In this document: one piece after another, positions 1 to 64,000 of the stretch
How the letters are laid out: each line of letters begins with the position of its first letter
Position numbering within the stretch: position 1 is the stretch's first letter
NCBI RefSeq assembly: GCF_004364285.1
Contig: NZ_SOBE01000002.1
Span: forward strand, 558,001-622,000
Direction of reading: 5' to 3'
Length of the DNA stretch: 64,000 bases
Source of the DNA: Frigoribacterium sp. PhB116
GTDB taxonomy: Bacteria > Actinomycetota > Actinomycetes > Actinomycetales > Microbacteriaceae
Program-made: the position numbers and the translations under genes
The notes under the pieces: model-generated
The model's database searches: none
What the model was told of the DNA's origin: nothing
Seen by the model: only the letters and a program-made list of their open reading frames with translations

Positions 1-699
1 GCTCGTGATCTCGGCGAGCTGCCCGTCGGGGCCGAGGACGCCGGCCTGGGCGGCGATGTCGGTGTTGTACAGCAGGATGAACGGGTGCGAGTCGAGCGCG
101 ACCGAGTACAGCTGGTCGCCGCTGAAGCCGGCCTTCCAGACCGCCGGTGCGAAGTCCTCTTCTCGGAGGTCGTACGAGGCGAGCTTCTCGACGTCCCACG
201 CGTCGAGCAGACCGCCGGGCGCGTAGCCGGGCACGCGCGACGCGTGCATGATCGCGACGTCCGGGGCGCGGCCGCCGGCCGACGCCATGGCGAGCTTCGT
301 GTAGTACGGCGTGCCCCAGGCGAGCACGGTCTGCGTCGCGTGGAACTCGGGGTTCTGCTCGTTGGCCTGGTCGACGAGGGCGGACATCTTCACGCCGTCG
401 CCCCCGCTCAGCAGGTGCCAGAACTTGAGCTGCTCGACCGTCGCGCCGGAGGCGGTGGTCGCGCCAGTCGCGCAGCCCGAGAGGGCGGTGGCCGCGAACG
501 CGGTGCCGAGCAGGGCCGCGCCGCCGACGAGGACGCCGCGGCGGCTCAGGCCTGAGCCGATGCCGGCAGTGCCGGCAGTGCCGGCGGTGTCGGCGGTGTC
601 GGCGCGGGTGCGGCTGTCGCGGGCGCCGTGGCGGCGGGTGGCGGGCGGGCCGGCCTCGGCGCCTGGACGGCTGCGAGCGGGGTGGTCGGGCAGGGTCAT
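1..699 (-). CDS. extracellular sugar-binding lipoprotein of an ABC transporter (3' end beyond window)
   Basis: Partial gene; 233 codons are visible and the C-terminal half lies before base 1. The start ATG (699-697) follows an AAGGAG ribosome site at 705-710. The N-terminus is unusually long and rich in Ala, Arg and Thr, with a TAGTAG-type repeat at about residue 38. A twin-arginine stretch (LSRRGVLVGG) and a hydrophobic segment follow, ending in the lipobox LSGC, so the mature protein should be a lipid-anchored binding protein. The mature part starts with the sequence expected of family 1 solute-binding proteins (KFWHLLSGGDG, later YNTDIAAQAG). The substrate is probably a sugar or oligosaccharide, but none can be named. 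No permease or ATPase follows on the visible side. A permease tail does survive as a fragment near 9.4 kb. Confidence 0.85.
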   Translation of the reverse strand, partial: MTLPDHPARSRPGAEAGPPATRRHGARDSRTRADTADTAGTAGTAGIGSGLSRRGVLVGGAALLGTAFAATALSGCATGATTASGATVEQLKFWHLLSGGDGVKMSALVDQANEQNPEFHATQTVLAWGTPYYTKLAMASAGGRAPDVAIMHASRVPGYAPGGLLDAWDVEKLASYDLREEDFAPAVWKAGFSGDQLYSVALDSHPFILLYNTDIAAQAGVLGPDGQLAEITS

Positions 700-855
700 C
701 TTCACTCCTTCGTGACGTGTGACTGCTCGCACTATTCCATCGTTGTAATCCAGGCGCAAGAGGCAGCCGGCAGGTCGTCGCGCATCGGCCCGGCACGGCC
801 AGCGACTGCCGGGTGGACCTTGCCCGGAGGAGGCGTCCGCCGGGACAGTGGTGCG

Positions 856-1812
856 GTGACCGTTCCCCGCGTGCCGACGACCGCCTCCTCGACCGACGTG
901 CTGCGGCTGACTGCGTTCGCCGACGGGCCGGGCGGGGGCAACCCTGCCGGTGTGGTGCTCGACGCGTCCAGGCTCGACGACCTGCAGATGCAGGTGATCG
1001 CCGCCGAGGTCGGCTACGCCGAGACCGCGTTCGTCGTCGACGGAGCCGTCGGCGGCGACGACCGAGTCGTGCGCACCCGCTACTTCTCACCGATCGCCGA
1101 GGTGCCGTTCTGCGGGCACGCGACCATCGCGACCGCCGTGGCGCTCGCCGACGAGCGCGGCCCCGGGCTGTTCCGCTTCGAGACGGCCGTCGGGCCGGTC
1201 GTCATCGAGACCACGCAGGTGGCGGTGGCCGGGGGAGAGAGCGAGCTGCGCGCCTCCTTCACGAGCGTCGAGCCGCGCACACGTCCCCTGGGCGACGCCG
1301 TCGGCGACGAGCTGCTCGGCCTGCTCGCGCTCGACCGCGACGACCTCGACCCGGCGTGGCCGCTCGCCGAGGCGTTCGCCGGCAACTGGCACCCGGTCGT
1401 CGCGGTGCGGTCGCTCGCGGTGTTCGACTCGTTCGAGTTCGACCCCGGTGCGGTGCGCGAGGTGATGGACCAGCAGGGCTGGTCGGGCACCGTCACGGTC
1501 GTCTGCACGGAGGGTGTCGACCTCGACCTCGACCTCGCCGCTGTCGTCGCGACCCGCGGAGCCGACGCCGAGCTGCCCGCGATCGAGGCTCGCAACCTGT
1601 TCCCCGTCGGCGACATCACCGAGGACCCGGCCACGGGATCGGCGGCCGCCGCCCTCGGGGCGTACCTGCGGGCTGGCGGCCTGCTCGCGCCTCCTGCGCG
1701 GTTCGCGGTGCGGCAGGGCCGGCACGTCGGGCGTCCGAGCCTGCTCGTGGTCGACGTCCCCGTGGTCGGCGGCATCACGGTCAGCGGCACTGCGGCCCTG
1801 ATCGTCGAGTGA
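856..1812 (+). CDS. PhzF-family isomerase/epimerase-like protein
   Basis: 318 aa. Belongs to the PhzF phenazine-biosynthesis-like family, which share a diaminopimelate-epimerase fold. Most members are uncharacterised isomerases. The N-terminal signature is GGNPAGVVLD, the expected catalytic glutamate lies in GYAETAFV, and the two other family blocks are FCGHATIATA and DPATGSAAAALG. The reading frame stays open upstream to 628, but that part looks non-coding. GTG 856 is chosen because the homologous region starts about 15 residues later; GTG 871 or 898 are possible. No phenazine genes are nearby, so a phenazine role is unlikely. The gene is divergent from the lipoprotein gene and convergent with the LacI gene. 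Confidence 0.88.
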   Translation: MTVPRVPTTASSTDVLRLTAFADGPGGGNPAGVVLDASRLDDLQMQVIAAEVGYAETAFVVDGAVGGDDRVVRTRYFSPIAEVPFCGHATIATAVALADERGPGLFRFETAVGPVVIETTQVAVAGGESELRASFTSVEPRTRPLGDAVGDELLGLLALDRDDLDPAWPLAEAFAGNWHPVVAVRSLAVFDSFEFDPGAVREVMDQQGWSGTVTVVCTEGVDLDLDLAAVVATRGADAELPAIEARNLFPVGDITEDPATGSAAAALGAYLRAGGLLAPPARFAVRQGRHVGRPSLLVVDVPVVGGITVSGTAALIVE

Positions 1813-1862
1813 CGCGCCTGCCGTCCGCGGACACTTCGGTCGCGTGACACACCCCGGACGGT

Positions 1863-1894
1863 GCACCGCACCCCCGAATTCGGGGGTGCGGTGC
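1863..1894. terminator. perfect 32-bp palindrome between convergent genes
   Basis: Two 16-base arms (1863-1878 and 1879-1894) are exact reverse complements without a loop. It lies between the converging phzF-like and lacI-like genes and has no T-tract. It is probably a bidirectional terminator of the actinobacterial type. Confidence 0.7.
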
Positions 1895-1927
1895 CTTGGA
1901 GGGGGTGTGACTAGGGCAGTCCGAGCG

Positions 1928-2944
1928 TCAGCTCGAGCGCGCGGCGGCCGTGCTCTCGCGCCGCACGATCTCGTGCGGGATGATCGCGAGCTCGGGCGGC
2001 CGGTCGCGGTCGGCGATGCGCGCCGCCAGCAGCTCGAGCGTGCGCTCGGCGAAGAGCCGCTTGTCGAGGCGCACGGTCGTGAGCGGCGGCAGCGTGAACC
2101 GTCCGTCGGCGATGTCGTCGAAGCCCGCGACCGAGACGTCGTCCGGCACCCGCAGGCCCGCCGCCCAGAGGGCGTGCACGGCGCCGATGGCGAGCGAGTC
2201 GGTGAAGCAGAAGAGCGCGTCCGGCGGGCCGTCGGCGGCGAGGCGCTCGCGCACGGCAGCGGCGCCCGCCTCGGGCGACCACGATCGACACGACCACCGG
2301 AGCGCGGGGTCGACGGGCAGCCCGGCCGCCTCGTGCGCCTGCTGCCAGCCGAGCGTGCGCGCGCGGGCCGTCGCGGTGTCGAAGCGGTCGCCCGAGCTGC
2401 CGAGCACGGCGATGCGCCGGTGTCCGAGCTCGATCAGGTGCCGGGTCATGTCGCGGGCGGCCGCGACGCTGTCGACCCTGACCTGGTCGACGAGGCTCTG
2501 CTCGACCTCTCCGATGACGACGACCGGCGGCAGCGACTCCGCGCCGACGATGGCGCTCTCGTCGAGGCTCACTGGGTTGAGCACGAGACCGTCGACGAGG
2601 TGCTCCTTGCCCCTCAGCAGCAGCTCGCGCTCGCGCTCGGGGCGCATTCCGGTCTGCTCGAGCTGCACCGACCAGCCGCGCTCGTGCGCGACCTCGACGA
2701 ACCAGTGCGACATCTCGGCGCTGTAGGGCGTCGTGAGGTCGGGGAAGGCGAGCGCGATGGAGCCCGTGCGGCCGGTGCGGAGCCCGCGGGCGCTCAGGTT
2801 GGGCACGTAGGCCAGGGCGGCCACCGCCTCCTCGACTCGCGCCCTCGTCTCGGCGCTGACCCGGACCGCCCCCGTCACGACGTTCGAGACCGTCTTCGGA
2901 GAGACGCCCGCCCGGGCGGCCACGTCCTTGACCGTCGCTCGCAT
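1928..2944 (-). CDS. LacI-family transcriptional regulator
   Basis: 338 aa, the normal family length. Residues 5-23 form the LacI helix-turn-helix (VKDVAARAGVSPKTVSNVV). A hinge helix follows, then a periplasmic-binding-protein-like effector domain from about residue 60 to the end. The effector is probably a sugar or nucleoside, but cannot be identified. The ATG is preceded by TAGCCT at 2951-2956 with a 6-base gap, so the mRNA is probably leaderless. No sugar operon is directly attached. The nearest candidate target is the binding-protein gene at 1-699, which is an inference from distance only. Confidence 0.93.
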   Translation of the reverse strand: MRATVKDVAARAGVSPKTVSNVVTGAVRVSAETRARVEEAVAALAYVPNLSARGLRTGRTGSIALAFPDLTTPYSAEMSHWFVEVAHERGWSVQLEQTGMRPERERELLLRGKEHLVDGLVLNPVSLDESAIVGAESLPPVVVIGEVEQSLVDQVRVDSVAAARDMTRHLIELGHRRIAVLGSSGDRFDTATARARTLGWQQAHEAAGLPVDPALRWSCRSWSPEAGAAAVRERLAADGPPDALFCFTDSLAIGAVHALWAAGLRVPDDVSVAGFDDIADGRFTLPPLTTVRLDKRLFAERTLELLAARIADRDRPPELAIIPHEIVRRESTAAARSS

Positions 2945-2950
2945 CCGTCC

Positions 2951-2956
2951 AGGCTA
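2951..2956 (-). promoter_or_regulatory. -10 box TAGCCT, leaderless start of the lacI-like gene
   Basis: TAGCCT lies six bases upstream of the ATG at 2944, the geometry seen throughout this window for leaderless genes. Confidence 0.6.
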
Positions 2957-3001
2957 GCGCCGCGCCGCACGTGGGACGCGACCGGTCGCGGCGGCCGGCG
3001 G

Positions 3002-6000
3002 CTACGCCGAGGCGAGCACCTTCGCGATGCGCTGCAGCGACACGCTCTCGCTGGGCCGCAGGTCCTGTGCGAACAGGCTGAGGCGGAACTCCTCGAGCAT
3101 CCAGCGGGCACGCACGAGCGGGGGAGGCGCCCCCTCGGCCGGCGGGAACGCCCCGCCCGCCGCCTCGTACCGCTCCGTCGCCTGCTGCACCTCGGTCAGC
3201 CACGCCCGGTCGCGCGACGGCGCCTCGAGCAGCTTCGCCGTGCGGCGGGTGATGCCGACGAGGTAGACGGGCACGCGCTGCAGCTGCTGCAGGCCGGTGG
3301 CCGAGACGAAGCCCGGGTACACCAGCCGGTCGCGCTGCTGCCGCATGTCGGTGAGCGCCGTGAGCAGCGACATGTTCGTCGCCGCCTTCATCGCCTTGTC
3401 CGCATCGCGGGCGGCAGTCAACGTGCGGGCCACGAGCGACACCGTCTGGAACATCTGGTCCATCACGGCGCCCGACACCCGGTCGCGCACGGTGAGGAAC
3501 TCCTTCTTCGTGTACAGCTGCCCGTCGGGCTTCACCCGGTGCAGCACGTCGTCGACGACCGCGACGAGGCAGTCCGCGAAGAGGGCGGACGTGTTCTGGT
3601 ACGGGCTCGTCGCGAGGATCAGCTTCTCGGGCGCGGTGAGGTGCTGCTGCACGTAGGCGACCGGGCTCGGCACGGCGAGCATGAGGAGGCGGCGCACCCC
3701 CCGGGGCGTCTCGCGCGCCTGGTCGGCAGGCGTCGCCATGAGGCGGATCGCCACGGAGGCGCCCTCGTCGACCAGCGCCGGGTACGCCCGGATCACGGTG
3801 TCGCCGTGCCGCGTGTCGACGACGGTCGGCAGCTCGTCGAAGTCCCACGAGGTGAGGCCGCCGCGCTCGATGGCGTTCGCGGGGGCGTCGGTCGCGGCGT
3901 CGGGGCGACCGCCCTCGGGGCCGCCGCGTCCTCGTCGTCCGCGACCCGCGCCTCCTGCGCCCTGCCCCTGGGTGACCCGCGCGACGCTCTCGCGCATGTC
4001 GTCGCTGAGCCGGTGCTGCAGCTCGTCGAGCGACTTGCCCGCGCCGACCGTGCGGCCGCGCTCGTCGACGACCGCCCACGTCACGCGCAGGTGCGCGGGC
4101 ACGCGCTCCAGGTCGAAGTCGGCGGCGTCGACGGGCGTGTACGTCAGCTTCTTGATCACGGAGGCGAGGGTCGCGGTGAACGACTCGGCGACGTCGTGCG
4201 GCGGCTCGGCCGGCAGCTCGGCGGTGATCTTCGACGCCCAGTCGGCGGCGGGCACGACGTTCTTGCGGATCTGCTTCGGCAGCGACTTGATCAGGGACGT
4301 CACGAGCTCGTCGCGGAGGCCCGGCACCTGCCAGTCGAACCCGGCCGGACGGAGGCGCGCCAGCAGCGGCAGGGGCACGACCACAGTCACGCCGTCGTCG
4401 TCGGCTCCCGGCTCGAACTTGTAGCGCAGGGTCAGCGTCTGGTCGCCCTGCCGCCACGTGCTCGGGAACCCGGCCTCGTCGACGTCGGGCTCGTCGTCGC
4501 CGAGCAGGTCGGCGGCGGTCATCGTCAGGAGGTCGGGGGTCTCCTGCTTGGCCTTGCGCCACCAGCCCTCGAAGTCGCGGGTGCTCGTGACCTCGGCCGG
4601 CACGCGGCGCTGGAAGAACTCGAACGCGGCGTCGCCGTCGACGAGGATGTCGCGGCGACGGGTGCGCTCCTCCACCTCGGTGAGCTCGCGGATCAGCTGC
4701 TGGTTGGCCTTCTCGAACGACTGCCGGCTCTCCCAGTCGCCCTCGACGAGGGCGTGCCGGATGAAGAGCTCGCGGGCGTAGCCGGGGTCGATCCGCGAGA
4801 ACTGGATGCGCCTCCGCGGCACGATCGGGACGCCGTAGAGCGTCACGCGCTCGTAGGCGACCACGGAGCCCTGCTTCTTCTCCCAGTGCGGCTCGCCGTA
4901 GCTGCGCTTCACGAGGTCGGGGGCGAGCGGCTCGGCCCAGGCCGGGTCGATGGCGCCGTTGACGCGCGCGAAGAGGCGGCTCGTCTCGACGAGCTCGGCG
5001 CTCATGATCGCGGCGGGCTGCTTCTTGGCGAGCGAGCTGCCGGGGAACACGAGGAACCGCGTCTGGCGGGCGCCGACGTAGTCCTTCTTCTGCGGGTCGA
5101 GCAGCCCGATCTGGCTGAGCAGGCCGGCGAGCAGGCTGCGGTGCACCCCGTCGGGGTTCGTGCTGCGCTCGCCGACGTGCAGCCCGAGGGGCTTCGCCGC
5201 CCGCAGCAGCTGCCGGTAGACGTCCTGCCACTCGCGCACGCGCAGGTAGTTGAGGTACTCCTCACGGCAGAGGCGCTTGAACGCGTTGCCGGTGAGCTCC
5301 TCCTTCTTCTCCTCCAGGTGGTTCCAGAGGTTGAGGAGCGTCATGAAGTCGCCCTGCGGGTCCTTGAAGCGCGCGTGCGCCTCGTCGGCCTGGGCGCGCC
5401 GCTCGAGGGGGCGCTCGCGCGGATCTTGGATGCTGAGCGCCGCGACGATCGCGAGCACCTCGCGGGTGGTGCCGTGCACCTTCGACTCGACGGCCATACG
5501 GGCCAGGCGGGGGTCGATCGGCAGGCGCGTCAGCTGCTTGCCGACGCGGGTGATCTGGCCGCCCTGGGTGACGGCGCCGAGCTCGCGAAGCAGGTCGAGG
5601 CCGTCCTTGATGCCGCGGCCGTCGGGCGGCTGGAGGAACGGGAACGCCGCGATGTCGCCGAGGCCCAGCGAGATCATCTGCAGGATGACGGCGGCGAGGT
5701 TCGTGCGGAGGATCTCGGGCTCGGTGAATTCGTCGCGCTTCTCGAAGTCGGTCTCGCTGTAGAGCCGGATCGCGATGCCGTCGCTCGTGCGGCCGGAGCG
5801 ACCGGAGCGCTGGTTCGCGCTCGCCTGCGAGATCGCCTCGATGGGCAGGCGCTGCACCTTCGCGCGGGTCGAGTAGCGGCTGATCCGTGCCGTGCCGGCG
5901 TCGATCACGTACTTGATGCCGGGCACGGTCAGGCTCGTCTCGGCGACGTTCGTCGCCAGGACGATGCGGCGCCTGGTCCCTGCCGTGCTGCTCGGCTGGA

Positions 6001-6985
6001 AGACGCGGTGCTGGTCGGCCGCGCTGAGGCGGCCGTAGAGCGGCAGCACCTCGGTCTGCGGCAGGTTCCGGGCCCGGATCGCGTCCTCGGCGTCGCGGAT
6101 CTCGTTCTCGCCGCTGAGGAACACGAGCACGTCGCCCGAGCTCTCCCGGGCCAGCTCGTCGAGGGCCTCGTTGATGCCCTGCAGGTAGTCCTTGTCGTCG
6201 GCGCGCTGCCTCGGGTCGCCGGCCCGCGCCTCCTTGGCTCGCCGGGCGGCGGCGCCGGGGCGGCCGGGCTCGCCGCGGCGGCGCCCGTCGTCGCGTCGGG
6301 AGTCGTCGCGTCGTGCGTTCGGCCGCGAGAGCGCGGGTGCCTCGTCGAGCTCGTCCAGGTCGTCGACGTCGCGGTCGTCGTCGGCCGTGGTGTCGTCGGC
6401 GACGAGGGGCCGGTAGCGGATCTCGACCGGGTAGGTGCGGCCCGAGACCTCGACGATGGGCGCACCGTCGAAGTGCTGCGAGAACGACTCGGGGTCGATG
6501 GTCGCGCTCGTGATGATCAGCTTGAGGTCGGGACGCCGCGGCAGCAGCTGCTTGAGGTACCCGAGCAGGAAGTCGATGGTGAGGCTGCGCTCGTGCGCCT
6601 CGTCGATGATGATCGTGTCGTACCGCTTCAGCTCGCGGTCGAAGTGGATCTCGTTCAGCAGGATGCCGTCGGTCATCAGCTTGATCTGCGTGTCGGCGCC
6701 GACCTTGTCGGTGAACCGCACCTGGTAGCCGACGAGCCCGCCGACCTCCTCGCCGAGCTCCTCCGCGATGCGCTCGCTGATCGTCCGTGCGGCGATGCGG
6801 CGCGGCTGGGTGTGCCCGATGCTCGTGCGGCCGAGCTCGAGGCAGATCTTCGGCAGCTGCGTCGTCTTGCCCGAGCCCGTGGAGCCTGCGACGATGACGA
6901 CCTGGTTGTCGCGGATCGCGGCGGCGATGTCGTCGCGTCTCTGGCTGACCGGCAGCTCGGGGGGATAGGTGATGGTGGGCGACAT
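3002..6985 (-). CDS. hrpA: ATP-dependent RNA helicase HrpA
   Basis: 1327 aa, typical of full-length HrpA. This DEAH-box helicase acts on RNA and, in E. coli, has been linked to mRNA processing and rescue of stalled ribosomes. Walker A is GSTGSGKT (residues 34-41) and the DEAH box is at residues 128-131 (IIIDEAHERS). SATIDPE and the helicase motif QRSGRSGR follow, then the helicase-associated domains and the long HrpA-specific C-terminal region. An Asp-rich then Arg-rich low-complexity insert of about 70 residues (roughly 194-263) interrupts the domain junction. TACGAT lies 9 bases before the ATG, so the leader would be only 2-3 bases long. The opposite strand carries very long open frames that I treat as GC-rich shadows. 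Confidence 0.96.
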   Translation of the reverse strand: MSPTITYPPELPVSQRRDDIAAAIRDNQVVIVAGSTGSGKTTQLPKICLELGRTSIGHTQPRRIAARTISERIAEELGEEVGGLVGYQVRFTDKVGADTQIKLMTDGILLNEIHFDRELKRYDTIIIDEAHERSLTIDFLLGYLKQLLPRRPDLKLIITSATIDPESFSQHFDGAPIVEVSGRTYPVEIRYRPLVADDTTADDDRDVDDLDELDEAPALSRPNARRDDSRRDDGRRRGEPGRPGAAARRAKEARAGDPRQRADDKDYLQGINEALDELARESSGDVLVFLSGENEIRDAEDAIRARNLPQTEVLPLYGRLSAADQHRVFQPSSTAGTRRRIVLATNVAETSLTVPGIKYVIDAGTARISRYSTRAKVQRLPIEAISQASANQRSGRSGRTSDGIAIRLYSETDFEKRDEFTEPEILRTNLAAVILQMISLGLGDIAAFPFLQPPDGRGIKDGLDLLRELGAVTQGGQITRVGKQLTRLPIDPRLARMAVESKVHGTTREVLAIVAALSIQDPRERPLERRAQADEAHARFKDPQGDFMTLLNLWNHLEEKKEELTGNAFKRLCREEYLNYLRVREWQDVYRQLLRAAKPLGLHVGERSTNPDGVHRSLLAGLLSQIGLLDPQKKDYVGARQTRFLVFPGSSLAKKQPAAIMSAELVETSRLFARVNGAIDPAWAEPLAPDLVKRSYGEPHWEKKQGSVVAYERVTLYGVPIVPRRRIQFSRIDPGYARELFIRHALVEGDWESRQSFEKANQQLIRELTEVEERTRRRDILVDGDAAFEFFQRRVPAEVTSTRDFEGWWRKAKQETPDLLTMTAADLLGDDEPDVDEAGFPSTWRQGDQTLTLRYKFEPGADDDGVTVVVPLPLLARLRPAGFDWQVPGLRDELVTSLIKSLPKQIRKNVVPAADWASKITAELPAEPPHDVAESFTATLASVIKKLTYTPVDAADFDLERVPAHLRVTWAVVDERGRTVGAGKSLDELQHRLSDDMRESVARVTQGQGAGGAGRGRRGRGGPEGGRPDAATDAPANAIERGGLTSWDFDELPTVVDTRHGDTVIRAYPALVDEGASVAIRLMATPADQARETPRGVRRLLMLAVPSPVAYVQQHLTAPEKLILATSPYQNTSALFADCLVAVVDDVLHRVKPDGQLYTKKEFLTVRDRVSGAVMDQMFQTVSLVARTLTAARDADKAMKAATNMSLLTALTDMRQQRDRLVYPGFVSATGLQQLQRVPVYLVGITRRTAKLLEAPSRDRAWLTEVQQATERYEAAGGAFPPAEGAPPPLVRARWMLEEFRLSLFAQDLRPSESVSLQRIAKVLASA

Positions 6986-6994
6986 GAGCCCTCC

Positions 6995-7000
6995 ATCGTA
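6995..7000 (-). promoter_or_regulatory. -10 box TACGAT before hrpA
   Basis: TACGAT nine bases before the hrpA ATG at 6985. The predicted transcript starts within 2-3 bases of the start codon. Confidence 0.5.
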
Positions 7001-7125
7001 AGCCGCACCGGCGGGGGAGCGCTCCCTGCAGTGGTCCCTCCCCAGGGACGCCCGTGCGGGGCGCCGTCCCCGTCCCCGGTCGGGACGAGGAGGCGCGGGT
7101 CGGCAGGCAGGGCAACCTCGCTCCC

Positions 7126-7686
7126 ATGCCCCCCACGAACCGTCTGCTCGCAGCCTCGCCCTCCGCCGCTTCCTCGTCCGCCGCCTCCCTCGGCCAGGCC
7201 TCCCCGCTCGCCGTCATGACCGACCCGCTCTGCGTCTGCGTGCTCGACGTGCTCGAGCACGGCGCGCGGGCGGCCTCGCAGCTCGTCGCCGAGGCGTCGC
7301 GACGGCTCGGGCCCTCGGCGGGCGGCCCCGCGTTCGTCGCCTCTCGCGTCGCGCTGTTGGTCGCGTCGGGCTTCGTGGAGGCCAGCGAGCCGCCGCCCGG
7401 CTCGGCCGCCGGGGCCGAGACCGTCCTGTCCGTCGCCGAGCGGCGGTCGTGCGAGCTGCTCGACGCCCTGGCGGAGGCGGTGGCCGAGGTCCGCGAGGCC
7501 GGGGACGTGCAGCAGGAACAGGACCTCGTCGATGCTCTCGAGACCGCGTGGGCCGCCCGCGACGGCCGACGTTCGGGCCTCCGGGGCGTCGACGAGTTCC
7601 GCGCGTCCGAGGCAGGACGCCGCCACGCGCGTCGAGTCGCCGAGGGGACGCTCGGCCAGCCGGGCTCGCCCTTCGCCGCCGGGTGA
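7126..7686 (+). CDS. small protein with possible winged-helix fold, function unknown
   Basis: 186 aa from ATG 7126; a shorter form from ATG 7216 is possible. The first 30 residues are Ala/Ser-rich low complexity. From about residue 31 the pattern MTDPLCVCVLDVLEHG, then a segment with FVASRVALLVASGFVE, resembles a winged helix of the ArsR/PadR type followed by a helical segment (residues about 105-145). I do not recognise a named family. The gene is divergent from hrpA and sits just upstream of the repeat array that precedes the ArsR-like gene. Homology to that regulator is not evident. The frame is open and GC-biased like a real gene, but evidence is limited. Confidence 0.55.
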   Translation: MPPTNRLLAASPSAASSSAASLGQASPLAVMTDPLCVCVLDVLEHGARAASQLVAEASRRLGPSAGGPAFVASRVALLVASGFVEASEPPPGSAAGAETVLSVAERRSCELLDALAEAVAEVREAGDVQQEQDLVDALETAWAARDGRRSGLRGVDEFRASEAGRRHARRVAEGTLGQPGSPFAAG

Positions 7687-7702
7687 GGGAAGGCGTGCCC
7701 TT

Positions 7703-7774
7703 CTTCGGTGTGCTGCCGCGGCGGCCTGCGGACTCTCGCTTCGGTGTGCTGCCGCGGCGGCCTGCGGACTCTCG
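7703..7774. repeat. tandem duplication, 2 x 36 bp
   Basis: Two identical adjacent 36-bp units (7703-7738 and 7739-7774), beginning CTTCGGTGTGCTGCCG, in the gap after the small unknown gene. Two copies only, with no spacer structure, so it is not a CRISPR. Confidence 0.9.
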
Positions 7775-7801
7775 GCTGTGGGGGTGTGAACGCGCTCTGG
7801 C

Positions 7802-7928
7802 TGTTCCGTCACGGAACGGAGAGACCACGCCGCGGATCGAGGTGCCGCGAGTGCTGATCCGTCACGAGACGGAGCGACCATGCCGCGGGGCGAGGTGCCG
7901 CGAGTGCTGATCCGTCACGAGACGGAGC
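7802..7928. repeat. 53-bp tandem repeat with CCGTC-ACGA-GACGG dyads upstream of the ArsR-like gene
   Basis: Two near-identical 53-bp units (7823-7875 and 7876-7928) run straight into the start of the next gene. Each contains the dyad CCGTC-ACGA-GACGG (at 7853-7873 and 7906-7926), then GGAGCGAC and an ATG-like triplet. A perfect short palindrome GTTCCGT-C-ACGGAAC lies just before, at 7803-7817. The same dyad returns in the opposite orientation after the gene (8581-8680). The arrangement could be an autoregulatory operator array or an expanding intergenic repeat. Confidence 0.8.
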
Positions 7929-7932
7929 GACT

Positions 7933-8559
7933 ATGGACGACGTGAACCGTCCTACTCTCGACGCCGATGCGGCCCGTCGTCGCGACGACGGGCCGCCCGG
8001 CAAGGAGCAGGACGAACGCGGTGCGTCGCCCACGGCGCGTCGTGGACGCCCGGGTCGTCGCTCTGCCGGAGCGCGGGCGATGCACCCGTTCGAAGTGCTC
8101 GGCGACGTGACGAGGCGGGAACTGGTGGAGGTGCTCGCGATCGGCCGGCAGACGTCAGGCGACCTCGCGAGCATCCTCCACGAGCGACGCGCCGTGGGGT
8201 GGTCGAGCGTGTCCCAGCACCTCGGGGTGCTGCTCGAGTCGGGCTTCGTCGTCGTCGAGCAGGACGGTCCCCGGCGCTGGTACCACCTGCGCGACGACTG
8301 GCTCGACCTCGTCACGGCAGGGCTCGACGAGCTGCGACACGCCTGGGACGAGGGCGCGTCGTCCCGAGAGCTGGGCGCCGGTCCTGCAGTGATTGCTCGA
8401 CGGATCCGGTCGGGCGACGTCGTCCTCAGGGAGCCGGGCGATCCGGTGCCGCCGCTGCGGGATGCCAGGCGGGGACGCAACGGACTCGACCTCAGTGCCC
8501 GCGGCGTCGGTCGGAGCCACTGGAGCGACGACGCCGACGGCAGCAGCGACCTCGACTGA
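7933..8559 (+). CDS. ArsR-like winged-helix transcriptional regulator
   Basis: 208 aa. The N-terminal 50 residues are charged and disordered. Residues about 50-125 are a winged helix of ArsR type: MHPFEVLGDVTRRELVEVLA, then the recognition-helix region WSSVSQHLGVLLESGFV and a wing with RRWYHLRDD. The C-terminal 60 residues are polar and of unknown role. No metal-binding cysteine pair is seen, so this is not a classical metal sensor. ATG 7933 follows GGAG at 7924-7927 and lies at the end of the 53-bp repeats. An upstream ATG at 7880 in the previous repeat unit opens a 21-codon frame overlapping this start. The dyads on both sides are plausible binding sites for this protein. Confidence 0.75.
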   Translation: MDDVNRPTLDADAARRRDDGPPGKEQDERGASPTARRGRPGRRSAGARAMHPFEVLGDVTRRELVEVLAIGRQTSGDLASILHERRAVGWSSVSQHLGVLLESGFVVVEQDGPRRWYHLRDDWLDLVTAGLDELRHAWDEGASSRELGAGPAVIARRIRSGDVVLREPGDPVPPLRDARRGRNGLDLSARGVGRSHWSDDADGSSDLD

Positions 8560-8580
8560 CGCCGCCCTGTCCGGGTTCCG

Positions 8581-8680
8581 TTCCGTCGCGGATCAGGCTG
8601 CGTTCCGTTTCGTGACGGATCAGGCCGCGAGCGGCCGAGATCAGGGGGAAGGGGCGGTTCCGTCTCGTGACGGATCAGGC
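8581..8680. repeat. three copies of a TTCCGTCTCGTGACGGATCAGG-like repeat
   Basis: Copies at 8581-8597 (degenerate), 8602-8625 and 8657-8680 share the core TCCGTYTCGTGACGGATC. They are reverse complements of the two copies upstream of the ArsR-like gene. The regulator gene is therefore bracketed by inverted groups of one repeat. Confidence 0.85.
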
Positions 8681-8824
8681 TCAGCAGAGAGTCCCCTCCT
8701 CTCGCGGGCCGACGGCCCGGCTCGGAGCAGCGGCGTCCCGTCCCGGTGCCGGCCGTGTGGCCCGGGGCCGAGTGTTCTGCGTCAGGCGCGGGCCGATGTC
8801 CGCGGTCGGGACGATGATGAGCCG

Positions 8825-9508
8825 GTGTCAGCCGTTCACCCGACGCTCCCGTCACCGTCGTCGCAGCCGTCCCCCCTGCCTCCCGTGGCGCCGCCGTCCC
8901 TCGGCGCGTGGGGGCTCGACGTCGTCGACGAGCTGCTGATCGTCGGCGGGCTCGACCCGGACGCCGCCGTCTGGCAGGTCCGCGACCGCTCCGGCGACGA
9001 GTGGGCCGTGAAGGCGACCCGGCGCGACTGCCGGTTCGGCCTCGCGCTCGCCGCCGCCCTCGGTCCCGACTCCGGCGTCGTCGCCCCGCTCCCCACCCGG
9101 ACGGGCGACCACTGGGCCGAGTGCGACGGCCTGCTCGTCTCGGTCTCTCCCTGGATCCTCGGCGACGACGCCGCCGAAGAGGGCCGGGGCCTCGACCTCG
9201 ACCAGTGGGCCGAGCTCGGTGCCGTCGTCCGTCGGGTGCACGACCAGCCGCCTCCCGCGTCCGTCGCCCCGCTGCGGCAGGGCGTCAAGCGGACCGGCCG
9301 CCGGGCCCGCGTGCGCCTCCGCGACCTCGACGCCCGCTTCGTCGGCGCGGGCCAGGCCCCCGGCGTCGACCCCGAGCTGGGCCAGACCAACCCCGACTAC
9401 AACGGCATCATGGCGCTCGCCGTCATCTCGGTGCTGCCGATGGTGGCGCTCTTCCTGGCGTTCCAGCGGTTCTTCGTGCAGGGCTTCGTGCGCAGCGGGG
9501 TGCGGTAG
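8825..9508 (+). pseudogene. chimeric ORF: phosphotransferase-like fragment joined to the C-terminal tail of a sugar ABC permease
   Basis: About 227 codons if translation starts at GTG 8825; no good ribosome site is visible. Residues up to about 175 look like part of an aminoglycoside-phosphotransferase-type kinase (WQVRDRSGDEWAVKATRRD resembling the nucleotide-binding strand and lysine, then LGAVVRRVHDQPPP). The HxD catalytic loop and DxD motif are absent. The last 41 residues (from about 9384), beginning GQTNPDYNGIMALAVISVLP and ending FFVQGFVRSGV, are characteristic of the last transmembrane helix and tail of MalG-type permeases. The junction lies near 9350-9384. I read this as a deletion or recombination scar; a small functional fusion is less likely. 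Confidence 0.6.
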
Positions 9509-9574
9509 CGGCGAGGTGCGCAGGTGTGCGGGCAGCCCGACCGGGCTCCCCGCCTGGCTCCCGGCGGTGCGCCG

Positions 9575-9580
9575 TATGAT
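9575..9580 (+). promoter_or_regulatory. -10 box TATGAT for the acyl-CoA synthetase gene
   Basis: TATGAT is followed by a leader of about 40 bases containing GGAG (around 9606-9614) before ATG 9625, so this transcript is leadered. Confidence 0.45.
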
Positions 9581-9624
9581 CCGACCAGGATCACCACTCG
9601 TCAACGGAGACGGAGCACACCGGC

Positions 9625-11265
9625 ATGACCTCGAACGCCACAGCCACGAACGCACCAGCCACCGGCCCTTCCACCCCGACCGGCTACGCGACGGCCTCGG
9701 TCGCCGCGATCCTCAGCGAGGCGGCTGCCCGGTACCCCGACGACGTCGCGGTCGTCGTCGGCCCGCAGCGCACCACCTACCGCGAGCTCTGGCAGCAGTC
9801 GCTCGCCTACGCCGGCGCGCTCCGAGCCCGCGGCGTCGGCGAGGGCGACCGGGTCGCGATGCTCGTCCCGAACGTCGCCGACTTCGCCCGCGTCTACTAC
9901 GCGACCCTCGCGCTGGGGGCGGTGGTCGTGCCCGTGCACGCGCTGCTCAAGCGCCACGAGATCGAGTACGTGCTGGGCGACAGCGGGTCGTCGCTGCTCG
10001 TCTGTGCGGCTCCGCTGCTGCCCGAGGGCGCGGCCGGGGCCCAGCTGGCGGGAGTGGACGTCGTGACGGTGCTCGCGCCTCCGGCGACCGACGCCGGCAC
10101 GGCCGTCGTGCCCCCGGCGCCCGACCGCCTCGAGTCGCTCGCCGCCGAGGCCGAGCCGCTGACGACCTACGTGCCGCGGCACCCGTTCGACACGGCGACG
10201 ATCCTCTACACGAGCGGCACCACCGGCCAGCCGAAGGGCGCCGAGGGCTCGCACTTCGCGCTGCTGCAGCAGGTCGACACGAACCTGATGAGCACTTTCG
10301 ACATGCGCCGGGGCGACGTGCTGCTCGGCGCCCTGCCCCTGTTCCACACCTTCGGGCAGACCTGCACGATGAACACCGGGTTCCGGGCCGGCGCGACGAT
10401 CGTCATGCTGCCGAAGTTCGACGGCGACGCGGCGCTCGCGGCCATGGTCGAGCACGGCTGCGAGGTGTTCATGGGCGTGCCGACGATGTACATGGCCCTG
10501 CTCGACGCCGCGACGCGGTCGGAGGCGCGACCGCCGCTCCGGTACGCGATCTCGGGCGGCGCCTCCCTGCCGCTGGCGGTCCTGGCGAAGTTCGAGCAGG
10601 TCTACGGCGCCCCGGTGCACGAGGGCTACGGGCTGACCGAGACGTCGCCGGTGGCGACGTTCAACCACGTGGGACGGCCCCCGCGGCCCGGCACCATCGG
10701 CACCCCGATCTGGGGCGTCGACGTCGAGGTCGCCGACTCGTCGGTCGAGGACAGGATCGTCCTGCTGCCGCACGGCGAGATCGGCGAGATCGTCGTCCGC
10801 GGCCACAACCTGATGAACGGCTACCTCGACCGGCCCGAGGACACGGCGAAGGCGATCGTCGACGGCTGGTTCCGCACCGGCGACCTCGGGACCAAGGACG
10901 ACGACGACTACCTCACCGTCGTCGACCGGACCAAGGACATGATCATCCGCAACGGCTACAACGTGTACCCGCGCCAGGTCGAGGAGGTGCTCGCCCAGCA
11001 CCCCGACGTGACCATGGCCGCGGTCTTCGGCGTGCCGCACGAGACGCACGGGCAGGAGATCGAGGCGGCCGTCGTGCTGCGCGCGGGCGCGACCGTCGCG
11101 CCCGAGGAGCTGGTCGCCTTCGTCTCGGACGAGATCGCCGCGTACAAGTTCCCCCGCGTGGTGCACGTCGTCGACGCCCTGCCCCTCGGCCCGAGCGGCA
11201 AGGTGCTGAAGCGCGACCTCGTCGCGCGGTTCGGGGCGCAGGAGGCGGCCGTCACGCCGTCCTGA
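9625..11265 (+). CDS. AMP-forming acyl-CoA synthetase (fatty-acid-CoA ligase type)
   Basis: 546 aa member of the ANL superfamily. It should activate a carboxylic acid to an acyl-AMP and then to an acyl-CoA. The P-loop TILYTSGTTGQPKG is at about residues 191-204, the adenine-binding motif is GYGLTETSP, and the hinge DLGTKDDDDYLTVVDRTKD follows. The catalytic lysine is in the C-terminal PSGKVLKRDL. Length and sequence fit medium/long-chain fatty-acid ligases better than acetyl- or propionyl-CoA synthetases, which are about 100 residues longer. It lies two genes upstream of the methylcitrate operon, so a role in feeding odd-chain or branched acids into propionyl-CoA is plausible but unproven. 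Confidence 0.9.
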   Translation: MTSNATATNAPATGPSTPTGYATASVAAILSEAAARYPDDVAVVVGPQRTTYRELWQQSLAYAGALRARGVGEGDRVAMLVPNVADFARVYYATLALGAVVVPVHALLKRHEIEYVLGDSGSSLLVCAAPLLPEGAAGAQLAGVDVVTVLAPPATDAGTAVVPPAPDRLESLAAEAEPLTTYVPRHPFDTATILYTSGTTGQPKGAEGSHFALLQQVDTNLMSTFDMRRGDVLLGALPLFHTFGQTCTMNTGFRAGATIVMLPKFDGDAALAAMVEHGCEVFMGVPTMYMALLDAATRSEARPPLRYAISGGASLPLAVLAKFEQVYGAPVHEGYGLTETSPVATFNHVGRPPRPGTIGTPIWGVDVEVADSSVEDRIVLLPHGEIGEIVVRGHNLMNGYLDRPEDTAKAIVDGWFRTGDLGTKDDDDYLTVVDRTKDMIIRNGYNVYPRQVEEVLAQHPDVTMAAVFGVPHETHGQEIEAAVVLRAGATVAPEELVAFVSDEIAAYKFPRVVHVVDALPLGPSGKVLKRDLVARFGAQEAAVTPS

Positions 11266-11313
11266 CCGCTCGCGCCCCCGGCACGTCCCGTCCGAGGCCC
11301 TCGGCGGGGTCGG

Positions 11314-11319
11314 TACGAT
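11314..11319 (+). promoter_or_regulatory. -10 box TACGAT, leaderless start of the EamA transporter gene
   Basis: TACGAT with a 6-base gap to GTG 11326; no ribosome-binding site is present. Confidence 0.6.
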
Positions 11320-11325
11320 CGGCGC

Positions 11326-12324
11326 GTGATCGGCATCGTGCTCGCGGCACTGCTCTGGGGCACCACCGGCACGGCGGCGAGCCTGCTGCCCGCGTCGGTC
11401 AGCCCGCTCGCGACGGGTGCGGCGACGATGTGCGTCGGCGGCCTGCTCCTCGCGCTGACCGCACCGAAGCAGGCCGCGGCGGTGTTCCGAGGAGGCGGTG
11501 CCTCCTGGCGCTGGATCGTCCCGGGAGCGCTCGCGGTCGTCGCGTACCCGCTCGCGTTCTACTCGTCGATGTCGCTGGCCGGGGTCGCCGTCGGCAACGT
11601 GGTCTCGCTCGGGACGGCACCTCTCTTCGCGGCGCTGCTCGAGCGGCTGCTCGACCCGGCCGTGCGTCGGCGACGGCTCGACCGGCGCTGGGCGGCCTCG
11701 GCCGGCGCGGCCGTCGTCGGGGTCGCACTGCTCGCGGCGTTCGGGCACGACGAGCAGCCCCGCGACGTCGACTTCGGCTTCGTCGCCGGTCCCGGTCAGG
11801 CTGCGGCCGCCGGCCTGCAGCCGACGTCGACGTTCCTGGCCGGGGTCGCGCTCGGCCTGCTCGCCGGTCTCGCGTACGCGACCTACACGTACACGGCGGG
11901 CCGCCTCCTCGATCTCGGGCACAGCTCGCGCGGCTCGATGGCCGCGCAGTTCGGCGCCGGGGCCGTCGTCCTGCTGCCGGTGCTGCTGCTGACGGGCGCG
12001 CCGATCGTCGAGACGGGCAGCTCGGTCGGCGTGCACCTCTATCTCGCGCTCGGGCCGATGTTCGTCGCGTACCTGCTGTTCGGGGCGGGGCTCCGCACCG
12101 TGTCCAGCTCGCGGGCCACGACGGTCACGCTGCTCGAGCCCGTCGTCGCGACGCTGCTCGCGGTGCTCGTCGTGGGGGAGCGGCTGGCCCCGCCGGGGTG
12201 GCTCGGCCTCGCGTTCGTCCTCGCCGGCGTCGCGGCCGTCGTGACGTCACGGCCGACGCCGCCGATGCCGCCGACGCCGCCGGAGCCCGATGCCCCTCGA
12301 CGGTCGGTCGGCTCCGACGCCTAG
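11326..12324 (+). CDS. EamA/DMT-family transporter, about 10 transmembrane helices
   Basis: 332 aa integral membrane protein made of two EamA repeats. Hydrophobic helices begin at the first residue ([18 protein letters not shown], the family start) and the second repeat begins near residue 165 ([20 protein letters not shown]). The end carries the usual [20 protein letters not shown] block, then a Pro-rich tail. Members export amino acids, metabolites or drugs; the substrate here is unknown. GTG 11326 is chosen from the leaderless -10 box. It is transcribed in the same direction as the acyl-CoA ligase and prpD but has its own promoter, and prpD begins 11 bases after its stop. Confidence 0.9.
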
Positions 12325-12327
12325 GGT
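12322..12327 (+). promoter_or_regulatory. -10 box TAGGGT, leaderless start of prpD
   Basis: TAGGGT overlaps the stop codon of the transporter gene and lies 7 bases before GTG 12335. Confidence 0.55.
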
Positions 12328-12334
12328 GGGTCGG

Positions 12335-14008
12335 GTGATGCTCATCGACGTGCACGTCCACCGTTCCGACGACCCGCTCGCGCGGCACGACGAGCTGGCC
12401 CACCGGCTGGCCTCGGTCGCGGTCGATCCCGTGGCGGTCGACGACGACGTGGCCGAGATGGTGGTCAACCGTGTCATCGACAACGCGGCCGTCGCCGTCG
12501 CGAGCCTCGGCCGGGCGCCCGTCGTCGCGGCCCGGGCGCAGGCCGCCGCGCGGCTGCAGCACCGCGCCCGGCACGCCGGGGCCGGACGGGGAGACAGCGG
12601 ACACGGCGGCAGCGGACACGGCGACAGCCGCGCCGACACGGCCGACCGCCCGGAGAGCACCCTGCACGCCGCGGGCCCGGCCGGCATCGCCAGCTCGGAC
12701 GCCCGCAGCCCGCGCGCCGGCTCGACCGTCTTCGGCCTCGACCCCGAGCTGCGCGTCCAGCCCGAGTGGGCGGCCTGGGCGAACGGCGTCGCCGTGCGCG
12801 AGCTCGACTACCACGACACGTTCCTCGCCGCCGAGTACTCGCACCCCGGCGACAACATCCCGCCCGTGCTCGCCGTCGCGCAGCACGTCGGCGCCGACGG
12901 CGAGCAGCTGGTCCGCGGCATCGCGGCCGGCTACGAGCTGCAGATCGACCTCGCCCGCGCGATCAGCCTGCACGCGCACAAGATCGACCACGTGGCGCAC
13001 CTCGGCCCGAGCGCGGCTGGCGGCATCGCGGCGCTGCTCGGCCTCGACGTCGAGCGCGCCGCACAGGCGATCGCCCAGGCGCTGCACACGACCACGGCCA
13101 CGCGGCAGTCGCGCAAGGGCCTCATCTCGACCTGGAAGGCCTACGCGCCCGCCTTCGCCGGCAAGCAGGCGATCGAGGCGATCGACCGGGCGCTGCGCGG
13201 CCAGACCAGCCCGAGCCCGATCTGGGAGGGGGAGGACGGCGTGGTCGCCCGCCTGCTCGACGGCCCCGACGCGCGCTACTCCGTGCCGCTGCCCGGCCCC
13301 GGCGAGGCGAAGCGGGCGATCCTCGACAGCTACACGAAGGAGCACAGCGCCGAGTACCAGGCCCAGGCCTGGATCGACCTCGCCCGCCGTCTCGGCCGCG
13401 AACGACCCGAGCTGCGCGACCCGGCCGCGGTGCGGAGCATCGTCCTGCACACCAGCCACCACACGCACGTGGTGATCGGCTCGGGCGCCGGCGACCCCCA
13501 GAAGTACGACCCGACCGCCAGCCGCGAGACGCTCGACCACTCGATCCCCTACATCGTCGCCGTCGCCCTGCAGGACGGCGAATGGCACCACGAGCGCAGC
13601 TACGCGCCCGAGCGCGCGCAGCGCTCCGACACGGTCGAGCTCTGGAGGCGGATCACGACCGCCGAGGACGCCGAGTGGACCCGGCGCTACCACTCCGCCG
13701 ACCCGGCCGAGAAGGCGTTCGGCGGGCGCATCGAGGTCGAGTTCACCGACGGCTCGCGTCTCGTCGACGAGATCGCCGTGGCCGACGCGCACCCGCTCGG
13801 TGCGCGGCCGTTCGCCCGCGAGGACTACGTGCGGAAGTTCCGCACGCTGGCCGAGGGGGTGCTGGCGCAGGAGGAGGTGGAGCGGTTCCTGGGGCTGGCG
13901 ACGCGCCTCCGCACGCTCGAGCCGCACGAGCTCGCCGGGCTGACGCTCACGCCCCCGGCGGGCTCGCTCGACCAGGCCGACGCGGCCTCGCCCGACGGGC
14001 TGTTCTGA
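12335..14008 (+). CDS. prpD: 2-methylcitrate dehydratase PrpD
   Basis: About 557 aa. Dehydrates 2-methylcitrate in the methylcitrate cycle for propionyl-CoA. MmgE/PrpD family blocks are present: [57 protein letters not shown] and [14 protein letters not shown] 12335 fits the leaderless promoter; the next codon, ATG 12338, would differ by one residue. An insert of roughly 45-50 residues (about residues 75-125) separates the first helix from the conserved WAAWANG region. It is rich in Gly, Ser, His and Asp with [10 protein letters not shown] repeats, and is longer than I expect for the family. The stop overlaps the prpB start (TGATG), showing translational coupling. Confidence 0.94.
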
Positions 14009-14907
14009 TGCTGTACTCGACGACGACGCCGGCCGAGAAGCGGCGCCGGCTCCGCGAGGCGCTCGCCGGTGACCGGCTCGTGCGCCTGCCCGGCGCGTTC
14101 AACCCGCTCAGCGCGCGGCTGATCGAGCGGAAGGGCTTCGAGGGCGTCTACGTCTCGGGCGCGGTCGTCGCGGCCGACCTGGGGCTGCCCGACATCGGCC
14201 TCACGACGCTGACCGAGGTCGCGACCCGGGCCGGCCAGATCGCGCGGATGACCGACCTGCCGACGCTCGTCGACGCCGACACGGGCTTCGGCGAGCCGAT
14301 GAACGTCGCCCGCACCGTGCAGACGATGGAGGACGCCGGGCTCGCCGGCCTGCACGTCGAGGACCAGGTGAACCCCAAGCGCTGCGGCCACCTCGACGGC
14401 AAGCAGGTCGTCGGCCTCGACACGGCCGTCAAGCGGGTCCGCGCCGCCGTCGAGGGCCGCCGCGACCCCGACTTCCTCGTGATGGCCCGCACCGACGTCC
14501 GCGCGGTCGAGGGCTTCGACGTCGCGGTCGACCGGGCGAAGGCGCTCGTGGACGCGGGCGCCGACGCGATCTTCCCGGAGGCGCTGACCGGCCTGGCCGA
14601 GTTCGAGGCCGTGGCCGAGGCGGTCGACGTGCCGGTCCTCGCGAACATGACCGAGTTCGGCAAGGGCGAGCTGCACACGACCGAGCAGCTGCGGAGCGCG
14701 GGGGTGCGGATGGTCATCTGGCCGGTGACGCTGCTGCGCCTCGCGATGGGCGAGGCCGGGCGCGGGCTCGACGAGCTCGCCGCGACCGGCACCCAGGTGC
14801 CCCTCCTCGACCGCATGCAGCACCGCGCCGACCTCTACGACCTCGTCGACTACGAGGGCTACTCTGCCTTCGACGGCGGCGTTTTCGACTTCACGGTCGA
14901 GCGCTGA
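14008..14907 (+). CDS. prpB: 2-methylisocitrate lyase PrpB
   Basis: 299 aa. Cleaves 2-methylisocitrate to pyruvate and succinate. It belongs to the isocitrate lyase/PEP mutase superfamily. The catalytic motif KRCGH lies at residues 124-128 with the active cysteine at 126. The metal-binding region VDADTGFGEP and LVMARTDVRAVEG are also intact. The ATG overlaps the prpD stop. A long open frame extends upstream in this phase through prpD but is antisense-like shadow coding, not protein. Second gene of the prpDBC operon. Confidence 0.96.
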   Translation: MLYSTTTPAEKRRRLREALAGDRLVRLPGAFNPLSARLIERKGFEGVYVSGAVVAADLGLPDIGLTTLTEVATRAGQIARMTDLPTLVDADTGFGEPMNVARTVQTMEDAGLAGLHVEDQVNPKRCGHLDGKQVVGLDTAVKRVRAAVEGRRDPDFLVMARTDVRAVEGFDVAVDRAKALVDAGADAIFPEALTGLAEFEAVAEAVDVPVLANMTEFGKGELHTTEQLRSAGVRMVIWPVTLLRLAMGEAGRGLDELAATGTQVPLLDRMQHRADLYDLVDYEGYSAFDGGVFDFTVER

Positions 14908-14980
14908 GCCGCAGCACGACCCGCACCACCTGCCGGCACCGCCGCCGGCGCACCTCGCCTCACCTCACGAAGGAGTGACC

Positions 14981-16162
14981 ATGAGCGACACCCTCACCGC
15001 ACCTCCCGCGCCCGAGCTGCACAAGGGGCTGGCCGGCGTCGTCGTCGACCGGACCGCGGTCTCGTCGGTCGACGCGGCCAGCAACTCCCTGCTCTACCGC
15101 GGCTACCCGGTGCAGCAGCTCGCCGCCTCGTGCGAGATCGAGGACGTCGCGTACCTCCTGCTGCACGGCGAGCTGCCGACGCCCGAGCAGCGGTCCGTGT
15201 TCGACGCCGAGCTGCGGGCGGCGCGTCCGCTCGCGCCGGGGCTGCAGCACGTCATCGACCTGATCCCCACGTCGGCGCACCCGATGGACGTCGTCCGCAC
15301 GGCCATCAGCGCCCTCGGCGCCGCGGAGCCCGAGCCGAGCAGCGCCCCGGGCGAGCACGACCCCGCCGACACCCGGCGCCTCGCGACGCGGCTGTTCGGC
15401 GCCCTGCCCGCGGTCATCGCCTACGACCAGCGCAGGAGGCGCGACCTGCCTCCCGTGGCGCCCCGCGACGACCTGGGCTACAGCGCCGACTTCCTCCGGC
15501 AGGTGTTCGGGCGCGAGGCCGACGACCTCGACGTGCGGGCGTTCGACACGTCGATGGTGCTGTACGCCGAGCACTCGTTCAACGCGTCGACCTTCACGGC
15601 GAGGGTCGTCGCGTCGACGCTGAGCGACCTGCACTCGTCGATCGTGGCCGCGGTCGGCGCCCTCAAGGGCCCGCTGCACGGCGGTGCCAACGAGGCCGCT
15701 CTCGAGCTGCTCGTCCGGGTCGCCGACGAGGGCGGTGCCGACGGCGCCGCCGCCTGGCTCGACGGCGCCTTCTCGCGCCGCGAGAAGATCATGGGCTTCG
15801 GGCACCGCGTCTACAAGAACGGCGACAGCCGCGTGCCGACCATGGAGGAGGCGCTGGCCGGCCTCGTCGACCGGGCCCGCGCCTCCGGCGACTCCCGGGT
15901 CGACCAGCTCGCCGCCGTCTACGACGCGCTGGCCGCGGGCGTGCTCGAGCGCAAGGGGCTGAAGCCGAACGTCGACTGGCCGTCGGGCTTCGCGTACCAC
16001 CTGATGGGCTTCGACACGGCGGTGTTCACGCCGCTCTTCGTCGCGTCGCGGGTGCTCGGCTGGAGTGCCCACGTGATCGAGCAGCGCGAGGCGAACTCGC
16101 TGATCCGGCCGCTGTCGCACTACGACGGCCCGGCGCTGCGCGACGTGCCGTCGCGCGCGTAG
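14981..16162 (+). CDS. prpC: 2-methylcitrate synthase PrpC
   Basis: 393 aa citrate-synthase-family protein that condenses propionyl-CoA with oxaloacetate. Conserved blocks include SLLYRGYPVQQL, HSFNASTFTARVVAST, GPLHGGANEAA (catalytic His) and MGFGHRVYK (second catalytic His). ATG 14981 follows GAAGGAG at 14969-14975; GTG 14975 overlaps that ribosome site and is rejected. The gap to prpB is 73 bases with no promoter visible, so it is probably in the same transcript. With prpD and prpB the methylcitrate set is complete except for the aconitase-type hydratase, which must be elsewhere. No PrpR-type regulator is adjacent. Confidence 0.94.
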   Translation: MSDTLTAPPAPELHKGLAGVVVDRTAVSSVDAASNSLLYRGYPVQQLAASCEIEDVAYLLLHGELPTPEQRSVFDAELRAARPLAPGLQHVIDLIPTSAHPMDVVRTAISALGAAEPEPSSAPGEHDPADTRRLATRLFGALPAVIAYDQRRRRDLPPVAPRDDLGYSADFLRQVFGREADDLDVRAFDTSMVLYAEHSFNASTFTARVVASTLSDLHSSIVAAVGALKGPLHGGANEAALELLVRVADEGGADGAAAWLDGAFSRREKIMGFGHRVYKNGDSRVPTMEEALAGLVDRARASGDSRVDQLAAVYDALAAGVLERKGLKPNVDWPSGFAYHLMGFDTAVFTPLFVASRVLGWSAHVIEQREANSLIRPLSHYDGPALRDVPSRA

Positions 16163-16176
16163 CAGCACGCCGCAAG

Positions 16177-16275
16177 CCGCACGCGGCCGCTGCCGCCGCA
16201 CGCGGCCGCTGCCGCTACGGCCGCACGCTGCTGCTACCGCCGCACGCTGCTGCTGCTGCTGCGGCTGCGGCTGCT
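16177..16275. repeat. GC-rich imperfect tandem repeats (CGCACGCNGCNGCTGC)
   Basis: Between prpC and the following hairpin, a unit beginning CCGCACGCGGCCGCTGC is repeated about four times with variation, degenerating into GCT/GCG triplets. No gene is seen. Confidence 0.7.
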
Positions 16276-16287
16276 CCGGCGAACCGC

Positions 16288-16333
16288 GTTCCGAACCATG
16301 AACCGCGTTTTATCGCGGTTCATGGTTCGGAAC
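16288..16333. terminator. perfect 20-bp stem hairpin after the prp operon
   Basis: Arms 16288-16307 and 16314-16333 are exact reverse complements around a 6-base TTTTAT loop. It lies after prpC and before the -10 box of the next gene. There is no T-tract. Probably the terminator of the prp operon. Confidence 0.75.
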
Positions 16334-16384
16334 ACCGTTCATCGTGGAGGAAGACGGGCCCGCGCCGCACGGCCGGCACGCGCC

Positions 16385-16390
16385 TAGCGT
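16385..16390 (+). promoter_or_regulatory. -10 box TAGCGT, leaderless start
   Basis: TAGCGT with a 6-base gap to ATG 16397. The gap also contains GGAGG, but too close to the ATG to serve as a ribosome site. Confidence 0.55.
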
Positions 16391-16396
16391 GGAGGC

Positions 16397-18448
16397 ATGA
16401 CGAACCGACTCGCCGACGCCGTCAGCCCCTACCTGCGCTCGCACGCCGACAACCCCGTCGACTGGTGGCCGTGGTGCCCGGAGGCCTTCGCCGAGGCAGC
16501 CCGGCGCGACGTCCCCGTGCTCGTCTCGATCGGCTACTCGACCTGTCACTGGTGCCACGTCATGGCCCGTGAGAGCTTCAGCGACCCCGAGCTCGCGGCG
16601 CACCTGAACGAGCGGTTCGTCGCGATCAAGGTCGACCGCGAGGAGCACCCCGACGTCGACTCCAGCTACCTGGCCGCCGCCTCGGCCTTTACCCCCCAGC
16701 TCGGCTGGCCGCTCACCGTCTTCACGACGCTTGCCGGCCAGGCGTTCTTCGCCGGCACGTACTTCCCGCCGCAGCCGGTCCAGGACCACCCGGCGTTCCG
16801 GCAGGTGCTCGACGCCGTCACCGAGGCGTGGACGAGCCGACGCGGCGAGGTGGACGCGACCGCCCGCGGAGTGGCGGCGGCGCTCGCGGCCCAGCCCATG
16901 CCTCCTGCGACCGGCTCGGTCGAGCTGCCCGCGGCCTCGGCACTGTCGCACGCGGCCGCCCGCGTCGCCGCCGCCGAGGACGTCGAGCACGGCGGCTTCG
17001 GAGGTGCGCCCAAGTTCCCCGTCGCGCCGGCCCAGCTGGCACTGCTCGGGCTCGGGGCCGGGGGAGACCGCGCCGCGCTCGCCCTCGCCTCCCGGACCCT
17101 GCGGCGCATGGCGTCGTCCCCGCTGCGCGACCCGGTCGAGGGCGGCTTCTTCCGCTACTCGACACGGCGCGACTGGGGCGACCCGCACTTCGAGCGGATG
17201 CTCTACGACAACGCGCTGCTGCTCACCGCGTACTCGCGGCTGGCCCTGCTCGAGCCGGACGTGCGCGCTGAGCCTGCGCGTCCCCGTTCGGGCGAGGGCG
17301 AAGGAGGCGGTGCCCCCGTCCCGGTGACCGGGCTCGCACCGCTCGAGGTCGCGGCGGGCATCGCGGGGTTCTTGCTCACGCGCCTCCGGACGCCGCGCGG
17401 CGCCTTCGGCTCGGCGCAGGACTCGGAGAGCACGATCGACGGACGCCGTGTGGAGGGCGGGTTCTACGCACTGGACGCCGCCGAGCGCGCTCGGCACGAG
17501 GCGCCGCCCGTCGACGACAAGGTGCTGACGGGCTGGAACGGCCTGGCGATCGCGGCGCTCGCCGAGGCCGGGGCTCGACACGACCGCCCGGACTGGGTGG
17601 CGGCCGCACGTGGGGCCGCGGACGTGCTGCTCGACGAGCACGTGACCTCCGACGGGCGGCTGCTGCGCGCCTCCTCGTCGACCGGGGTGTCGGAGGCGGT
17701 GGCCACGCTCGAGGACCACGGCATGTTCGCCGAGGGACTGCTCCAGCTGACGCTGGCGACCGGCCTGCCCCGGTACGCGGTGGCCGCGCGGTCGCTGCTG
17801 GAGTCGTGCCTGACGGACGACGAGACGGCTGCGCCCTTCGCGGCGCCGGCCGGGCCGGATCCCGTGCTGCGGGCGCAGGGGACGGCCCTCGCGGCGGACC
17901 CGTCCGAGGGCGCCTACCCGTCCGGGGTCGCGGCGGCGGCCGCCGCCGCGCTCACGCTGCACCGGCTCACAGGAGACGCGCGGTGGCGTCGGGCCGCCGA
18001 GCGAGCCGTCGGGCCGGTCGCCGACGCGGCCCTCGACTCGCCCGTCGCGTACGGCACGACGTTCTCCCTGCTCGCCGAGCTCGCGGCGCCGTCGACGCAG
18101 CTGCTCGTCGTGGAGCCGTCGATCGCGGAAGCTCTGGTCGAGGACGAGCTCTCGGCTGCGGCTGCGGCTGCGCCTGCGGCGACCGAGGTGCAGTCGGTCG
18201 TGGCCGACCTCGGCGCGAGAGCTCGGCGGACCCTCGGCCCCGGCGTGCTCGTCGGCGTGGTCGACGAGGACTCCGCGGTCGCGCTGGCCGACGCCGGCTT
18301 CGAGCTCTTCGCGGGGCGCACCGCCGTGCGGGGGCACGCCACCGCGTACCTCTGTCACGACTTCGTCTGCCGCCTGCCCGTCACGGGCGTCGAGGAGCTC
18401 GATCGCGACCTCGCCGAGCAGGCCCGCTCGCAGGCTCGGGACGACTAG
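16397..18448 (+). CDS. thioredoxin-domain protein of the YyaL/SPATA20 (DUF255) family
   Basis: 683 aa, normal for the family. An N-terminal thioredoxin-like domain (residues about 1-165) starts with [21 protein letters not shown] and carries CHWC at residues 50-53 in [17 protein letters not shown] long (alpha/alpha)6-barrel-like domain resembling N-acylglucosamine epimerase follows (GGFYRYS-type block near residue 250; [20 protein letters not shown] near 375). Family members are conserved from bacteria to animals but have no agreed function. No signal peptide is seen, so it is probably cytoplasmic. It has its own promoter and is convergent with the sulfurtransferase gene. Confidence 0.92.
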
Positions 18449-18469
18449 GCGCCTTCGCCTGCAGATCTT

Positions 18470-18543
18470 GTCGAGGGCGGGTCTTCCGGGTCGAGGGCGG
18501 GTCCCACCCGACCCGCCCTCGACCCGGAATGCCCGCCCTCGAC
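18470..18543. terminator. nested hairpin built from the GTCGAGGGCGGGTC unit
   Basis: The outer stem is 12 bp (18470-18481 with 18532-18543). The inner stem is a perfect 20 bp (18484-18503 with 18510-18529) around a 6-base loop. It lies between converging genes. A sister structure made of the same unit lies at 53268-53337. Confidence 0.75.
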
Positions 18544-18550
18544 GGTGGTG

Positions 18551-18610
18551 CGGCGCCGTGCGGCGCCGTGCGGCGCCGTGCTGTGCCGTGCTGTGCCGTG
18601 CACTGCCGCA
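18551..18610. repeat. 10-bp tandem repeat, six units
   Basis: CGGCGCCGTG three times, CTGTGCCGTG twice and CACTGCCGCA once, in strict 10-bp register, directly before the end of the sulfurtransferase gene. Confidence 0.9.
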
Positions 18611-18618
18611 GCGTGTCG

Positions 18619-19494
18619 TCAGGCCGCGAGCGACTCGAGCGGTGCATCGTCGTCGCCCGTCCACTCGTCGAGCGAGCCGTCGTAGAGCGCGACGTCGTCG
18701 TGCCCCACGAGCACCAGCGCGAGGGCGTCAGCGCTGGCCGCGATGCCCTGGCCGCAGTAGACGACGACCTTCTCGGCCTCGAGCACCGGAGCGAACGCCG
18801 CCTCGAGCTGGTCGACCTCGGCGAAGTGCAGGTCGTCGTCGACGAGCTCGGTCGACGGCACGTTGACGCTGCCGGGGATGTGGCCCAGCCGGGGACGCGC
18901 GCCCGCGACGCCGTCGAACTCGGCACGGGGCGAGCCGCACACCAGCGCCGCCCGCTCGTCGCCGCGCACGACGGCCTCGACGAAGGGCTTGTCGACCCAC
19001 ACCCCGGGACGCTCGTGCGCGACGAACACCGACGGCTCGGGCTCGACACCGCCGACGTCGACGGGGCGGCCCTCGGCGGCCCAGGCGGTGAAGCCGCCGT
19101 CGAGGACGGCCGCGTCGTCGTGGCCGGCCGCGCGCAGCAGCCACCAGAGCCGTGCAGCCCAGGGGCCGCCCGCCGAGTCGTACGCGACGACGGTGGTGCC
19201 GGTCGTGATGCCCAGCGCGCCGGCGGCCTCGGCGAAGCGCTCGACGTCGGGCCGGGTGAACGGGAGCGCCGCGCGGTCGTCGCTGAGGTCGTGGATCAGG
19301 TCGCCGAAGACGGCCCCGGGCACGTGCCCCTGCTCGAGGTAGTCGCCGCGGCCCGTCGTGAACCGCCCGGTCGCCGCCCCGTCGCGGTCGCGGACGGGCA
19401 GCACCGACACGTCGACCACGACCATGTCGTCGGCGCCGAGGTGGTCGGCCACCCACTGGCTGGAGACGAGCGGGGAGGTGATGACGGGGGACAT
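18619..19494 (-). CDS. sseA: sulfurtransferase with two rhodanese domains (SseA type)
   Basis: 291 aa. Two tandem rhodanese domains (about 1-150 and 160-285) as in thiosulfate or 3-mercaptopyruvate sulfurtransferases. The second domain carries the active-site loop YCGQGIAAS with the persulfide cysteine. The first domain is the usual inactive copy (VVAYDSAGGPWAARLWWLL). ATG 19494 is preceded by TACGGT at 19502-19507 with a 7-base gap; an upstream GTG/ATG frame to 19560 is ignored. The reaction passes sulfane sulfur to cyanide or thiol acceptors. A sulfur link with the neighbouring metY gene is plausible. Confidence 0.92.
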   Translation of the reverse strand: MSPVITSPLVSSQWVADHLGADDMVVVDVSVLPVRDRDGAATGRFTTGRGDYLEQGHVPGAVFGDLIHDLSDDRAALPFTRPDVERFAEAAGALGITTGTTVVAYDSAGGPWAARLWWLLRAAGHDDAAVLDGGFTAWAAEGRPVDVGGVEPEPSVFVAHERPGVWVDKPFVEAVVRGDERAALVCGSPRAEFDGVAGARPRLGHIPGSVNVPSTELVDDDLHFAEVDQLEAAFAPVLEAEKVVVYCGQGIAASADALALVLVGHDDVALYDGSLDEWTGDDDAPLESLAA

Positions 19495-19501
19495 GCGGGC
19501 C

Positions 19502-19507
19502 ACCGTA
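19502..19507 (-). promoter_or_regulatory. -10 box TACGGT, leaderless start of sseA
   Basis: TACGGT with a 7-base gap to ATG 19494. Confidence 0.55.
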
Positions 19508-19610
19508 GCGCCCGCCCCCGTCATCGAGCCTGCGACACGTTCACACCGCGTCATGAGCATCCGTCACGCGGCCGTGCGTCAGGCCGCGTCTCGCCAGGGT
19601 CGCTCCGGGC

Positions 19611-20183
19611 TCAGCGCCCTGATCGCCGCGACGAGATGACGCCGGTGTCGAAGCCCATCAGGTTGAGGCCTCCGTTGAACCGAGCGTGCTCGACCTTGAT
19701 GCAGCGGTCCATGACGACGGTCAGGCCCTTCTCCTCGGCGTGGCGTGCCGCCTCCTCGTTCCAGATGCCGAGCTGGACCCAGATGGTGCGGGCCCCGCTC
19801 GCGAGCACGTCGTCGACGACCGACGGGATGTCGCTCGCCTTGCGGAACACGTCGACGATGTCGGGCACCTCGGGCAGCGAGGCCAGGTCGGGGTAGGCCT
19901 TCTCGCCGAGGATCACGTCGGCCCGCGGGTTCACGAAGTACACGCGCAGGTCGCTCGACTGCTGCAGGTAGGTGCCGACGAAATAGGAGGAGCGGGTCGA
20001 GTTCGGCGAGGCACCCACGATCGCGACGCTCTTCGCGGAACGGAGGATGGCCTGCCGCGCGCGGGCGTCCGGCCCGACCCAGGTGCGCTGCGACTTCAGC
20101 AGCTTGGCGAGAGGCGAGCTCGACGGCAGCTCGCAGGTGCGCCCGTTGGCCAGCTGGGTGGTGACCGTGTCGCTGGTGCTCAC
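19611..20183 (-). CDS. CoA-binding (YccU-type) protein
   Basis: 190 aa. Residues about 45-165 are a Rossmann-like CoA-binding domain: SVAIVGASPNSTRSSYFVG, YFVNPRADVILGEKAYPDL, VDVFRKASDIPSVVDD and VWVQ/IWVQLGIWNEEAA with DRCIKVEH. Function is unknown beyond nucleotide/CoA binding. GTG 20183 starts one base after the metY stop, and its ribosome site (GAAGGAGG) lies inside the last codons of metY, so the two genes are co-translated. In many actinobacteria this protein accompanies the O-acetylhomoserine sulfhydrylase, suggesting a helper role in methionine synthesis (inference). Confidence 0.88.
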   Translation of the reverse strand: MSTSDTVTTQLANGRTCELPSSSPLAKLLKSQRTWVGPDARARQAILRSAKSVAIVGASPNSTRSSYFVGTYLQQSSDLRVYFVNPRADVILGEKAYPDLASLPEVPDIVDVFRKASDIPSVVDDVLASGARTIWVQLGIWNEEAARHAEEKGLTVVMDRCIKVEHARFNGGLNLMGFDTGVISSRRSGR

Positions 20184-20184
20184 G

Positions 20185-21477
20185 TCACGCCTCCTTCGTC
20201 GCGGCGCGGAGCGCCTGGTCGAGGTCGTCGATGATGTCGGCGGCGTCCTCGATGCCGACGCTGATGCGGACCGAGCCCGGCAGCACTCCGGCGTCGACGA
20301 GCTGCTGCTCGCTGAGCTGGGCGTGCGTCGTCGAGCCCGGGTGGATGACGAGCGTCTTCGCGTCGCCGATGTTGGCCAGGTGGCTCGCGAGCTCGACCGA
20401 CTCGATGAACGTCTTGCCTGCGGCGCGGCCGCCGGCCAGCTCGAAGGTGAAGACCGACCCGGGGCCCTCCGGCAGGTACTTCTGTGCGCGCTCGTGGTGC
20501 GGGTGGCCGGGCAGCCCGGCCCAGCGCACACGGTCGATCCGCGGGTCGGCGTCGAGCCACTCGGCGACCTCGCGCGCGTTCTCGACGTGCGCGCGCATCC
20601 GGAACGGCAGGGTCTCGACGCCCTGCGCGAGCAGGAACGCCGAGTGCGGCGCCAGCGCGGGGCCGATGTCGCGCAGCTGCTCGGCCCGCAGCCGGGTGAG
20701 GAACGCGTACTCGCCGAAGTTGCCCGACCAGTTGAGCCCGCCGTAGCTCGGCACGGGCTGGTCGAAGAGCGGGAAGCGCTCGCTGTCCCAGCCGAAGCGG
20801 CCCGACTCGACGACCACGCCGCCGAGGGTGGTGCCGTGCCCGCCGAGGAACTTCGTCGCCGAGTGGATCACGACGTCGGCACCCCACTCGATCGGTCGGT
20901 TCAGGTACGGGGTCGCGATGGTCGAGTCGACGATCAGGGGGATGCCGGCGGCGTGCGCGACCTCGGCCAGGCCCTCGAGGTCGGCGATCTCGCCGGAGGG
21001 GTTCGCGACGGTCTCGACGAAGAGCAGCTTGGTCGCGGGGGTGATCGCCGCGGCGTAGTCGGCGGGCTCGCTCGACTGCACGAAGGTCGTCTCGACGCCG
21101 AAGCGCCGCAGGGTCACGTCGAGCTGTGTGACCGACCCGCCGTAGAGGGCGGCGCTAGCGACGATGTGGTCGCCCGCGCCGGCCAGCGAGGCGAAGGTGA
21201 TGAACTGCGCGCTCAGCCCGCTCGACGTCGCGACCGCGCCGAGGCCGCCCTCGAGGCTCGCCACGCGTTCCTCGAAGGAGGCGGTGGTCGGGTTGGCCAG
21301 GCGGCTGTAGATGTTCCCGTACTTCTGCAACGCGAACCGCGCCGCCGCGTCTTCCGTGTCGTCGAACACGAAGGCGCTCGACTGGTAGATCGGGAGCGCA
21401 CGCGCCCCGGTCGCCGAGTCGGGGACGTTGCCCGCGTGGATCGCACGCGTGCGGAAGCCGTAGTCACGATCTGCCAT
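20185..21477 (-). CDS. metY: O-acetylhomoserine (thiol)-lyase MetY
   Basis: 430 aa PLP enzyme of the Cys/Met metabolism family. It makes homocysteine from O-acetylhomoserine and sulfide. Blocks: IYSRLANPTTASFEERVASLEGG near residue 60, FVETVANPSGEIADLE, and the PLP-lysine motif HSATKFLGGHGTTLGG. Length and the insertion pattern fit MetY rather than MetB/MetC, which are about 380 residues. ATG 21477 is chosen because TAGCGT at 21485-21490 sits 7 bases upstream; the upstream GTG 21486 overlaps that box. With no leader, a SAM riboswitch on this transcript is excluded. Confidence 0.94.
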   Translation of the reverse strand: MADRDYGFRTRAIHAGNVPDSATGARALPIYQSSAFVFDDTEDAAARFALQKYGNIYSRLANPTTASFEERVASLEGGLGAVATSSGLSAQFITFASLAGAGDHIVASAALYGGSVTQLDVTLRRFGVETTFVQSSEPADYAAAITPATKLLFVETVANPSGEIADLEGLAEVAHAAGIPLIVDSTIATPYLNRPIEWGADVVIHSATKFLGGHGTTLGGVVVESGRFGWDSERFPLFDQPVPSYGGLNWSGNFGEYAFLTRLRAEQLRDIGPALAPHSAFLLAQGVETLPFRMRAHVENAREVAEWLDADPRIDRVRWAGLPGHPHHERAQKYLPEGPGSVFTFELAGGRAAGKTFIESVELASHLANIGDAKTLVIHPGSTTHAQLSEQQLVDAGVLPGSVRISVGIEDAADIIDDLDQALRAATKEA

Positions 21478-21484
21478 GCGGGCC

Positions 21485-21490
21485 ACGCTA
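21485..21490 (-). promoter_or_regulatory. -10 box TAGCGT, leaderless start of metY
   Basis: TAGCGT with a 7-base gap to ATG 21477. It sets the metY start three codons downstream of the longest frame. Confidence 0.6.
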
Positions 21491-21582
21491 GCCGCTGGTC
21501 GTCACAGGACGCCTCGGTGCGTAACGCAGCTACACAGAACGAGCCGCGCCTCCTCGGCGGGGAGGGACGACCGAGGGCGACG

Positions 21583-23298
21583 CTACTTCCAGCTGGGGAT
21601 CCAGTAGTGCAGCCGGATGAACTCCCAGTCCTCGAGCTGCGCCGTCCAGAGCGGGTAGAAGAACACGGTGACGGCGATCGAGACGACGACCACGATGCCC
21701 GTCACGACGATCCCGCTCAGCCGTCGGTCGGGGTGGTCCGTCCGTCGGCCGAGGACGATGCCGAGCACCCCGGCCAGCCCGAGCAGCAGGTAGGGCTCGA
21801 AGGCGATCGTGTAGAACTGGAAGACCGTCCGGCCCGAGAACGCCAGCCAGGGCAGGTAGCCCGCGGCGATGCCGACCAGCACGGCCCCGACCTGCCACTC
21901 GCGGCGGCGGACGAGGCGGTACACGAGGTACGCGCAGGCCGCGACGGCCGCGTACCAGATGAACGGGTTCGCGATCGAGGTGATCGCCATGCCGCAGCGG
22001 GCGACCTCGCAGGCCCCCTGGCCCTGGTCGAGACCCTGGTAGTACATGCTCGTGGGCCGCAGCATGAGCAGCCAGCCGAACGGGTTCGCCGCGTACGAGT
22101 GCGGTGTGTGCAGCCCCACGTTGAACGCGTAGACGCCGGCCTCGTAGTGCCACCAGTTCTGCAGCGTGTCGGGGACCCAGGCGAGCACGCCCGACCAGCG
22201 CTCGCCTCCTTCGGAGACCCAGGCGCGGTAGTAGCCGCCGCCGGTGACGAACCAGCCCGTCCAGCTCGCGACGTAGGCGACGACGGCGATCGGCACCGTG
22301 AGCAGGAAGCTCACCGGCGCCTGGCGGAACAGCGTGCCCGAGAGCCAGAACTCGACGCCCGCCCGGCGACGCGCGAGCACGTCGACGACGACCGTGTAGA
22401 CGGCGAACACGGCCAGGAAGTAGAGGCCGTTCCACTTCACGCCCGTCGCGAGGCCGCACAGCAGCCCGGCCATCACCAGCCAGGGGCGGCCCCAGAGCGA
22501 CGGGCCCCAGGCGGTGTCGCGGCCGGCGGCCCGCCTCCTCGCGAGCCAGCCGTCGAGCGCCGTCGCGCTCTGCCTCCGGTCGAGCAGCACGGCGCCGAAG
22601 GCGAGCAGGCCGAACAGCATCACGAAGTTGTCGAGCAGCGCCACCCGCGACATGACGATCGCGTGCCCGTCGATCGCCATGAAGAAGCCGGCCAGCGTGC
22701 CGACCAGCGTCGAGCGCGACAGGTACGTGCCGATCACGGCGACGAGCGCCACGGCGACGATGCCCGCGACCGCCGTGCTGATCCGCCAGCCGGCCGGGTC
22801 GTCGGGCCCGAAGGCCCACATGCCGAGGCCGATCAGCCACTTGCCGAGGGGAGGGTGGGCCACGAAGGAGGGGGCGGCCAGGTAGCCGTCCGCCCCGCCG
22901 GCCGCGAAGGCGGCGTCGTAGTCGCTCGGCCACGAGCCCTCATAGCCCAGGTTCCAGAGGCTCCAGGCGTCCTTGACGTAGTAGGTCTCGTCGAACACGA
23001 GGGTGCCGGGCCGGCCGAGGTCCCAGAGGCGCAGTGCGGCGGCGAGCAGGGTGACGACCAGCGGCCCGCCCCAGGCCCAGGCCCGGCGTCGGGCCGGCGT
23101 CGAGAGGAGGCGGCCCCACCACGCGTCGATCCCGAGCAGCGGGCGGGGGGCGACCGGAGCTGCGGCCGCGTCGCTCGTCGCGCCTCCGGTGGCAGCATCG
23201 AGGTCGACCCGCTCGTCGGGCTCAGCCGGGGCGACGCGCCCTGCGGCCGTCCCGGTGTCGAGCAGGGCGTCGAACTCCCGATCGCCCTGGCTGCTCAT
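21583..23298 (-). CDS. polyprenyl-phosphate-mannose-protein mannosyltransferase (PMT family, GT39)
   Basis: 571 aa multi-pass membrane protein, the bacterial protein O-mannosyltransferase (Rv1002c-like). An N-terminal cytosolic stretch of about 80 residues precedes the first helix. The first extracytoplasmic loop carries the GT-C acidic motif in FDETYYVKDAWS. Later blocks include HPPLGKWLIGLGM, GLATGVKWNGLYFLAVF and PFGWLLMLRPTSMYY. It transfers mannose from polyprenyl-phosphate-mannose to secreted proteins at the outer face of the membrane. ATG 23298 follows TACGAT with a 6-base gap, eight codons inside the longest frame. It is divergent from rsmI, the same pairing I recall in mycobacteria. 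Confidence 0.94.
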   Translation of the reverse strand: MSSQGDREFDALLDTGTAAGRVAPAEPDERVDLDAATGGATSDAAAAPVAPRPLLGIDAWWGRLLSTPARRRAWAWGGPLVVTLLAAALRLWDLGRPGTLVFDETYYVKDAWSLWNLGYEGSWPSDYDAAFAAGGADGYLAAPSFVAHPPLGKWLIGLGMWAFGPDDPAGWRISTAVAGIVAVALVAVIGTYLSRSTLVGTLAGFFMAIDGHAIVMSRVALLDNFVMLFGLLAFGAVLLDRRQSATALDGWLARRRAAGRDTAWGPSLWGRPWLVMAGLLCGLATGVKWNGLYFLAVFAVYTVVVDVLARRRAGVEFWLSGTLFRQAPVSFLLTVPIAVVAYVASWTGWFVTGGGYYRAWVSEGGERWSGVLAWVPDTLQNWWHYEAGVYAFNVGLHTPHSYAANPFGWLLMLRPTSMYYQGLDQGQGACEVARCGMAITSIANPFIWYAAVAACAYLVYRLVRRREWQVGAVLVGIAAGYLPWLAFSGRTVFQFYTIAFEPYLLLGLAGVLGIVLGRRTDHPDRRLSGIVVTGIVVVVSIAVTVFFYPLWTAQLEDWEFIRLHYWIPSWK

Positions 23299-23304
23299 CC
23301 GGCC

Positions 23305-23310
23305 ATCGTA
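23305..23310 (-). promoter_or_regulatory. -10 box TACGAT, leaderless start of the PMT gene
   Basis: TACGAT with a 6-base gap to ATG 23298. Confidence 0.6.
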
Positions 23311-23354
23311 TTCGGCCCGCATCGGGCTCGTCGGCGGCGGCCGCCCGGTCAGGG

Positions 23355-23360
23355 GACAAT
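23355..23360 (+). promoter_or_regulatory. -10 box GACAAT, leaderless start of rsmI
   Basis: GACAAT with a 6-base gap to GTG 23367. It and the PMT -10 box lie within 56 bases of each other and point apart. Confidence 0.5.
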
Positions 23361-23366
23361 GGGCCG

Positions 23367-24197
23367 GTGATCGTCCTCGCCGCCACTCCCATCGGAAACC
23401 TCGGCGACGCCTCCCGGCGGCTGGTCGAGGCCCTGACGAACGCCGAGGTCGTCGCGGCGGAGGACACCCGCACCGCCATCCACCTCATGCGCGCCCTGGG
23501 GGTCGAGAACCGTCCCCGCCTGATCGCCCTGCACGAGCACAACGAGCGCGAGAAGGCGGCGGAGCTCGTCGAGCTGGCCCGGACGGCCGACCTGATCGTC
23601 CTCACGGACGCGGGCATGCCCGCGATCAGCGACCCGGGGTTCCCCCTCGTCGAGGCGGCCGCGGCCGCGGGCGTCACCGTCACGGCGATCCCCGGTCCGT
23701 CCGCCGTGCTCACCGCGCTCGCCGTCTCCGGCCTGCCCACCGACCGGTTCAGCTTCGAGGGGTTCCTGCCGCGCAAGCAGGGCGACCGCCTCCGGGTGCT
23801 CGGGGCCCTCGCCGACGAGCGCCGCACGATGGTCTTCTTCGAGTCGCCGCACCGTCTCGGCGACTCGCTCGGCGACGTGGTCACGGCGCTCGGCGCAGAC
23901 CGTCGCGTCGTCGTGTGCCGCGAGCTGACCAAGCTGCACGAGGAGGTGCGGCGCGGCTCCGCCTCCGAGCTCGCCTCCTGGGCGGCCGAGGGCGTGCGCG
24001 GCGAGATCTGCGTCGTGGTCGAGGGCGCCCCCGAGCGCGAGTTCGACCTCGCGGCGGGCCTCGCGCAGGTCCAGGCCCTCGTCGCCGACGGGGCCCGGCT
24101 CAAGGAGGCCTCGACCGACGTGGCCGCCGCCACCGGCCTCTCCCGTCGCGACCTCTACCAGGCGGCCCTCGCGGCCAAGGCGCCCCGCCCCTCCTGA
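23367..24197 (+). CDS. rsmI: 16S rRNA (cytidine-1402-2'-O)-methyltransferase RsmI
   Basis: 276 aa. SAM-dependent enzyme of the tetrapyrrole methylase superfamily that methylates C1402 in the ribosomal P site. It starts with the signature VLAATPIGNLGD. VVAAEDTRTAIHLM, LTDAGMPAISDPG, IPGPSAVLTALAVSGL and FESPHRLGDSL follow in order. GTG 23367 begins the conserved sequence directly, consistent with a leaderless mRNA. The C-terminal 30 residues contain the usual basic SRRDLYQAAL segment. Confidence 0.96.
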   Translation: MIVLAATPIGNLGDASRRLVEALTNAEVVAAEDTRTAIHLMRALGVENRPRLIALHEHNEREKAAELVELARTADLIVLTDAGMPAISDPGFPLVEAAAAAGVTVTAIPGPSAVLTALAVSGLPTDRFSFEGFLPRKQGDRLRVLGALADERRTMVFFESPHRLGDSLGDVVTALGADRRVVVCRELTKLHEEVRRGSASELASWAAEGVRGEICVVVEGAPEREFDLAAGLAQVQALVADGARLKEASTDVAAATGLSRRDLYQAALAAKAPRPS

Positions 24198-24583
24198 GCC
24201 CCCGGCGCCCGCTGCCCTTGCTGCTTGGTGCCCCTGCTGCCATGTCGGCGGGTTCTCGTAGCCCGCGGCAGGTCAGCGCCCACCCGCCGCCGGCGACAGG
24301 AACCCGCCGACCCCGACTGTGACCCGCCGCCGGCCACGCGAACCCGCCCCGCTTCGAGCCCGGCAATCCCTACCGCATGGATCGAAGTCGGCGGGTTGCT
24401 GCAGTTCGCGGCGGGTCACCGCCCACCCGCCGCCGGTGACAGGAAGCCGCCGACCCCGACTGTGACCCGCCGCCGACCACGGGAACCCGCCGGCTCGGAC
24501 TGGGATCCGCCGCACGCGACGGGAACCCGCCGACTACCTGCGTGCACGCACCGCTCCCGGGACCGGCCCGGGGCGGCTCCTGA
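24198..24583. repeat. gene-free stretch with a 143-bp tandem repeat of CCCGCCG-rich sequence
   Basis: No gene is supported here. Two direct copies (24245-24387 and 24388-24530) align without gaps over about the first 100 bases, then diverge. Each is packed with GGCGGGT / ACCCGCC words in both orientations, so it can fold extensively. A related fragment (CGACAGGAACCCGCCGA) occurs at about 25669-25685 on the far side of the AbiEi-like gene. The stretch separates convergent genes and may also terminate transcription. Confidence 0.8.
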
Positions 24584-25516
24584 TCAGCACGTGCGGCGCA
24601 CTCCGGTTCCGCGCATCATGGCCTCGAACTGTGTGCGGCTCCAGGCCCGGTCCCACGTGGGACGGCGGAACTCGAAACCCTGCTCGCGGAGGTCGTCCTC
24701 GCGGACCTTCTCCTTCCAGTGCTCCTCACCGGTCATGAGCTGAGCGACGGGCCCGTACTTGTACCGGCCGTCTGCCTCGACGATGAGGCCGGGCCCTGCT
24801 CTCCGCGCCCGCCAGCGCCACAAGCAGTCCACGAACGCTCGCCTCCCGCTGAGGAGCGGGAGACGGGCCTGCTGCTCGGGTCGTTCCCACCCGCCCTCGA
24901 AGCACCGCACCTGCACCAGCGACTCCAGCGGAGACTGCGACGCGGTGGTGGCGAGACCGAGCGCGGCGAGGGCCCTCTTCGAGCCCGGGTGCCGCCTCCT
25001 CGGCTCGAGCTCGGCCTCGACCGCATCGAGCGTCGTCGTCCTGCGGAACAACGCGTGGTCGAGCATGGGGACCGAGACAACGAGCGGGTGCGCGAGCGCG
25101 ACGTCGGCGAGGGTCCGCTCGAGCGAGGTGAGGTAGAAGTCGCCGAGCTCGACGGGCTCGCACGGCACAGTCGAGCGGTGCGCGCTGATGCTTGCCTCCG
25201 ACCGGCCGCCGCCGACGTCCGACCGCAGCGAGTCGAGCCGCCTGGGCAGGCCGCCGACGACGGGGAGTCCGTGCAGCACGGCCGCCGACCGGTGGCTGAT
25301 GAGCAGCTCGCCCGGCCTCGTCGCGACGATGCCCCGCGCTGCGGCGACGAACCGCTGCCTGTCGTCCAGTTCGTCCCAGGCGCGGCGTTCGGCGTAGGCA
25401 CCGGGAGACACGCGGACCACGTCGCCGCGAGCGGCCAGCCGTGAGAGTGCGGAACGGTCGACCCCGCGCCGGGCGAGCTGGCGCGAGGTCGAGACGAGGA
25501 GTTCGGAAGGGTCCAC
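24584..25516 (-). CDS. AbiEi-type N-terminal domain protein with nuclease-like C-terminus (orphan)
   Basis: 310 aa. Residues about 10-65 resemble the AbiEi antitoxin winged helix (RQLARRGVDRSALSRLAARG, then VSPGAYA). A middle region with LISHRSAAVLHGLPVV and SLERTLADVALAHPLVVSV matches the AbiEi/DUF559-associated proteins common in actinobacteria. The last 110 residues contain LIVEADGRYKYG followed by EKVREDDLREQGFEFRRPTW, like a PD-(D/E)XK or DUF559-type fold. GTG 25516 follows GACGAT with a 6-base gap. The AbiEii nucleotidyltransferase toxin expected next to a true type IV antitoxin is absent, so the role is unknown. Repeats flank it on both sides. Confidence 0.75.
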   Translation of the reverse strand: MDPSELLVSTSRQLARRGVDRSALSRLAARGDVVRVSPGAYAERRAWDELDDRQRFVAAARGIVATRPGELLISHRSAAVLHGLPVVGGLPRRLDSLRSDVGGGRSEASISAHRSTVPCEPVELGDFYLTSLERTLADVALAHPLVVSVPMLDHALFRRTTTLDAVEAELEPRRRHPGSKRALAALGLATTASQSPLESLVQVRCFEGGWERPEQQARLPLLSGRRAFVDCLWRWRARRAGPGLIVEADGRYKYGPVAQLMTGEEHWKEKVREDDLREQGFEFRRPTWDRAWSRTQFEAMMRGTGVRRTC

Positions 25517-25522
25517 GGAGCG

Positions 25523-25528
25523 ATCGTC
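25523..25528 (-). promoter_or_regulatory. -10-like GACGAT before the AbiEi-like gene
   Basis: GACGAT with a 6-base gap to GTG 25516. It differs from the TANNNT form only at the first base. Confidence 0.4.
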
Positions 25529-25777
25529 GCGGCCCTCAGGTGCGACGTGGGCCGTCGGCTGCGCAGCTGTGGAGGATCCGTGCGCGAACGGACGTGGGGT
25601 GGAGCGACGAGGACAGAGGTTCGGTGGGTCGCCGTCGCCCTAGGCGGGTGGCCGCGGACCCGCCGCGGGCGACAGGAACCCGCCGAACCCAGAGCAGGGA
25701 GCGACGGGGCCCTGAGCCCGGCAGACGGGCGTCAGCCGAGGAGGCGCGGGCCGCGTCACGGCGTCGGCGGCCGCACC

Positions 25778-25783
25778 TAAGAT
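25778..25783 (+). promoter_or_regulatory. -10 box TAAGAT, leaderless start of metG
   Basis: TAAGAT with a 7-base gap to ATG 25791. Confidence 0.6.
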
Positions 25784-25790
25784 GGTCCCC

Positions 25791-27359
25791 ATGCCCGCCG
25801 GCGACTCCTTCTTCATCGCAACGCCCATCTTCTACGTCAACGACGTGCCGCACATCGGCCACGCCTACACCGAGGTCGCGGCCGACGTGCTCGCCCGCTG
25901 GCACCGCCAGCGCGGCGACGACACGTGGCTGCTCACCGGCACGGACGAGCACGGCCAGAAGATCCTCCGCACCGCGACCAGCCACGACGTGACGCCGCAG
26001 GCGTGGGCCGACAAGCTCGTCACCGAGTCCTGGAAGCCGCTGCTCGAGACGGTCGACATCAGCAACGACGACTTCATCCGCACCACCGACGAGCGCCACG
26101 AGAAGGGCGTGCAGCAGTTCCTGCAGAAGCTCCACGACGACGGCTACATCTACCAGGGCGAGTTCGAGGGCTACTACTGCGTCGGCTGCGAAGAATACAA
26201 GCAGCCGGGCGATCTCGTCGACGGCACCGGGGCGTTCGAGGGCGAGCAGGTCTGCGCGATCCACTCGAAGCCCGTCGAGCTGCTGAAGGAGAGCAACTAC
26301 TTCTTCCGCATGAGCGACTTCGAGCAGCGCCTGCTCGACCTGTACGAGTCGCAGCCCGACTTCGTCCAGCCCGAGAACGTCCGCAACGAGATCGTGCAGT
26401 TCGTCAAGCAGGGCCTCCGCGACCTGTCGATCTCGCGTCAGACGTTCGACTGGGGCGTCAAGGTCCCGTGGGACGAGAAGCACGTCGTCTACGTCTGGTT
26501 CGACGCGCTGCTCAACTACGTCACGGCCATCGGCTACGGCGTCGACGACGAGCAGTTCGACCGTCGCTGGCCGGCCGTGCAGCTCGTCGGCAAGGACATC
26601 GCGCGGTTCCACGCCGTCATTTGGCCCGCCATGCTGATGGCCGCGGGCCTGCCCGTGCCGAAGGCCGTCTTCGGCCACGGCTGGCTGCTCGTCGGCGGCG
26701 AGAAGATGTCCAAGTCGAAGCTGACCGGCATCGCGCCGCAGCAGATCACCGACGTCTTCGGCGCCGACGCGTTCCGCTACTACTTCATGCGCGCCATCAC
26801 CTTCGGCCAGGACGGCAACTTCTCGTGGGAGGACATCTCGGCCCGCTACCAGGCCGAGCTCGCCAACGGCTTCGGCAACCTGGCCTCCCGCGTCATCGCG
26901 ATGATCACGCGCTACTTCGACGGCACCGTCCCCGTCGCGGGCGAGCTGACCTCTGCCGACCTCGCCGTCCGCGAGACCGAGCTGCGCGTCACGGCCGCCG
27001 CCGACGGCGCTATGGACCGCTTCGCGATCAACGAGGCGCTCTCGTCGATCTGGGAGCTCGTCGACGTGCTCAACGGCTACATCACCGAACAGGAGCCCTG
27101 GGCTCTCGCCAAGAAGGACGACCAGCGCGAGCGCCTCGCGACCGTGCTCGCCACCGCGCTCCGCGGCCTCGGCACGCTCACGGTGCTGCTGTCGCCGTTC
27201 ATGCCCACGGCGACCCGTACCCTGTGGGAGGCGATCGGCCAGGGCGAGCTGACCAGCCAGCCCGTCGACCGTGCCGCCGAGTGGTCGAGCGCCCCGACCG
27301 TGCAGCCCCTCGCCGCGGGGCTCTTCCCCCGCATCGAGCAGCCCGAGCCGGCCGCATGA
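25791..27359 (+). CDS. metG: methionyl-tRNA synthetase MetG
   Basis: 522 aa class I aminoacyl-tRNA synthetase charging tRNA-Met. HIGH motif PHIGHAY at residues 20-26, LLTGTDEHGQK, and KMSKS at residues 305-309. The connective peptide has one knuckle (YCVGCEEYK) and CAIH in place of a full second pair. The anticodon-binding helical domain fills the C-terminus; there is no C-terminal tRNA-binding extension, as in other actinobacterial short forms. ATG 25791 is set by the leaderless promoter; the in-frame GTG nine bases upstream lies within the box. Its stop overlaps the tatD start (ATGA). Confidence 0.97.
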   Translation: MPAGDSFFIATPIFYVNDVPHIGHAYTEVAADVLARWHRQRGDDTWLLTGTDEHGQKILRTATSHDVTPQAWADKLVTESWKPLLETVDISNDDFIRTTDERHEKGVQQFLQKLHDDGYIYQGEFEGYYCVGCEEYKQPGDLVDGTGAFEGEQVCAIHSKPVELLKESNYFFRMSDFEQRLLDLYESQPDFVQPENVRNEIVQFVKQGLRDLSISRQTFDWGVKVPWDEKHVVYVWFDALLNYVTAIGYGVDDEQFDRRWPAVQLVGKDIARFHAVIWPAMLMAAGLPVPKAVFGHGWLLVGGEKMSKSKLTGIAPQQITDVFGADAFRYYFMRAITFGQDGNFSWEDISARYQAELANGFGNLASRVIAMITRYFDGTVPVAGELTSADLAVRETELRVTAAADGAMDRFAINEALSSIWELVDVLNGYITEQEPWALAKKDDQRERLATVLATALRGLGTLTVLLSPFMPTATRTLWEAIGQGELTSQPVDRAAEWSSAPTVQPLAAGLFPRIEQPEPAA

Positions 27360-28315
27360 CCGACGAGCGCAGCGGCGGCAGCGTCGACGGCCAGGGCAGC
27401 GATGCGACGCCCGCGCACGTCCGGCACCGCTCGTCCACCGAGTCGGGCGGGCAGGCCCGCGACCTGACCTACCCGCCGAGCCCGCAGGCGCTCGTCGTGC
27501 CCGTGTACGACAACCACACGCACCTCGAGATCGCCGACGGGCAGAACGCGCTCGACTACCGCGAGCACCTCGACCGCGCGTCGAGCGTCGGCGTCCGCGG
27601 CGTCGTGCAGGTCGGCACCGACCTCGAGACGTCGCGCTGGTCGGCCGACATCGCCGCCCGTGAGCCCCGAGTGCTCGCGGCCGTGGCGATCCACCCGAAC
27701 GAGGCGCCCCTCCTGGCGGCCCGCGGCGAGCTCGCCGACGCCCTCGACGAGATCGACGAGCTGGCCGCCCGCCCCCGCGTCCGCGCCGTCGGCGAGACGG
27801 GCCTCGACTTCTTCCGCACGGGGGCCGAGGGCCGCGACGCGCAGCTCGAGTCGTTCGCCCGGCACGTCGAGATCGCGAAGAAGCACGACCTGGCCCTGCA
27901 GATCCACGACCGCGATGCGCACGACGAGGTCGTCGACCTGCTGCTCGAGGTCGGCGCCCCGGCGCGCACGGTCTTCCACTGCTTCAGCGGCGGTCCGGAG
28001 CTGGCGAGCATCCTGGCCGAGAACGGCTGGTACGCCTCCTTCGCCGGCACCGTCACCTTCAAGAACGCCGCGCCGCTGCGCGAGGCGCTCGTGCAGCTGC
28101 CCCGCCACCTGGTCATGGTCGAGACGGATGCGCCCTACCTCACGCCGACGCCGTTCCGCGGCCGGCCGAACGCGCCGTACCTCATCCCGCACACGCTCCG
28201 GTCGATGGCCGAGACCATCGGCACCGACGTCTCGATGCTCGCGGCGCAGATCTCGTCGAACACCGAGCTGGTCTACGGCTCGTGGACCGACGAGCCCGTG
28301 ACGGTCGAGGGCTGA
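27356..28315 (+). CDS. tatD: TatD-family metal-dependent DNase
   Basis: 319 aa. A nonconserved polar N-terminal extension of about 50 residues precedes the TatD metal-binding start YDNHTHLEI. GETGLDFFR, HDRDAHDEVVDLL, VFHCFSGG and VETDAPYLTP follow; these provide the metal ligands of this TIM-barrel amidohydrolase-like nuclease. ATG 27356 overlaps the metG stop, and its own stop overlaps the rsmA ATG. Downstream starts that drop the extension are possible, but the overlap favours 27356. Part of the conserved metG-tatD-rsmA-ispE core. The rpf gene found between tatD and rsmA in many actinobacteria is missing here. Confidence 0.93.
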   Translation: MTDERSGGSVDGQGSDATPAHVRHRSSTESGGQARDLTYPPSPQALVVPVYDNHTHLEIADGQNALDYREHLDRASSVGVRGVVQVGTDLETSRWSADIAAREPRVLAAVAIHPNEAPLLAARGELADALDEIDELAARPRVRAVGETGLDFFRTGAEGRDAQLESFARHVEIAKKHDLALQIHDRDAHDEVVDLLLEVGAPARTVFHCFSGGPELASILAENGWYASFAGTVTFKNAAPLREALVQLPRHLVMVETDAPYLTPTPFRGRPNAPYLIPHTLRSMAETIGTDVSMLAAQISSNTELVYGSWTDEPVTVEG

Positions 28316-29154
28316 TGTCGCGCTCGACCCTGCTCGGCCCCGCCGAGATCCGCGACCTCGCCGACCTGCTGGGCATCCAGCCGACGAAGAAGCTCGGCCA
28401 GAACTTCGTCCACGACGCCAACACGGTGCGGCGCATCGTCGCCGCGTCTGGCGTGTCGGCCGGCACCTCCGTCGTCGAGATCGGGCCCGGCCTCGGCTCG
28501 CTCACGCTCGGCCTGCTCGAGGCGGGCGCGGACGTCGTCGCCGTCGAGATCGACAAGCGCCTCGCCGCGCAGCTGCCGACGACCGTGTCGCTGTTGCAGC
28601 CCGCGGCCGACCTCTCCGTGGTCGTCGACGACGCCATGCGCGTCGTCGAGCTCCCCTCGGCGCCGACGCACCTCGTCGCCAACCTGCCCTACAACATCAG
28701 CGTGCCGGTGCTGCTGCACTTCCTCGAGCACTTCCCGACGCTGACGCGCGGCCTCGTCATGGTCCAGGCCGAGGTCGGCCTGCGGCTCGCCGCCGAGCCC
28801 GGCTCCAAGATCTACGGCTCGCCGAGCATCAAGGCGGCCTGGTACGGCGAGTTCTCCACGGCAGGCCAGGTCAGCCGCCAGGTCTTCTGGCCCGTGCCGA
28901 ACGTCGACAGCATCCTCGTCGCCTTCGACCGCAAGGAGGCGCGGGGCACCGAAGAAGAACGCCTCGCCGTCTTCGAGCTGGTCGACGCCGCGTTCCAGCA
29001 GCGCCGCAAGATGCTGCGGCAGTCGTTGTCGGGCGTCTACGGCTCGTCGGCCGCCGCCTCCGACGCCCTCGTCGCCGCCGGCCTGCCGCCGACCGAGCGC
29101 GGCGAGCAGCTGACCGTCGACGACTTCTTGGCGCTGGCACGGGCGACGCGCTGA
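28315..29154 (+). CDS. rsmA: 16S rRNA dimethyladenosine transferase RsmA (KsgA)
   Basis: 279 aa. Dimethylates A1518 and A1519 of 16S rRNA. Motifs in order: TKKLGQNFVHD at about residue 22, SAM-binding VEIGPGLGSLTLGLLEAG, VEIDKRLA, the catalytic NLPYN in VANLPYNISVP, and FWPVPNVDS. The C-terminal domain ends with QQRRKMLRQSL. ATG 28315 overlaps the tatD stop codon (TGATG). An alternative upstream start within tatD at 28282 is not needed. Confidence 0.97.
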   Translation: MSRSTLLGPAEIRDLADLLGIQPTKKLGQNFVHDANTVRRIVAASGVSAGTSVVEIGPGLGSLTLGLLEAGADVVAVEIDKRLAAQLPTTVSLLQPAADLSVVVDDAMRVVELPSAPTHLVANLPYNISVPVLLHFLEHFPTLTRGLVMVQAEVGLRLAAEPGSKIYGSPSIKAAWYGEFSTAGQVSRQVFWPVPNVDSILVAFDRKEARGTEEERLAVFELVDAAFQQRRKMLRQSLSGVYGSSAAASDALVAAGLPPTERGEQLTVDDFLALARATR

Positions 29155-29171
29155 CCGGACAGGGGAGGCGG

Positions 29172-29732
29172 ATGGACGGGCAGGGCGGCGACGACCGACG
29201 GCGACGTCCTGTCATCAGCGACGCCCGGTTGGCGTCGGGGACCGGACGCAGCAGCGAGCAGTGGTTGGCGTTGCTCGACGGGGCGGGCGCGACGCGCCTG
29301 TCCCATGCACAGATCGCGCGCCTCCTCGTCGACGAGCACGAGGTGCCCGGGTGGTGGGCTCAGTCGATCACCGTCCGTTACGAGCAGGCACGGGGCATGC
29401 GACTGCCCGGGCAACAGCCCGACGGCACCTTCACGGTGGCCGTGAGCCGCAGCCTCCGCGGCGAGCCCCTCGAGCTGCTCGACCTCAGCGTCGAACGGTT
29501 CGCAGAGTTCGCGGGGGGAGAACCCCACTCGACCAGTCGTGCCGCGGCGCACCCGACCGCCCGGTGGCGCCTCGACGGCGACGTACGCCTGCAGTTGATG
29601 GTCTCGCCCGGCGCGGGCGGCAAGTGCAGCGTCAGCCTCACCCAGAGCCGTCTCCGGCTGCCCGAGCGGGTCGAGCCCGCTCGCGAAGCCATGACCCGTG
29701 CATTCCGGGTCATGGGGGACCGACAGAACTGA
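29172..29732 (+). CDS. DUF4287-like protein
   Basis: 186 aa. Residues about 25-75 match the pattern I associate with DUF4287 (SEQWLALLDGAGATRLSHAQIARLL, then VPGWWAQSITVRYEQARG). A second half follows that may adopt a START/SRPBCC-like fold (FTVAVSRSLRGEPLELLDL, and ARWRLDGDVRLQLM near the end). Function is unknown. ATG 29172 has a good ribosome site (GGGGAGG), and the gene sits 17 bases after rsmA, so it is probably in the same transcript. It is inserted into the otherwise conserved rsmA-ispE pair, and its stop lies one base before the ispE -10 box. Confidence 0.78.
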   Translation: MDGQGGDDRRRRPVISDARLASGTGRSSEQWLALLDGAGATRLSHAQIARLLVDEHEVPGWWAQSITVRYEQARGMRLPGQQPDGTFTVAVSRSLRGEPLELLDLSVERFAEFAGGEPHSTSRAAAHPTARWRLDGDVRLQLMVSPGAGGKCSVSLTQSRLRLPERVEPAREAMTRAFRVMGDRQN

Positions 29733-29733
29733 C

Positions 29734-29739
29734 TAGGTT
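29734..29739 (+). promoter_or_regulatory. -10 box TAGGTT, leaderless start of ispE
   Basis: TAGGTT with a 6-base gap to ATG 29746. It gives ispE a promoter of its own inside the cluster. Confidence 0.55.
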
Positions 29740-29745
29740 GGGACC

Positions 29746-30684
29746 ATGAGCTCCGTGGCCGGCCCGACCGTGGTCCACACCCGTGCCCCGGGCAAGATCA
29801 ACGTGTTCCTCGCCGTCGGCGACCTGCAGGACGACGGCTACCACGAGCTCGCGACGGCCTACCAGGCGGTGTCCCTCTACGAGGACGTGCGGGCACGCAA
29901 GGCGGACGACTTCACCGTCCGGGTGACCGCGGGCCCCGGCGTCGACGTCTCGGGGGTGCCCACCGACGAGAGCAACCTCGCGGTCCGTGCCGCCCGCCTC
30001 CTCGCGACGACCACCGGCTACCGGGGCGGCGTCGACCTCAGCATCGAGAAGGCCGTGCCCGTCGCGGGCGGCATGGGCGGCGGCTCGGCCGACGCGGCCG
30101 CGACGCTGCTGGCCTGCGACGCCCTCTGGGGCACGGGCCTCGGCCGGGACGACCTGCTCAAGCTGTCGGCCGAGCTGGGGGCCGACGTGCCCTTCGCCTT
30201 CGCGGGCGGCACCGCCGTCGGCACCGGCCGCGGCGACGAGCTCAGCCCCGCGCTCGCGAAGGGGCAGTTCCAGTGGGTGCTGGCACTGGCCGACTTCGGG
30301 CTGTCGACGCCGACCGTCTACCGCGAGCTGGACGAGCACCGGCTGCGCCACTCGAGCGACATCTCGCCCGTGCGCCAGCCCGTCGTCGACACCGGCGTGC
30401 TGCAGGCGCTGCGGGCCGGCGACGCCGAGCTGCTCGCCGACGTGATGCACAACGACCTCCAGGCGCCCGCCCTGCACCTCGAGCCAGGGCTCGGCCGCGT
30501 GCTCGAGCTCGGCGAGGGCAACGGCGCCCTCGCCGGGATCGTCTCGGGCTCCGGGCCGACCGTCGCCTTTCTCGCACCCGACCTCGACGGCGCCCTCGAG
30601 CTGCAGATCGCGCTCAGCGCCGCCCGCCTCACCGTCGTGCGGGCGACGGGGCCCGTGCACGGCGCCCGCGTCATCACCGACTAG
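29746..30684 (+). CDS. ispE: 4-diphosphocytidyl-2-C-methyl-D-erythritol kinase IspE
   Basis: 312 aa GHMP kinase of the non-mevalonate isoprenoid pathway. It starts with the conserved [15 protein letters not shown]. The ATP-binding glycine loop is [17 protein letters not shown], and [21 protein letters not shown] and [12 protein letters not shown] are also present. Length is typical. In other actinobacteria an ABC-F ATPase gene usually follows directly; here it is about 19 kb away, beyond the molybdenum/glycan block. Confidence 0.97.
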
Positions 30685-30763
30685 GAGGCGCGGGCGGGGC
30701 ACCGCACGACGCTCGCGCCCTCGGAGGGCCCGCCTGGTCCGGACGGCCGACCCGCGCCTCCTC
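30683..30763. repeat. inverted pair of the GAGGAGGCGCGGG motif between convergent genes
   Basis: AGGAGGCGCGGG at 30683-30694 and its reverse complement at 30751-30762 face each other in the gap after ispE. The same 13-mer occurs elsewhere in both coding and non-coding DNA. Confidence 0.7.
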
Positions 30764-30776
30764 GGCTCGCGTCGGC

Positions 30777-32468
30777 TCAGCGCGTGAACTTGAGCACGTT
30801 GGTGCGGGTGAGGCCCCACTCCTCGTCGAGCGTGAAGCCGACCGAGCCGAGCTGCTCGGTGACGCGCGGCCGCCAGTCCTGCTTGTCGCTCGTGATCAGC
30901 CAGACGACGTCGAGGTCGTCGGTGCGGTCGAGCACGTCGCCGAGCGGGTACTGGGTCTCCCAGAGGCCGTCGGTCTCGTAGCCGGGAGTCTCGAGCGTGA
31001 AGTCGGACATCCCGCGGAAGGCCTCGGGGTAGGTGTCCTGGATGATGCGCGACGTCGCCTTGGGGTGGCGTCGGACGGGCCCGAAGACGACTCCCTCGCG
31101 GGTGCCGGGGGCCTCGGCCGCCCGCTCGCCGGCGACGAGGTCGGCGACCTGGTCCCACGCGGACGAGTCCTTCGCCTCGGGCTGTCGCTGCTCGACGTAC
31201 GTGGGCGAGGTCAGCACGACGGCGACGAGCAGCACCAGCGCGATCACGCGACGCCATGGGATCGCCGCGACGGCGACGGCCATCGTCATCGCGATGGCGG
31301 GCGTGCCGAAGGTCAGGTAGCGCGGCGAGTAGAGCGGGTCGACGACGAGCGAGACGCCCACGAGGCCGACGGTCGGCACGACCATCCACGGCAGCACCAC
31401 CTCGGCGAAGCCGCGGGCGGCGGGCACGAGGCGGAGCGACAGCACGACGAGGGTCGCGCCGGCGCAGACGAGGGCGAAGACCGCGAAGTTCTCGTTGCCC
31501 TGGAACCACTGCGTCACGAGCACGCCGCGGAGCGTGCTGAAGCTCGGCCGTTCGATCCAGCTGACCTGGCTGTTCTGCGAGGCGATGAACCAGGCGAGCG
31601 GCAGGCTCGCCAGGCCGGCGACCCCCGCCCCGGCGAACCAGCCGAGCAGCGCCCGGCGCGAGGACCGCACCGAGGTGGCGCCCGAGGCGGGCACGACGGC
31701 GACGGCGCCCGTGCGTGCCCACTCGTCGACGGCCGAGCGCTCGGCGGCGTGGTCGCGCCGGTCGCGCAGCACGCGGACGAGCATGGTCAGGGCGTGCCCC
31801 ACGACGAGCAGCGCGATGTAGAGGAAGAAGGCGCAGGCGACGACGGCGAGCAGGGCGTAGCCGACCCACCAGAGCGTGATCGACCGGCGGGTGCGGGCGT
31901 GGCCGTCCTCGGCGGTGCGCCGGGCGGCCACGACGAGCACGAGCGTGAGCGCGACGGCGAAGAGCGCCGAGAGGGCGTACGAGCGACCTTCGCCGCCCAT
32001 CCAGGTCACGCGCGGCAGCAGGACGAAGAGCAGGCCCGCGACGACGGCGGTGCGCCGGTCGACGAGGATGCGGGTCAACGACACCGTGAGGCCGGCCGCG
32101 ACGCCGGTGGCGAGGGCGCTCGGCACCCGGAGCGACGTGGGCGAGTACGGGAACACGTCGAACCACAGGTGCATGAACGCGTAGTAGGCGGCGTGCACGA
32201 GATCGACGGTGTGGATCATGGCCCAGAGCTGGCCCCAGGTGCGGGTGGCCGAGACGACCGTCGCGGCCTCGTCGTACCAGACCGACGGGACCCACAGGAA
32301 GGCACCGGAGACCAGCGTCGCGAGCACGCCGATCAGCACCGCGTCGGTGTGGCGACGGCCCAGGAGGCGCGCGGGCGACGAAGGCGTCCGCGGCTGCTCG
32401 GGCTCCGCGTCGCGGGTTACTGTGGGCGGGGTCGTGTCGTCCGCGGCCGTTCTCCGGAGGTCTGCCAT
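30777..32468 (-). CDS. membrane glycosyltransferase of the PMT/GT39-like GT-C superfamily
   Basis: 563 aa from ATG 32468. After about 40 polar residues, roughly 11-12 membrane helices follow. The first loop carries VPSVWYDEAATVVS, the acidic GT-C signature. FMHLWFDVFPYSPTSLRVPSAL and GEGRSYALSALFAVALTL are typical of the bacterial mannosyl/arabinosyltransferase-like group. The C-terminal 140 residues form an extracytoplasmic domain. The probable donor is a polyprenyl-phosphate sugar; the acceptor is unknown. Its ATG overlaps the ATG of divergent moeZ (shared CATG). The frame is open further to GTG 32555 within moeZ, so the true start is uncertain. Confidence 0.85.
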   Translation of the reverse strand: MADLRRTAADDTTPPTVTRDAEPEQPRTPSSPARLLGRRHTDAVLIGVLATLVSGAFLWVPSVWYDEAATVVSATRTWGQLWAMIHTVDLVHAAYYAFMHLWFDVFPYSPTSLRVPSALATGVAAGLTVSLTRILVDRRTAVVAGLLFVLLPRVTWMGGEGRSYALSALFAVALTLVLVVAARRTAEDGHARTRRSITLWWVGYALLAVVACAFFLYIALLVVGHALTMLVRVLRDRRDHAAERSAVDEWARTGAVAVVPASGATSVRSSRRALLGWFAGAGVAGLASLPLAWFIASQNSQVSWIERPSFSTLRGVLVTQWFQGNENFAVFALVCAGATLVVLSLRLVPAARGFAEVVLPWMVVPTVGLVGVSLVVDPLYSPRYLTFGTPAIAMTMAVAVAAIPWRRVIALVLLVAVVLTSPTYVEQRQPEAKDSSAWDQVADLVAGERAAEAPGTREGVVFGPVRRHPKATSRIIQDTYPEAFRGMSDFTLETPGYETDGLWETQYPLGDVLDRTDDLDVVWLITSDKQDWRPRVTEQLGSVGFTLDEEWGLTRTNVLKFTR

Positions 32469-33708
32469 GTCGTCACTGCCCCCTCTCGTCTCGGTCGCGT
32501 CGGGCTCGTCGGGGCCGGTGGCCGGGGACGAGACCGACGAGCGCTGGTCGCGCACCGTGCGGCTGCCGGGCTTCGGCCTCGAGGCCCAGGCCCGACTGCG
32601 CGCGGCTCGCGTGCTGGTCGTCGGCGCCGGCGGTCTGGGATCTCCGGCTGTCCAATATCTCGCAGCCTCGGGTGTGGGGACGCTGGGAGTGGTCGACGAC
32701 GACGTCGTCGACCGGTCGAACCTACAGCGTCAGGTGCTCTTCGGACCTGGGGACGTGGGCCTGCCGAAGGCGCGGATCGCCGCCGAGCGCGTGCGGGCGA
32801 CCGCCCCCGACACGCACGTCGTCGTGCACCCCGTCCGGCTCTCGGCCGACACCGCTTCGATCCTCGACGGGTACGACGTCGTCGTCGACGGCAGCGACTC
32901 GTTCGACACCTGCTACGTCGTCGCCGACGAGGCCGCGGCTCGGGGGCTGCCCGTCGTCTGGGGCAGCGTCGCCCGGCTCGACGGCCAGGTCAGCGTCTTC
33001 TGGGACGCCGCGCCCGACGGTCGCGACGTCGACTACCGCGACCTGCACCCGTCGCCGCCGTCGGGCGGCTGGGACGAGTCCTGCGCCGACGTCGGGGTGC
33101 TCGGACCGCTCTGCGGCACCGTCGGCGCGGTCATGGCCAGCGAGGTCGTCAAGCTCGTCACGGGCGTCGGCGAGCCCCTGCTCGGCCGCGTCGTGACGAT
33201 CGACGCGGGCTCCGCCTCGTGGCGCGAGAGCCGCCTCCGGCGCGCTCCGCACCGGGCCCGGGAGCGGGCGGCGGCGAACGAGGTGCGGACGGCCAGGGTC
33301 TCCGGGGCGTCGCACGGCGGACACGAGGAGGCGCGGGCCGGCTCGCCGACACCGCTCGCCGACCAGCCCCGCGGCACCCGCAGCCCCGACGTGTCCGCCG
33401 ACGAGCTCGCCGAGCTGCTCGCCGCGCGGGACGTCGGCGAGGCGGCGTTCACCCTGCTCGACGTGCGCGAGCCCGACGAGCACGACTTCGCGCACCTGCC
33501 GGGCGACGTGCTCGCGGCGGGCCTCGGGGTCCGCACCCGTCAGAGGCCCGAGCTCGACCCGGAGCGCCCCGTCATCGCGTACTGCGCCCGCGGCCCGCGC
33601 GCCCGGGCGGCCGCGGAGCTGCTCGTCGCCGACGGGTTCGACGTGGCCGTGCTCGACGGGGGCATGCTCGGCTGGCAGCTGCGCGCCTCCTCGGCCGCCC
33701 GCCCCTGA
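32467..33708 (+). CDS. moeZ: MoeZ/MoeB-type adenylyltransferase with C-terminal rhodanese domain
   Basis: 413 aa. The N-terminal ThiF/E1-like domain (residues about 25-260) has VVGAGGLGSPAVQYLAASG, DDDVVDRSNLQRQVLF and SDSFDTCYVVADEA. The C-terminal rhodanese domain (about 310-410) has TLLDVREPDEHDF and the active loop YCARGPRARAAAELL. It should adenylylate the C-terminal Gly-Gly of MoaD (or a relative) and load sulfur on it. Both CxxC zinc pairs usual in MoeB/MoeZ appear to be missing: the PCYRC-type block is replaced by VDYRDLHPS, and no second pair follows. ATG 32467 has a clear CGGAGG ribosome site at 32455-32461. Confidence 0.9.
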   Translation: MSSLPPLVSVASGSSGPVAGDETDERWSRTVRLPGFGLEAQARLRAARVLVVGAGGLGSPAVQYLAASGVGTLGVVDDDVVDRSNLQRQVLFGPGDVGLPKARIAAERVRATAPDTHVVVHPVRLSADTASILDGYDVVVDGSDSFDTCYVVADEAAARGLPVVWGSVARLDGQVSVFWDAAPDGRDVDYRDLHPSPPSGGWDESCADVGVLGPLCGTVGAVMASEVVKLVTGVGEPLLGRVVTIDAGSASWRESRLRRAPHRARERAAANEVRTARVSGASHGGHEEARAGSPTPLADQPRGTRSPDVSADELAELLAARDVGEAAFTLLDVREPDEHDFAHLPGDVLAAGLGVRTRQRPELDPERPVIAYCARGPRARAAAELLVADGFDVAVLDGGMLGWQLRASSAARP

Positions 33709-33819
33709 CCGCGCCGTTTCGCCGGGTGAGGCCCGTAATTTGAGAGTGATCCGCCTCACACGAGTGCCGAGGCGCGGCAGAGCGGCGCCATGATCGTGGA
33801 TCTGTCTCGGACTGCGGGC

Positions 33820-34089
33820 TCAGCCGCCGGCGAAGGGCGGCATGACGTCGACCACGTCGCCGTCGCCCACGACCTGCTCGCGGTCGCGCGTCGTCAGCCC
33901 GTCGACGAGGAACGAGCAGCGCAGCAGCACGTCGCGCCAGTCGGCCGCCGACGTGCCCTCGACGGGCCGCACCTCGGTGAGCAGCCGCCCGATCGTCGCG
34001 CTCTCGCCGTCCGGCACGTCGACGACCTGCTCGTCCCGGCCGACGGCGGCGCGCGCGGCGGCGAAGAACCTCAGGGTCGTGCGGGTCAC
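33820..34089 (-). CDS. moaD: molybdopterin synthase small subunit MoaD
   Basis: 89 aa ubiquitin-like sulfur carrier ending in the required Gly-Gly (MPPFAGG). The core RFFAAARAAVGRDEQVVDVP and VNGL-like FLVDGL agree with MoaD. GTG 34089 is preceded by CGGAGG and lies two bases after the moaA stop; the longer frame to 34188 runs inside moaA and is rejected. It works with MoaE (48961-49521) to insert the dithiolene sulfurs into precursor Z and is activated by MoeZ, encoded just convergent to it. Confidence 0.93.
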   Translation of the reverse strand: MTRTTLRFFAAARAAVGRDEQVVDVPDGESATIGRLLTEVRPVEGTSAADWRDVLLRCSFLVDGLTTRDREQVVGDGDVVDVMPPFAGG

Positions 34090-34091
34090 GG

Positions 34092-35195
34092 TCAGCCTCC
34101 GATGGCGCTCATGGTGCGGACGGGCTGGACGAAGTCGTCGCGGTCGATGCCGTGCGAGGCCGGCTTCGCCCACATCGCGCCGCGCCACAGGTCGGCGAGC
34201 TCGGCGTCGCTCGCCCCGGTCCGCAGCGGGTCGCGCAGGCCGGTCTCGGCGTCGCCGAACAGGCAGCTGCGCACGCCTCCCTCGGCGGTGAGGCGGGTGC
34301 GACGGCAGTCGCCGCAGAAGGGCTCGCTGACCGACGCGATGATGCCGACGGTGCCGACGAGGTGGGCCTCAGCGCCGAGGCCGACCACGTCGAACCTCTC
34401 GGCGGGCGCACCGTCGCGGGGAGCCGCATGCGGGCTCAGCACGAAGCGCTCGGCGAGTCGTCCCCGGATGTCGTCGGCCGTCACGAAGGAGGCGCGGTGC
34501 CAGGTCCGGTCCGCGTCGAGCGGCATCTGCTCGATGAAGCGCAGCTCGTGCCCCCGGTCGAGAGACCAGGCCAGCAGGTCGGCCGCCTCGTGGTCGTTGA
34601 CCCCGGGCAGCAGCACCGCGTTGATCTTGATCGGGGTGAGCCCCGCGGCCGCCGCGGCGTCGACTCCGGCGAGCACCTTGTCGAGGAACGGGCGGCGGGT
34701 GAGCGTCTCGAACGTCTCGGCGTGCAGCGAGTCGAGCGACACGTTGATGCGGTCGAGGCCGGCGTCGCTGAGTGCGCGCGCACGCTGCGCGAGGCCGATG
34801 GCGTTGGTCGTCAGCGAGATGTCGGGTCGCGGCTCGAGGGCGGCGACCCGCCGCACGATGTCGACGAGATCGGCGCGCAGCAGCGGCTCTCCGCCGGTGA
34901 ACCGCACCTGGCGGACGCCGAGGTCACGGACGCCGATGCTCACCAGGCGGACGATCTCGTCGGCGCTGAGGGCCTGGTCCTTGGGCAGCCAGGGCAGGCC
35001 GTCGGCCGGCATGCAGTAGGTGCAGCGGAGGTTGCAGCGGTCGGTGAGCGACACGCGCAGGTCGGTCGCCGTCCGGCCGAAGCGGTCGAGCAGGCCGGGG
35101 GCCGAGTCCGGCCCGGGACGCGGCGGCAACGCGGCGCCCGTCTCGCCCGCCGCGAGACGGCGGGGGATCGTGGGCAGACCGAGCGAGACCGTCAT
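34092..35195 (-). CDS. moaA: GTP 3',8-cyclase MoaA (radical SAM)
   Basis: 367 aa. First step of molybdenum cofactor synthesis. The radical-SAM cluster is CNLRCTYC (C54, C58, C61), followed by RFTGGEPLLR. The second Fe-S site is EPFCGDCRRTRLT with a third cysteine in RSCLF. The chain ends in the conserved C-terminal Gly-Gly (SAIGG). ATG 35195 sits 6 bases after TACTCT (35202-35207), so the moaA-moaD transcript is leaderless and cannot contain a Moco riboswitch. Confidence 0.97.
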   Translation of the reverse strand: MTVSLGLPTIPRRLAAGETGAALPPRPGPDSAPGLLDRFGRTATDLRVSLTDRCNLRCTYCMPADGLPWLPKDQALSADEIVRLVSIGVRDLGVRQVRFTGGEPLLRADLVDIVRRVAALEPRPDISLTTNAIGLAQRARALSDAGLDRINVSLDSLHAETFETLTRRPFLDKVLAGVDAAAAAGLTPIKINAVLLPGVNDHEAADLLAWSLDRGHELRFIEQMPLDADRTWHRASFVTADDIRGRLAERFVLSPHAAPRDGAPAERFDVVGLGAEAHLVGTVGIIASVSEPFCGDCRRTRLTAEGGVRSCLFGDAETGLRDPLRTGASDAELADLWRGAMWAKPASHGIDRDDFVQPVRTMSAIGG

Positions 35196-35201
35196 CCCCT
35201 G

Positions 35202-35207
35202 AGAGTA
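35202..35207 (-). promoter_or_regulatory. -10 box TACTCT, leaderless start of moaA
   Basis: TACTCT with a 6-base gap to ATG 35195. Confidence 0.6.
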
Positions 35208-35275
35208 GGCGACGCCGGCGCGCGCCGCTGCGCTCCGCAGGTCGATTCCGCAGGAGGTGCGGGCGTCACGAACCT

Positions 35276-35321
35276 CGGAGTGGACGATGCACCCCGTCGT
35301 GTCGGTGCATCGTCCACTCCG
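35276..35321. terminator. perfect 18-bp stem hairpin after the modABC operon
   Basis: Arms 35276-35293 and 35304-35321 pair perfectly around a 10-base loop. It lies just downstream of modC and upstream of the moaA promoter, where a terminator for the mod operon is needed. No T-tract is present. Confidence 0.75.
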
Positions 35322-35364
35322 GGGTTCATCGCACCGTGCGGGCCCGGCGGGCTCGCGCTCACGC

Positions 35365-36582
35365 TCACGCGATCGTGACGCGCCCCGGGTCGAGCAGCAG
35401 CCCGACCGGGTCGCCGCGCCGGAGCCGGGCCCCGTCGGCGGTCGCGAGGGGCAGCTCGGCGACGGCCGAGAGCGACCCCTGGTCGGTGACGACGGTCACG
35501 GCCAGCCGCGAGAGGCGTTGCTCGACGCTCACGACGCGTGCCGGGATCGGGACGTGCAGGGCGCCTCCTGCAGGCTCACCAGGTCCGTCGTCCCAGGCCT
35601 GGCCGGACTGCCCGGCCCGCCCGGCGTCCCCTGCCTGATCGCCGGGCCCGCCGAGCCCCACCAGCGTCACGGCCTCGACCGGCACCGACACCCGCGCGGG
35701 CCCGTCCGCCGGCGGCCGTGTCGACGACACGGTGAGCCCGCCCGGCAGCAGGGCGCGAGCTCCGAGGCTCGTCGCCGATGAGTCCGTCGGCGTCCACACG
35801 GTGGCCCCGGTCAGCGAGGCCACGTACGAGGTGTGGGGGTCGGTGAGCACCTCGGTCGGGATCCCGCGCTGGACGACGACCCCTCCCTCGAGCACGACGA
35901 CGCGGTCGGCGAGCGCGACGGCGTCCACGGGGTCGTGCGTGACGAGCAGCGTCGCGACCCGCACCTCCTGCAGCACGTCGGCGAGCGCCGTGCGCACGGC
36001 CGGGCGCTGCTCGGCGTCGAGGGCCGCGAGCGGCTCGTCGAGCAGCAGGAGGCGCGGGTCGGCCGCCAGCGCCCGCGCCACCGCCACGCGCTGCGACTGG
36101 CCGCCGGAGAGCTCCGAGGGCCGGCGACCGGCGAGCGACGCGAGACCGACCCTGCGGAGCTCGACCTGGGCCAGCTCGCGGGCCGCACGGGCGGGGACGC
36201 CGCGGCTGCGGGGACCGAAGGCGACGTTCTCGAGGGCGGTGAGATGCGGGAACAGGCGGTGGTCCTGGAAGACGGTGCCGACGCGGCGGTCGCGGGCAGG
36301 GACCCGGGCGGCCGGCCCGTCGTCGGCACCGGGCCCGTCCAGGCCGGGCCCGTCGAGGCCGGGCCCGTCGAGGCCGTACCCGTCCAGGACGTGTCCGTCG
36401 ACGACCACCCGCGACCCGTCGGCGGGCAGCAGGCCCGCGAGCGCCCCGAGCGCGGACGACTTGCCCGCGCCGTTCGGGCCGAGCAGGGCGACGACCTCGC
36501 CGGGGGCCACGTCGAGGTCGAGCTCGAGCGCGAACGAGCCGCGGGCCACCCGCAGCCGAGCGCTCAGCCCGCCCTCGCTCAC
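35365..36582 (-). CDS. modC: molybdate ABC transporter ATP-binding protein ModC
   Basis: 405 aa. ABC ATPase domain: Walker A LLGPNGAGKSS, Q-loop FQDHRLFPHLTALENVAFG, signature LSGGQSQRVAVARAL, Walker B LLLLDEPLAALD and switch VTHDPVDA. A C-terminal TOBE/MOP-like domain (about residues 300-405) follows, split by a Gly-rich linker. Between Walker A and the Q-loop lies an unusual LDGPG tandem insert of about 20 residues, encoded by 15-bp DNA repeats at 36331-36390. GTG 36582 overlaps the modB stop. It energises molybdate uptake. Confidence 0.93.
   Translation of the reverse strand: MSEGGLSARLRVARGSFALELDLDVAPGEVVALLGPNGAGKSSALGALAGLLPADGSRVVVDGHVLDGYGLDGPGLDGPGLDGPGADDGPAARVPARDRRVGTVFQDHRLFPHLTALENVAFGPRSRGVPARAARELAQVELRRVGLASLAGRRPSELSGGQSQRVAVARALAADPRLLLLDEPLAALDAEQRPAVRTALADVLQEVRVATLLVTHDPVDAVALADRVVVLEGGVVVQRGIPTEVLTDPHTSYVASLTGATVWTPTDSSATSLGARALLPGGLTVSSTRPPADGPARVSVPVEAVTLVGLGGPGDQAGDAGRAGQSGQAWDDGPGEPAGGALHVPIPARVVSVEQRLSRLAVTVVTDQGSLSAVAELPLATADGARLRRGDPVGLLLDPGRVTIA
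36331..36390. repeat. 15-bp tandem repeat, four units, inside modC
   Basis: GGGCCCGTCCAGGCC and three near-copies in register at 36331, 36346, 36361 and 36376. On the coding strand they read as repeated GLDGP. Confidence 0.9.
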
Positions 36583-37487
36583 CGCGCCCCCGTCGTCAGC
36601 CACCGGTCGCGCAGCAGCAACAGGACCCCGACCCCGACCGCCAGCAGCAGCAGCGAGATCGCGACCGCCGTCTCGGGATCGCTCTGCTGGGCCAGGTAGA
36701 CGCTCGTCGGGAGGGTCTGGGTGCGTCCGGGGAACGTCCCCGCGAAGGTGATGGTCGCGCCGAACTCGCCGAGGGCCCGGGCGAAGCAGAGCACGGCTCC
36801 CGCGGTGACGCCGGGGGCGACCAGGGGCACCGTCACCCGCCGGAACGCGTACCAGCGCGACGCCCCGAGCGAGGCGGCCGCGTCGTCGAGCCCGCGGTCG
36901 ACGCCGCGCAGCGCCCCCTCGACGCTGAGCACGAGGAACGGCATCGCGACGAACGTCTGCGCGATCACGACGGCGGCGAGCGTGAACGGGATCGTGATGC
37001 CGAGGGCCGCGTCGAGCGGGCGGCCGAGCAGGCCGTTGCGCCCGAGCAGGTAGAGCAGCGCGATGCCGCCGACGACCGGCGGCAGCACGAGCGGCACCGT
37101 GACGACCGCTCGCAGGAGCCGCCGCCAGACGACCGGCCAGGTGTCGCTGGCCGTGAGCAGCCACGCCAGCGGGACGCCCAGCAGCAGGCTGATCGCGGTC
37201 GCGAGCAGCGCGCTCGTGACCGACACCCGCAGGGCGTCGAGCACGGTCTCGCTCGCGAGCCGCTGACCGAGGGTCGACCACGGGGCACGCACGAGCAGCG
37301 CCACGGCCGGCAGCACGAGAAGCGCCAGCCCGACGAGCGCCGGCACGAGCACGGCGACGGGCAGGCGCCGGTCGCGCAGCGCGTCGCGGCCCTGCGGTCG
37401 ACGCGCACCGCGGGGCGGGCGCGGATCACGGGGGAGGCGGCGGTCGCGTCGACCGGTACGGTCGCGCCGGTCGGGGAGCAGCTGCAC
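36579..37487 (-). CDS. modB: molybdate ABC transporter permease ModB
   Basis: 302 aa. An Arg/Pro-rich N-terminal tail of about 40 residues precedes the first helix, and about six membrane helices follow. The binding-protein-dependent transport signature is in FRRVTVPLVAPGVTAGAVLCFARALGEFGAT, with the EAA-loop pattern ASLGASRWYAF before it. GTG 37487 lies 10 bases after modA; a later start that removes part of the basic tail is possible. It forms the membrane channel for ModA-delivered molybdate. Confidence 0.93.
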   Translation of the reverse strand: MQLLPDRRDRTGRRDRRLPRDPRPPRGARRPQGRDALRDRRLPVAVLVPALVGLALLVLPAVALLVRAPWSTLGQRLASETVLDALRVSVTSALLATAISLLLGVPLAWLLTASDTWPVVWRRLLRAVVTVPLVLPPVVGGIALLYLLGRNGLLGRPLDAALGITIPFTLAAVVIAQTFVAMPFLVLSVEGALRGVDRGLDDAAASLGASRWYAFRRVTVPLVAPGVTAGAVLCFARALGEFGATITFAGTFPGRTQTLPTSVYLAQQSDPETAVAISLLLLAVGVGVLLLLRDRWLTTGAR

Positions 37488-37497
37488 GGCGACCGGG

Positions 37498-38364
37498 TCA
37501 GCCGACCCGGAAGCCGGCGTCGGCGAGCGCGTCCTGACCGGTCGACGACAGCACGAAGGCGAGGAACGCCTCCGCGAGGTCGGGGTCCGGGGCGTCGGCG
37601 AGGCGAGCGGCGAGGTACGAGGTGGTCGGGGTCGACGCGTCGCCCACCGCGATCCCCTCGACCGAGTCGCCGGCTGTCGCGACGTCGGTCTCGTAGACGA
37701 GCGCCGCGTCGACCTCGCCGAGCTCGACCTTCGTGAGGGCGCTCTTCACGTCGGGCTCGAGCGTCGCCGGGGTCACGCTGACGCCCTCGGCCTCGAGCAC
37801 CGTCGTGGCCAGCGCGCCGCAGGGCACCTCGGCGGCGCACAGGGCGACCTTCACGTCGGGCGAGGCGAGGTCGGCCAGCGACGTCACGTCGCCGGGGTTG
37901 CCCACGGGGACGGCGATCTGCAGGGCGTTGCGCGCGAACGTGGCGGGCTCGCCCTCGGCGAGGCCCGCGTCGGTCACGGTCTGCATGGTCGCGGCGCTGG
38001 CGCTGAAGAAGTCGTCGACGGGCGACCCGGCGACGATCTGCTGGGCGAGTACCGAGCTGCCGCCGTAGCTGATCGTGACGGTGGTGCCGGGGTTCGCGGC
38101 CTCGAAGTCGGCGGCGAGGGCGTCGAAGGTCTCCGTCAGGGAGGCGGCGGCGAGCACCGTGATCTCGCCGGTCGGCGCGGCGGCGGGGCTCGCGACGGGG
38201 GTGCCCGAGGCGGTCGGGTCCTCGGCCGCGCTCCCGGAGGAGCACGCGCTCAGCAGGAGCAGAGCGGCAGCGCCGGCGGCGAGGGCGAGGGGCACGCGGG
38301 CGGAGGGCGTGCGGGCAGAGGGCGTGCCTGCGGAGGAGGCGCGGGTGCGGCATGCACTCCTCAT
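37498..38364 (-). CDS. modA: molybdate-binding lipoprotein ModA
   Basis: 288 aa. The signal peptide ends at the lipobox LLSAC, with lipid-modified Cys41; a Ser/Ala/Pro-rich linker follows. The mature domain begins EITVLAAASLTETFDALA, the family start, and contains YGGSSVLAQQI, FARNALQIAVP and LVYETDVA. It captures molybdate or tungstate outside the membrane. The ATG overlaps the stop of the preceding TOBE regulator gene (ATGA). Confidence 0.95.
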   Translation of the reverse strand: MRSACRTRASSAGTPSARTPSARVPLALAAGAAALLLLSACSSGSAAEDPTASGTPVASPAAAPTGEITVLAAASLTETFDALAADFEAANPGTTVTISYGGSSVLAQQIVAGSPVDDFFSASAATMQTVTDAGLAEGEPATFARNALQIAVPVGNPGDVTSLADLASPDVKVALCAAEVPCGALATTVLEAEGVSVTPATLEPDVKSALTKVELGEVDAALVYETDVATAGDSVEGIAVGDASTPTTSYLAARLADAPDPDLAEAFLAFVLSSTGQDALADAGFRVG

Positions 38365-38837
38365 CGAGCGGTCTCGCCCTCGGTCTCGGCGGGCGCGGGC
38401 GCCGTCTCGCCCAGCCGCCCGAGCGTCACGCTCACGTTCGTCGCCTTCGCGCTCGCGACCACGGGGCTGCCGACCTCCAGCCCCAGATCGTCGGCCGCCT
38501 CCCTGCTGATCAGCGACACGACCCGGAACGGTCCGGCCTGGACGTCGACCTGCGCCATGACCGTGTCCCGGACGATCGCCGTGACGATGCCCGTGAACCG
38601 GTTGCGCTCGCTGACGACCACGCCCGAGGCGTCGCTCCCGGAACCGCCGCGAGGAGGCGCGGCGTGCGCCGCCTGCTCGCTCGCGACGCGGGCCAGCTCC
38701 GAGCCGACGACCGCGAGGCGTCCGCCGGGGCCGGGGACGAGCACGAGGCGTCCGGCCTCGGCCCAGCGGCGGACGGTGTCGTCCGAGACGCCGACCAGCG
38801 CGGCGGCCTCGCTGACGCGGTACAGGGTCTCTGGCAT
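38361..38837 (-). CDS. MerR-like HTH plus TOBE molybdate-responsive protein
   Basis: 158 aa. Residues 5-55 are an excisionase/MerR-type helix-turn-helix (YRVSEAAALVGVSDDTVRRWAEAGRL). Residues about 75-145 are a TOBE/Mop domain (RNRFTGIVTAIVRDTVMAQVDVQAG, and VSLISREAADDLGLEVGSPVVASAKATNVSV), which binds molybdate or tungstate. It is the first gene of the modABC operon and likely senses molybdate and regulates uptake. TAGGCT at 38844-38849 is 6 bases from the ATG. The role is inferred from domains and position. Confidence 0.9.
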   Translation of the reverse strand: MPETLYRVSEAAALVGVSDDTVRRWAEAGRLVLVPGPGGRLAVVGSELARVASEQAAHAAPPRGGSGSDASGVVVSERNRFTGIVTAIVRDTVMAQVDVQAGPFRVVSLISREAADDLGLEVGSPVVASAKATNVSVTLGRLGETAPAPAETEGETAR

Positions 38838-38843
38838 GCGTCG

Positions 38844-38849
38844 AGCCTA
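38844..38849 (-). promoter_or_regulatory. -10 box TAGGCT, leaderless start of the TOBE regulator-modABC operon
   Basis: TAGGCT with a 6-base gap to ATG 38837. Confidence 0.6.
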
Positions 38850-38874
38850 GCGTCCCCGTACCGCACGTGCGGCC

Positions 38875-40329
38875 TCAGTCGACAGTCGCCGCCGCACGTG
38901 CGGGTCCACGGCTGACGAGTCGTCGCAGTCGACGGGCGTCGGAGACGACGACGTCCCCCAGCCGCTCGGACCAGCCCGGCCCGGCCCGCCAGATCGACAC
39001 GAGCAGGATGACGAGCACCGCCGTCGCCAGCGACGCCCGCTGCAGGGCCATGTACGGCTCGAGCTGCCGCACGAGCAGGGCGAGCGGGATCGCGAGCCAC
39101 TCCCACCGCCCCGTCAGCGCGACGAACGGCACGAGCAGCAGCGCGTACCAGGGATAGCGCGGGCTGACGGCCACGAGCACGACGCCGATCATCACGAGCT
39201 GGCCGAGCCAGGGGCTGTCGACCGGGGTCTTCACCCAGACGAGGGCGGCCGTCACGGCCAGCAGCAGGGCGACGACGGGCGTCGTCCACGCGTCGGGCAG
39301 GAACGCCGACATGAAGACGAACCGGGAGCCGTCCTCGTAGCCCTCCTCCGTGAGGTAGCCGGGCAGGTAGCCGAGCACCTGCCAGCCGGTCGTGGCGACG
39401 TACGGCACGTAGAGCAGGGCGAAGGTGACGATCGAGGCGACGACGACCTTCGCCGGCTGGCGGCGCAGCAGGGCAGGGGCGGCGATCGCCGGGATGAGCT
39501 TCGTCGCGACGGCGGCGCCGAGCGCGATGCCGCCCCGCCAGCGCCGGCCGGTCGCGACGAGCAGGGTGGCGGCGACGACGAGCACGGCCCCCAGCAGGTC
39601 GACGTGCGAGTTGGTGATCCCCTCGCCGACGACGAGCGGGCACCAGCCCCAGAGCGCCGCCCAGCGCGGGTCGAGCCCGCGACGGCGCAGCGTCACGAGC
39701 AGTGCGGCGGTCGTGCCGAACACGAGCAGGGCCCCGGTGAGCTGCAGGGGGAAGAACCCGACCTCGGGGCCGACGAGGGCCCGTACGCCCGCGAAGTACA
39801 GCTCGGCGGCGGGCGGGTAGATCGTCGGGACCTCCGGCCGGTTGATCGCCGTGCAGACGACGTCGCCGGTCTCGGTGTCGTAGGCGCGGTGGATCTGCCG
39901 GTCGGGCTGGCTGCACCGCTCGCCGATCGTGCCGTCGTCTCGGGTGAAGGGCGCCGCCTCCGGGAAGATCCAGTCGGGGCGCAGGTCACGCAGCTCGCCA
40001 GAGTCCGGGGTGTGCGCGTAGGGCGAGATGCCGTTCACCTGCACGATGCCGTCCCAGGCGTACCGGGCGGGGTCCGTGCTCGTGTTCGGGTCGCCCGTCA
40101 GGGCCGCGCCGCCGACGAGGGCCGTGCCCGCGAGCACGAGGGCCGTGACCGCCCGGGCAGGCACCCGGCGCAGCAGCAGCAGGGCCACGACGAAGACGGC
40201 CCAGCACACCGCCGTCCACACGACGTAGGAGGCGCGGAGCTCCTCCCGCAGGAATTCCAGCTCGAGAACGCCCCACGCCACGGACGCCGCCAATCCGGTG
40301 ACGGCGACGGCCGCGAATAGAGTACGCAC
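38875..40329 (-). CDS. GT87-like membrane glycosyltransferase (GT-C fold)
   Basis: 484 aa with about 11-13 membrane helices. The first extracytoplasmic loop contains NTSTDPARYAWDGIVQVNGISPY, with the acidic residues typical of the Rv0541c/GT87-like group. A Cys-containing loop (ERCSQPDRQ and DVVCTAINRPEVPTIYPPAAE) follows. Other blocks are GEGITNSHVDLLGAVLVV and AVATKLIPAIAAP. The donor is probably a polyprenyl-phosphate sugar. GTG 40329 is chosen; the longer frame to 40425 runs into the divergent oxidoreductase gene. It is divergent from the Moco oxidoreductase and one of the block of envelope-glycan genes. Confidence 0.85.
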   Translation of the reverse strand: MRTLFAAVAVTGLAASVAWGVLELEFLREELRASYVVWTAVCWAVFVVALLLLRRVPARAVTALVLAGTALVGGAALTGDPNTSTDPARYAWDGIVQVNGISPYAHTPDSGELRDLRPDWIFPEAAPFTRDDGTIGERCSQPDRQIHRAYDTETGDVVCTAINRPEVPTIYPPAAELYFAGVRALVGPEVGFFPLQLTGALLVFGTTAALLVTLRRRGLDPRWAALWGWCPLVVGEGITNSHVDLLGAVLVVAATLLVATGRRWRGGIALGAAVATKLIPAIAAPALLRRQPAKVVVASIVTFALLYVPYVATTGWQVLGYLPGYLTEEGYEDGSRFVFMSAFLPDAWTTPVVALLLAVTAALVWVKTPVDSPWLGQLVMIGVVLVAVSPRYPWYALLLVPFVALTGRWEWLAIPLALLVRQLEPYMALQRASLATAVLVILLVSIWRAGPGWSERLGDVVVSDARRLRRLVSRGPARAAATVD

Positions 40330-40387
40330 CTGTCCAGTCTGGTCGACACCGGCCTGGGAGTCCGCGACCACGCACGGCCGAGCCGAG

Positions 40388-41755
40388 ATGAAGCCCATGA
40401 GACGCCTGCTCCTCACCCTCCGCACCGCGGCGTCGTCGCCGGTGCGGAACGCGCGCTCGGCGACCGTCCTCGGCCGGCTGCTCGCCGCCGCGTTCCTGGT
40501 CTGCCTGCTGACCGGCCTCTACAGCCACTTCCTGCAGGAGCCCGCATCGTGGATGCGGTTCCCCACCTCGCCCGTCTGGCTCTACCAGGTGACGCAGGGC
40601 ATCCACATCACGGCCGGCATCGCCTCGATCCCGCTGCTGCTCGGCAAGCTGCACGCCGTGTTCCCGCAGCTGTTCCAGCACCCCCCGGTGCGGCACCCGG
40701 TGCAGGCGCTCGAGCGCGCCTCCATCGCCCTGTTCATCTCGACGTCGGTGCTGCAGCTCGTCACGGGCCTGCTCAACACGTACCAGTGGTACCCGTGGCC
40801 GTTCCCGTTCAAGCAGGTGCACTTCGCCCTGTCGTTCGTGATCATCGGCTCGCTCGCCGTCCACATCGCGGTGAAGCTCCCGCTGATCACCCGGTTCTGG
40901 CGGGCCCGCGACAGCTACGACGCCGACGGCCGGTTCGTCGAGCCGTCCGGCGGGCTCGACCCCGCGCGGGCCGAGCACGAGGCCGTGCGCGAGCTCGCCC
41001 GCATGCGCCGCGACGACGCTCCGACCTCGACCTCGACCTCGACCTCGACCTCGCAGCCCGCCGCGGCCGTGCACTCGGCCCCGCAGCCCCGCGGGCTGGT
41101 CGGCCGCGTCACGCGCTGGATCGACGACGCCCGCGAGCCCGAGCGCGACCCGGCCCGCAGCCGCGTGTCGCGCCGAGGCTTCTTCGGCGCGGTCGGCGCC
41201 TCGACCGTCGGCGTCGTCGCGCTCACCGCCGGCCAGTCCTTCACGCCGCTCGAGCCGCTCAACGCCTTCGGCCCCCGGCAGCGCGGCATCGGGCCGAACG
41301 ACCTGCCGGTTAACCGGACGGCCTCGGCCGCCAAGGTGCTCGAGACCGCGATGGACCCCGACTGGACCCTCACGATCGCCCACGGCGAGCGGACGATGGC
41401 CTTCACGGCCTCGGACCTGGAGGCGATGGCCCAGGGCGACGAGCGCCTCCCGATCTCGTGCGTCGAGGGCTGGAGCCAGACCGCGCACTGGCGCGGCCCT
41501 CGGCTCGTCGAGCTCATGGCGCTCGTGGGGGCGCCGTCCGACCGATCGCTGCGCGTCACGAGCCTCGAGGAGAAGGGCGGCTACCGCGTCATGCTCATGG
41601 GCCCCGAGTACGCGAACGACCCCACCACGCTCGTCGCCCTCGAGGTGAACGGCGGCCGGCTCGACATCGAGCACGGCTACCCTGCCCGGATGATCGCCCC
41701 CGGGCGTCCCGGCGTCCTGCAGACCAAGTGGCTCAGCCTGATCGAGGTGATCTGA
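40388..41755 (+). CDS. membrane-anchored molybdopterin (sulfite-oxidase-type) oxidoreductase
   Basis: 455 aa fusion. Residues about 27-165 hold four membrane helices resembling a cytochrome-b-like or YedZ-like module, with histidines at GIHITAGIA, HFALSFV and AVHIAVK that could ligate heme. A cytosolic linker has a (TS)n repeat at about residues 212-221 from five CGACCT hexamers. A twin-arginine-like SRRGFFGAVGAS (about residue 259) then leads to the SUOX/MsrP Moco domain, with the cofactor cysteine C358 in ISCVEGWSQ. This looks like an MsrP-MsrQ-type electron path on one chain. The substrate is unknown. ATG 40397 is an alternative start. Its stop overlaps the next gene. Confidence 0.87.
   Translation: MKPMRRLLLTLRTAASSPVRNARSATVLGRLLAAAFLVCLLTGLYSHFLQEPASWMRFPTSPVWLYQVTQGIHITAGIASIPLLLGKLHAVFPQLFQHPPVRHPVQALERASIALFISTSVLQLVTGLLNTYQWYPWPFPFKQVHFALSFVIIGSLAVHIAVKLPLITRFWRARDSYDADGRFVEPSGGLDPARAEHEAVRELARMRRDDAPTSTSTSTSTSQPAAAVHSAPQPRGLVGRVTRWIDDAREPERDPARSRVSRRGFFGAVGASTVGVVALTAGQSFTPLEPLNAFGPRQRGIGPNDLPVNRTASAAKVLETAMDPDWTLTIAHGERTMAFTASDLEAMAQGDERLPISCVEGWSQTAHWRGPRLVELMALVGAPSDRSLRVTSLEEKGGYRVMLMGPEYANDPTTLVALEVNGGRLDIEHGYPARMIAPGRPGVLQTKWLSLIEVI
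41022..41051. repeat. CGACCT hexamer, five tandem copies
   Basis: Encodes the Thr-Ser repeat in the linker of the membrane Moco oxidoreductase. A slippage-prone tract that leaves the frame intact when a unit is gained or lost. Confidence 0.9.
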
Positions 41756-42267
41756 TGACGCGCTCGTCGGCCGTCCCCGCCGTCCCTTCCTCCGCCGCCT
41801 CCGGGTCCGGCGCCTCCGGGCGCGGCGTCCGCGTCGCCCGGGCCGTGCTGGTCGTCCTCGGCGTCGCCCTGATCGGCCTCGGCGGCTGGGTGCTCACCGA
41901 GACCGTCTCGCCCACCCGATACGGCGGGCTGCTCGTCTGGCTGATCGGCGCGGTGATCGCGCACGACGCGATCATCGCCCCGGTCGTCGCCGGGATCGCC
42001 CTGCTCGTCGGGCGGACGGGGCGGCGCATCAGCCCGGCGGTGCTCGCGATCGTGCAGGTCGGGATCGTCGTCGGGGTCGTGCTGACGCTGGTCGTCGTGC
42101 CCGAGATCATCGCGAAGGCACGCGGGCCGAAGAACGACACCGTGCTGCCGTTCGACTACGGCGCGCGGCTCGGAGTGGCCTGGCTGGTCGTCGTCGTGCT
42201 CACGGCGCTCGCCGTGGTCGCGTGGACCGTGCTCGCGCGCCGACGCGAGGCGCGCCGCGCGGCCTGA
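41755..42267 (+). CDS. small membrane protein, four helices, unknown
   Basis: 170 aa. A Ser/Ala/Gly-rich N-terminus of 25 residues precedes four hydrophobic segments (about residues 28-48, 58-82, 93-116 and 138-160). No recognised motif. ATG 41755 overlaps the stop of the Moco oxidoreductase (TGATG), so the two are coupled. A partner or subunit of that membrane enzyme is the natural guess. Confidence 0.8.
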   Translation: MTRSSAVPAVPSSAASGSGASGRGVRVARAVLVVLGVALIGLGGWVLTETVSPTRYGGLLVWLIGAVIAHDAIIAPVVAGIALLVGRTGRRISPAVLAIVQVGIVVGVVLTLVVVPEIIAKARGPKNDTVLPFDYGARLGVAWLVVVVLTALAVVAWTVLARRREARRAA

Positions 42268-42326
42268 CCCGGCCCGCGACTACGGCCTCCGCCTCCGCCT
42301 GCGCTTCGCTCAGGCGACGCCGAAGT

Positions 42327-42360
42327 GACGAACCGACGTGATCTCGCGCGTCGGTTCGTC
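42327..42360. terminator. 12-bp stem hairpin between convergent genes
   Basis: GACGAACCGACG (42327-42338) pairs perfectly with 42349-42360 around a 10-base loop. It lies between the small membrane protein gene and the methyltransferase gene. Confidence 0.65.
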
Positions 42361-42381
42361 GCTCCCGGGTCGGTTCCTGGC

Positions 42382-43074
42382 CTAGGAGGCGCGGACGAGC
42401 CGGCAGAACGTGCGGCGGCCGACCGACCAGGTCTGCGACACGCGCAGCCCCGCGGCGGCCGCGTGCCGGCCGAGCGCCTCGCGGCCGACCTCGGCCCACG
42501 GGAACGTCGCGCTCGCGCGGCCCTGCTCGTCGACGACCTGGGCGTCGTAGGCGACGTCGACAGCCGGGTCGGTCGCGGTCTCGACGACCACGGACCCCGA
42601 GGGGGCGACCACCGAGGAGGCGCGGGCTACGAGCGCGGTCGGGTCGCCGCCGATCCCGATGTTGCCGTCGAGCAGGAGGGCGACGTCCCACGTCCCCTCG
42701 CCGGGCAGCGCGTCGAAGACCGAGCCGGCCACGACGGGGAGCCCGGCGTCGACCGCCATGGCGACCGCGGTGACGGAGACGTCGACGCCGAGGGCGCCGA
42801 GCCCGCGGTCGACGGCGGCGCGCACCATCCGGGCGGGGCCGCAGCCGATGTCGAGCACGGAGGACGCGTCGAGGATGGTGCTGAGGTCGGCGACGTCCGC
42901 GCCGCGGCTCCAGCGGGCGACGTCGAACGCGTCGAGATCCGCTGCGGCGAGATCGGCGACGTCGGGGGCGTCCGAGCGGACGAGCTGGAGCCGCCCCTCG
43001 CGGCGGAGGGCGCGGGCGTACGGCTCCGCGCCTCCGGAGCCGAAGGTGGGCTGGGGGTCGGCGGTCATGGTCAC
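42382..43074 (-). CDS. class I SAM-dependent methyltransferase
   Basis: 230 aa. The SAM-binding motif I is SSVLDIGCGPARMVRAAVDRG (about residues 70-90), then LGVDVSVTAVAMA and VALLLDGNIGIGGDP. The ending VSQTWSVGRRTFCRLVRAS agrees with the group of small methyltransferases found beside DUF2064 and GT2 genes. Its substrate is unknown. GTG 43074 overlaps the stop of the preceding gene and has GAGGAG eight bases upstream; ATG 43068 is the alternative. Last gene of the GT2-DUF2064-methyltransferase operon. Confidence 0.88.
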   Translation of the reverse strand: MTMTADPQPTFGSGGAEPYARALRREGRLQLVRSDAPDVADLAAADLDAFDVARWSRGADVADLSTILDASSVLDIGCGPARMVRAAVDRGLGALGVDVSVTAVAMAVDAGLPVVAGSVFDALPGEGTWDVALLLDGNIGIGGDPTALVARASSVVAPSGSVVVETATDPAVDVAYDAQVVDEQGRASATFPWAEVGREALGRHAAAAGLRVSQTWSVGRRTFCRLVRAS

Positions 43075-43742
43075 GAGAGGGTCTCCTCGGGGGTGGGCGG
43101 GGAGGCGTCGGGACCGCCTGCGGTGATGGGGTCGAGTCGGCGCAGGGCCTGCGCGAAGAGGGTGTCGGGGCCGGAGGCCGCGGCGAGGCGCGCGTCGTCG
43201 ATCGTGTCGACGTCGACGAGCTCGGGCAGGGTGCGGACACGCAGCCCGGCCTCGGCGAGGCGGCGCAGCTGGTGGGCTCCGGTGTCGTCCTGCGACATCG
43301 GGACGCCGCGGAGAAGGTCGCCGGTGGGCCGCTCGAGGCCGAGCGCCCAGAAGCCGCCGTCGTTCGCCGGGCCGAACCAGGCGTCGACGTCGTCGGCTGG
43401 CTCGTCGAAGGCAGGGGCGAGATCCGCCACCGTGAGCTGCGGGGTGTCCATGCCGACGAGCACGGTACGGCCGTCGACCTCGTCGAAGAGGGCTCCGAGC
43501 CGTGCGTCGAGGCCGCCGCCGATCTGGTGGATCACATCGAAGTCTTCGGAGCCGGGGGGCATTCGGTTGCCGTCGAAGAGCAGGACGCGTCGGCTTGCGG
43601 GCAGCCGGCGCACCACCGCGAGGGTGTCCTGGATCGCCGCGGCCGCCACCTCGGCGGCCTGCTCGAGGGTCAGGGGAGGGTGCAGGCGCGTCTTGACCTT
43701 GCCCGGCAGGGTCTCCTTGCAGATCACCACGACGGTCGTCAT
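43071..43742 (-). CDS. DUF2064 (TIGR04282-like) nucleotidyltransferase-fold protein
   Basis: 223 aa GT-A/nucleotidyltransferase-fold protein. Blocks: VICKETLPGKVKTRLHPPLT, RRVLLFDG, LVGMDTPQLT, GPANDGGFWALGL and VDVDTIDDA. The family includes the so-called rSAM/selenodomain-associated transferase 1 proteins and Rv0540. No biochemical activity is firmly assigned; the DxD-like GMDTPQ suggests use of a nucleotide-activated donor. ATG 43742 overlaps the GT2 stop (ATGA). The longer frame to 44510 is a shadow over the GT2 gene. Confidence 0.87.
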   Translation of the reverse strand: MTTVVVICKETLPGKVKTRLHPPLTLEQAAEVAAAAIQDTLAVVRRLPASRRVLLFDGNRMPPGSEDFDVIHQIGGGLDARLGALFDEVDGRTVLVGMDTPQLTVADLAPAFDEPADDVDAWFGPANDGGFWALGLERPTGDLLRGVPMSQDDTGAHQLRRLAEAGLRVRTLPELVDVDTIDDARLAAASGPDTLFAQALRRLDPITAGGPDASPPTPEETLS

Positions 43743-44407
43743 CGGCCTGCCTCCCTCAGGAGCCGCGACATGTCCTCGACGGCCCGTGCGGTGCCGCGGA
43801 TGGTGCCGGTCACCTTGCTGCGGCCGACGCGCGGCGAGTACGGCACGTCGAGCTCGTGGATGCGCCAGCCCGCCTCGGAGGCGCGCAGCACCATCTCGAG
43901 CGGGTAGCCGCTCCGGCGGTCGAGCAGCCCGAGGCCGAGCAGCCCCTCGCGGCTGGCGACGCGCATCGGGCCGAGGTCGTGCAGGGCGACGCCGGAGGCG
44001 CGGCGCATCAGGTGGGCCAGCACCCGGTTCGCGACGCGGGCGTGGAACGGCCAGGCGCCGCGGGTGGTCGGACGGCGTCGGCCGAGCACGAGCTCGGCCT
44101 CGCCCGCCAGCACCGGGGCGGCGAGCGTCGGCAGGTCGGCGGGGTCCATCGACGCGTCCGCGTCGCAGAAGGCCACGAACGGGGCCGTGGCGGCCTCGAG
44201 ACCGGCGTGGGCGGCCGCGCCGAAGCCGCGACGCGCCTCCTCGACGACGAGGGCGCCGTGCTCGCGCGCGACGTCGGCCGAGCCGTCGGTCGAGCCGTTG
44301 TCGACGACGATCGCGCGCCAGCCCTCGGGCAGGCGTCCGAGCACCCACGGCAGAGCCCCCGCCTCGTCGAGACAGGGGAGCACGACGTCGACCTGGGGAC
44401 TGCTCAT
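43739..44407 (-). CDS. family 2 glycosyltransferase (polyprenyl-phosphate sugar synthase-like)
   Basis: 222 aa soluble GT2. VDVVLPCLDEAGALPWVL opens the nucleotide-sugar site. VDNGSTDGSADVAREHGA and the metal-binding FCDADASMDPADL follow, then VLGRRRPTTRGAWP and the C-terminal GYPLEMVLRA, VPYSPRVGRSKVTGT. The pattern resembles dolichol/polyprenyl-phosphate mannose or glucose synthases without a membrane domain (compare Rv0539). It probably makes the lipid-linked donor for the membrane GT-C enzymes nearby. TATCGT at 44415-44420, 7 bases from the ATG, starts the three-gene operon. Confidence 0.88.
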   Translation of the reverse strand: MSSPQVDVVLPCLDEAGALPWVLGRLPEGWRAIVVDNGSTDGSADVAREHGALVVEEARRGFGAAAHAGLEAATAPFVAFCDADASMDPADLPTLAAPVLAGEAELVLGRRRPTTRGAWPFHARVANRVLAHLMRRASGVALHDLGPMRVASREGLLGLGLLDRRSGYPLEMVLRASEAGWRIHELDVPYSPRVGRSKVTGTIRGTARAVEDMSRLLREAGR

Positions 44408-44414
44408 CCTGTCG

Positions 44415-44420
44415 ACGATA
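44415..44420 (-). promoter_or_regulatory. -10 box TATCGT, leaderless start of the GT2 operon
   Basis: TATCGT with a 7-base gap to ATG 44407. Confidence 0.55.
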
Positions 44421-44605
44421 CGGACACCGCCTTGGGAGGGGCCGTGCCCGCCCCGGACGGGGGGTCGCCGGCCCTGCTCGGTCCGCCCGACCGGCCCGGG
44501 CCGGGAACACGGGCGGGTCCGTCGGGCTCGGTCCGTGTCGACGGACCGTCGGTGACGAACTCGCCCGTGCTGCCTCTGGACGTGAAGGCGCGGTGCGGTG
44601 CGGCG

Positions 44606-45733
44606 TCAGCCGCCGACGGCCGCCCGCAGCGGCGCCGTGGCGAACTCGCGCATGCCCTCCTCGAACGAGACCCCCGGGCTCCAGCCGAGCTCGTCCCGGA
44701 GGCGGGCTGACGACGCGGTGACGTGCCGCACGTCGCCCGCGCGGTACTGGCCGGTGACCACGGGGGCGGGCCCGCCGGCCTCACGGGCCAGCGCCTCCGC
44801 CATCTCGCCGATCGTGTGCACGGTGCCGCTGCCGACGTTGAACGCCCGGAACGAGTCGGGCTGCTGCGTGCCCGTCCAGTCGAGGGCCGCGAGGTTGGCC
44901 GAGGCGATGTCGCGCACGTGCACGAAGTCGCGCCGCTGGGCACCGTCCTCGTAGACGCGGGGCGCCTCGCCGCGCTCGAGCGCCGAGCGGAACAACGACG
45001 CCACCCCGGCGTAGGGGGTGTTCTGCGGCATGCCCGGCCCGTAGACGTTGTGGTAGCGCAGGGCGGCGGCGCGACCACCGGTGCTGCGGGCCCACGAGGT
45101 CGACAGGTGCTCCTGCGTCAGCTTCGTGATCGCGTAGACGTTGCGCGGGTCGAGCGGGGCGTCCTCCGCAATGAGCTGCGGCTCGAGCAGTTCGCCCTCG
45201 GCGTCGCGCGGGTCGAAGACGCCGGCGTCGAGGTCGGCGACGCGACGGGGGGCCGGTCGCTCGGTCTCGCCCGCGCCCGTGCGGTAGCTGCCCTCGCCGT
45301 AGACGACCATCGACGAGGCGACGACGAGCCGGTCGACGCCCGCCCGGTCCATCGCGGCGAGCAGCACGGCCGTGCCGTGCTCGTTGCTGTCGACGTAGTC
45401 CGGCGCGTCCTGGAAGTCGACGCCGAGGCCGACCTTGGCCGCCTGGTGGCAGACCGCGTCGACGCCCACGAGCGCCGCGTCGACGACCGCCGCGTCGCGC
45501 ACGTCGCCGTGGACGAAGTCGACCCGGGGGTCGAGCGTCGGGGGACCACCGTGCACGTCGGGCCGCAGCGAGTCGAGCACCCGCACGGACCAGCCGCGGC
45601 CCAGCGCCTGCTCGACGACGGCCGAGCCGATGAAGCCGGCGCCGCCCGTCACGAGCAGCAGCCCGGGCGACGAGGAGGCGCTCGTCGGGTCGGAGGGAAT
45701 CGTCGCCCCGGAGGCGCCCGTCGCGTCGCTCAC
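44606..45733 (-). CDS. NAD-dependent sugar epimerase/dehydratase (extended SDR)
   Basis: 375 aa. After about 25 nonconserved residues, LLLVTGGAGFIGSAVVEQAL forms the NAD(P) site. The active site is the SSMVVYGEGSY serine region with NVYAITKLTQE as YxxxK. RYHNVYGPGMPQNTPYAGVASLF and FVHVRDIASAN follow. It acts on a nucleotide-sugar, probably as an epimerase, as annotated for galE3 (Rv0536) in a similar neighbourhood. GTG 45733 overlaps the MTA-phosphorylase stop; the frame open to 46252 is a shadow. Confidence 0.9.
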   Translation of the reverse strand: MSDATGASGATIPSDPTSASSSPGLLLVTGGAGFIGSAVVEQALGRGWSVRVLDSLRPDVHGGPPTLDPRVDFVHGDVRDAAVVDAALVGVDAVCHQAAKVGLGVDFQDAPDYVDSNEHGTAVLLAAMDRAGVDRLVVASSMVVYGEGSYRTGAGETERPAPRRVADLDAGVFDPRDAEGELLEPQLIAEDAPLDPRNVYAITKLTQEHLSTSWARSTGGRAAALRYHNVYGPGMPQNTPYAGVASLFRSALERGEAPRVYEDGAQRRDFVHVRDIASANLAALDWTGTQQPDSFRAFNVGSGTVHTIGEMAEALAREAGGPAPVVTGQYRAGDVRHVTASSARLRDELGWSPGVSFEEGMREFATAPLRAAVGG

Positions 45734-46623
45734 GACGTCGCCGACCGCACGGGGCGCGCGAGCACCGCCGCTGTCGCGGCTGCCGGGACGAGCTCGCGCG
45801 GCGCGTAGTCGGCCGGCAGCCCCGCGACGATCGCCTCGATGGCGGCGACGATTCGCGGCTGGGCCGCGGCGAGGCGGTCCATCACGAGCTGGTGGCTGAC
45901 CGCGTCGTCGTCGGTGCCCTCCTCGCCCTCCTCGGGCGCGAGGCCGGCGTCGCTGTCGGTGACGAACGAGATGTTGACGGCGCCCATGCCGAGCTCGAGC
46001 GTGAGGGGCACCTCCGGGTACATCGTCATGTTGATCGTGTGCGCCCCGGCCGCGCGGAACCAGAGCGACTCGGCCCGGGTCGAGAAGCGCGGGCCCTGGA
46101 TGACGACGCAGGTACCGGTCGGGGCGAACGGCTCGCCCTGTGCTTCGAGGGCCGAGACGGCGGCGGCCCGCAGCACCGGGTCGAACGGGTCGGCGGCGAC
46201 GAGGTGCTGCACCCCGCCCTCGACGTCGAAGAAGGTGTCGGGACGCCCCCACGTGCGGTCGATGAACTGGTCGGTGACGACCATGGTGCCCGGCGGGTAC
46301 TCGGGGCTGACCCCGCCCACCGCGGACGACGAGACGACCGCCTTCGCGCCGAGCGAGGCGAGGGCCCAGACGTTCGCGCGGAAGTCGATGCGGTGCGGCG
46401 GCACGGAGTGACCCTTGCCGTGCCGGGTGAGGAACGCGACGGTCTTGCCGCCCATCTCGCCGATCGTCACCTCGCTCGACGTCGGCCCGTAGGGCGTCTC
46501 GACGACGTGGCTCGTCGCCGTGCCGGGCGCGAAGAGCGAGTACAGGCCGGAGCCGCCGATGACGGCGACGTCGACGCGGGGGAGGCCGGGGGACGAGGAG
46601 GAGGAGGAGGAGGTGTCGGTCAC
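45730..46623 (-). CDS. mtnP: S-methyl-5'-thioadenosine phosphorylase-family protein (MtnP-like)
   Basis: 297 aa. A Ser-run N-terminus precedes VDVAVIGGSGLYSLF, the family start. Catalytic blocks are FLTRHGKGHSVPPHRIDFRAN, SSSAVGGVSPEYPPGTMVVTDQFIDRT, GPRFSTRAES and NMTMYPEVPL. It should phosphorolyse 5'-methylthioadenosine, or a related nucleoside, to adenine and a ribose-1-phosphate. GTG 46623 is 7 bases from TAGCGT (46631-46636), a box that overlaps the divergent -10 of moeA. Its placement upstream of the epimerase matches Rv0535-Rv0536 in M. tuberculosis as I recall it. Confidence 0.92.
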   Translation of the reverse strand: MTDTSSSSSSSPGLPRVDVAVIGGSGLYSLFAPGTATSHVVETPYGPTSSEVTIGEMGGKTVAFLTRHGKGHSVPPHRIDFRANVWALASLGAKAVVSSSAVGGVSPEYPPGTMVVTDQFIDRTWGRPDTFFDVEGGVQHLVAADPFDPVLRAAAVSALEAQGEPFAPTGTCVVIQGPRFSTRAESLWFRAAGAHTINMTMYPEVPLTLELGMGAVNISFVTDSDAGLAPEEGEEGTDDDAVSHQLVMDRLAAAQPRIVAAIEAIVAGLPADYAPRELVPAAATAAVLARPVRSATS

Positions 46624-46629
46624 GCTCGC

Positions 46630-46636
46630 TACGCTA
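46630..46636. promoter_or_regulatory. overlapping divergent -10 boxes of mtnP-like gene and moeA
   Basis: The heptamer TACGCTA reads TACGCT on the plus strand (46630-46635, about 26 bases before the moeA GTG) and TAGCGT on the minus strand (46631-46636, 7 bases before the GTG at 46623). Only one polymerase could use it at a time. Confidence 0.55.
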
Positions 46637-46661
46637 TCGACGACCGCCGTGAGAGGAACCC

Positions 46662-47912
46662 GTGCGCACAGTCGAGCAGCACCAGATCGCCGTCCGGGCG
46701 CTGGTGGAGGAGGCGTTGGCGCGGCGTCCTGGGGAGGCCCTCCTCGTCGACCCGGTCCGCATCGCGGCCGAGCCCGACCGGCACCGCCGCCGGGTGCTCA
46801 CGGCCGACGTCGTCGCCCCGCTCGACCTGCCCCCCTTCGCCAACTCGCAGATGGACGGCTACGCCCTCGCCGCCCCCGACGCCGCCCGCTCCGGCGACCT
46901 CGACCTGGTGGTGGTCGACCCGATCCCGGCCGGCCGCACCGGTCCGGCGCTCCGCCCCGGCACCGCCGCGCCGATCATGACCGGCGCCGCCGTCCCCGAG
47001 GGCGCCGTCGCGGTGGTCCCGATCGAGCGGGCCGACCCGCCCGCGTTCCCCGCCGCCGGGAGCACGGCCCGCGTCGGCCTCCAGGGCCCCGTGGCCGAGG
47101 GGACCTTCGTCCGCGCCGCCGGCAGCGACGTCTCCGTCGGCAGCGTCCTGCTGCGCGCCGGCACGGTGCTGACCCCGGCGCGCTGGGGGGTGCTGGCCGC
47201 CTCCGGGCTGGTGACCGTCGAGGTCGTCCGCCGCCCGCGCGTCCTGCTGGTCTCGACCGGCGAAGAGCTGAGCGCGCCCGGTGCCGCGCTCGCCCCCGGC
47301 ACGATCCACGACGCCAACGGCGCGGGCCTCGCCGCGGCCCTCGTCGACGTCGGCGCCGACGTCGTCGTCGAGCGCGTCTCCGACGACGCGGACGCCCTGC
47401 TCGCCGTGGTGGCCCGGCACGGTGGGTCCGTCGACCTCGTGCTCACGACCGGAGGCGTCAGCGCAGGCGCCTACGAGGTGGTCCGCGACGCCTTCGAGCC
47501 GGCCGGCGTCGTCTTCGGGCACGTGGCGATGCAGCCCGGCGGCCCGCAGGGCTGGGGCACGCTCGCCCTCCGCGACCACGACCTGCCCGTCGTCTGCTTC
47601 CCGGGGAACCCGGTCAGCGCGCTCGTCTCGTTCGAGGCGTTCCTCCGGCCGGTGCTGCACGACGCGACCGGCGTCGGCCCGGCACGGCTGCACCGCAGGG
47701 CGCCGATGGGGGAGGCCGCCGACTCGCCCGTCGGCAAGCACCAGCTGAGGCGCGGACGACTCGACGTCGACGGCAGGGTCGTGCTCGTCGGCGGGCCGAG
47801 CTCGCACCTCCTCGCCGCGCACGCCGAGGCGACCGTGCTCGTGCACGTCCCGGTCGGCGTCGACCGGCTGGACGTGGGCGACGAGGTCGTAGTCTGGACG
47901 CTCGATGAGTGA
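46662..47912 (+). CDS. moeA: molybdopterin molybdotransferase MoeA
   Basis: 416 aa. Inserts molybdate into adenylated molybdopterin. Domain markers: LPPFANSQMDGYALAAPDA in the N-terminal part, PIMTGAAVPEGA, the central MoCF-like domain with LLVSTGEEL, DANG and LTTGGVSAGAYEVVRDA, and VCFPGNPVSALVSFEAF. The C-terminal beta domain completes it. GTG 46662 has GAGAGG upstream, with a 20-base leader from the shared divergent promoter. The 3' end overlaps moaC by 8 bases. First gene of moeA-moaC-mog-moaE. Confidence 0.96.
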   Translation: MRTVEQHQIAVRALVEEALARRPGEALLVDPVRIAAEPDRHRRRVLTADVVAPLDLPPFANSQMDGYALAAPDAARSGDLDLVVVDPIPAGRTGPALRPGTAAPIMTGAAVPEGAVAVVPIERADPPAFPAAGSTARVGLQGPVAEGTFVRAAGSDVSVGSVLLRAGTVLTPARWGVLAASGLVTVEVVRRPRVLLVSTGEELSAPGAALAPGTIHDANGAGLAAALVDVGADVVVERVSDDADALLAVVARHGGSVDLVLTTGGVSAGAYEVVRDAFEPAGVVFGHVAMQPGGPQGWGTLALRDHDLPVVCFPGNPVSALVSFEAFLRPVLHDATGVGPARLHRRAPMGEAADSPVGKHQLRRGRLDVDGRVVLVGGPSSHLLAAHAEATVLVHVPVGVDRLDVGDEVVVWTLDE

Positions 47913-48444
47913 CGACGCGCACGGCGACCCGCCCGCGTCGACCGGGCAGCAGCCGGTCGGCGACCTGACCCACGTCCGCCCCGACGGATCGGCCCACATG
48001 GTCGACGTCACCGGCAAGGCCGAGACCAGCCGCGAGGCCGCCGCGCAGGCCGTGCTCACGACCCGGCCCGACGTCGTCGCCCGCCTGGTCGACGGCACGC
48101 TGCCCAAGGGCGAGGCGCTCGGCACCGCGCGCATCGCCGGCATCATGGCCGCGAAGCAGACCCCGGCCCTCATCCCGCTCTGTCACCCCCTGCCGCTCGG
48201 CGCGATCACGGTCGACTTCGAGACCGATGGGGCCGACACCGGTGCCGAGGAGGCGTCGGTCACCGTCGTCGCCCGCGTCCGGACCCGAGGCGTCACGGGC
48301 GTCGAGATGGAGGCGCTGACCGCGGCGACCGTGGCGGCCCTCACCCTCTTCGACATGGTCAAGGCCGTCGACCACCTCGCCGTGATCGGCGACGTCAAGG
48401 TGCTCGAGAAGTCGGGCGGCAAGAGCGGGGCCTGGTCACGATGA
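47905..48444 (+). CDS. moaC: cyclic pyranopterin monophosphate synthase MoaC
   Basis: 179 aa, slightly long because of about 20 extra N-terminal residues. It converts the MoaA product to precursor Z. LTHVRPDGSAHMVDVTGKAETSREA, LPKGEALGTARIAGIMAAKQT, LIPLCHPL, EMEALTAATVAALTLFDMVKAVD and the terminal KSGGKSG are all canonical. It overlaps moeA at the start and mog at the end, so the genes are translationally coupled. Confidence 0.97.
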   Translation: MSDDAHGDPPASTGQQPVGDLTHVRPDGSAHMVDVTGKAETSREAAAQAVLTTRPDVVARLVDGTLPKGEALGTARIAGIMAAKQTPALIPLCHPLPLGAITVDFETDGADTGAEEASVTVVARVRTRGVTGVEMEALTAATVAALTLFDMVKAVDHLAVIGDVKVLEKSGGKSGAWSR

Positions 48445-48968
48445 CGTCGTCGCCCGCCGCCGAGCCGTCCGCCGGGGACGGGCCTGCCGACGTCCCGCGT
48501 CGCGCCGTCGTGGTAGTCGCTTCTACCCGAGCCGCCGCCGGGACGTCGCCCGACCTCACCGGCCCGGTGATCCGCGACTGGTTCGCCGCGCGCGGCTGGC
48601 TCGCCGACGAGCCGGTCGTCGTCGCCGACGGCGCCCCTGTGGGCGAGGCGCTCGCCGCGGCCCTGGCACAGGGAGTCGACGTCGTGCTCACCACCGGCGG
48701 CACCGGCCTCACGCCCACCGACCTCACCCCCGAGCAGACCGCCCCGCTGCTCGACCGCGAGATCCCCGGCATCGCCGAGGAGCTGAGGAGGCGCGGCACG
48801 GCCGCCACCCCCACGGCCCTGCTCTCGAGGGGGCTGGCCGGCGTCGCCGGCCGCACGGTCGTCGTCAACCTGCCCGGCTCCCGCGGGGGAGTGCGCGACG
48901 GCCTCGCCGTCCTCGACCCCCTGATCGGCCACCTGCTCGACCAGCTCTCCGGAGGCGCTCATGACTGA
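48441..48968 (+). CDS. mog: molybdopterin adenylyltransferase Mog/MoaB
   Basis: 175 aa MoCF-fold protein that adenylylates molybdopterin before MoeA acts. The N-terminal 20 residues are low complexity. VVVVASTRAAAGTSPDLTGP opens the domain. The nucleotide-site motif VVLTTGGTGLTPTDLTPEQT is intact, as is VVNLPGSRGGVRDGL. It overlaps moaC and moaE on either side. Whether to call it MogA or MoaB cannot be decided from sequence alone; the activity is the same. Confidence 0.94.
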   Translation: MTSSPAAEPSAGDGPADVPRRAVVVVASTRAAAGTSPDLTGPVIRDWFAARGWLADEPVVVADGAPVGEALAAALAQGVDVVLTTGGTGLTPTDLTPEQTAPLLDREIPGIAEELRRRGTAATPTALLSRGLAGVAGRTVVVNLPGSRGGVRDGLAVLDPLIGHLLDQLSGGAHD

Positions 48969-49521
48969 CTCCCTCGACAGCGCACGACCCGTCGAGGGCC
49001 CTGCCCTCAGCGCCGCGGGAGAAGAGGCAGCCGCCGACGCCGTCCTCGAGGCCGAGGGAGGGGACCCCGACGCGGTGGCGACCCCGACCGGCCCAAGCGG
49101 GCGGGTGCTGCTCGCCGAGGTGGTCGAGACGGTGCTCTCGGCCGCCGAGTGCTCCGTGATCGTCGAGAGCCGCGCCTCCGGGGCGATCGTGACGTTCGAG
49201 GGCGTCGTCCGCGACCACGACGGCGGCCGCGACGTGGCCGCGCTGCACTACGAGCAGCACCCGTCGGCGGGCGACGTGATGGGCGCCGTCGCCGAGCAGA
49301 TCGCGGCGGAGCACCCCGCGGTCACGATCGCGGTGCAGCACCGCGTCGGGGACCTCGAGATCGGCGACGTCGCGCTCGCCTGCGCCGTCGCCTCGCCCCA
49401 CCGCGCCGAGGCCTTCGCCGCCTGCTCGGCGCTCGTCGACCTCGTCAAGGAGCGACTGCCGATCTGGAAGCGCCAGGCGTTCACGGACGGCCCCGACGAG
49501 TGGACGGCGTCGCTGGGCTGA
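48961..49521 (+). CDS. moaE: molybdopterin synthase catalytic subunit MoaE
   Basis: 186 aa, with an acidic nonconserved N-terminal extension of about 50 residues. The core has ASGAIVTFEGVVRDHDGGRDV, LHYEQHPSAGDVM, VQHRVGDLEIGDVALACAVASPHRAEAF and the lysine-rich active site VKERLPIWKRQ. It combines with MoaD to make molybdopterin. Last gene of the moeA-moaC-mog-moaE operon. ATG 48961 overlaps mog by 8 bases; a start nearer the core is possible but lacks the coupling. Confidence 0.95.
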   Translation: MTDSLDSARPVEGPALSAAGEEAAADAVLEAEGGDPDAVATPTGPSGRVLLAEVVETVLSAAECSVIVESRASGAIVTFEGVVRDHDGGRDVAALHYEQHPSAGDVMGAVAEQIAAEHPAVTIAVQHRVGDLEIGDVALACAVASPHRAEAFAACSALVDLVKERLPIWKRQAFTDGPDEWTASLG

Positions 49522-49573
49522 GTGCAGCCGGGCGGCGCTGCTGACGCGGTCCGCCCGGTCAGCCGCCGTCGCC

Positions 49574-49579
49574 TACCCT
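49574..49579 (+). promoter_or_regulatory. -10 box TACCCT, leaderless start of the ABC-F gene
   Basis: TACCCT with a 6-base gap to GTG 49586. Confidence 0.6.
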
Positions 49580-49585
49580 TCTGAC

Positions 49586-51400
<1,815 letters not shown>

Positions 51401-51455
51401 GGCGCCGCGGGGTCGCCGGCCTGCGGCCCGCCGCGTTCACTGCATCGGCTTTCGT

Positions 51456-51487
51456 ACACTGCACCGCGTCTAGACCCGGTGCAGTGT
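51456..51487. terminator. 32-bp near-perfect palindrome after the ABC-F gene
   Basis: Arms of 11 bp (51456-51466 and 51477-51487) enclose the palindrome GTCTAGAC; only one base pair in the whole 32 bp is mismatched. A partial extra copy (CCGGTGCAGT) follows at 51495-51504. It sits between converging genes. Confidence 0.65.
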
Positions 51488-51582
51488 TCGAAACCCGGTG
51501 CAGTCGCGCAGAGCCCTGCGCCGCGCAGTCATGCAGCTCTGGTCGTGAGGCTCGACTCGTATTTCGCCCTACCGTCGTGATC

Positions 51583-52656
51583 TCAGTCCTGAGTACTCGG
51601 CGGAGAACGTTGAAGCATCTGGTCGCGGACACGGGGCATGGCACGCAGGAGGCGTCCACGGATGTACGCGCAGCCGTCCTCAAACAAGGCCAGAATTTCG
51701 GACTCGTCCAAGTCCTCGAGCATTCGCGCGAAGTGGCGTTCCGCACCCGGCGAGACGAAGGTCCTGTCGGTGTCGCTCAGGACATCGTGGAGCGCGAAGA
51801 GTGCGTCGCGGAGGAAAACATCCACCGATACGGGATGGAATGAGAAGGCGCTGACGAGCAGGGACGTCTCGACCTCTGCCCACGATCTCGAACCGTCCTC
51901 AGTCGGCGCACGCGCCAGCAGCCGCTGTGGGTCCTGCAGCAGATCGGCAAGTTCTGCGCGCTGCCTCCGCGAACGACTGGCCAGGCCGAACGCTGCTGTG
52001 AGGCCTGCTAGGCCGAGCGCCACGGGAAGCCCGGCGACGGCGGCTACGGGCGAAGCGCTCGCATAAGAGGTGACGAGGACCAGAATGGCTGAGGCTTGAA
52101 CGACGCCGGCTGACACAGCGATGAGCCGTGGAAGGCGGCTACCCCGCCAATCCAAGGAGACAGCCGGCGGCATGGCTGTCACGTACCCGGCAGTGAGCGT
52201 GACTGACAGAACACTCAGGCTGAGGACCAGAAGGTTGGCTTGTTGCCCGTCGAGATTCCATGAGCTCGCAGCCACGCCGATGACGGTTAGTGCGCTAGTC
52301 GAAGCAATGGAGGTGAGGACAAAGGTGATGAACGCTCCTTTCGTAACCGCCGTCATCGCTCTGAACGTCCTCGCGAAAGTCCGCCGTCTCATGTTGGCGG
52401 TCAGAACGAGTGCAGCTCCCGCGGCGACGGCGATCAGGGCTCCCGTTATGAACCCGAACCTGTCAGTAGTGATGCTGGAAACGCATGCACCCGCCACTGC
52501 AAAGATGACGAGGAGCCCCGACATCCACACCACTGGAGCTCTGAGGGCCTCATTGACCCCAAGCCGTCCCGATGGCAGCGGCTCGAGTCGCCAGGAATCG
52601 GCCAGCCTCTCGAACGACGAGGTCGGCCCCTTCGTGGGCAAGCGATCAGCTCCCAT
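51583..52656 (-). CDS. hypothetical membrane protein, lower GC than surroundings
   Basis: 357 aa. A soluble N-terminus of about 40 residues precedes about six membrane helices (roughly residues 42-62, 68-88, 105-130, 140-163, 178-200 and 205-225). A cytoplasmic C-terminal domain of about 130 residues follows (LADLLQDPQRLLARAP, FLRDALFALHDVL, HFARMLEDLDESEILALFEDG). No family is recognised. Its ATG overlaps the stop of the MarR gene (ATGA), so it is the second gene of that operon. Its third codon positions are visibly less GC-biased than in neighbours, which suggests acquisition by transfer. Confidence 0.75.
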   Translation of the reverse strand: MGADRLPTKGPTSSFERLADSWRLEPLPSGRLGVNEALRAPVVWMSGLLVIFAVAGACVSSITTDRFGFITGALIAVAAGAALVLTANMRRRTFARTFRAMTAVTKGAFITFVLTSIASTSALTVIGVAASSWNLDGQQANLLVLSLSVLSVTLTAGYVTAMPPAVSLDWRGSRLPRLIAVSAGVVQASAILVLVTSYASASPVAAVAGLPVALGLAGLTAAFGLASRSRRQRAELADLLQDPQRLLARAPTEDGSRSWAEVETSLLVSAFSFHPVSVDVFLRDALFALHDVLSDTDRTFVSPGAERHFARMLEDLDESEILALFEDGCAYIRGRLLRAMPRVRDQMLQRSPPSTQD

Positions 52657-53231
52657 CAGTCGCCGAGCGTCAGGCTGAGACGGCGCAGCAGGTCGCCGAG
52701 CCGCTGCTCATCGACCGGGCCGAGGTCCGCGAGGAGGCGGCGCTCGGCAGCGAGGAGGCGCTCGATCGCGACGTCGACGGCGTCGCCCCCTGCTTGGGTC
52801 AGCCGTGCCCGCACGCCACGACCGTCGTTCGGGTCGGTGCGCCGCTCGACGAGCCCGCGCGCGACGAGCCGATCGATGCGGTTGGTCATGGCGCCGCTCG
52901 AGACGAGCGTCTGCTGCAGCAGGGCCTTCGGGCTCAGCTCGTAGGGCCCGCCCGCCCGGCGGAGCGCGGAGAGGACGTCGAACTCCCACTGCTCGAGATC
53001 GCTGGCGACGAAGGCATCGCGTCGGGCGCGGTCGAGGTGCTTCGCGAGGCGGCCGACGCGCGAGAGCACGTGCAGAGGGGCGAAGTCGAGGTCGGGACGC
53101 TCGTGCGACCAGGCCGCGACGATCCGGTCGACCTCGTCGCGCGGCTCGGTCCCGCCCTGCGGCCCTCGCTCGAGCTTGCGCTCGCCGGAGTCGCGCTGGT
53201 CGCGCTCGTCGTCCTGATCGGCCTCGGGCAT
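52656..53231 (-). CDS. MarR-family transcriptional regulator
   Basis: 191 aa. A charged N-terminus of about 30 residues precedes the MarR winged helix: LDFAPLHVLSRVGRLAKHLDRARR, FDVLSALRRAGGPYELSPKALLQQTLVSSGAMTNRIDRLVARG, then the wing RRTDPNDGRGVRARLT. Effector and targets are unknown; it probably controls itself and the coupled membrane protein gene. ATG 53231 is chosen because the longer open frame runs through the nested hairpin just upstream. That hairpin (53268-53337) begins 36 bases before the start and may affect its expression. Confidence 0.88.
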   Translation of the reverse strand: MPEADQDDERDQRDSGERKLERGPQGGTEPRDEVDRIVAAWSHERPDLDFAPLHVLSRVGRLAKHLDRARRDAFVASDLEQWEFDVLSALRRAGGPYELSPKALLQQTLVSSGAMTNRIDRLVARGLVERRTDPNDGRGVRARLTQAGGDAVDVAIERLLAAERRLLADLGPVDEQRLGDLLRRLSLTLGD

Positions 53232-53267
53232 CTGCTCATCATGGCAGCGCACCTCCTCCCCGTCGGC

Positions 53268-53337
53268 CGAGGGCGGGTCAGCGTGGTCGAGGGCGGGTCC
53301 GCGTCGACCCGCCCTGGACGACGCTGACCCGCCCTCG
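53268..53337. repeat. nested hairpin built from GTCGAGGGCGGGTC units upstream of the MarR gene
   Basis: The outer stem is a perfect 17 bp (53268-53284 with 53321-53337). The inner stem is 14 bp with one mismatch (53286-53299 with 53306-53319). It has the same unit and nested design as 18470-18543. Unlike that copy, it lies upstream of a gene, between the divergent MarR and tRNA genes. Confidence 0.75.
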
Positions 53338-53453
53338 ACCTGAAGAGGCGCGGCCACGGGGCGACGGCGACGGCGGCAGGGCCAGCAACGGCGGGAGCGG
53401 CAGCCACGGCCGAGGTGGCGTCTGACAGAATCGACCCTGCGCCTCGGGCGCGG

Positions 53454-53525
53454 TCCGCCATGGTGTAACGGCAGCACGACAGCCTTTGGAGCTGTTAGGT
53501 CCAGGTTCGAATCCTGGTGGCGGAG
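53454..53525 (+). tRNA. tRNA-Gln (anticodon TTG)
   Basis: 72 nt. The acceptor stem is TCCGCCA / TGGCGGA with discriminator G; CCA is not encoded. The anticodon stem ACAGC / GCTGT encloses the 7-base loop CTTTGGA, giving anticodon TTG for CAA. The T arm is CCAGG-TTCGAAT-CCTGG. The last 14 bases of the gene plus five more are repeated at 54895-54913. Confidence 0.95.
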
Positions 53526-53770
53526 CCGACTTCCTCAACGATGCCGTTGCGCGACAGCTCAGTGGCCGGTTCCTGGCACGATCTGGCTTCGCCTGCGCTC
53601 ACGTTCGGGCCCGGGTCGATATCGCAGCGCTGGCCCTCGCTCACCGGTTCATCACGCCAGGGTGAGGTGTGCCGGGGGCGGCGCCTTCGCCGCCACCTGA
53701 CTTGGCCGGCCCGTCCCTGGTGCATCGTCGGCGATCAGGCATCGACCTGAGCCATCTCGGCAGAAATCGT

Positions 53771-53795
53771 TATAGGTAGCGTTTAGCTATCTATA
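53771..53795. promoter_or_regulatory. 25-bp imperfect dyad overlapping the promoter of the insert genes
   Basis: TATAGGTAGC (53771-53780) and GCTATCTATA (53786-53795) are inverted with a single mismatch around GTTTA. The A+T-rich dyad lies immediately before ATG 53799 and contains -10-like hexamers. A regulator binding here would control the two-gene unit. No obvious DNA-binding protein is encoded inside the insert. Confidence 0.6.
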
Positions 53796-53798
53796 GTA

Positions 53799-54290
53799 AT
53801 GCGAGGACGACGAGCGACGGGACGACAGTTGATGGAAGAAGTGAAAGTGCTGGTTTCACCGGATCGGTTGACGGATTTCTACCGATGGTTCGCAGATTGG
53901 AGCGATGGACGCCTGAGCGAGAGGGGCGCTTCGGGTCCTGGGCAAGGCGAGGTCTCTCCGGACAGCGAGAAGGACGTCTTCCTCGCTGCCGTCGAGTTCT
54001 GGAAGCTCCTCCGTCCCAAGGAGCGTGAGATCTGGAACATGTGGATTGTCGCCGCCCCTCGGATGGTCGCCGCGGACGAGATCGTGAGCGAGCTGAGTCT
54101 CGCCAATGCCCGTGAGATCCCCGGCGCGTTGTCATGGTCATCGCGAAAGGGACGGAAGGTCGGGTTCGTGGCGTCGTGGCGATTCAGATCGGATCCTCAG
54201 ACGGGTCGTCCCGTGTACGGGATCGAAGATGTGACCTACGCCGAAGTCCTCGGTCGAGCTCGGGACGCTGTCGAGGGCGGCCTCCGATGA
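53799..54290 (+). CDS. unknown protein of the tRNA-Gln insert, possibly DUF6416-like
   Basis: 163 aa from ATG 53799; ATG 53832 is an alternative that would leave room for a short leader. Residues about 70-160 (FWKLLRPKEREIWNMWI, AAPRMVAADEIVSELSL, RKGRKVGFVASWRF) resemble the winged-helix-like core I associate with DUF6416 proteins in mobile regions of actinobacteria. The match is weak and from memory. No catalytic motif or membrane segment is seen. The stop overlaps the next start (ATGA), so the two proteins are made together. Codon choice is less GC-biased than in core genes. Confidence 0.65.
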   Translation: MRGRRATGRQLMEEVKVLVSPDRLTDFYRWFADWSDGRLSERGASGPGQGEVSPDSEKDVFLAAVEFWKLLRPKEREIWNMWIVAAPRMVAADEIVSELSLANAREIPGALSWSSRKGRKVGFVASWRFRSDPQTGRPVYGIEDVTYAEVLGRARDAVEGGLR

Positions 54291-54844
54291 CGCCCCAGGG
54301 GCAGGGTCGGTTCCAGCGGCTCGAGTCGCTGGCAGAAGTCTTCCGTGTCCTGCGCATGCCTGTGGAGAACAGGCGAACGGTGGAGGCGTACACGGCCGCG
54401 ATCGGCATCGACCATTACGAGCAGACCACGGGATACGTCATCGCGTCCCGACAGGACGGCGGGCCGCAGATCAGGATCGCCTACGGTTGGGCGAACGGCT
54501 TTCGAGACCGCGAGGAGATCGAAGCCATCGTCGGTACTCAGCTCTCGACTTGGGGCAGCGATGACCGCTCTCCGTTGTGGGGTCTCTGGCACCCGAAGAA
54601 TCGTGCCCGTACGAGCCCCGGATCCAGCAAGACACCCAAGAGGCGGACGAAAGATCGCAGGGTGGCCGGTCGGGATGTCGCCAAGCAGCTGGCTGTCCGC
54701 GGTTCACTCGGCTGCTACGGGCCAGGCACCCTAGGGGCACCGTGTGATGAGCCAGCGACGGGTGTCGCGAACAGCCTCGACTTGTGTCAGCGCCATCTGG
54801 TCTCCGTCCGGCTTCAGGAACGGACCGCCGCTCTCCTGGAGTGA
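54287..54844 (+). CDS. unknown protein of the tRNA-Gln insert with C-terminal Cys/His cluster
   Basis: 185 aa. ATG 54287 overlaps the preceding stop. The N-terminal 90 residues (RFQRLESLAEVFRVL, HYEQTTGYVIASRQDGG, WANGFRDREEIEAIV) are not assigned to a family. A basic linker (residues about 105-140) follows. The last 45 residues carry cysteines in LGCYGPGTLGAPCDEP and LDLCQRHL, which could form a small zinc site (C...C...CxxH). Such a knuckle would suit nucleic-acid binding, but this is inference. No homology to integrases, nucleases or known toxins is seen. Confidence 0.65.
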   Translation: MTPQGQGRFQRLESLAEVFRVLRMPVENRRTVEAYTAAIGIDHYEQTTGYVIASRQDGGPQIRIAYGWANGFRDREEIEAIVGTQLSTWGSDDRSPLWGLWHPKNRARTSPGSSKTPKRRTKDRRVAGRDVAKQLAVRGSLGCYGPGTLGAPCDEPATGVANSLDLCQRHLVSVRLQERTAALLE

Positions 54845-54977
54845 CGAAAGGCGACGATTCCGCGAGCAAAGACACTCCGGGGCGCGTCCGCCCGTCCTGG
54901 TGGCGGAGCTGACGAGCTGAGAGCCGACGGAGGCGTCCGTCCGGCGCCCGATCCGGACCGGCGGCCTCGGCTCTCGA

Positions 54978-54983
54978 TAGCCT
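54978..54983 (+). promoter_or_regulatory. -10 box TAGCCT, leaderless start of the DUF4126-like gene
   Basis: TAGCCT with a 6-base gap to ATG 54990. Confidence 0.6.
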
Positions 54984-54989
54984 GCGGCC

Positions 54990-55484
54990 ATGTCGACCAC
55001 CACGCTCTCCCCGCTCGCCCGTGCCGCCCTGCTCGGCGTCCTCACCGGCTCCCGCTCGGCGACGCCCCTCGCGGCCCTGGCCCTCAGCCGCGACAGTCGC
55101 ACCCTCACCGGCAGCTGGCAGGAGTGGGCGGTGGTCCGCTCGTCGATCGGCCGTGCCGTGTTCGTCGCCGCCGGCGCGGGCGAGCTCGTCGGGGACAAGC
55201 TGCCCTCGACGCCCAGCCGCATCTCGGGCGGCGCGATCTTCGGACGCGTCGCCGCCGGTGCCGTCGTCGGCTTCGCGATGGGCACCACCGACCTCCGCGC
55301 CGACCGCGGCGTGCAAGGCGCGCTGATCGGCGCCGCGGGGGCCGTCGTCGGCAGCTTCGCGGGCTACCTGGGCCGCAAGGCGCTCGTCGAGAAGACCGGG
55401 CTCCCCGACCTCGTCGTCGCCCTGCTCGAGGACGCCGTCGCGGTCGGCGGCACCGCCGCCGTCGTGCGCGCCGCCCGCAGCTGA
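54990..55484 (+). CDS. DUF4126-like small membrane protein
   Basis: 164 aa. Glycine- and alanine-rich hydrophobic helices (about residues 8-28, 52-66, 80-96, 108-128 and 142-160) carry the pattern LARAALLGVLTGSRSATPLA, GELVGDKLPSTPSRI and GRVAAGAVVGFAMG. These are typical of the DUF4126 family, whose function is unknown. It restarts normal GC content right after the second copy of the tRNA repeat and has its own leaderless promoter. Confidence 0.8.
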   Translation: MSTTTLSPLARAALLGVLTGSRSATPLAALALSRDSRTLTGSWQEWAVVRSSIGRAVFVAAGAGELVGDKLPSTPSRISGGAIFGRVAAGAVVGFAMGTTDLRADRGVQGALIGAAGAVVGSFAGYLGRKALVEKTGLPDLVVALLEDAVAVGGTAAVVRAARS

Positions 55485-55612
55485 CGTCTGCCCTCCACAG
55501 GGCCCGGCCGACCCGCCCGCCGCACCGGACACGCGTGCTCGACCCGCGCCTCCTCCGGCGCCCGTGGGAGGATCGCCGATGATCGCCGCACGCCCCCACC
55601 CCTAGGAGCCCC

Positions 55613-57046
<1,434 letters not shown>

Positions 57047-57087
57047 CCCCTGTCGGGTTGGCCCCCCGGGGCCGGAGAGCGAGTGAC

Positions 57088-58065
57088 GTGTCCGGAATCA
57101 AGATCACCGGCGAGAACCGACTCGTTCTGGTCTCGGGGCGTGCGCACCCCGAGCTGGCGAACCAGATCGCGTCGGAGCTCGGCTCCGAGCTGATCCCGAC
57201 CGACGCCCGCACCTTCGCCAACGGCGAGCTCTACGCGCGCTACGACGAGAGCGTCCGCGGCGCCGACGCGTTCGTCATCCAGTCGCACTCGGCCCCGATC
57301 AACGAGTGGCTCGTGGAGCAGCTCATCATGGTCGACGCCCTCAAGCGCGCCTCGGCGAAGCGCATCACGGTGGTCGCGCCGTTCTACCCGTACGCCCGCC
57401 AGGACAAGAAGGGGCGCGGTCGCGAGCCGATCTCGGCCCGTCTCGTCGCCGACCTGTTCAAGGCCGCGGGTGCCCACCGCATCATGAGCGTCGACCTGCA
57501 CGCCCCGCAGATCCAGGGCTTCTTCGACGGCCCGGTCGACCACCTCTTCGCCATGCCGGTGCTGCTCGAGCACTTCCGCACCAAGCTCGACAACAGCACA
57601 CTGACCGTGGTGTCGCCCGACATGGGCCGCGTCCGCGTCGCCGACATCTGGAGCGAGAAGCTCGACGCGCCCCTCGCCATCATCCACAAGCGCCGCGACC
57701 CCCTGGTGCCGAACCAGGTCACGGTGCACGAGATCGTCGGCGAGGTGGAGGGTCGCGTCTGCCTGCTCGTCGACGACCTGATCGACACGGGCCGCACCAT
57801 CGTCAAGGCCGCCGAGGCGCTCAAGGCCGCCGGCGCGATCGGCGTCGTCGTCGCCGCCACCCACGCGGTCTTCAGCGACCCGGCTCCCGAGATCCTGAGC
57901 AGCGACTTCATCGACTCGGTCGTCGTCACGGACACCCTGCCGCTGACCGACCACCAGAAGTTCGACAAGCTCGAGATCCTGCCGATCGCCCCGCTGATCG
58001 CCCGCGCGATCCACGAGGTCTTCGACAACGGCTCGGTCACGTCGATGTTCGACGGGGCGGCGTAG
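57088..58065 (+). CDS. prs: ribose-phosphate pyrophosphokinase Prs
   Basis: 325 aa. Makes PRPP from ribose-5-phosphate and ATP. Motifs: LVSGRAHPELANQIA, FANGELYARYDESVRG, PFYPYARQDKKGRGREPISARLVADL, VDLHAPQIQGFFDGPVDHLFA, and the PRPP loop VDDLIDTGRTIVKAA. GTG 57088 is preceded by GGAGAG; the open frame to 56974 is a shadow inside glmU. No promoter is seen in the short glmU-prs gap, so they are probably co-transcribed. Confidence 0.97.
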   Translation: MSGIKITGENRLVLVSGRAHPELANQIASELGSELIPTDARTFANGELYARYDESVRGADAFVIQSHSAPINEWLVEQLIMVDALKRASAKRITVVAPFYPYARQDKKGRGREPISARLVADLFKAAGAHRIMSVDLHAPQIQGFFDGPVDHLFAMPVLLEHFRTKLDNSTLTVVSPDMGRVRVADIWSEKLDAPLAIIHKRRDPLVPNQVTVHEIVGEVEGRVCLLVDDLIDTGRTIVKAAEALKAAGAIGVVVAATHAVFSDPAPEILSSDFIDSVVVTDTLPLTDHQKFDKLEILPIAPLIARAIHEVFDNGSVTSMFDGAA

Positions 58066-58127
58066 CCGACCCGTCGAACCAGACGGCACAGCCGATGGCG
58101 CCCCGAGCACCGCGGCACCTGCGCGAA

Positions 58128-58170
58128 CAGAACGGCCGTGACCGGGTTGGACCCGGCCACGGCCGTTCTG
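58128..58170. terminator. 20-bp stem hairpin between prs and gnd
   Basis: Arms 58128-58147 and 58151-58170 pair with a single mismatch around a 3-base TGG loop. It lies between converging genes and serves as a probable bidirectional terminator without a T-tract. Confidence 0.8.
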
Positions 58171-58212
58171 CCTGTCGACGCCCGGTCGTCTAGACGCCTC
58201 GATGTCACCGTC

Positions 58213-59685
58213 TCAGTGCGTCGACGGCTCCGTCTCGATCTCCGAGCGGTCGCCCGACCACAGCGTGTGGAACACGCCGTCCTCGCCGACCCGCTCGTAG
58301 GTGTGCGCGCCGAAGAAGTCGCGCTGGCCCTGGATGAGGGCGGCGGGGAGGCGCTCCGACGCGAGCGAGTCGTAGTACGACAGCGCCGACGCGAACCCGG
58401 GCACGGGGATGCCCGACAGGGCCGCCTTGGCGACGATGCGGCGCCAGGCCTGCTCGCCGTCGCGGACGGCGGCGGCGAAGTAGTCGTCCTCGAGCAGCGT
58501 CGCGATGGTGCTGTCCTTCTCGTACGCCTCGACGATGCGGTTGAGGAACTGCGCACGGATGATGCAGCCGCCGCGCCAGATCTTCGCCACGGCGCCCTTG
58601 TCGATGTCCCAGTCGTACTCGAGCGCGCCCGCGATGATCGCGTCGAAGCCCTGGGCGTAGGCCACGATCTTCGAGGCGTAGAGCGCCTTCTGCACGTCGT
58701 CCTCGAAGCCGTCGCCCGCCTCCTGCACCTCGGGGCGACCCTGCAGGGTCGCCTGCACCGCGGCGCGCTGGTCGGGCTTCGACGAGACGGCCCGGGCGAA
58801 GACGGCCTCGGCGATGCCGCCGACGGGCACGCCCAGGCCGACGCTGTTCTGCACGGTCCAGACGCCGGTCCCCTTCGAGCCGGCTGCGTCGACGATCGAG
58901 TCGACCAGCGGTCCGCCGGTCTTGGAGTCGACCTGGCGCAGCACCTCGGCGGTGATCTCGATCAGGTACGACTCCAGCTCGCCCTTGTTCCACTCCTCGA
59001 ACACGGCGGCGATGTCGGCCGGCTCGTGCCCGCCGACGCGGCGGAGCAGGTCGTACGACTCGGCGATGAGCTGCATGTCGGCGTACTCGATGCCGTTGTG
59101 GATCATCTTGACGAAGTGGCCCGCGCCGTCGGAGCCGATGTGCGTGACGCACGGCTCGCCCTCGGCGACCGCGGCGATCGACGCGAGGATCGGGCCGAGG
59201 GTCTCGTACGCCTCCTTCGAGCCGCCGGGCATGATCGACGGGCCCTTGAGGGCGCCCTCCTCGCCCCCGGAGATGCCGGCGCCGACGAAGTTCAGCCCGC
59301 GCTCCTTCAGGGCTGCCTCGCGCCTCCTCGTGTCCTGGAAGTTCGCGTTGCCGCCGTCGACGATGATGTCGCCCTCCTCGAAGAGGTCGGCGAGCTGGTC
59401 GATGACGGCGTCGGTGCCCTTGCCGGCCTGGACCATGATGATCGCGGTGCGCGGCTTCTGCAGCGACGCGGCGAAGTCCTCGATCGACTTCGAGGCGACG
59501 AAGCCGGCGTCGCCGTGCTCGTCCATCAGGGTGTCCGTGCGCCCGGGGGAGCGGTTGTAGACGGCGACGGTGTTGCCCTCGCGGCTGGCGAGGTTGCGGG
59601 CCAGGTTCGATCCCATGACGGCCAGGCCGACGACTCCGATGTTCGCCTGGGCGGTGGGGGTGGACTGTTCTCCGTGGTCGGTCAC
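58213..59685 (-). CDS. gnd: NADP-dependent 6-phosphogluconate dehydrogenase (decarboxylating)
   Basis: 490 aa, the long dimeric form. The Rossmann site is IGVVGLAVMGSNLARNLA (residues 16-33). Substrate and catalytic blocks include DGGNANFQDTRRREAAL, GISGGEEGALKGPSIMPGG, GHFVKMIHNGIEYADMQ and the C-terminal RAQRDFFGAHTYER. It oxidises 6-phosphogluconate to ribulose-5-phosphate, making NADPH. GTG 59685 follows CAAGGAGG; the longer frame to 59910 overlaps gntK and is rejected. It is divergent from gluconokinase, and the two together take gluconate into the pentose phosphate pathway. Confidence 0.97.
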   Translation of the reverse strand: MTDHGEQSTPTAQANIGVVGLAVMGSNLARNLASREGNTVAVYNRSPGRTDTLMDEHGDAGFVASKSIEDFAASLQKPRTAIIMVQAGKGTDAVIDQLADLFEEGDIIVDGGNANFQDTRRREAALKERGLNFVGAGISGGEEGALKGPSIMPGGSKEAYETLGPILASIAAVAEGEPCVTHIGSDGAGHFVKMIHNGIEYADMQLIAESYDLLRRVGGHEPADIAAVFEEWNKGELESYLIEITAEVLRQVDSKTGGPLVDSIVDAAGSKGTGVWTVQNSVGLGVPVGGIAEAVFARAVSSKPDQRAAVQATLQGRPEVQEAGDGFEDDVQKALYASKIVAYAQGFDAIIAGALEYDWDIDKGAVAKIWRGGCIIRAQFLNRIVEAYEKDSTIATLLEDDYFAAAVRDGEQAWRRIVAKAALSGIPVPGFASALSYYDSLASERLPAALIQGQRDFFGAHTYERVGEDGVFHTLWSGDRSEIETEPSTH

Positions 59686-59792
59686 GGTGCCTCCTTGCGG
59701 TCGATGACCCCCGCACACTATTCCTCCGTCCTGCGCCCCCGACAGGCACCGTCGGTGCCCTCCGGGGCGCGGACGACACGAGGAGGCGCGTC

Positions 59793-59798
59793 TACGCT
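59793..59798 (+). promoter_or_regulatory. -10 box TACGCT for gntK
   Basis: TACGCT followed by a leader of about 32 bases with GAGAGG before GTG 59837. This is a leadered transcript. Confidence 0.45.
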
Positions 59799-59836
59799 GG
59801 TCCGGACGCCGCCGTCCCCGACACCGAGAGGTCCCC

Positions 59837-60358
59837 GTGCCTGAGACCCAGCTGCCCGCCCCGATCCCGCCCGTCGTCGTGATGGGGGTGTCCGGCTCCG
59901 GCAAGTCCACCGTCGGCGAGCTCCTCGCGCGGACGGCCGGCGTCCCCTTCGTCGACGCCGACGACCTCCACCCTCAGGCCAACCGCGACAAGATGGCCGC
60001 CGGCCACGCGCTCGACGACGACGACCGTGCGCCCTGGCTCGAGATCGTCGCGCAGCGCATCCGCGACGCCGGGGAGGACGGCGTGGTCGTCGCCTGCTCG
60101 GCACTGAAGCGCCGCTACCGGGACGTGCTCCGCGGCGGCGACCCGCGCCTCCGGTTCGTGCACCTCACCGGCGTGCGCGAGCTCGTCGCCGAGCGGCAGA
60201 AGGCACGCAAGGGGCACTTCATGCCGCCCGGGCTGATGGAGTCGCAGTTCGCGACCCTCGAGCCGCTCGGCGACGACGAGCCGGGCTTCGGCGTCGACGT
60301 GTCCGCGGGTCCCGACGAGATCGTCGCGGAGGCGCTGGCTCGTCTCGACGGACGCTGA
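59837..60358 (+). CDS. gntK: gluconokinase
   Basis: 173 aa P-loop kinase of the GntK family that phosphorylates gluconate. Walker A GVSGSGKST is at residues 17-25. DADDLHPQANRDKMAAGHALDDDDR, VVACSALKRRYRDVLR and FVHLTGVRELVAERQ follow, with KGHFMPPGLMESQF typical of the family. GTG 59837 has GAGAGG upstream. It supplies the substrate of the divergent 6-phosphogluconate dehydrogenase. No gluconate permease is nearby. Confidence 0.95.
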   Translation: MPETQLPAPIPPVVVMGVSGSGKSTVGELLARTAGVPFVDADDLHPQANRDKMAAGHALDDDDRAPWLEIVAQRIRDAGEDGVVVACSALKRRYRDVLRGGDPRLRFVHLTGVRELVAERQKARKGHFMPPGLMESQFATLEPLGDDEPGFGVDVSAGPDEIVAEALARLDGR

Positions 60359-60426
60359 CGTCCGTCGGCACGGGACGCTGACGACCCGTGACGGCGCCGG
60401 GGTTGGCGACACGCCCGGGTGGCCTG

Positions 60427-60432
60427 TAGCCT
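60427..60432 (+). promoter_or_regulatory. -10 box TAGCCT for rplY, with a leader of about 170 bases
   Basis: The only TANNNT box of the common form in this gap. It predicts a transcript start near 60439 and an unusually long leader for this genome. The leader holds a tetraloop hairpin GGGTGC-TCCG-GCACCC at 60452-60467 and a GGGCC-rich hairpin near 60574-60589. Confidence 0.45.
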
Positions 60433-60606
60433 GGGTGTCGACTTCGGCGAGGGGTGCTCCGGCACCCGTTATCGACGCGGTAGGCAGGCACTCGGTCTCG
60501 TGACATCGTCCCCACGGCTGCGAGGTCCCTCCTCACGCGATCTGCGTTCGAGTTGACATCGACCCACACATCCCGGGCCGCCAGGCCCGCAGAAACGGAG
60601 ACATCC

Positions 60607-61242
60607 ATGGCTGACGACAACACCCTGTCCGCTCTCGTCCGCACCAGCTTCGGCAAGGGCGCGGCCCGCAAGATCCGCGCGAACGACCAGATCCCCGCGG
60701 TCATCTACGGCCACGGCACCGACCCCCAGCACGTCACGCTGCCCGGCCACGAGACGATGCTCATCACGCGTCGCTCGAACGCGCTCATCACCCTCGACAT
60801 CGAGGGCGCCCAGCAGCTCGCCCTCGTCAAGGACATCCAGCGCGACCCGGTCAAGCAGGTCATCGAGCACATCGACCTCATCGTCGTCCGCCAGGGCGAG
60901 AAGGTCGAGGTCGACGTCCCCGTGCACATCGAGGGCGAGTCCGCTCCTGGCACGATCCACGTCGTCGAGCTCAACGCCATCACGCTCGAGGTCTCGGCCA
61001 CCGCGATCCCGCAGTCGGTCGTCGTCTCGATCGAGGGCCTCGAGGACGGCGCGCAGGTGCACGCCTCCGACGTCGTCCTCCCCGAGGGCGCCTCGCTCGT
61101 CACCGACGCCGAGGTGCTCATCACGAGCGTCTCCGTCCCGCAGCTCGACCTCACCACCGACGCCGTCGACGACGAGTCGGGCGAGGCCGCCGAGGCCGAG
61201 GGCGACGTGCCCTCGATCGAGGACGAAGAGCGCTCCGAGTAA
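60607..61242 (+). CDS. rplY: 50S ribosomal protein L25/general stress protein Ctc
   Basis: 211 aa long form (Ctc/TL5). The N-terminal 5S-rRNA-binding L25 domain (about 1-95) has LVRTSFGKGAARKIRANDQIPAVIYGHG and QRDPVKQVIEHIDLIVV. The C-terminal beta domain (about 100-190) begins EKVEVDVPVHIEGESAPG and contains LPEGASLVTDAEVLI. An acidic tail ends the chain. ATG 60607 follows ACGGAGAC. Next to pth, as in other actinobacteria. The long structured leader could mediate ribosomal-protein autoregulation (inference). Confidence 0.95.
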   Translation: MADDNTLSALVRTSFGKGAARKIRANDQIPAVIYGHGTDPQHVTLPGHETMLITRRSNALITLDIEGAQQLALVKDIQRDPVKQVIEHIDLIVVRQGEKVEVDVPVHIEGESAPGTIHVVELNAITLEVSATAIPQSVVVSIEGLEDGAQVHASDVVLPEGASLVTDAEVLITSVSVPQLDLTTDAVDDESGEAAEAEGDVPSIEDEERSE

Positions 61243-61260
61243 CGACCGGTCCGAGCACCC

Positions 61261-61310
61261 GCACCACCAGCACCACCAGCACCACCGCACCACCGCACCA
61301 CCGCACCACG
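61261..61310. repeat. GCACCACCA / GCACCACC tandem repeat between rplY and pth
   Basis: Two 9-base units followed by four 8-base units in the short gap. Non-coding, possibly slippage-prone. Confidence 0.9.
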
Positions 61311-61370
61311 GCGTCGTCTGCGACGCCGACCGCCTGACAGCCCCGCGTGTCTCCCGAGGAGGACCATCCC

Positions 61371-61958
61371 GTGGACGACTCGCAGTGGCTCGTGGTCGGG
61401 CTCGGCAACCCCGGGCCCGACTACGCCGGCACCCGGCACAACGTCGGACAGATGGTGCTCGCCGAGCTGGCGCACCGCCTGTCGGCGAGCTTTAAGAACC
61501 ACCGCACCAACGCGAGCGTCGCGGAGGGCCGCCCCCAGCCGGGCGGCCCCCGCTTCGTCCTCGCCGCTCCCCGCAGCTTCATGAACCTGTCGGGCGGGCC
61601 CGTCGCCGCGCTGCTGAAGTACTACGACCTCGACGTGTCGCGGCTGATCGTCGTGCACGACGAGCTCGACATCGACTTCGACTCCATCAAGCTCAAGCAG
61701 GGCGGCGGACACGGCGGCCACAACGGGCTGCGCGACATCATCGCCGCCACCGGCTCGAACGAGTTCCTGCGCGTGCGCGTCGGCATCGGTCGTCCGCCCG
61801 GCCGGCAGCCCGCCGCCGACTACGTGCTCAAGGCCTTCTCGTCGACCGAGCGCAAGGACCTCCCGCTGCTGCTCGGCGACGCCGCCGACGCGGTCGAGAT
61901 GATCGTCGCCGACGGCCTCACCGCGGCGCAGCTCAAGTTCCACACCGCGAAGGCCTGA
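61371..61958 (+). CDS. pth: peptidyl-tRNA hydrolase Pth
   Basis: 195 aa. Releases peptides from drop-off peptidyl-tRNAs. LVVGLGNPGPDYAGTRHNVGQMV contains the catalytic His in TRHNVG. PRSFMNLSGGPVAALLKYY, VVHDELDIDFDSIKLKQGGGHGGHNGLRDI and FLRVRVGIGRPPGR are canonical. GTG 61371 is chosen because GAGGAGG lies eight bases upstream; GTG 61347 would put the ribosome site inside the gene. Confidence 0.97.
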   Translation: MDDSQWLVVGLGNPGPDYAGTRHNVGQMVLAELAHRLSASFKNHRTNASVAEGRPQPGGPRFVLAAPRSFMNLSGGPVAALLKYYDLDVSRLIVVHDELDIDFDSIKLKQGGGHGGHNGLRDIIAATGSNEFLRVRVGIGRPPGRQPAADYVLKAFSSTERKDLPLLLGDAADAVEMIVADGLTAAQLKFHTAKA

Positions 61959-62043
61959 CCGGGGCCCTGCTCGCCCGCGACCTGCTGCTCCGCTCGCACC
62001 GGGGCGGGGCACCGCCGACCGGCGCACTGTCGGCTGTGCCGAG

Positions 62044-62049
62044 TAGCCT
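62044..62049 (+). promoter_or_regulatory. -10 box TAGCCT, leaderless start of mfd
   Basis: TAGCCT with a 6-base gap to GTG 62056. Confidence 0.6.
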
Positions 62050-62055
62050 TGTCCG

Positions 62056-64000
62056 GTGATACTCGCGGGCTTGATCAAGGCGCTGTCGCGCGCCTCCACG
62101 TACTCCTCCGCCCTCGACCGGGCCGAGCGCAGCACCGACTTCTCGGTGGTCGACGGCCTGCGCGTGCCGCTCCTCGCGGGGCTGCTCGCCAGGCGCGCCG
62201 GGCCCCAGGCCATGCTCGTGGTCACCGCCACCGGTCGCGAGTCCGAGGCCGTCCGCCTGTCCCTCGCCAGCTACGTGCCGGGCGCCGAGGTCATCGAGTT
62301 CCCCGCGTGGGAGACCCTGCCGCACGAGCGCCTCAGCCCGAGCGCCGAGACCGTGGGCAAGCGCATCCACGCGCTCCGTCGCCTCGCCGCCTGGTCGGCC
62401 GAGGCCGCGACTGCGGCCGCCGCCGCGGGCTCGACCGGCGACGCGGCTCCCGGCGTGCGTCCGCTCGTCGTCGTCGCGGGCGTCCGCGCGGCCCTGCAGC
62501 CCGTCTCCGACAACCTCGCCGACATCGACCCGGTCGTGCTGACCGTCGGCGACCGCGGCCACGACCTCTCCGCGATCGCCGTGCGGCTCGTCGACCTCGC
62601 GTACGCGCGCGTCGACATGGTCACCCGGCGCGGCGAGTTCGCGGTGCGCGGCGGCATCCTCGACGTGTTCCCGCCGACGGCCGAGCACCCGGTGCGCGTC
62701 GACTTCTTCGGCGACGAGGTCGATCAGCTCCGCACCTTCTCGGTGGCCGACCAGCGCAGCCTCGAGGGCGTCGTGAGCACGGTCGAGCTGCCGCCGAGCC
62801 GCGAGATGCTGCTCACCGCGCCCGTGCGCCAGCGTGCCCGCGAGATGCAGCACGAGTTCCCGGGCCTCGCCCAGATGCTCGCCAAGATCGCCGAGGGCAT
62901 CCCGGTCGAGGGGATGGAGTCGCTGGCGCCGGCCCTGGTCGACCGTCTCGTCCCGCTCACCCACTACCTGCCGGCGGGCGCCTCCGTCGCCGTGCTCTCG
63001 CCCGAGCGCGTGCAGTCGCGGGCCAAGAGCCTCGCCGAGACGAACCGCGAGTTCCTGTCCGCGGCGTGGAACGCCGCGACCGCCGGGGCCGCCGCCCCGA
63101 TCGACCTCGACGCCGGCGACTTCCTCGCGCTCCGCGACCTGCGGGCGGCGGCCGGCGACCGCGCGTGGTTCACGTTCAGCGGCTTCGACTCGGGCGAGGT
63201 GCTCACCGACGACGAGGCGGTCCAGGCGGCAGGCGACTACGTCCGTGTCGAGGCCGCACCCGTGCCGAGCTTCAGCGGGCACGCCGAGGGCGCGCTCGAC
63301 CACGTCGTCGGCCGCGTGCAGGACGGCTGGAGCGTCGTGGTCACCGCACGGGGCACCGGGCTCGTCGAGCGTGCCCGCGACGTGCTGTCCGAGCAGGGCG
63401 TCGCCGCGCGCCTCGTCGACGCGCTGCCCGACGAGCTCGAGCAGGGCGTCGTGCACCTCGTCGCCGGGGGAGTCGAGGCCGGCTTCGAGCTGCCGTCCGC
63501 CAAGATCGCCGTCCTCGGCGAGAGCGACTTCTACGGCCGGTCGGCGAACTACGACTCCCGCCAGGTCAAGAAGCTCGCGAGCCGCCGCAAGAACGTCGTC
63601 GACCCGCTGCAGCTCAAGCCGGGCGACGTCGTGGTGCACCAGACCCACGGCATCGGCAAGTTCCTCGAGCTGACCAGTCGCGAGGTCTCCTCCGGCGGCC
63701 GCAACGCCGTCAAGAACAGCCGCGAGTACCTCGTGCTCGAGTACGCGCCCTCCAAGCGCGGCTACCCCGGCGACAAGCTCTACGTGCCCACCGACCAGCT
63801 CGACCTGCTCAGCCGCTACGTCGGCGGCGAGGCACCCTCGCTCAGCAAGATGGGCGGCAGCGACTGGGCCTCGGCGAAGAGCAAGGCCCGCCGGGCCGTC
63901 CGCGACATCGCGGTCGAGCTCGTCAAGCTGTACTCGGCGCGGATGGCGTCGAAGGGGCACGCGTTCCCGCCCGACACCCCATGGCAGCGCGAGCTCGAGG
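62056..64000 (+). CDS. mfd: transcription-repair coupling factor Mfd (3' part beyond window)
   Basis: Partial: 648 codons visible of an expected 1150-1200. The UvrB-homology region comes first (VIEFPAWETLPHERLSPSAETVGKRIHALRRL, RRGEFAVRGGILDVFPP). The RNA-polymerase-interacting domain follows, starting near LKPGDVVVHQTHGIGKFLELT (about residue 520). The sequence ends just before the RecG-like translocase, at FPPDTPWQRELE. It displaces stalled RNA polymerase and recruits UvrA. GTG 62056 is supported by the leaderless promoter. Confidence 0.96.
   Translation, partial: MILAGLIKALSRASTYSSALDRAERSTDFSVVDGLRVPLLAGLLARRAGPQAMLVVTATGRESEAVRLSLASYVPGAEVIEFPAWETLPHERLSPSAETVGKRIHALRRLAAWSAEAATAAAAAGSTGDAAPGVRPLVVVAGVRAALQPVSDNLADIDPVVLTVGDRGHDLSAIAVRLVDLAYARVDMVTRRGEFAVRGGILDVFPPTAEHPVRVDFFGDEVDQLRTFSVADQRSLEGVVSTVELPPSREMLLTAPVRQRAREMQHEFPGLAQMLAKIAEGIPVEGMESLAPALVDRLVPLTHYLPAGASVAVLSPERVQSRAKSLAETNREFLSAAWNAATAGAAAPIDLDAGDFLALRDLRAAAGDRAWFTFSGFDSGEVLTDDEAVQAAGDYVRVEAAPVPSFSGHAEGALDHVVGRVQDGWSVVVTARGTGLVERARDVLSEQGVAARLVDALPDELEQGVVHLVAGGVEAGFELPSAKIAVLGESDFYGRSANYDSRQVKKLASRRKNVVDPLQLKPGDVVVHQTHGIGKFLELTSREVSSGGRNAVKNSREYLVLEYAPSKRGYPGDKLYVPTDQLDLLSRYVGGEAPSLSKMGGSDWASAKSKARRAVRDIAVELVKLYSARMASKGHAFPPDTPWQRELE

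Follow-up and report, generated by a model that had tools for sequence, protein, structure and literature searches.

CIMEs are decayed ICEs or IMEs that have kept their att sites, in the definition excerpted from PMC5704250. Additive flexible genomic islands of Methylopumilus range from 330 bp to 42 kb with 1 to 63 genes, and repeats of the final 20 nt of a tRNA-Lys gene precede them (PMC10872708, in the section drawn on here). CALINs are integron cassette arrays without an integrase, for which the recombinase is supplied elsewhere (PMC11389934, in extract), and a further group of islands is integrated in the 5' end of dusA (PMC4482086, in extract).

We studied a small insert beside a tRNA-Gln gene in a 64-kb stretch of DNA, which was analysed as a whole and is called the window. 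Like a CIME, as defined in that excerpt, the insert has attL/attR-like repeats at a tRNA gene and is without integrase and transfer genes. Unlike a CIME, it comprises only two genes (P1 and P2) within 1.4 kb, the search of it for traces of an ICE or IME was negative, and a related gene pair occurs in a second compact insert at another site. The tRNA-end repeats are shared with the Methylopumilus islands, but those islands have a variable number of repeats in the section consulted, whereas the insert is one unit with two repeat copies, and a pair related to P1-P2 also occurs at a non-tRNA site. It resembles CALINs, as outlined in the extract, in being a small unit that would need a recombinase from elsewhere, but its boundary is a tRNA end. 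The second insert, in genome G314, lies at an HhH-GPD gene and recalls the dusA islands, since in both the 5' end of a protein-coding gene is targeted; the dusA islands of the extract carry an integrase, whereas the G314 insert holds the P1-P2 pair only. As in tRNA-targeted elements, the repeat stands at both borders of the tRNA-Gln insert and relatives have a precise empty site, while an integrase of its own was not recognised inside. A literature search combining Microbacteriaceae, integrative element, tRNA and attachment site found nothing, and we claim no wider absence from it.

The features of the locus are as follows.

53454..53527, forward strand: tRNA-Gln (TTG), target of the integration, left intact (ARAGORN; Rfam tRNA, 64.7 bits)
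53512..53530, forward strand: proximal att-like repeat copy, spanning the final 16 nt of the tRNA and the next 3 nt
53531..53770, no strand: left spacer of the insert, without a recognisable gene remnant (weak matches only)
53771..53795, no strand: AT-rich dyad of 25 nt, 5' of P1, TATAGGTAGC-N5-GCTATCTATA
53832..54290, forward strand: P1, open reading frame of 152 aa, winged-helix-like, with a weak DUF6416 match
54287..54844, forward strand: P2, 185 aa, a core of ~105 aa common to relatives plus a Cys/His-containing tail
54895..54913, forward strand: distal att-like repeat copy, after which the native downstream flank begins
54990..55484, forward strand: DUF4126-like gene, the first native gene downstream (26.9 bits; Pfam cut-off 27.5)

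The tRNA-Gln(TTG) gene is the single tRNA gene in the window. The two repeat copies are identical at 18 of 19 positions, with one mismatch, and the first 15 nt are identical; they are spaced 1,383 bp from start to start and enclose 1,364 bp (1.36 kb). The GC content of the insert is 0.641, compared to 0.692 and 0.726 in the flanks. P1 and P2 overlap by ATGA, and an upstream ATG at 53799 is a possible alternative start of P1. The preliminary description had reported this tRNA-Gln repeat around lower-GC DNA with two overlapping genes and a dyad, all of which was confirmed. Its further statement that nothing inside could catalyse integration holds within the family libraries searched: neither P1 nor P2 matched a recombinase in Pfam, PHROGs, NCBIfam or PADLOC.

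The repeat is rare. With up to 3 mismatches allowed, the 19-nt sequence occurs at just two places in the window, compared to a mean of 0.09 places in 100 shuffles, one of which reached two places. The exact 15-mer has two copies in its own genome and one in each of the seven congeneric genomes included in that search. By row count it is multi-copy in 7 of 339 genomes, its own among them; a reversed control pattern was present in 9 of the 339. We estimate the chance of a second same-strand copy within 1.4 kb to be of order 1e-5.

Presence and absence of the insert were compared among 16 genomes of the genus, one per species and its own included. The tRNA-Gln gene is present in all 16, and P1 and P2 each occur in one, its own. 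In 11 of the 15 congeners the site is empty: the next gene, within ~110 nt of the tRNA, is the DUF4126-like one (10 genomes) or glmU (one genome), and the joined flanks of the window align with all three empty sites that were compared. The remaining four congeners (G011, G014, G007 and G002) have other DNA at the site. Given the aligned empty sites and the other DNA in these four genomes, the insertion at tRNA-Gln is real and the site is variable. The preliminary description had read the repeat as a signature of site-specific integration, a reading set against the case in which all relatives carry the two genes and none has an empty site. Since no congener carries either gene and 11 show an empty site, the comparison supports site-specific integration. 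Presumably the P1-P2 segment was acquired once the lineage had separated from its nearest sampled relatives.

The four other occupants of the site differ from the insert. In G011, 1,553 bp separate the tRNA-Gln gene from a degenerate tRNA-Gln copy of near-full length (70 nt, 93% identical), which could also be a decayed tandem tRNA gene. This DNA holds a single membrane-protein-like ORF of 404 aa without a Pfam match at E 0.01 (L032:248-1890), and no recombinase was seen among its ORFs. G014, G007 and G002 have 3.7, 0.6 and 1.1 kb at the site, respectively, where a search for the 12-nt tRNA end gave no further exact copy. At the G014 site (L029:451-4019), three divergent lipoprotein-like ORFs stand in tandem behind an ORF of 636 aa, an arrangement that resembles a secreted toxin and its duplicated immunity genes; pieces of this type are also present in G007 (L030) and G002 (L031).

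Both proteins are poorly covered by family libraries. P1 and P2 had no NCBIfam or PADLOC model match at E 1, and in Pfam and PHROGs only matches of E 0.035 or worse. The structure model of P1 (pLDDT 82) has a helix-helix-helix-strand-strand order that would fit a winged helix; among solved structures, a search for fold relatives returned antibody matches only, at E 0.3 or worse. In the P1 alignment, three of seven members weakly match DUF6416 (Pfam PF19980; best E 8.5e-4), which is the likeness to that family; P1 itself differs from it in scoring 14.2 bits, under the curated cut-off of 27.1, and is not assigned to it. A literature search on DUF6416 found nothing, a result confined to that search.

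The dyad is a possible autoregulatory operator. The 7-mer TATCTAT is common to the upstream DNA of the three closest P1 genes, including that of the window; as this degree of 7-mer sharing was reached in 20 of 500 shuffles, it gives a weak hint of P1 autoregulation.

For P2, an alignment was made of 21 members, comprising four that are paired with P1 and 17 of 19 others. In 18 of the 21, the protein ends in a CxxC-type zinc-ribbon motif. The best Pfam match of the alignment has an E of 0.028, and one of the 21 members matches an unnamed PHROG at E 9.5e-4. The structure model is weak (pLDDT 63), and no related structure was found among solved ones. P2 falls in a family for which none of the searched libraries gave a good match.

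We followed nine P1 loci: the window; G314 and G324, from 398 genomes of the family, where six further weak matches (E 8e-4 to 9e-3) were left out; Curtobacterium flaccumfaciens and Microbacterium sp. ASV49, from named genomes; G566 and G765, from 396 genomes of the order; and G1034 and G1046, from 394 genomes of the class. Five of the nine are close relatives, and P2 adjoins P1 in four of these five. In ASV49 the neighbour of P1 is a different Cys/His-rich gene, whose end resembles that of P2 (pairwise E 0.004). The four distant loci have flanking-repeat scores of at most 11, and no P2 was found alongside them.

In G314, the insert that holds the P1-P2 pair measures 1,168 bp and stands between 99-nt direct repeats of the 5' end of the HhH-GPD gene, which are 79% identical overall and identical at 37 of the first 38 nt. 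The genus of G314 provided eight relatives, of which five were examined and the remaining three matched by short stretches only; in the five, the UvrA-like and HhH genes adjoin without an insert. Such an arrangement is what integration into a gene's 5' end gives when the element's own copy replaces that end. The ASV49 unit lies between ssb and a decayed, internal ssb copy, beside a TraG-like gene. We considered it as a third att case and downgraded it, as the second copy is an internal, frameshifted piece of ssb; the case is ambiguous, since a decayed tandem gene would give the same picture. No flanking repeat was found at the P1-P2 loci of G324 and Curtobacterium.

When all loci were scored alike, flanking repeats reached 16, 35 and 71 at three of the five close P1 loci, and none of the 19 P2-only loci reached 13. 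Of 4,000 units taken at random from a pool in which these same loci are included, 3.6% scored at least 16 and 1.0% at least 30. The spacers of the three inserts have no clear common terminal sequence or motif. The repeat at tRNA-Gln has a sequence unlike that at the HhH gene, so one helper specificity would not serve both, and two integration specificities are probably involved.

The recombinase was also sought outside the insert. A search of the genome for two families returned two tyrosine recombinases (PF00589) and one large serine recombinase (PF07508). One PF00589 protein is encoded beside a ParA-like gene and the other after a DprA-like gene; we take them to be XerD and XerC, respectively. 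A resident helper from these two families was rejected, as the PF00589 proteins look like XerC/XerD and the serine recombinase has no evident link to the insert. An autonomous element at tRNA-Gln was also looked for, by same-strand spacing, in the six other genomes with multiple copies of the 15-mer, and none was found; G235 alone of the six has two same-strand copies within 30 kb, the extra one lying inside a gene and not at a tRNA. Because none was recognised inside the insert, and the candidates of the genome are Xer-like or without a link, the catalyst was probably supplied from elsewhere. The large serine recombinase gene lies ~72 kb downstream of the tRNA-Gln insert (L148:916-2337).

We consider a minimal, att-bounded, CIME-like two-gene unit that depends on a helper recombinase acting in trans to be the best explanation, with a probability of roughly 0.5. 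Site-specific recombination would have inserted the segment 53531-54913 into the tRNA-Gln gene at its 3' end, a step supported by the repeat and the empty sites; this would leave the tRNA intact and duplicate its end at the opposite border of the segment. The sole recognisable cargo would be the translationally coupled P1-P2 pair. The recombinase would come from outside the element, most likely as a tyrosine integrase encoded by a phage or an integrative element now absent from the genome. P1 would probably bind the dyad ahead of its gene and repress the pair, and P2 would be the effector of a putative defence-linked or toxin-antitoxin-like module.

The strongest alternative is that a larger, integrase-bearing element once occupied the tRNA-Gln site, and that an internal deletion spared only P1 and P2, perhaps kept as an addictive or protective pair. 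We regard this as almost as likely as the helper-dependent unit. It agrees with the definition of CIMEs in the excerpt of PMC5704250, as elements without integration and transfer genes in which attL and attR are kept. The flanks are 89-93% identical to those of the two nearest empty-site relatives (G015 and G012), which leaves time for decay, and the different site in G314 is what separate elements with a shared cargo would give. Yet the left spacer has no significant integrase or other phage-gene trace: its seven open frames gave PHROG matches only at E 0.067 or worse, one of them to an HNH endonuclease (E 0.092). The whole insert is also without a DNA match in the phage and plasmid collections, and the 1,168- and 1,383-bp inserts would each have lost all but the same two genes and both repeats. 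The compact insert of G314, with its related pair at an unrelated site, leans towards the helper-dependent unit without settling the matter, because decay of two different elements with the same cargo would look alike. Hence, we slightly prefer a helper-dependent mini-element over the stump of a larger one.

A more specialised arrangement, a very small integrase parasite of 1.2-1.4 kb that borrows different integrases at different att sites, seems unlikely to us; in it, P1 would serve in recruitment or directionality in addition to repression, and the spread of the unit would be paid for by a defence function of P2.

Less likely still, and in our view improbable, is insertion without any site-specific recombinase, in which short stretches of identity at gene ends let a small DNA circle or a transformed fragment recombine, leaving Campbell-type repeats. 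The differing repeat lengths (19, 99 and ~300 nt) would suit such a process, as would the absence of a recognised recombinase inside and the long, decayed and internal ssb repeat of ASV49. Against it, unbroken identity in the window repeat extends over only 15 nt and the repeat sits precisely at the 3' end of the tRNA, a usual target of integrases, and the identity of the G314 repeat is high in the 38-nt core only. Finally, a variable intergenic spot with a chance repeat would match the three congeners that have other DNA here and no second exact 12-nt tRNA end, and two loose matches did arise in 1 of 100 shuffles, but the repeat is rare and the far flank matches the empty site, which makes coincidence hardly credible.

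If the helper-dependent units are mobile, they would explain some of the strain-specific content of one or two genes beside tRNA genes, would easily be missed, being so small and integrase-less, and would flag new defence-like gene pairs. If the insert is a remnant, an undescribed gene pair was kept while the rest of its element was lost.

The two P1-P2 loci without repeats both adjoin defence-like genes, which suggests a defence-linked role. In G324 the neighbours are a Mutator-family transposase, a DpdE-like helicase and an HmaC-like ATPase (L034:8402-17037), a possible defence island; in Curtobacterium they are restriction-, methyltransferase- and UvrD-like genes. Five of six neighbours tested matched PADLOC models, a raw count to be read without a background rate for random genes. 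None of seven proteins (P1, P2 and relatives) matched a PADLOC model at E up to 1. The pair resembles toxin-antitoxin operons in having two small overlapping genes, the first DNA-binding-like, and an upstream dyad, but neither protein was matched by a toxin or antitoxin family. Taken together, the neighbouring genes and the operon form suggest that P1-P2 may be defence-linked or toxin-antitoxin-like. P2 relatives occur at 25 places in 23 of the 398 family genomes, of which three are paired with P1 and 22 have no detected P1, as judged from the P1 search of the family genomes; 19 of these 22 were opened, three weak ones being excepted. That most P2 relatives lack a detected P1 weakens a strict toxin-antitoxin reading. 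At one of the family loci (G035), the gene 5' of P2 appeared P1-like by eye and showed no similarity to P1 on comparison.

No relatives of P1 were found on plasmids. P1 and the Curtobacterium P2 found no relatives as queries against phages, and pattern-based scans of viral contigs confirmed none of either protein. Relatives of P2 are present on three Curtobacterium plasmids, and Pfam gave no real match for the genes that precede P2 on two plasmids. On a Curtobacterium megaplasmid, a member of the P2 family (L154:3956-4357) lies near an ImmA/IrrE-type gene, and a second plasmid gene of the family (L156) lies near an ArdC-like gene.
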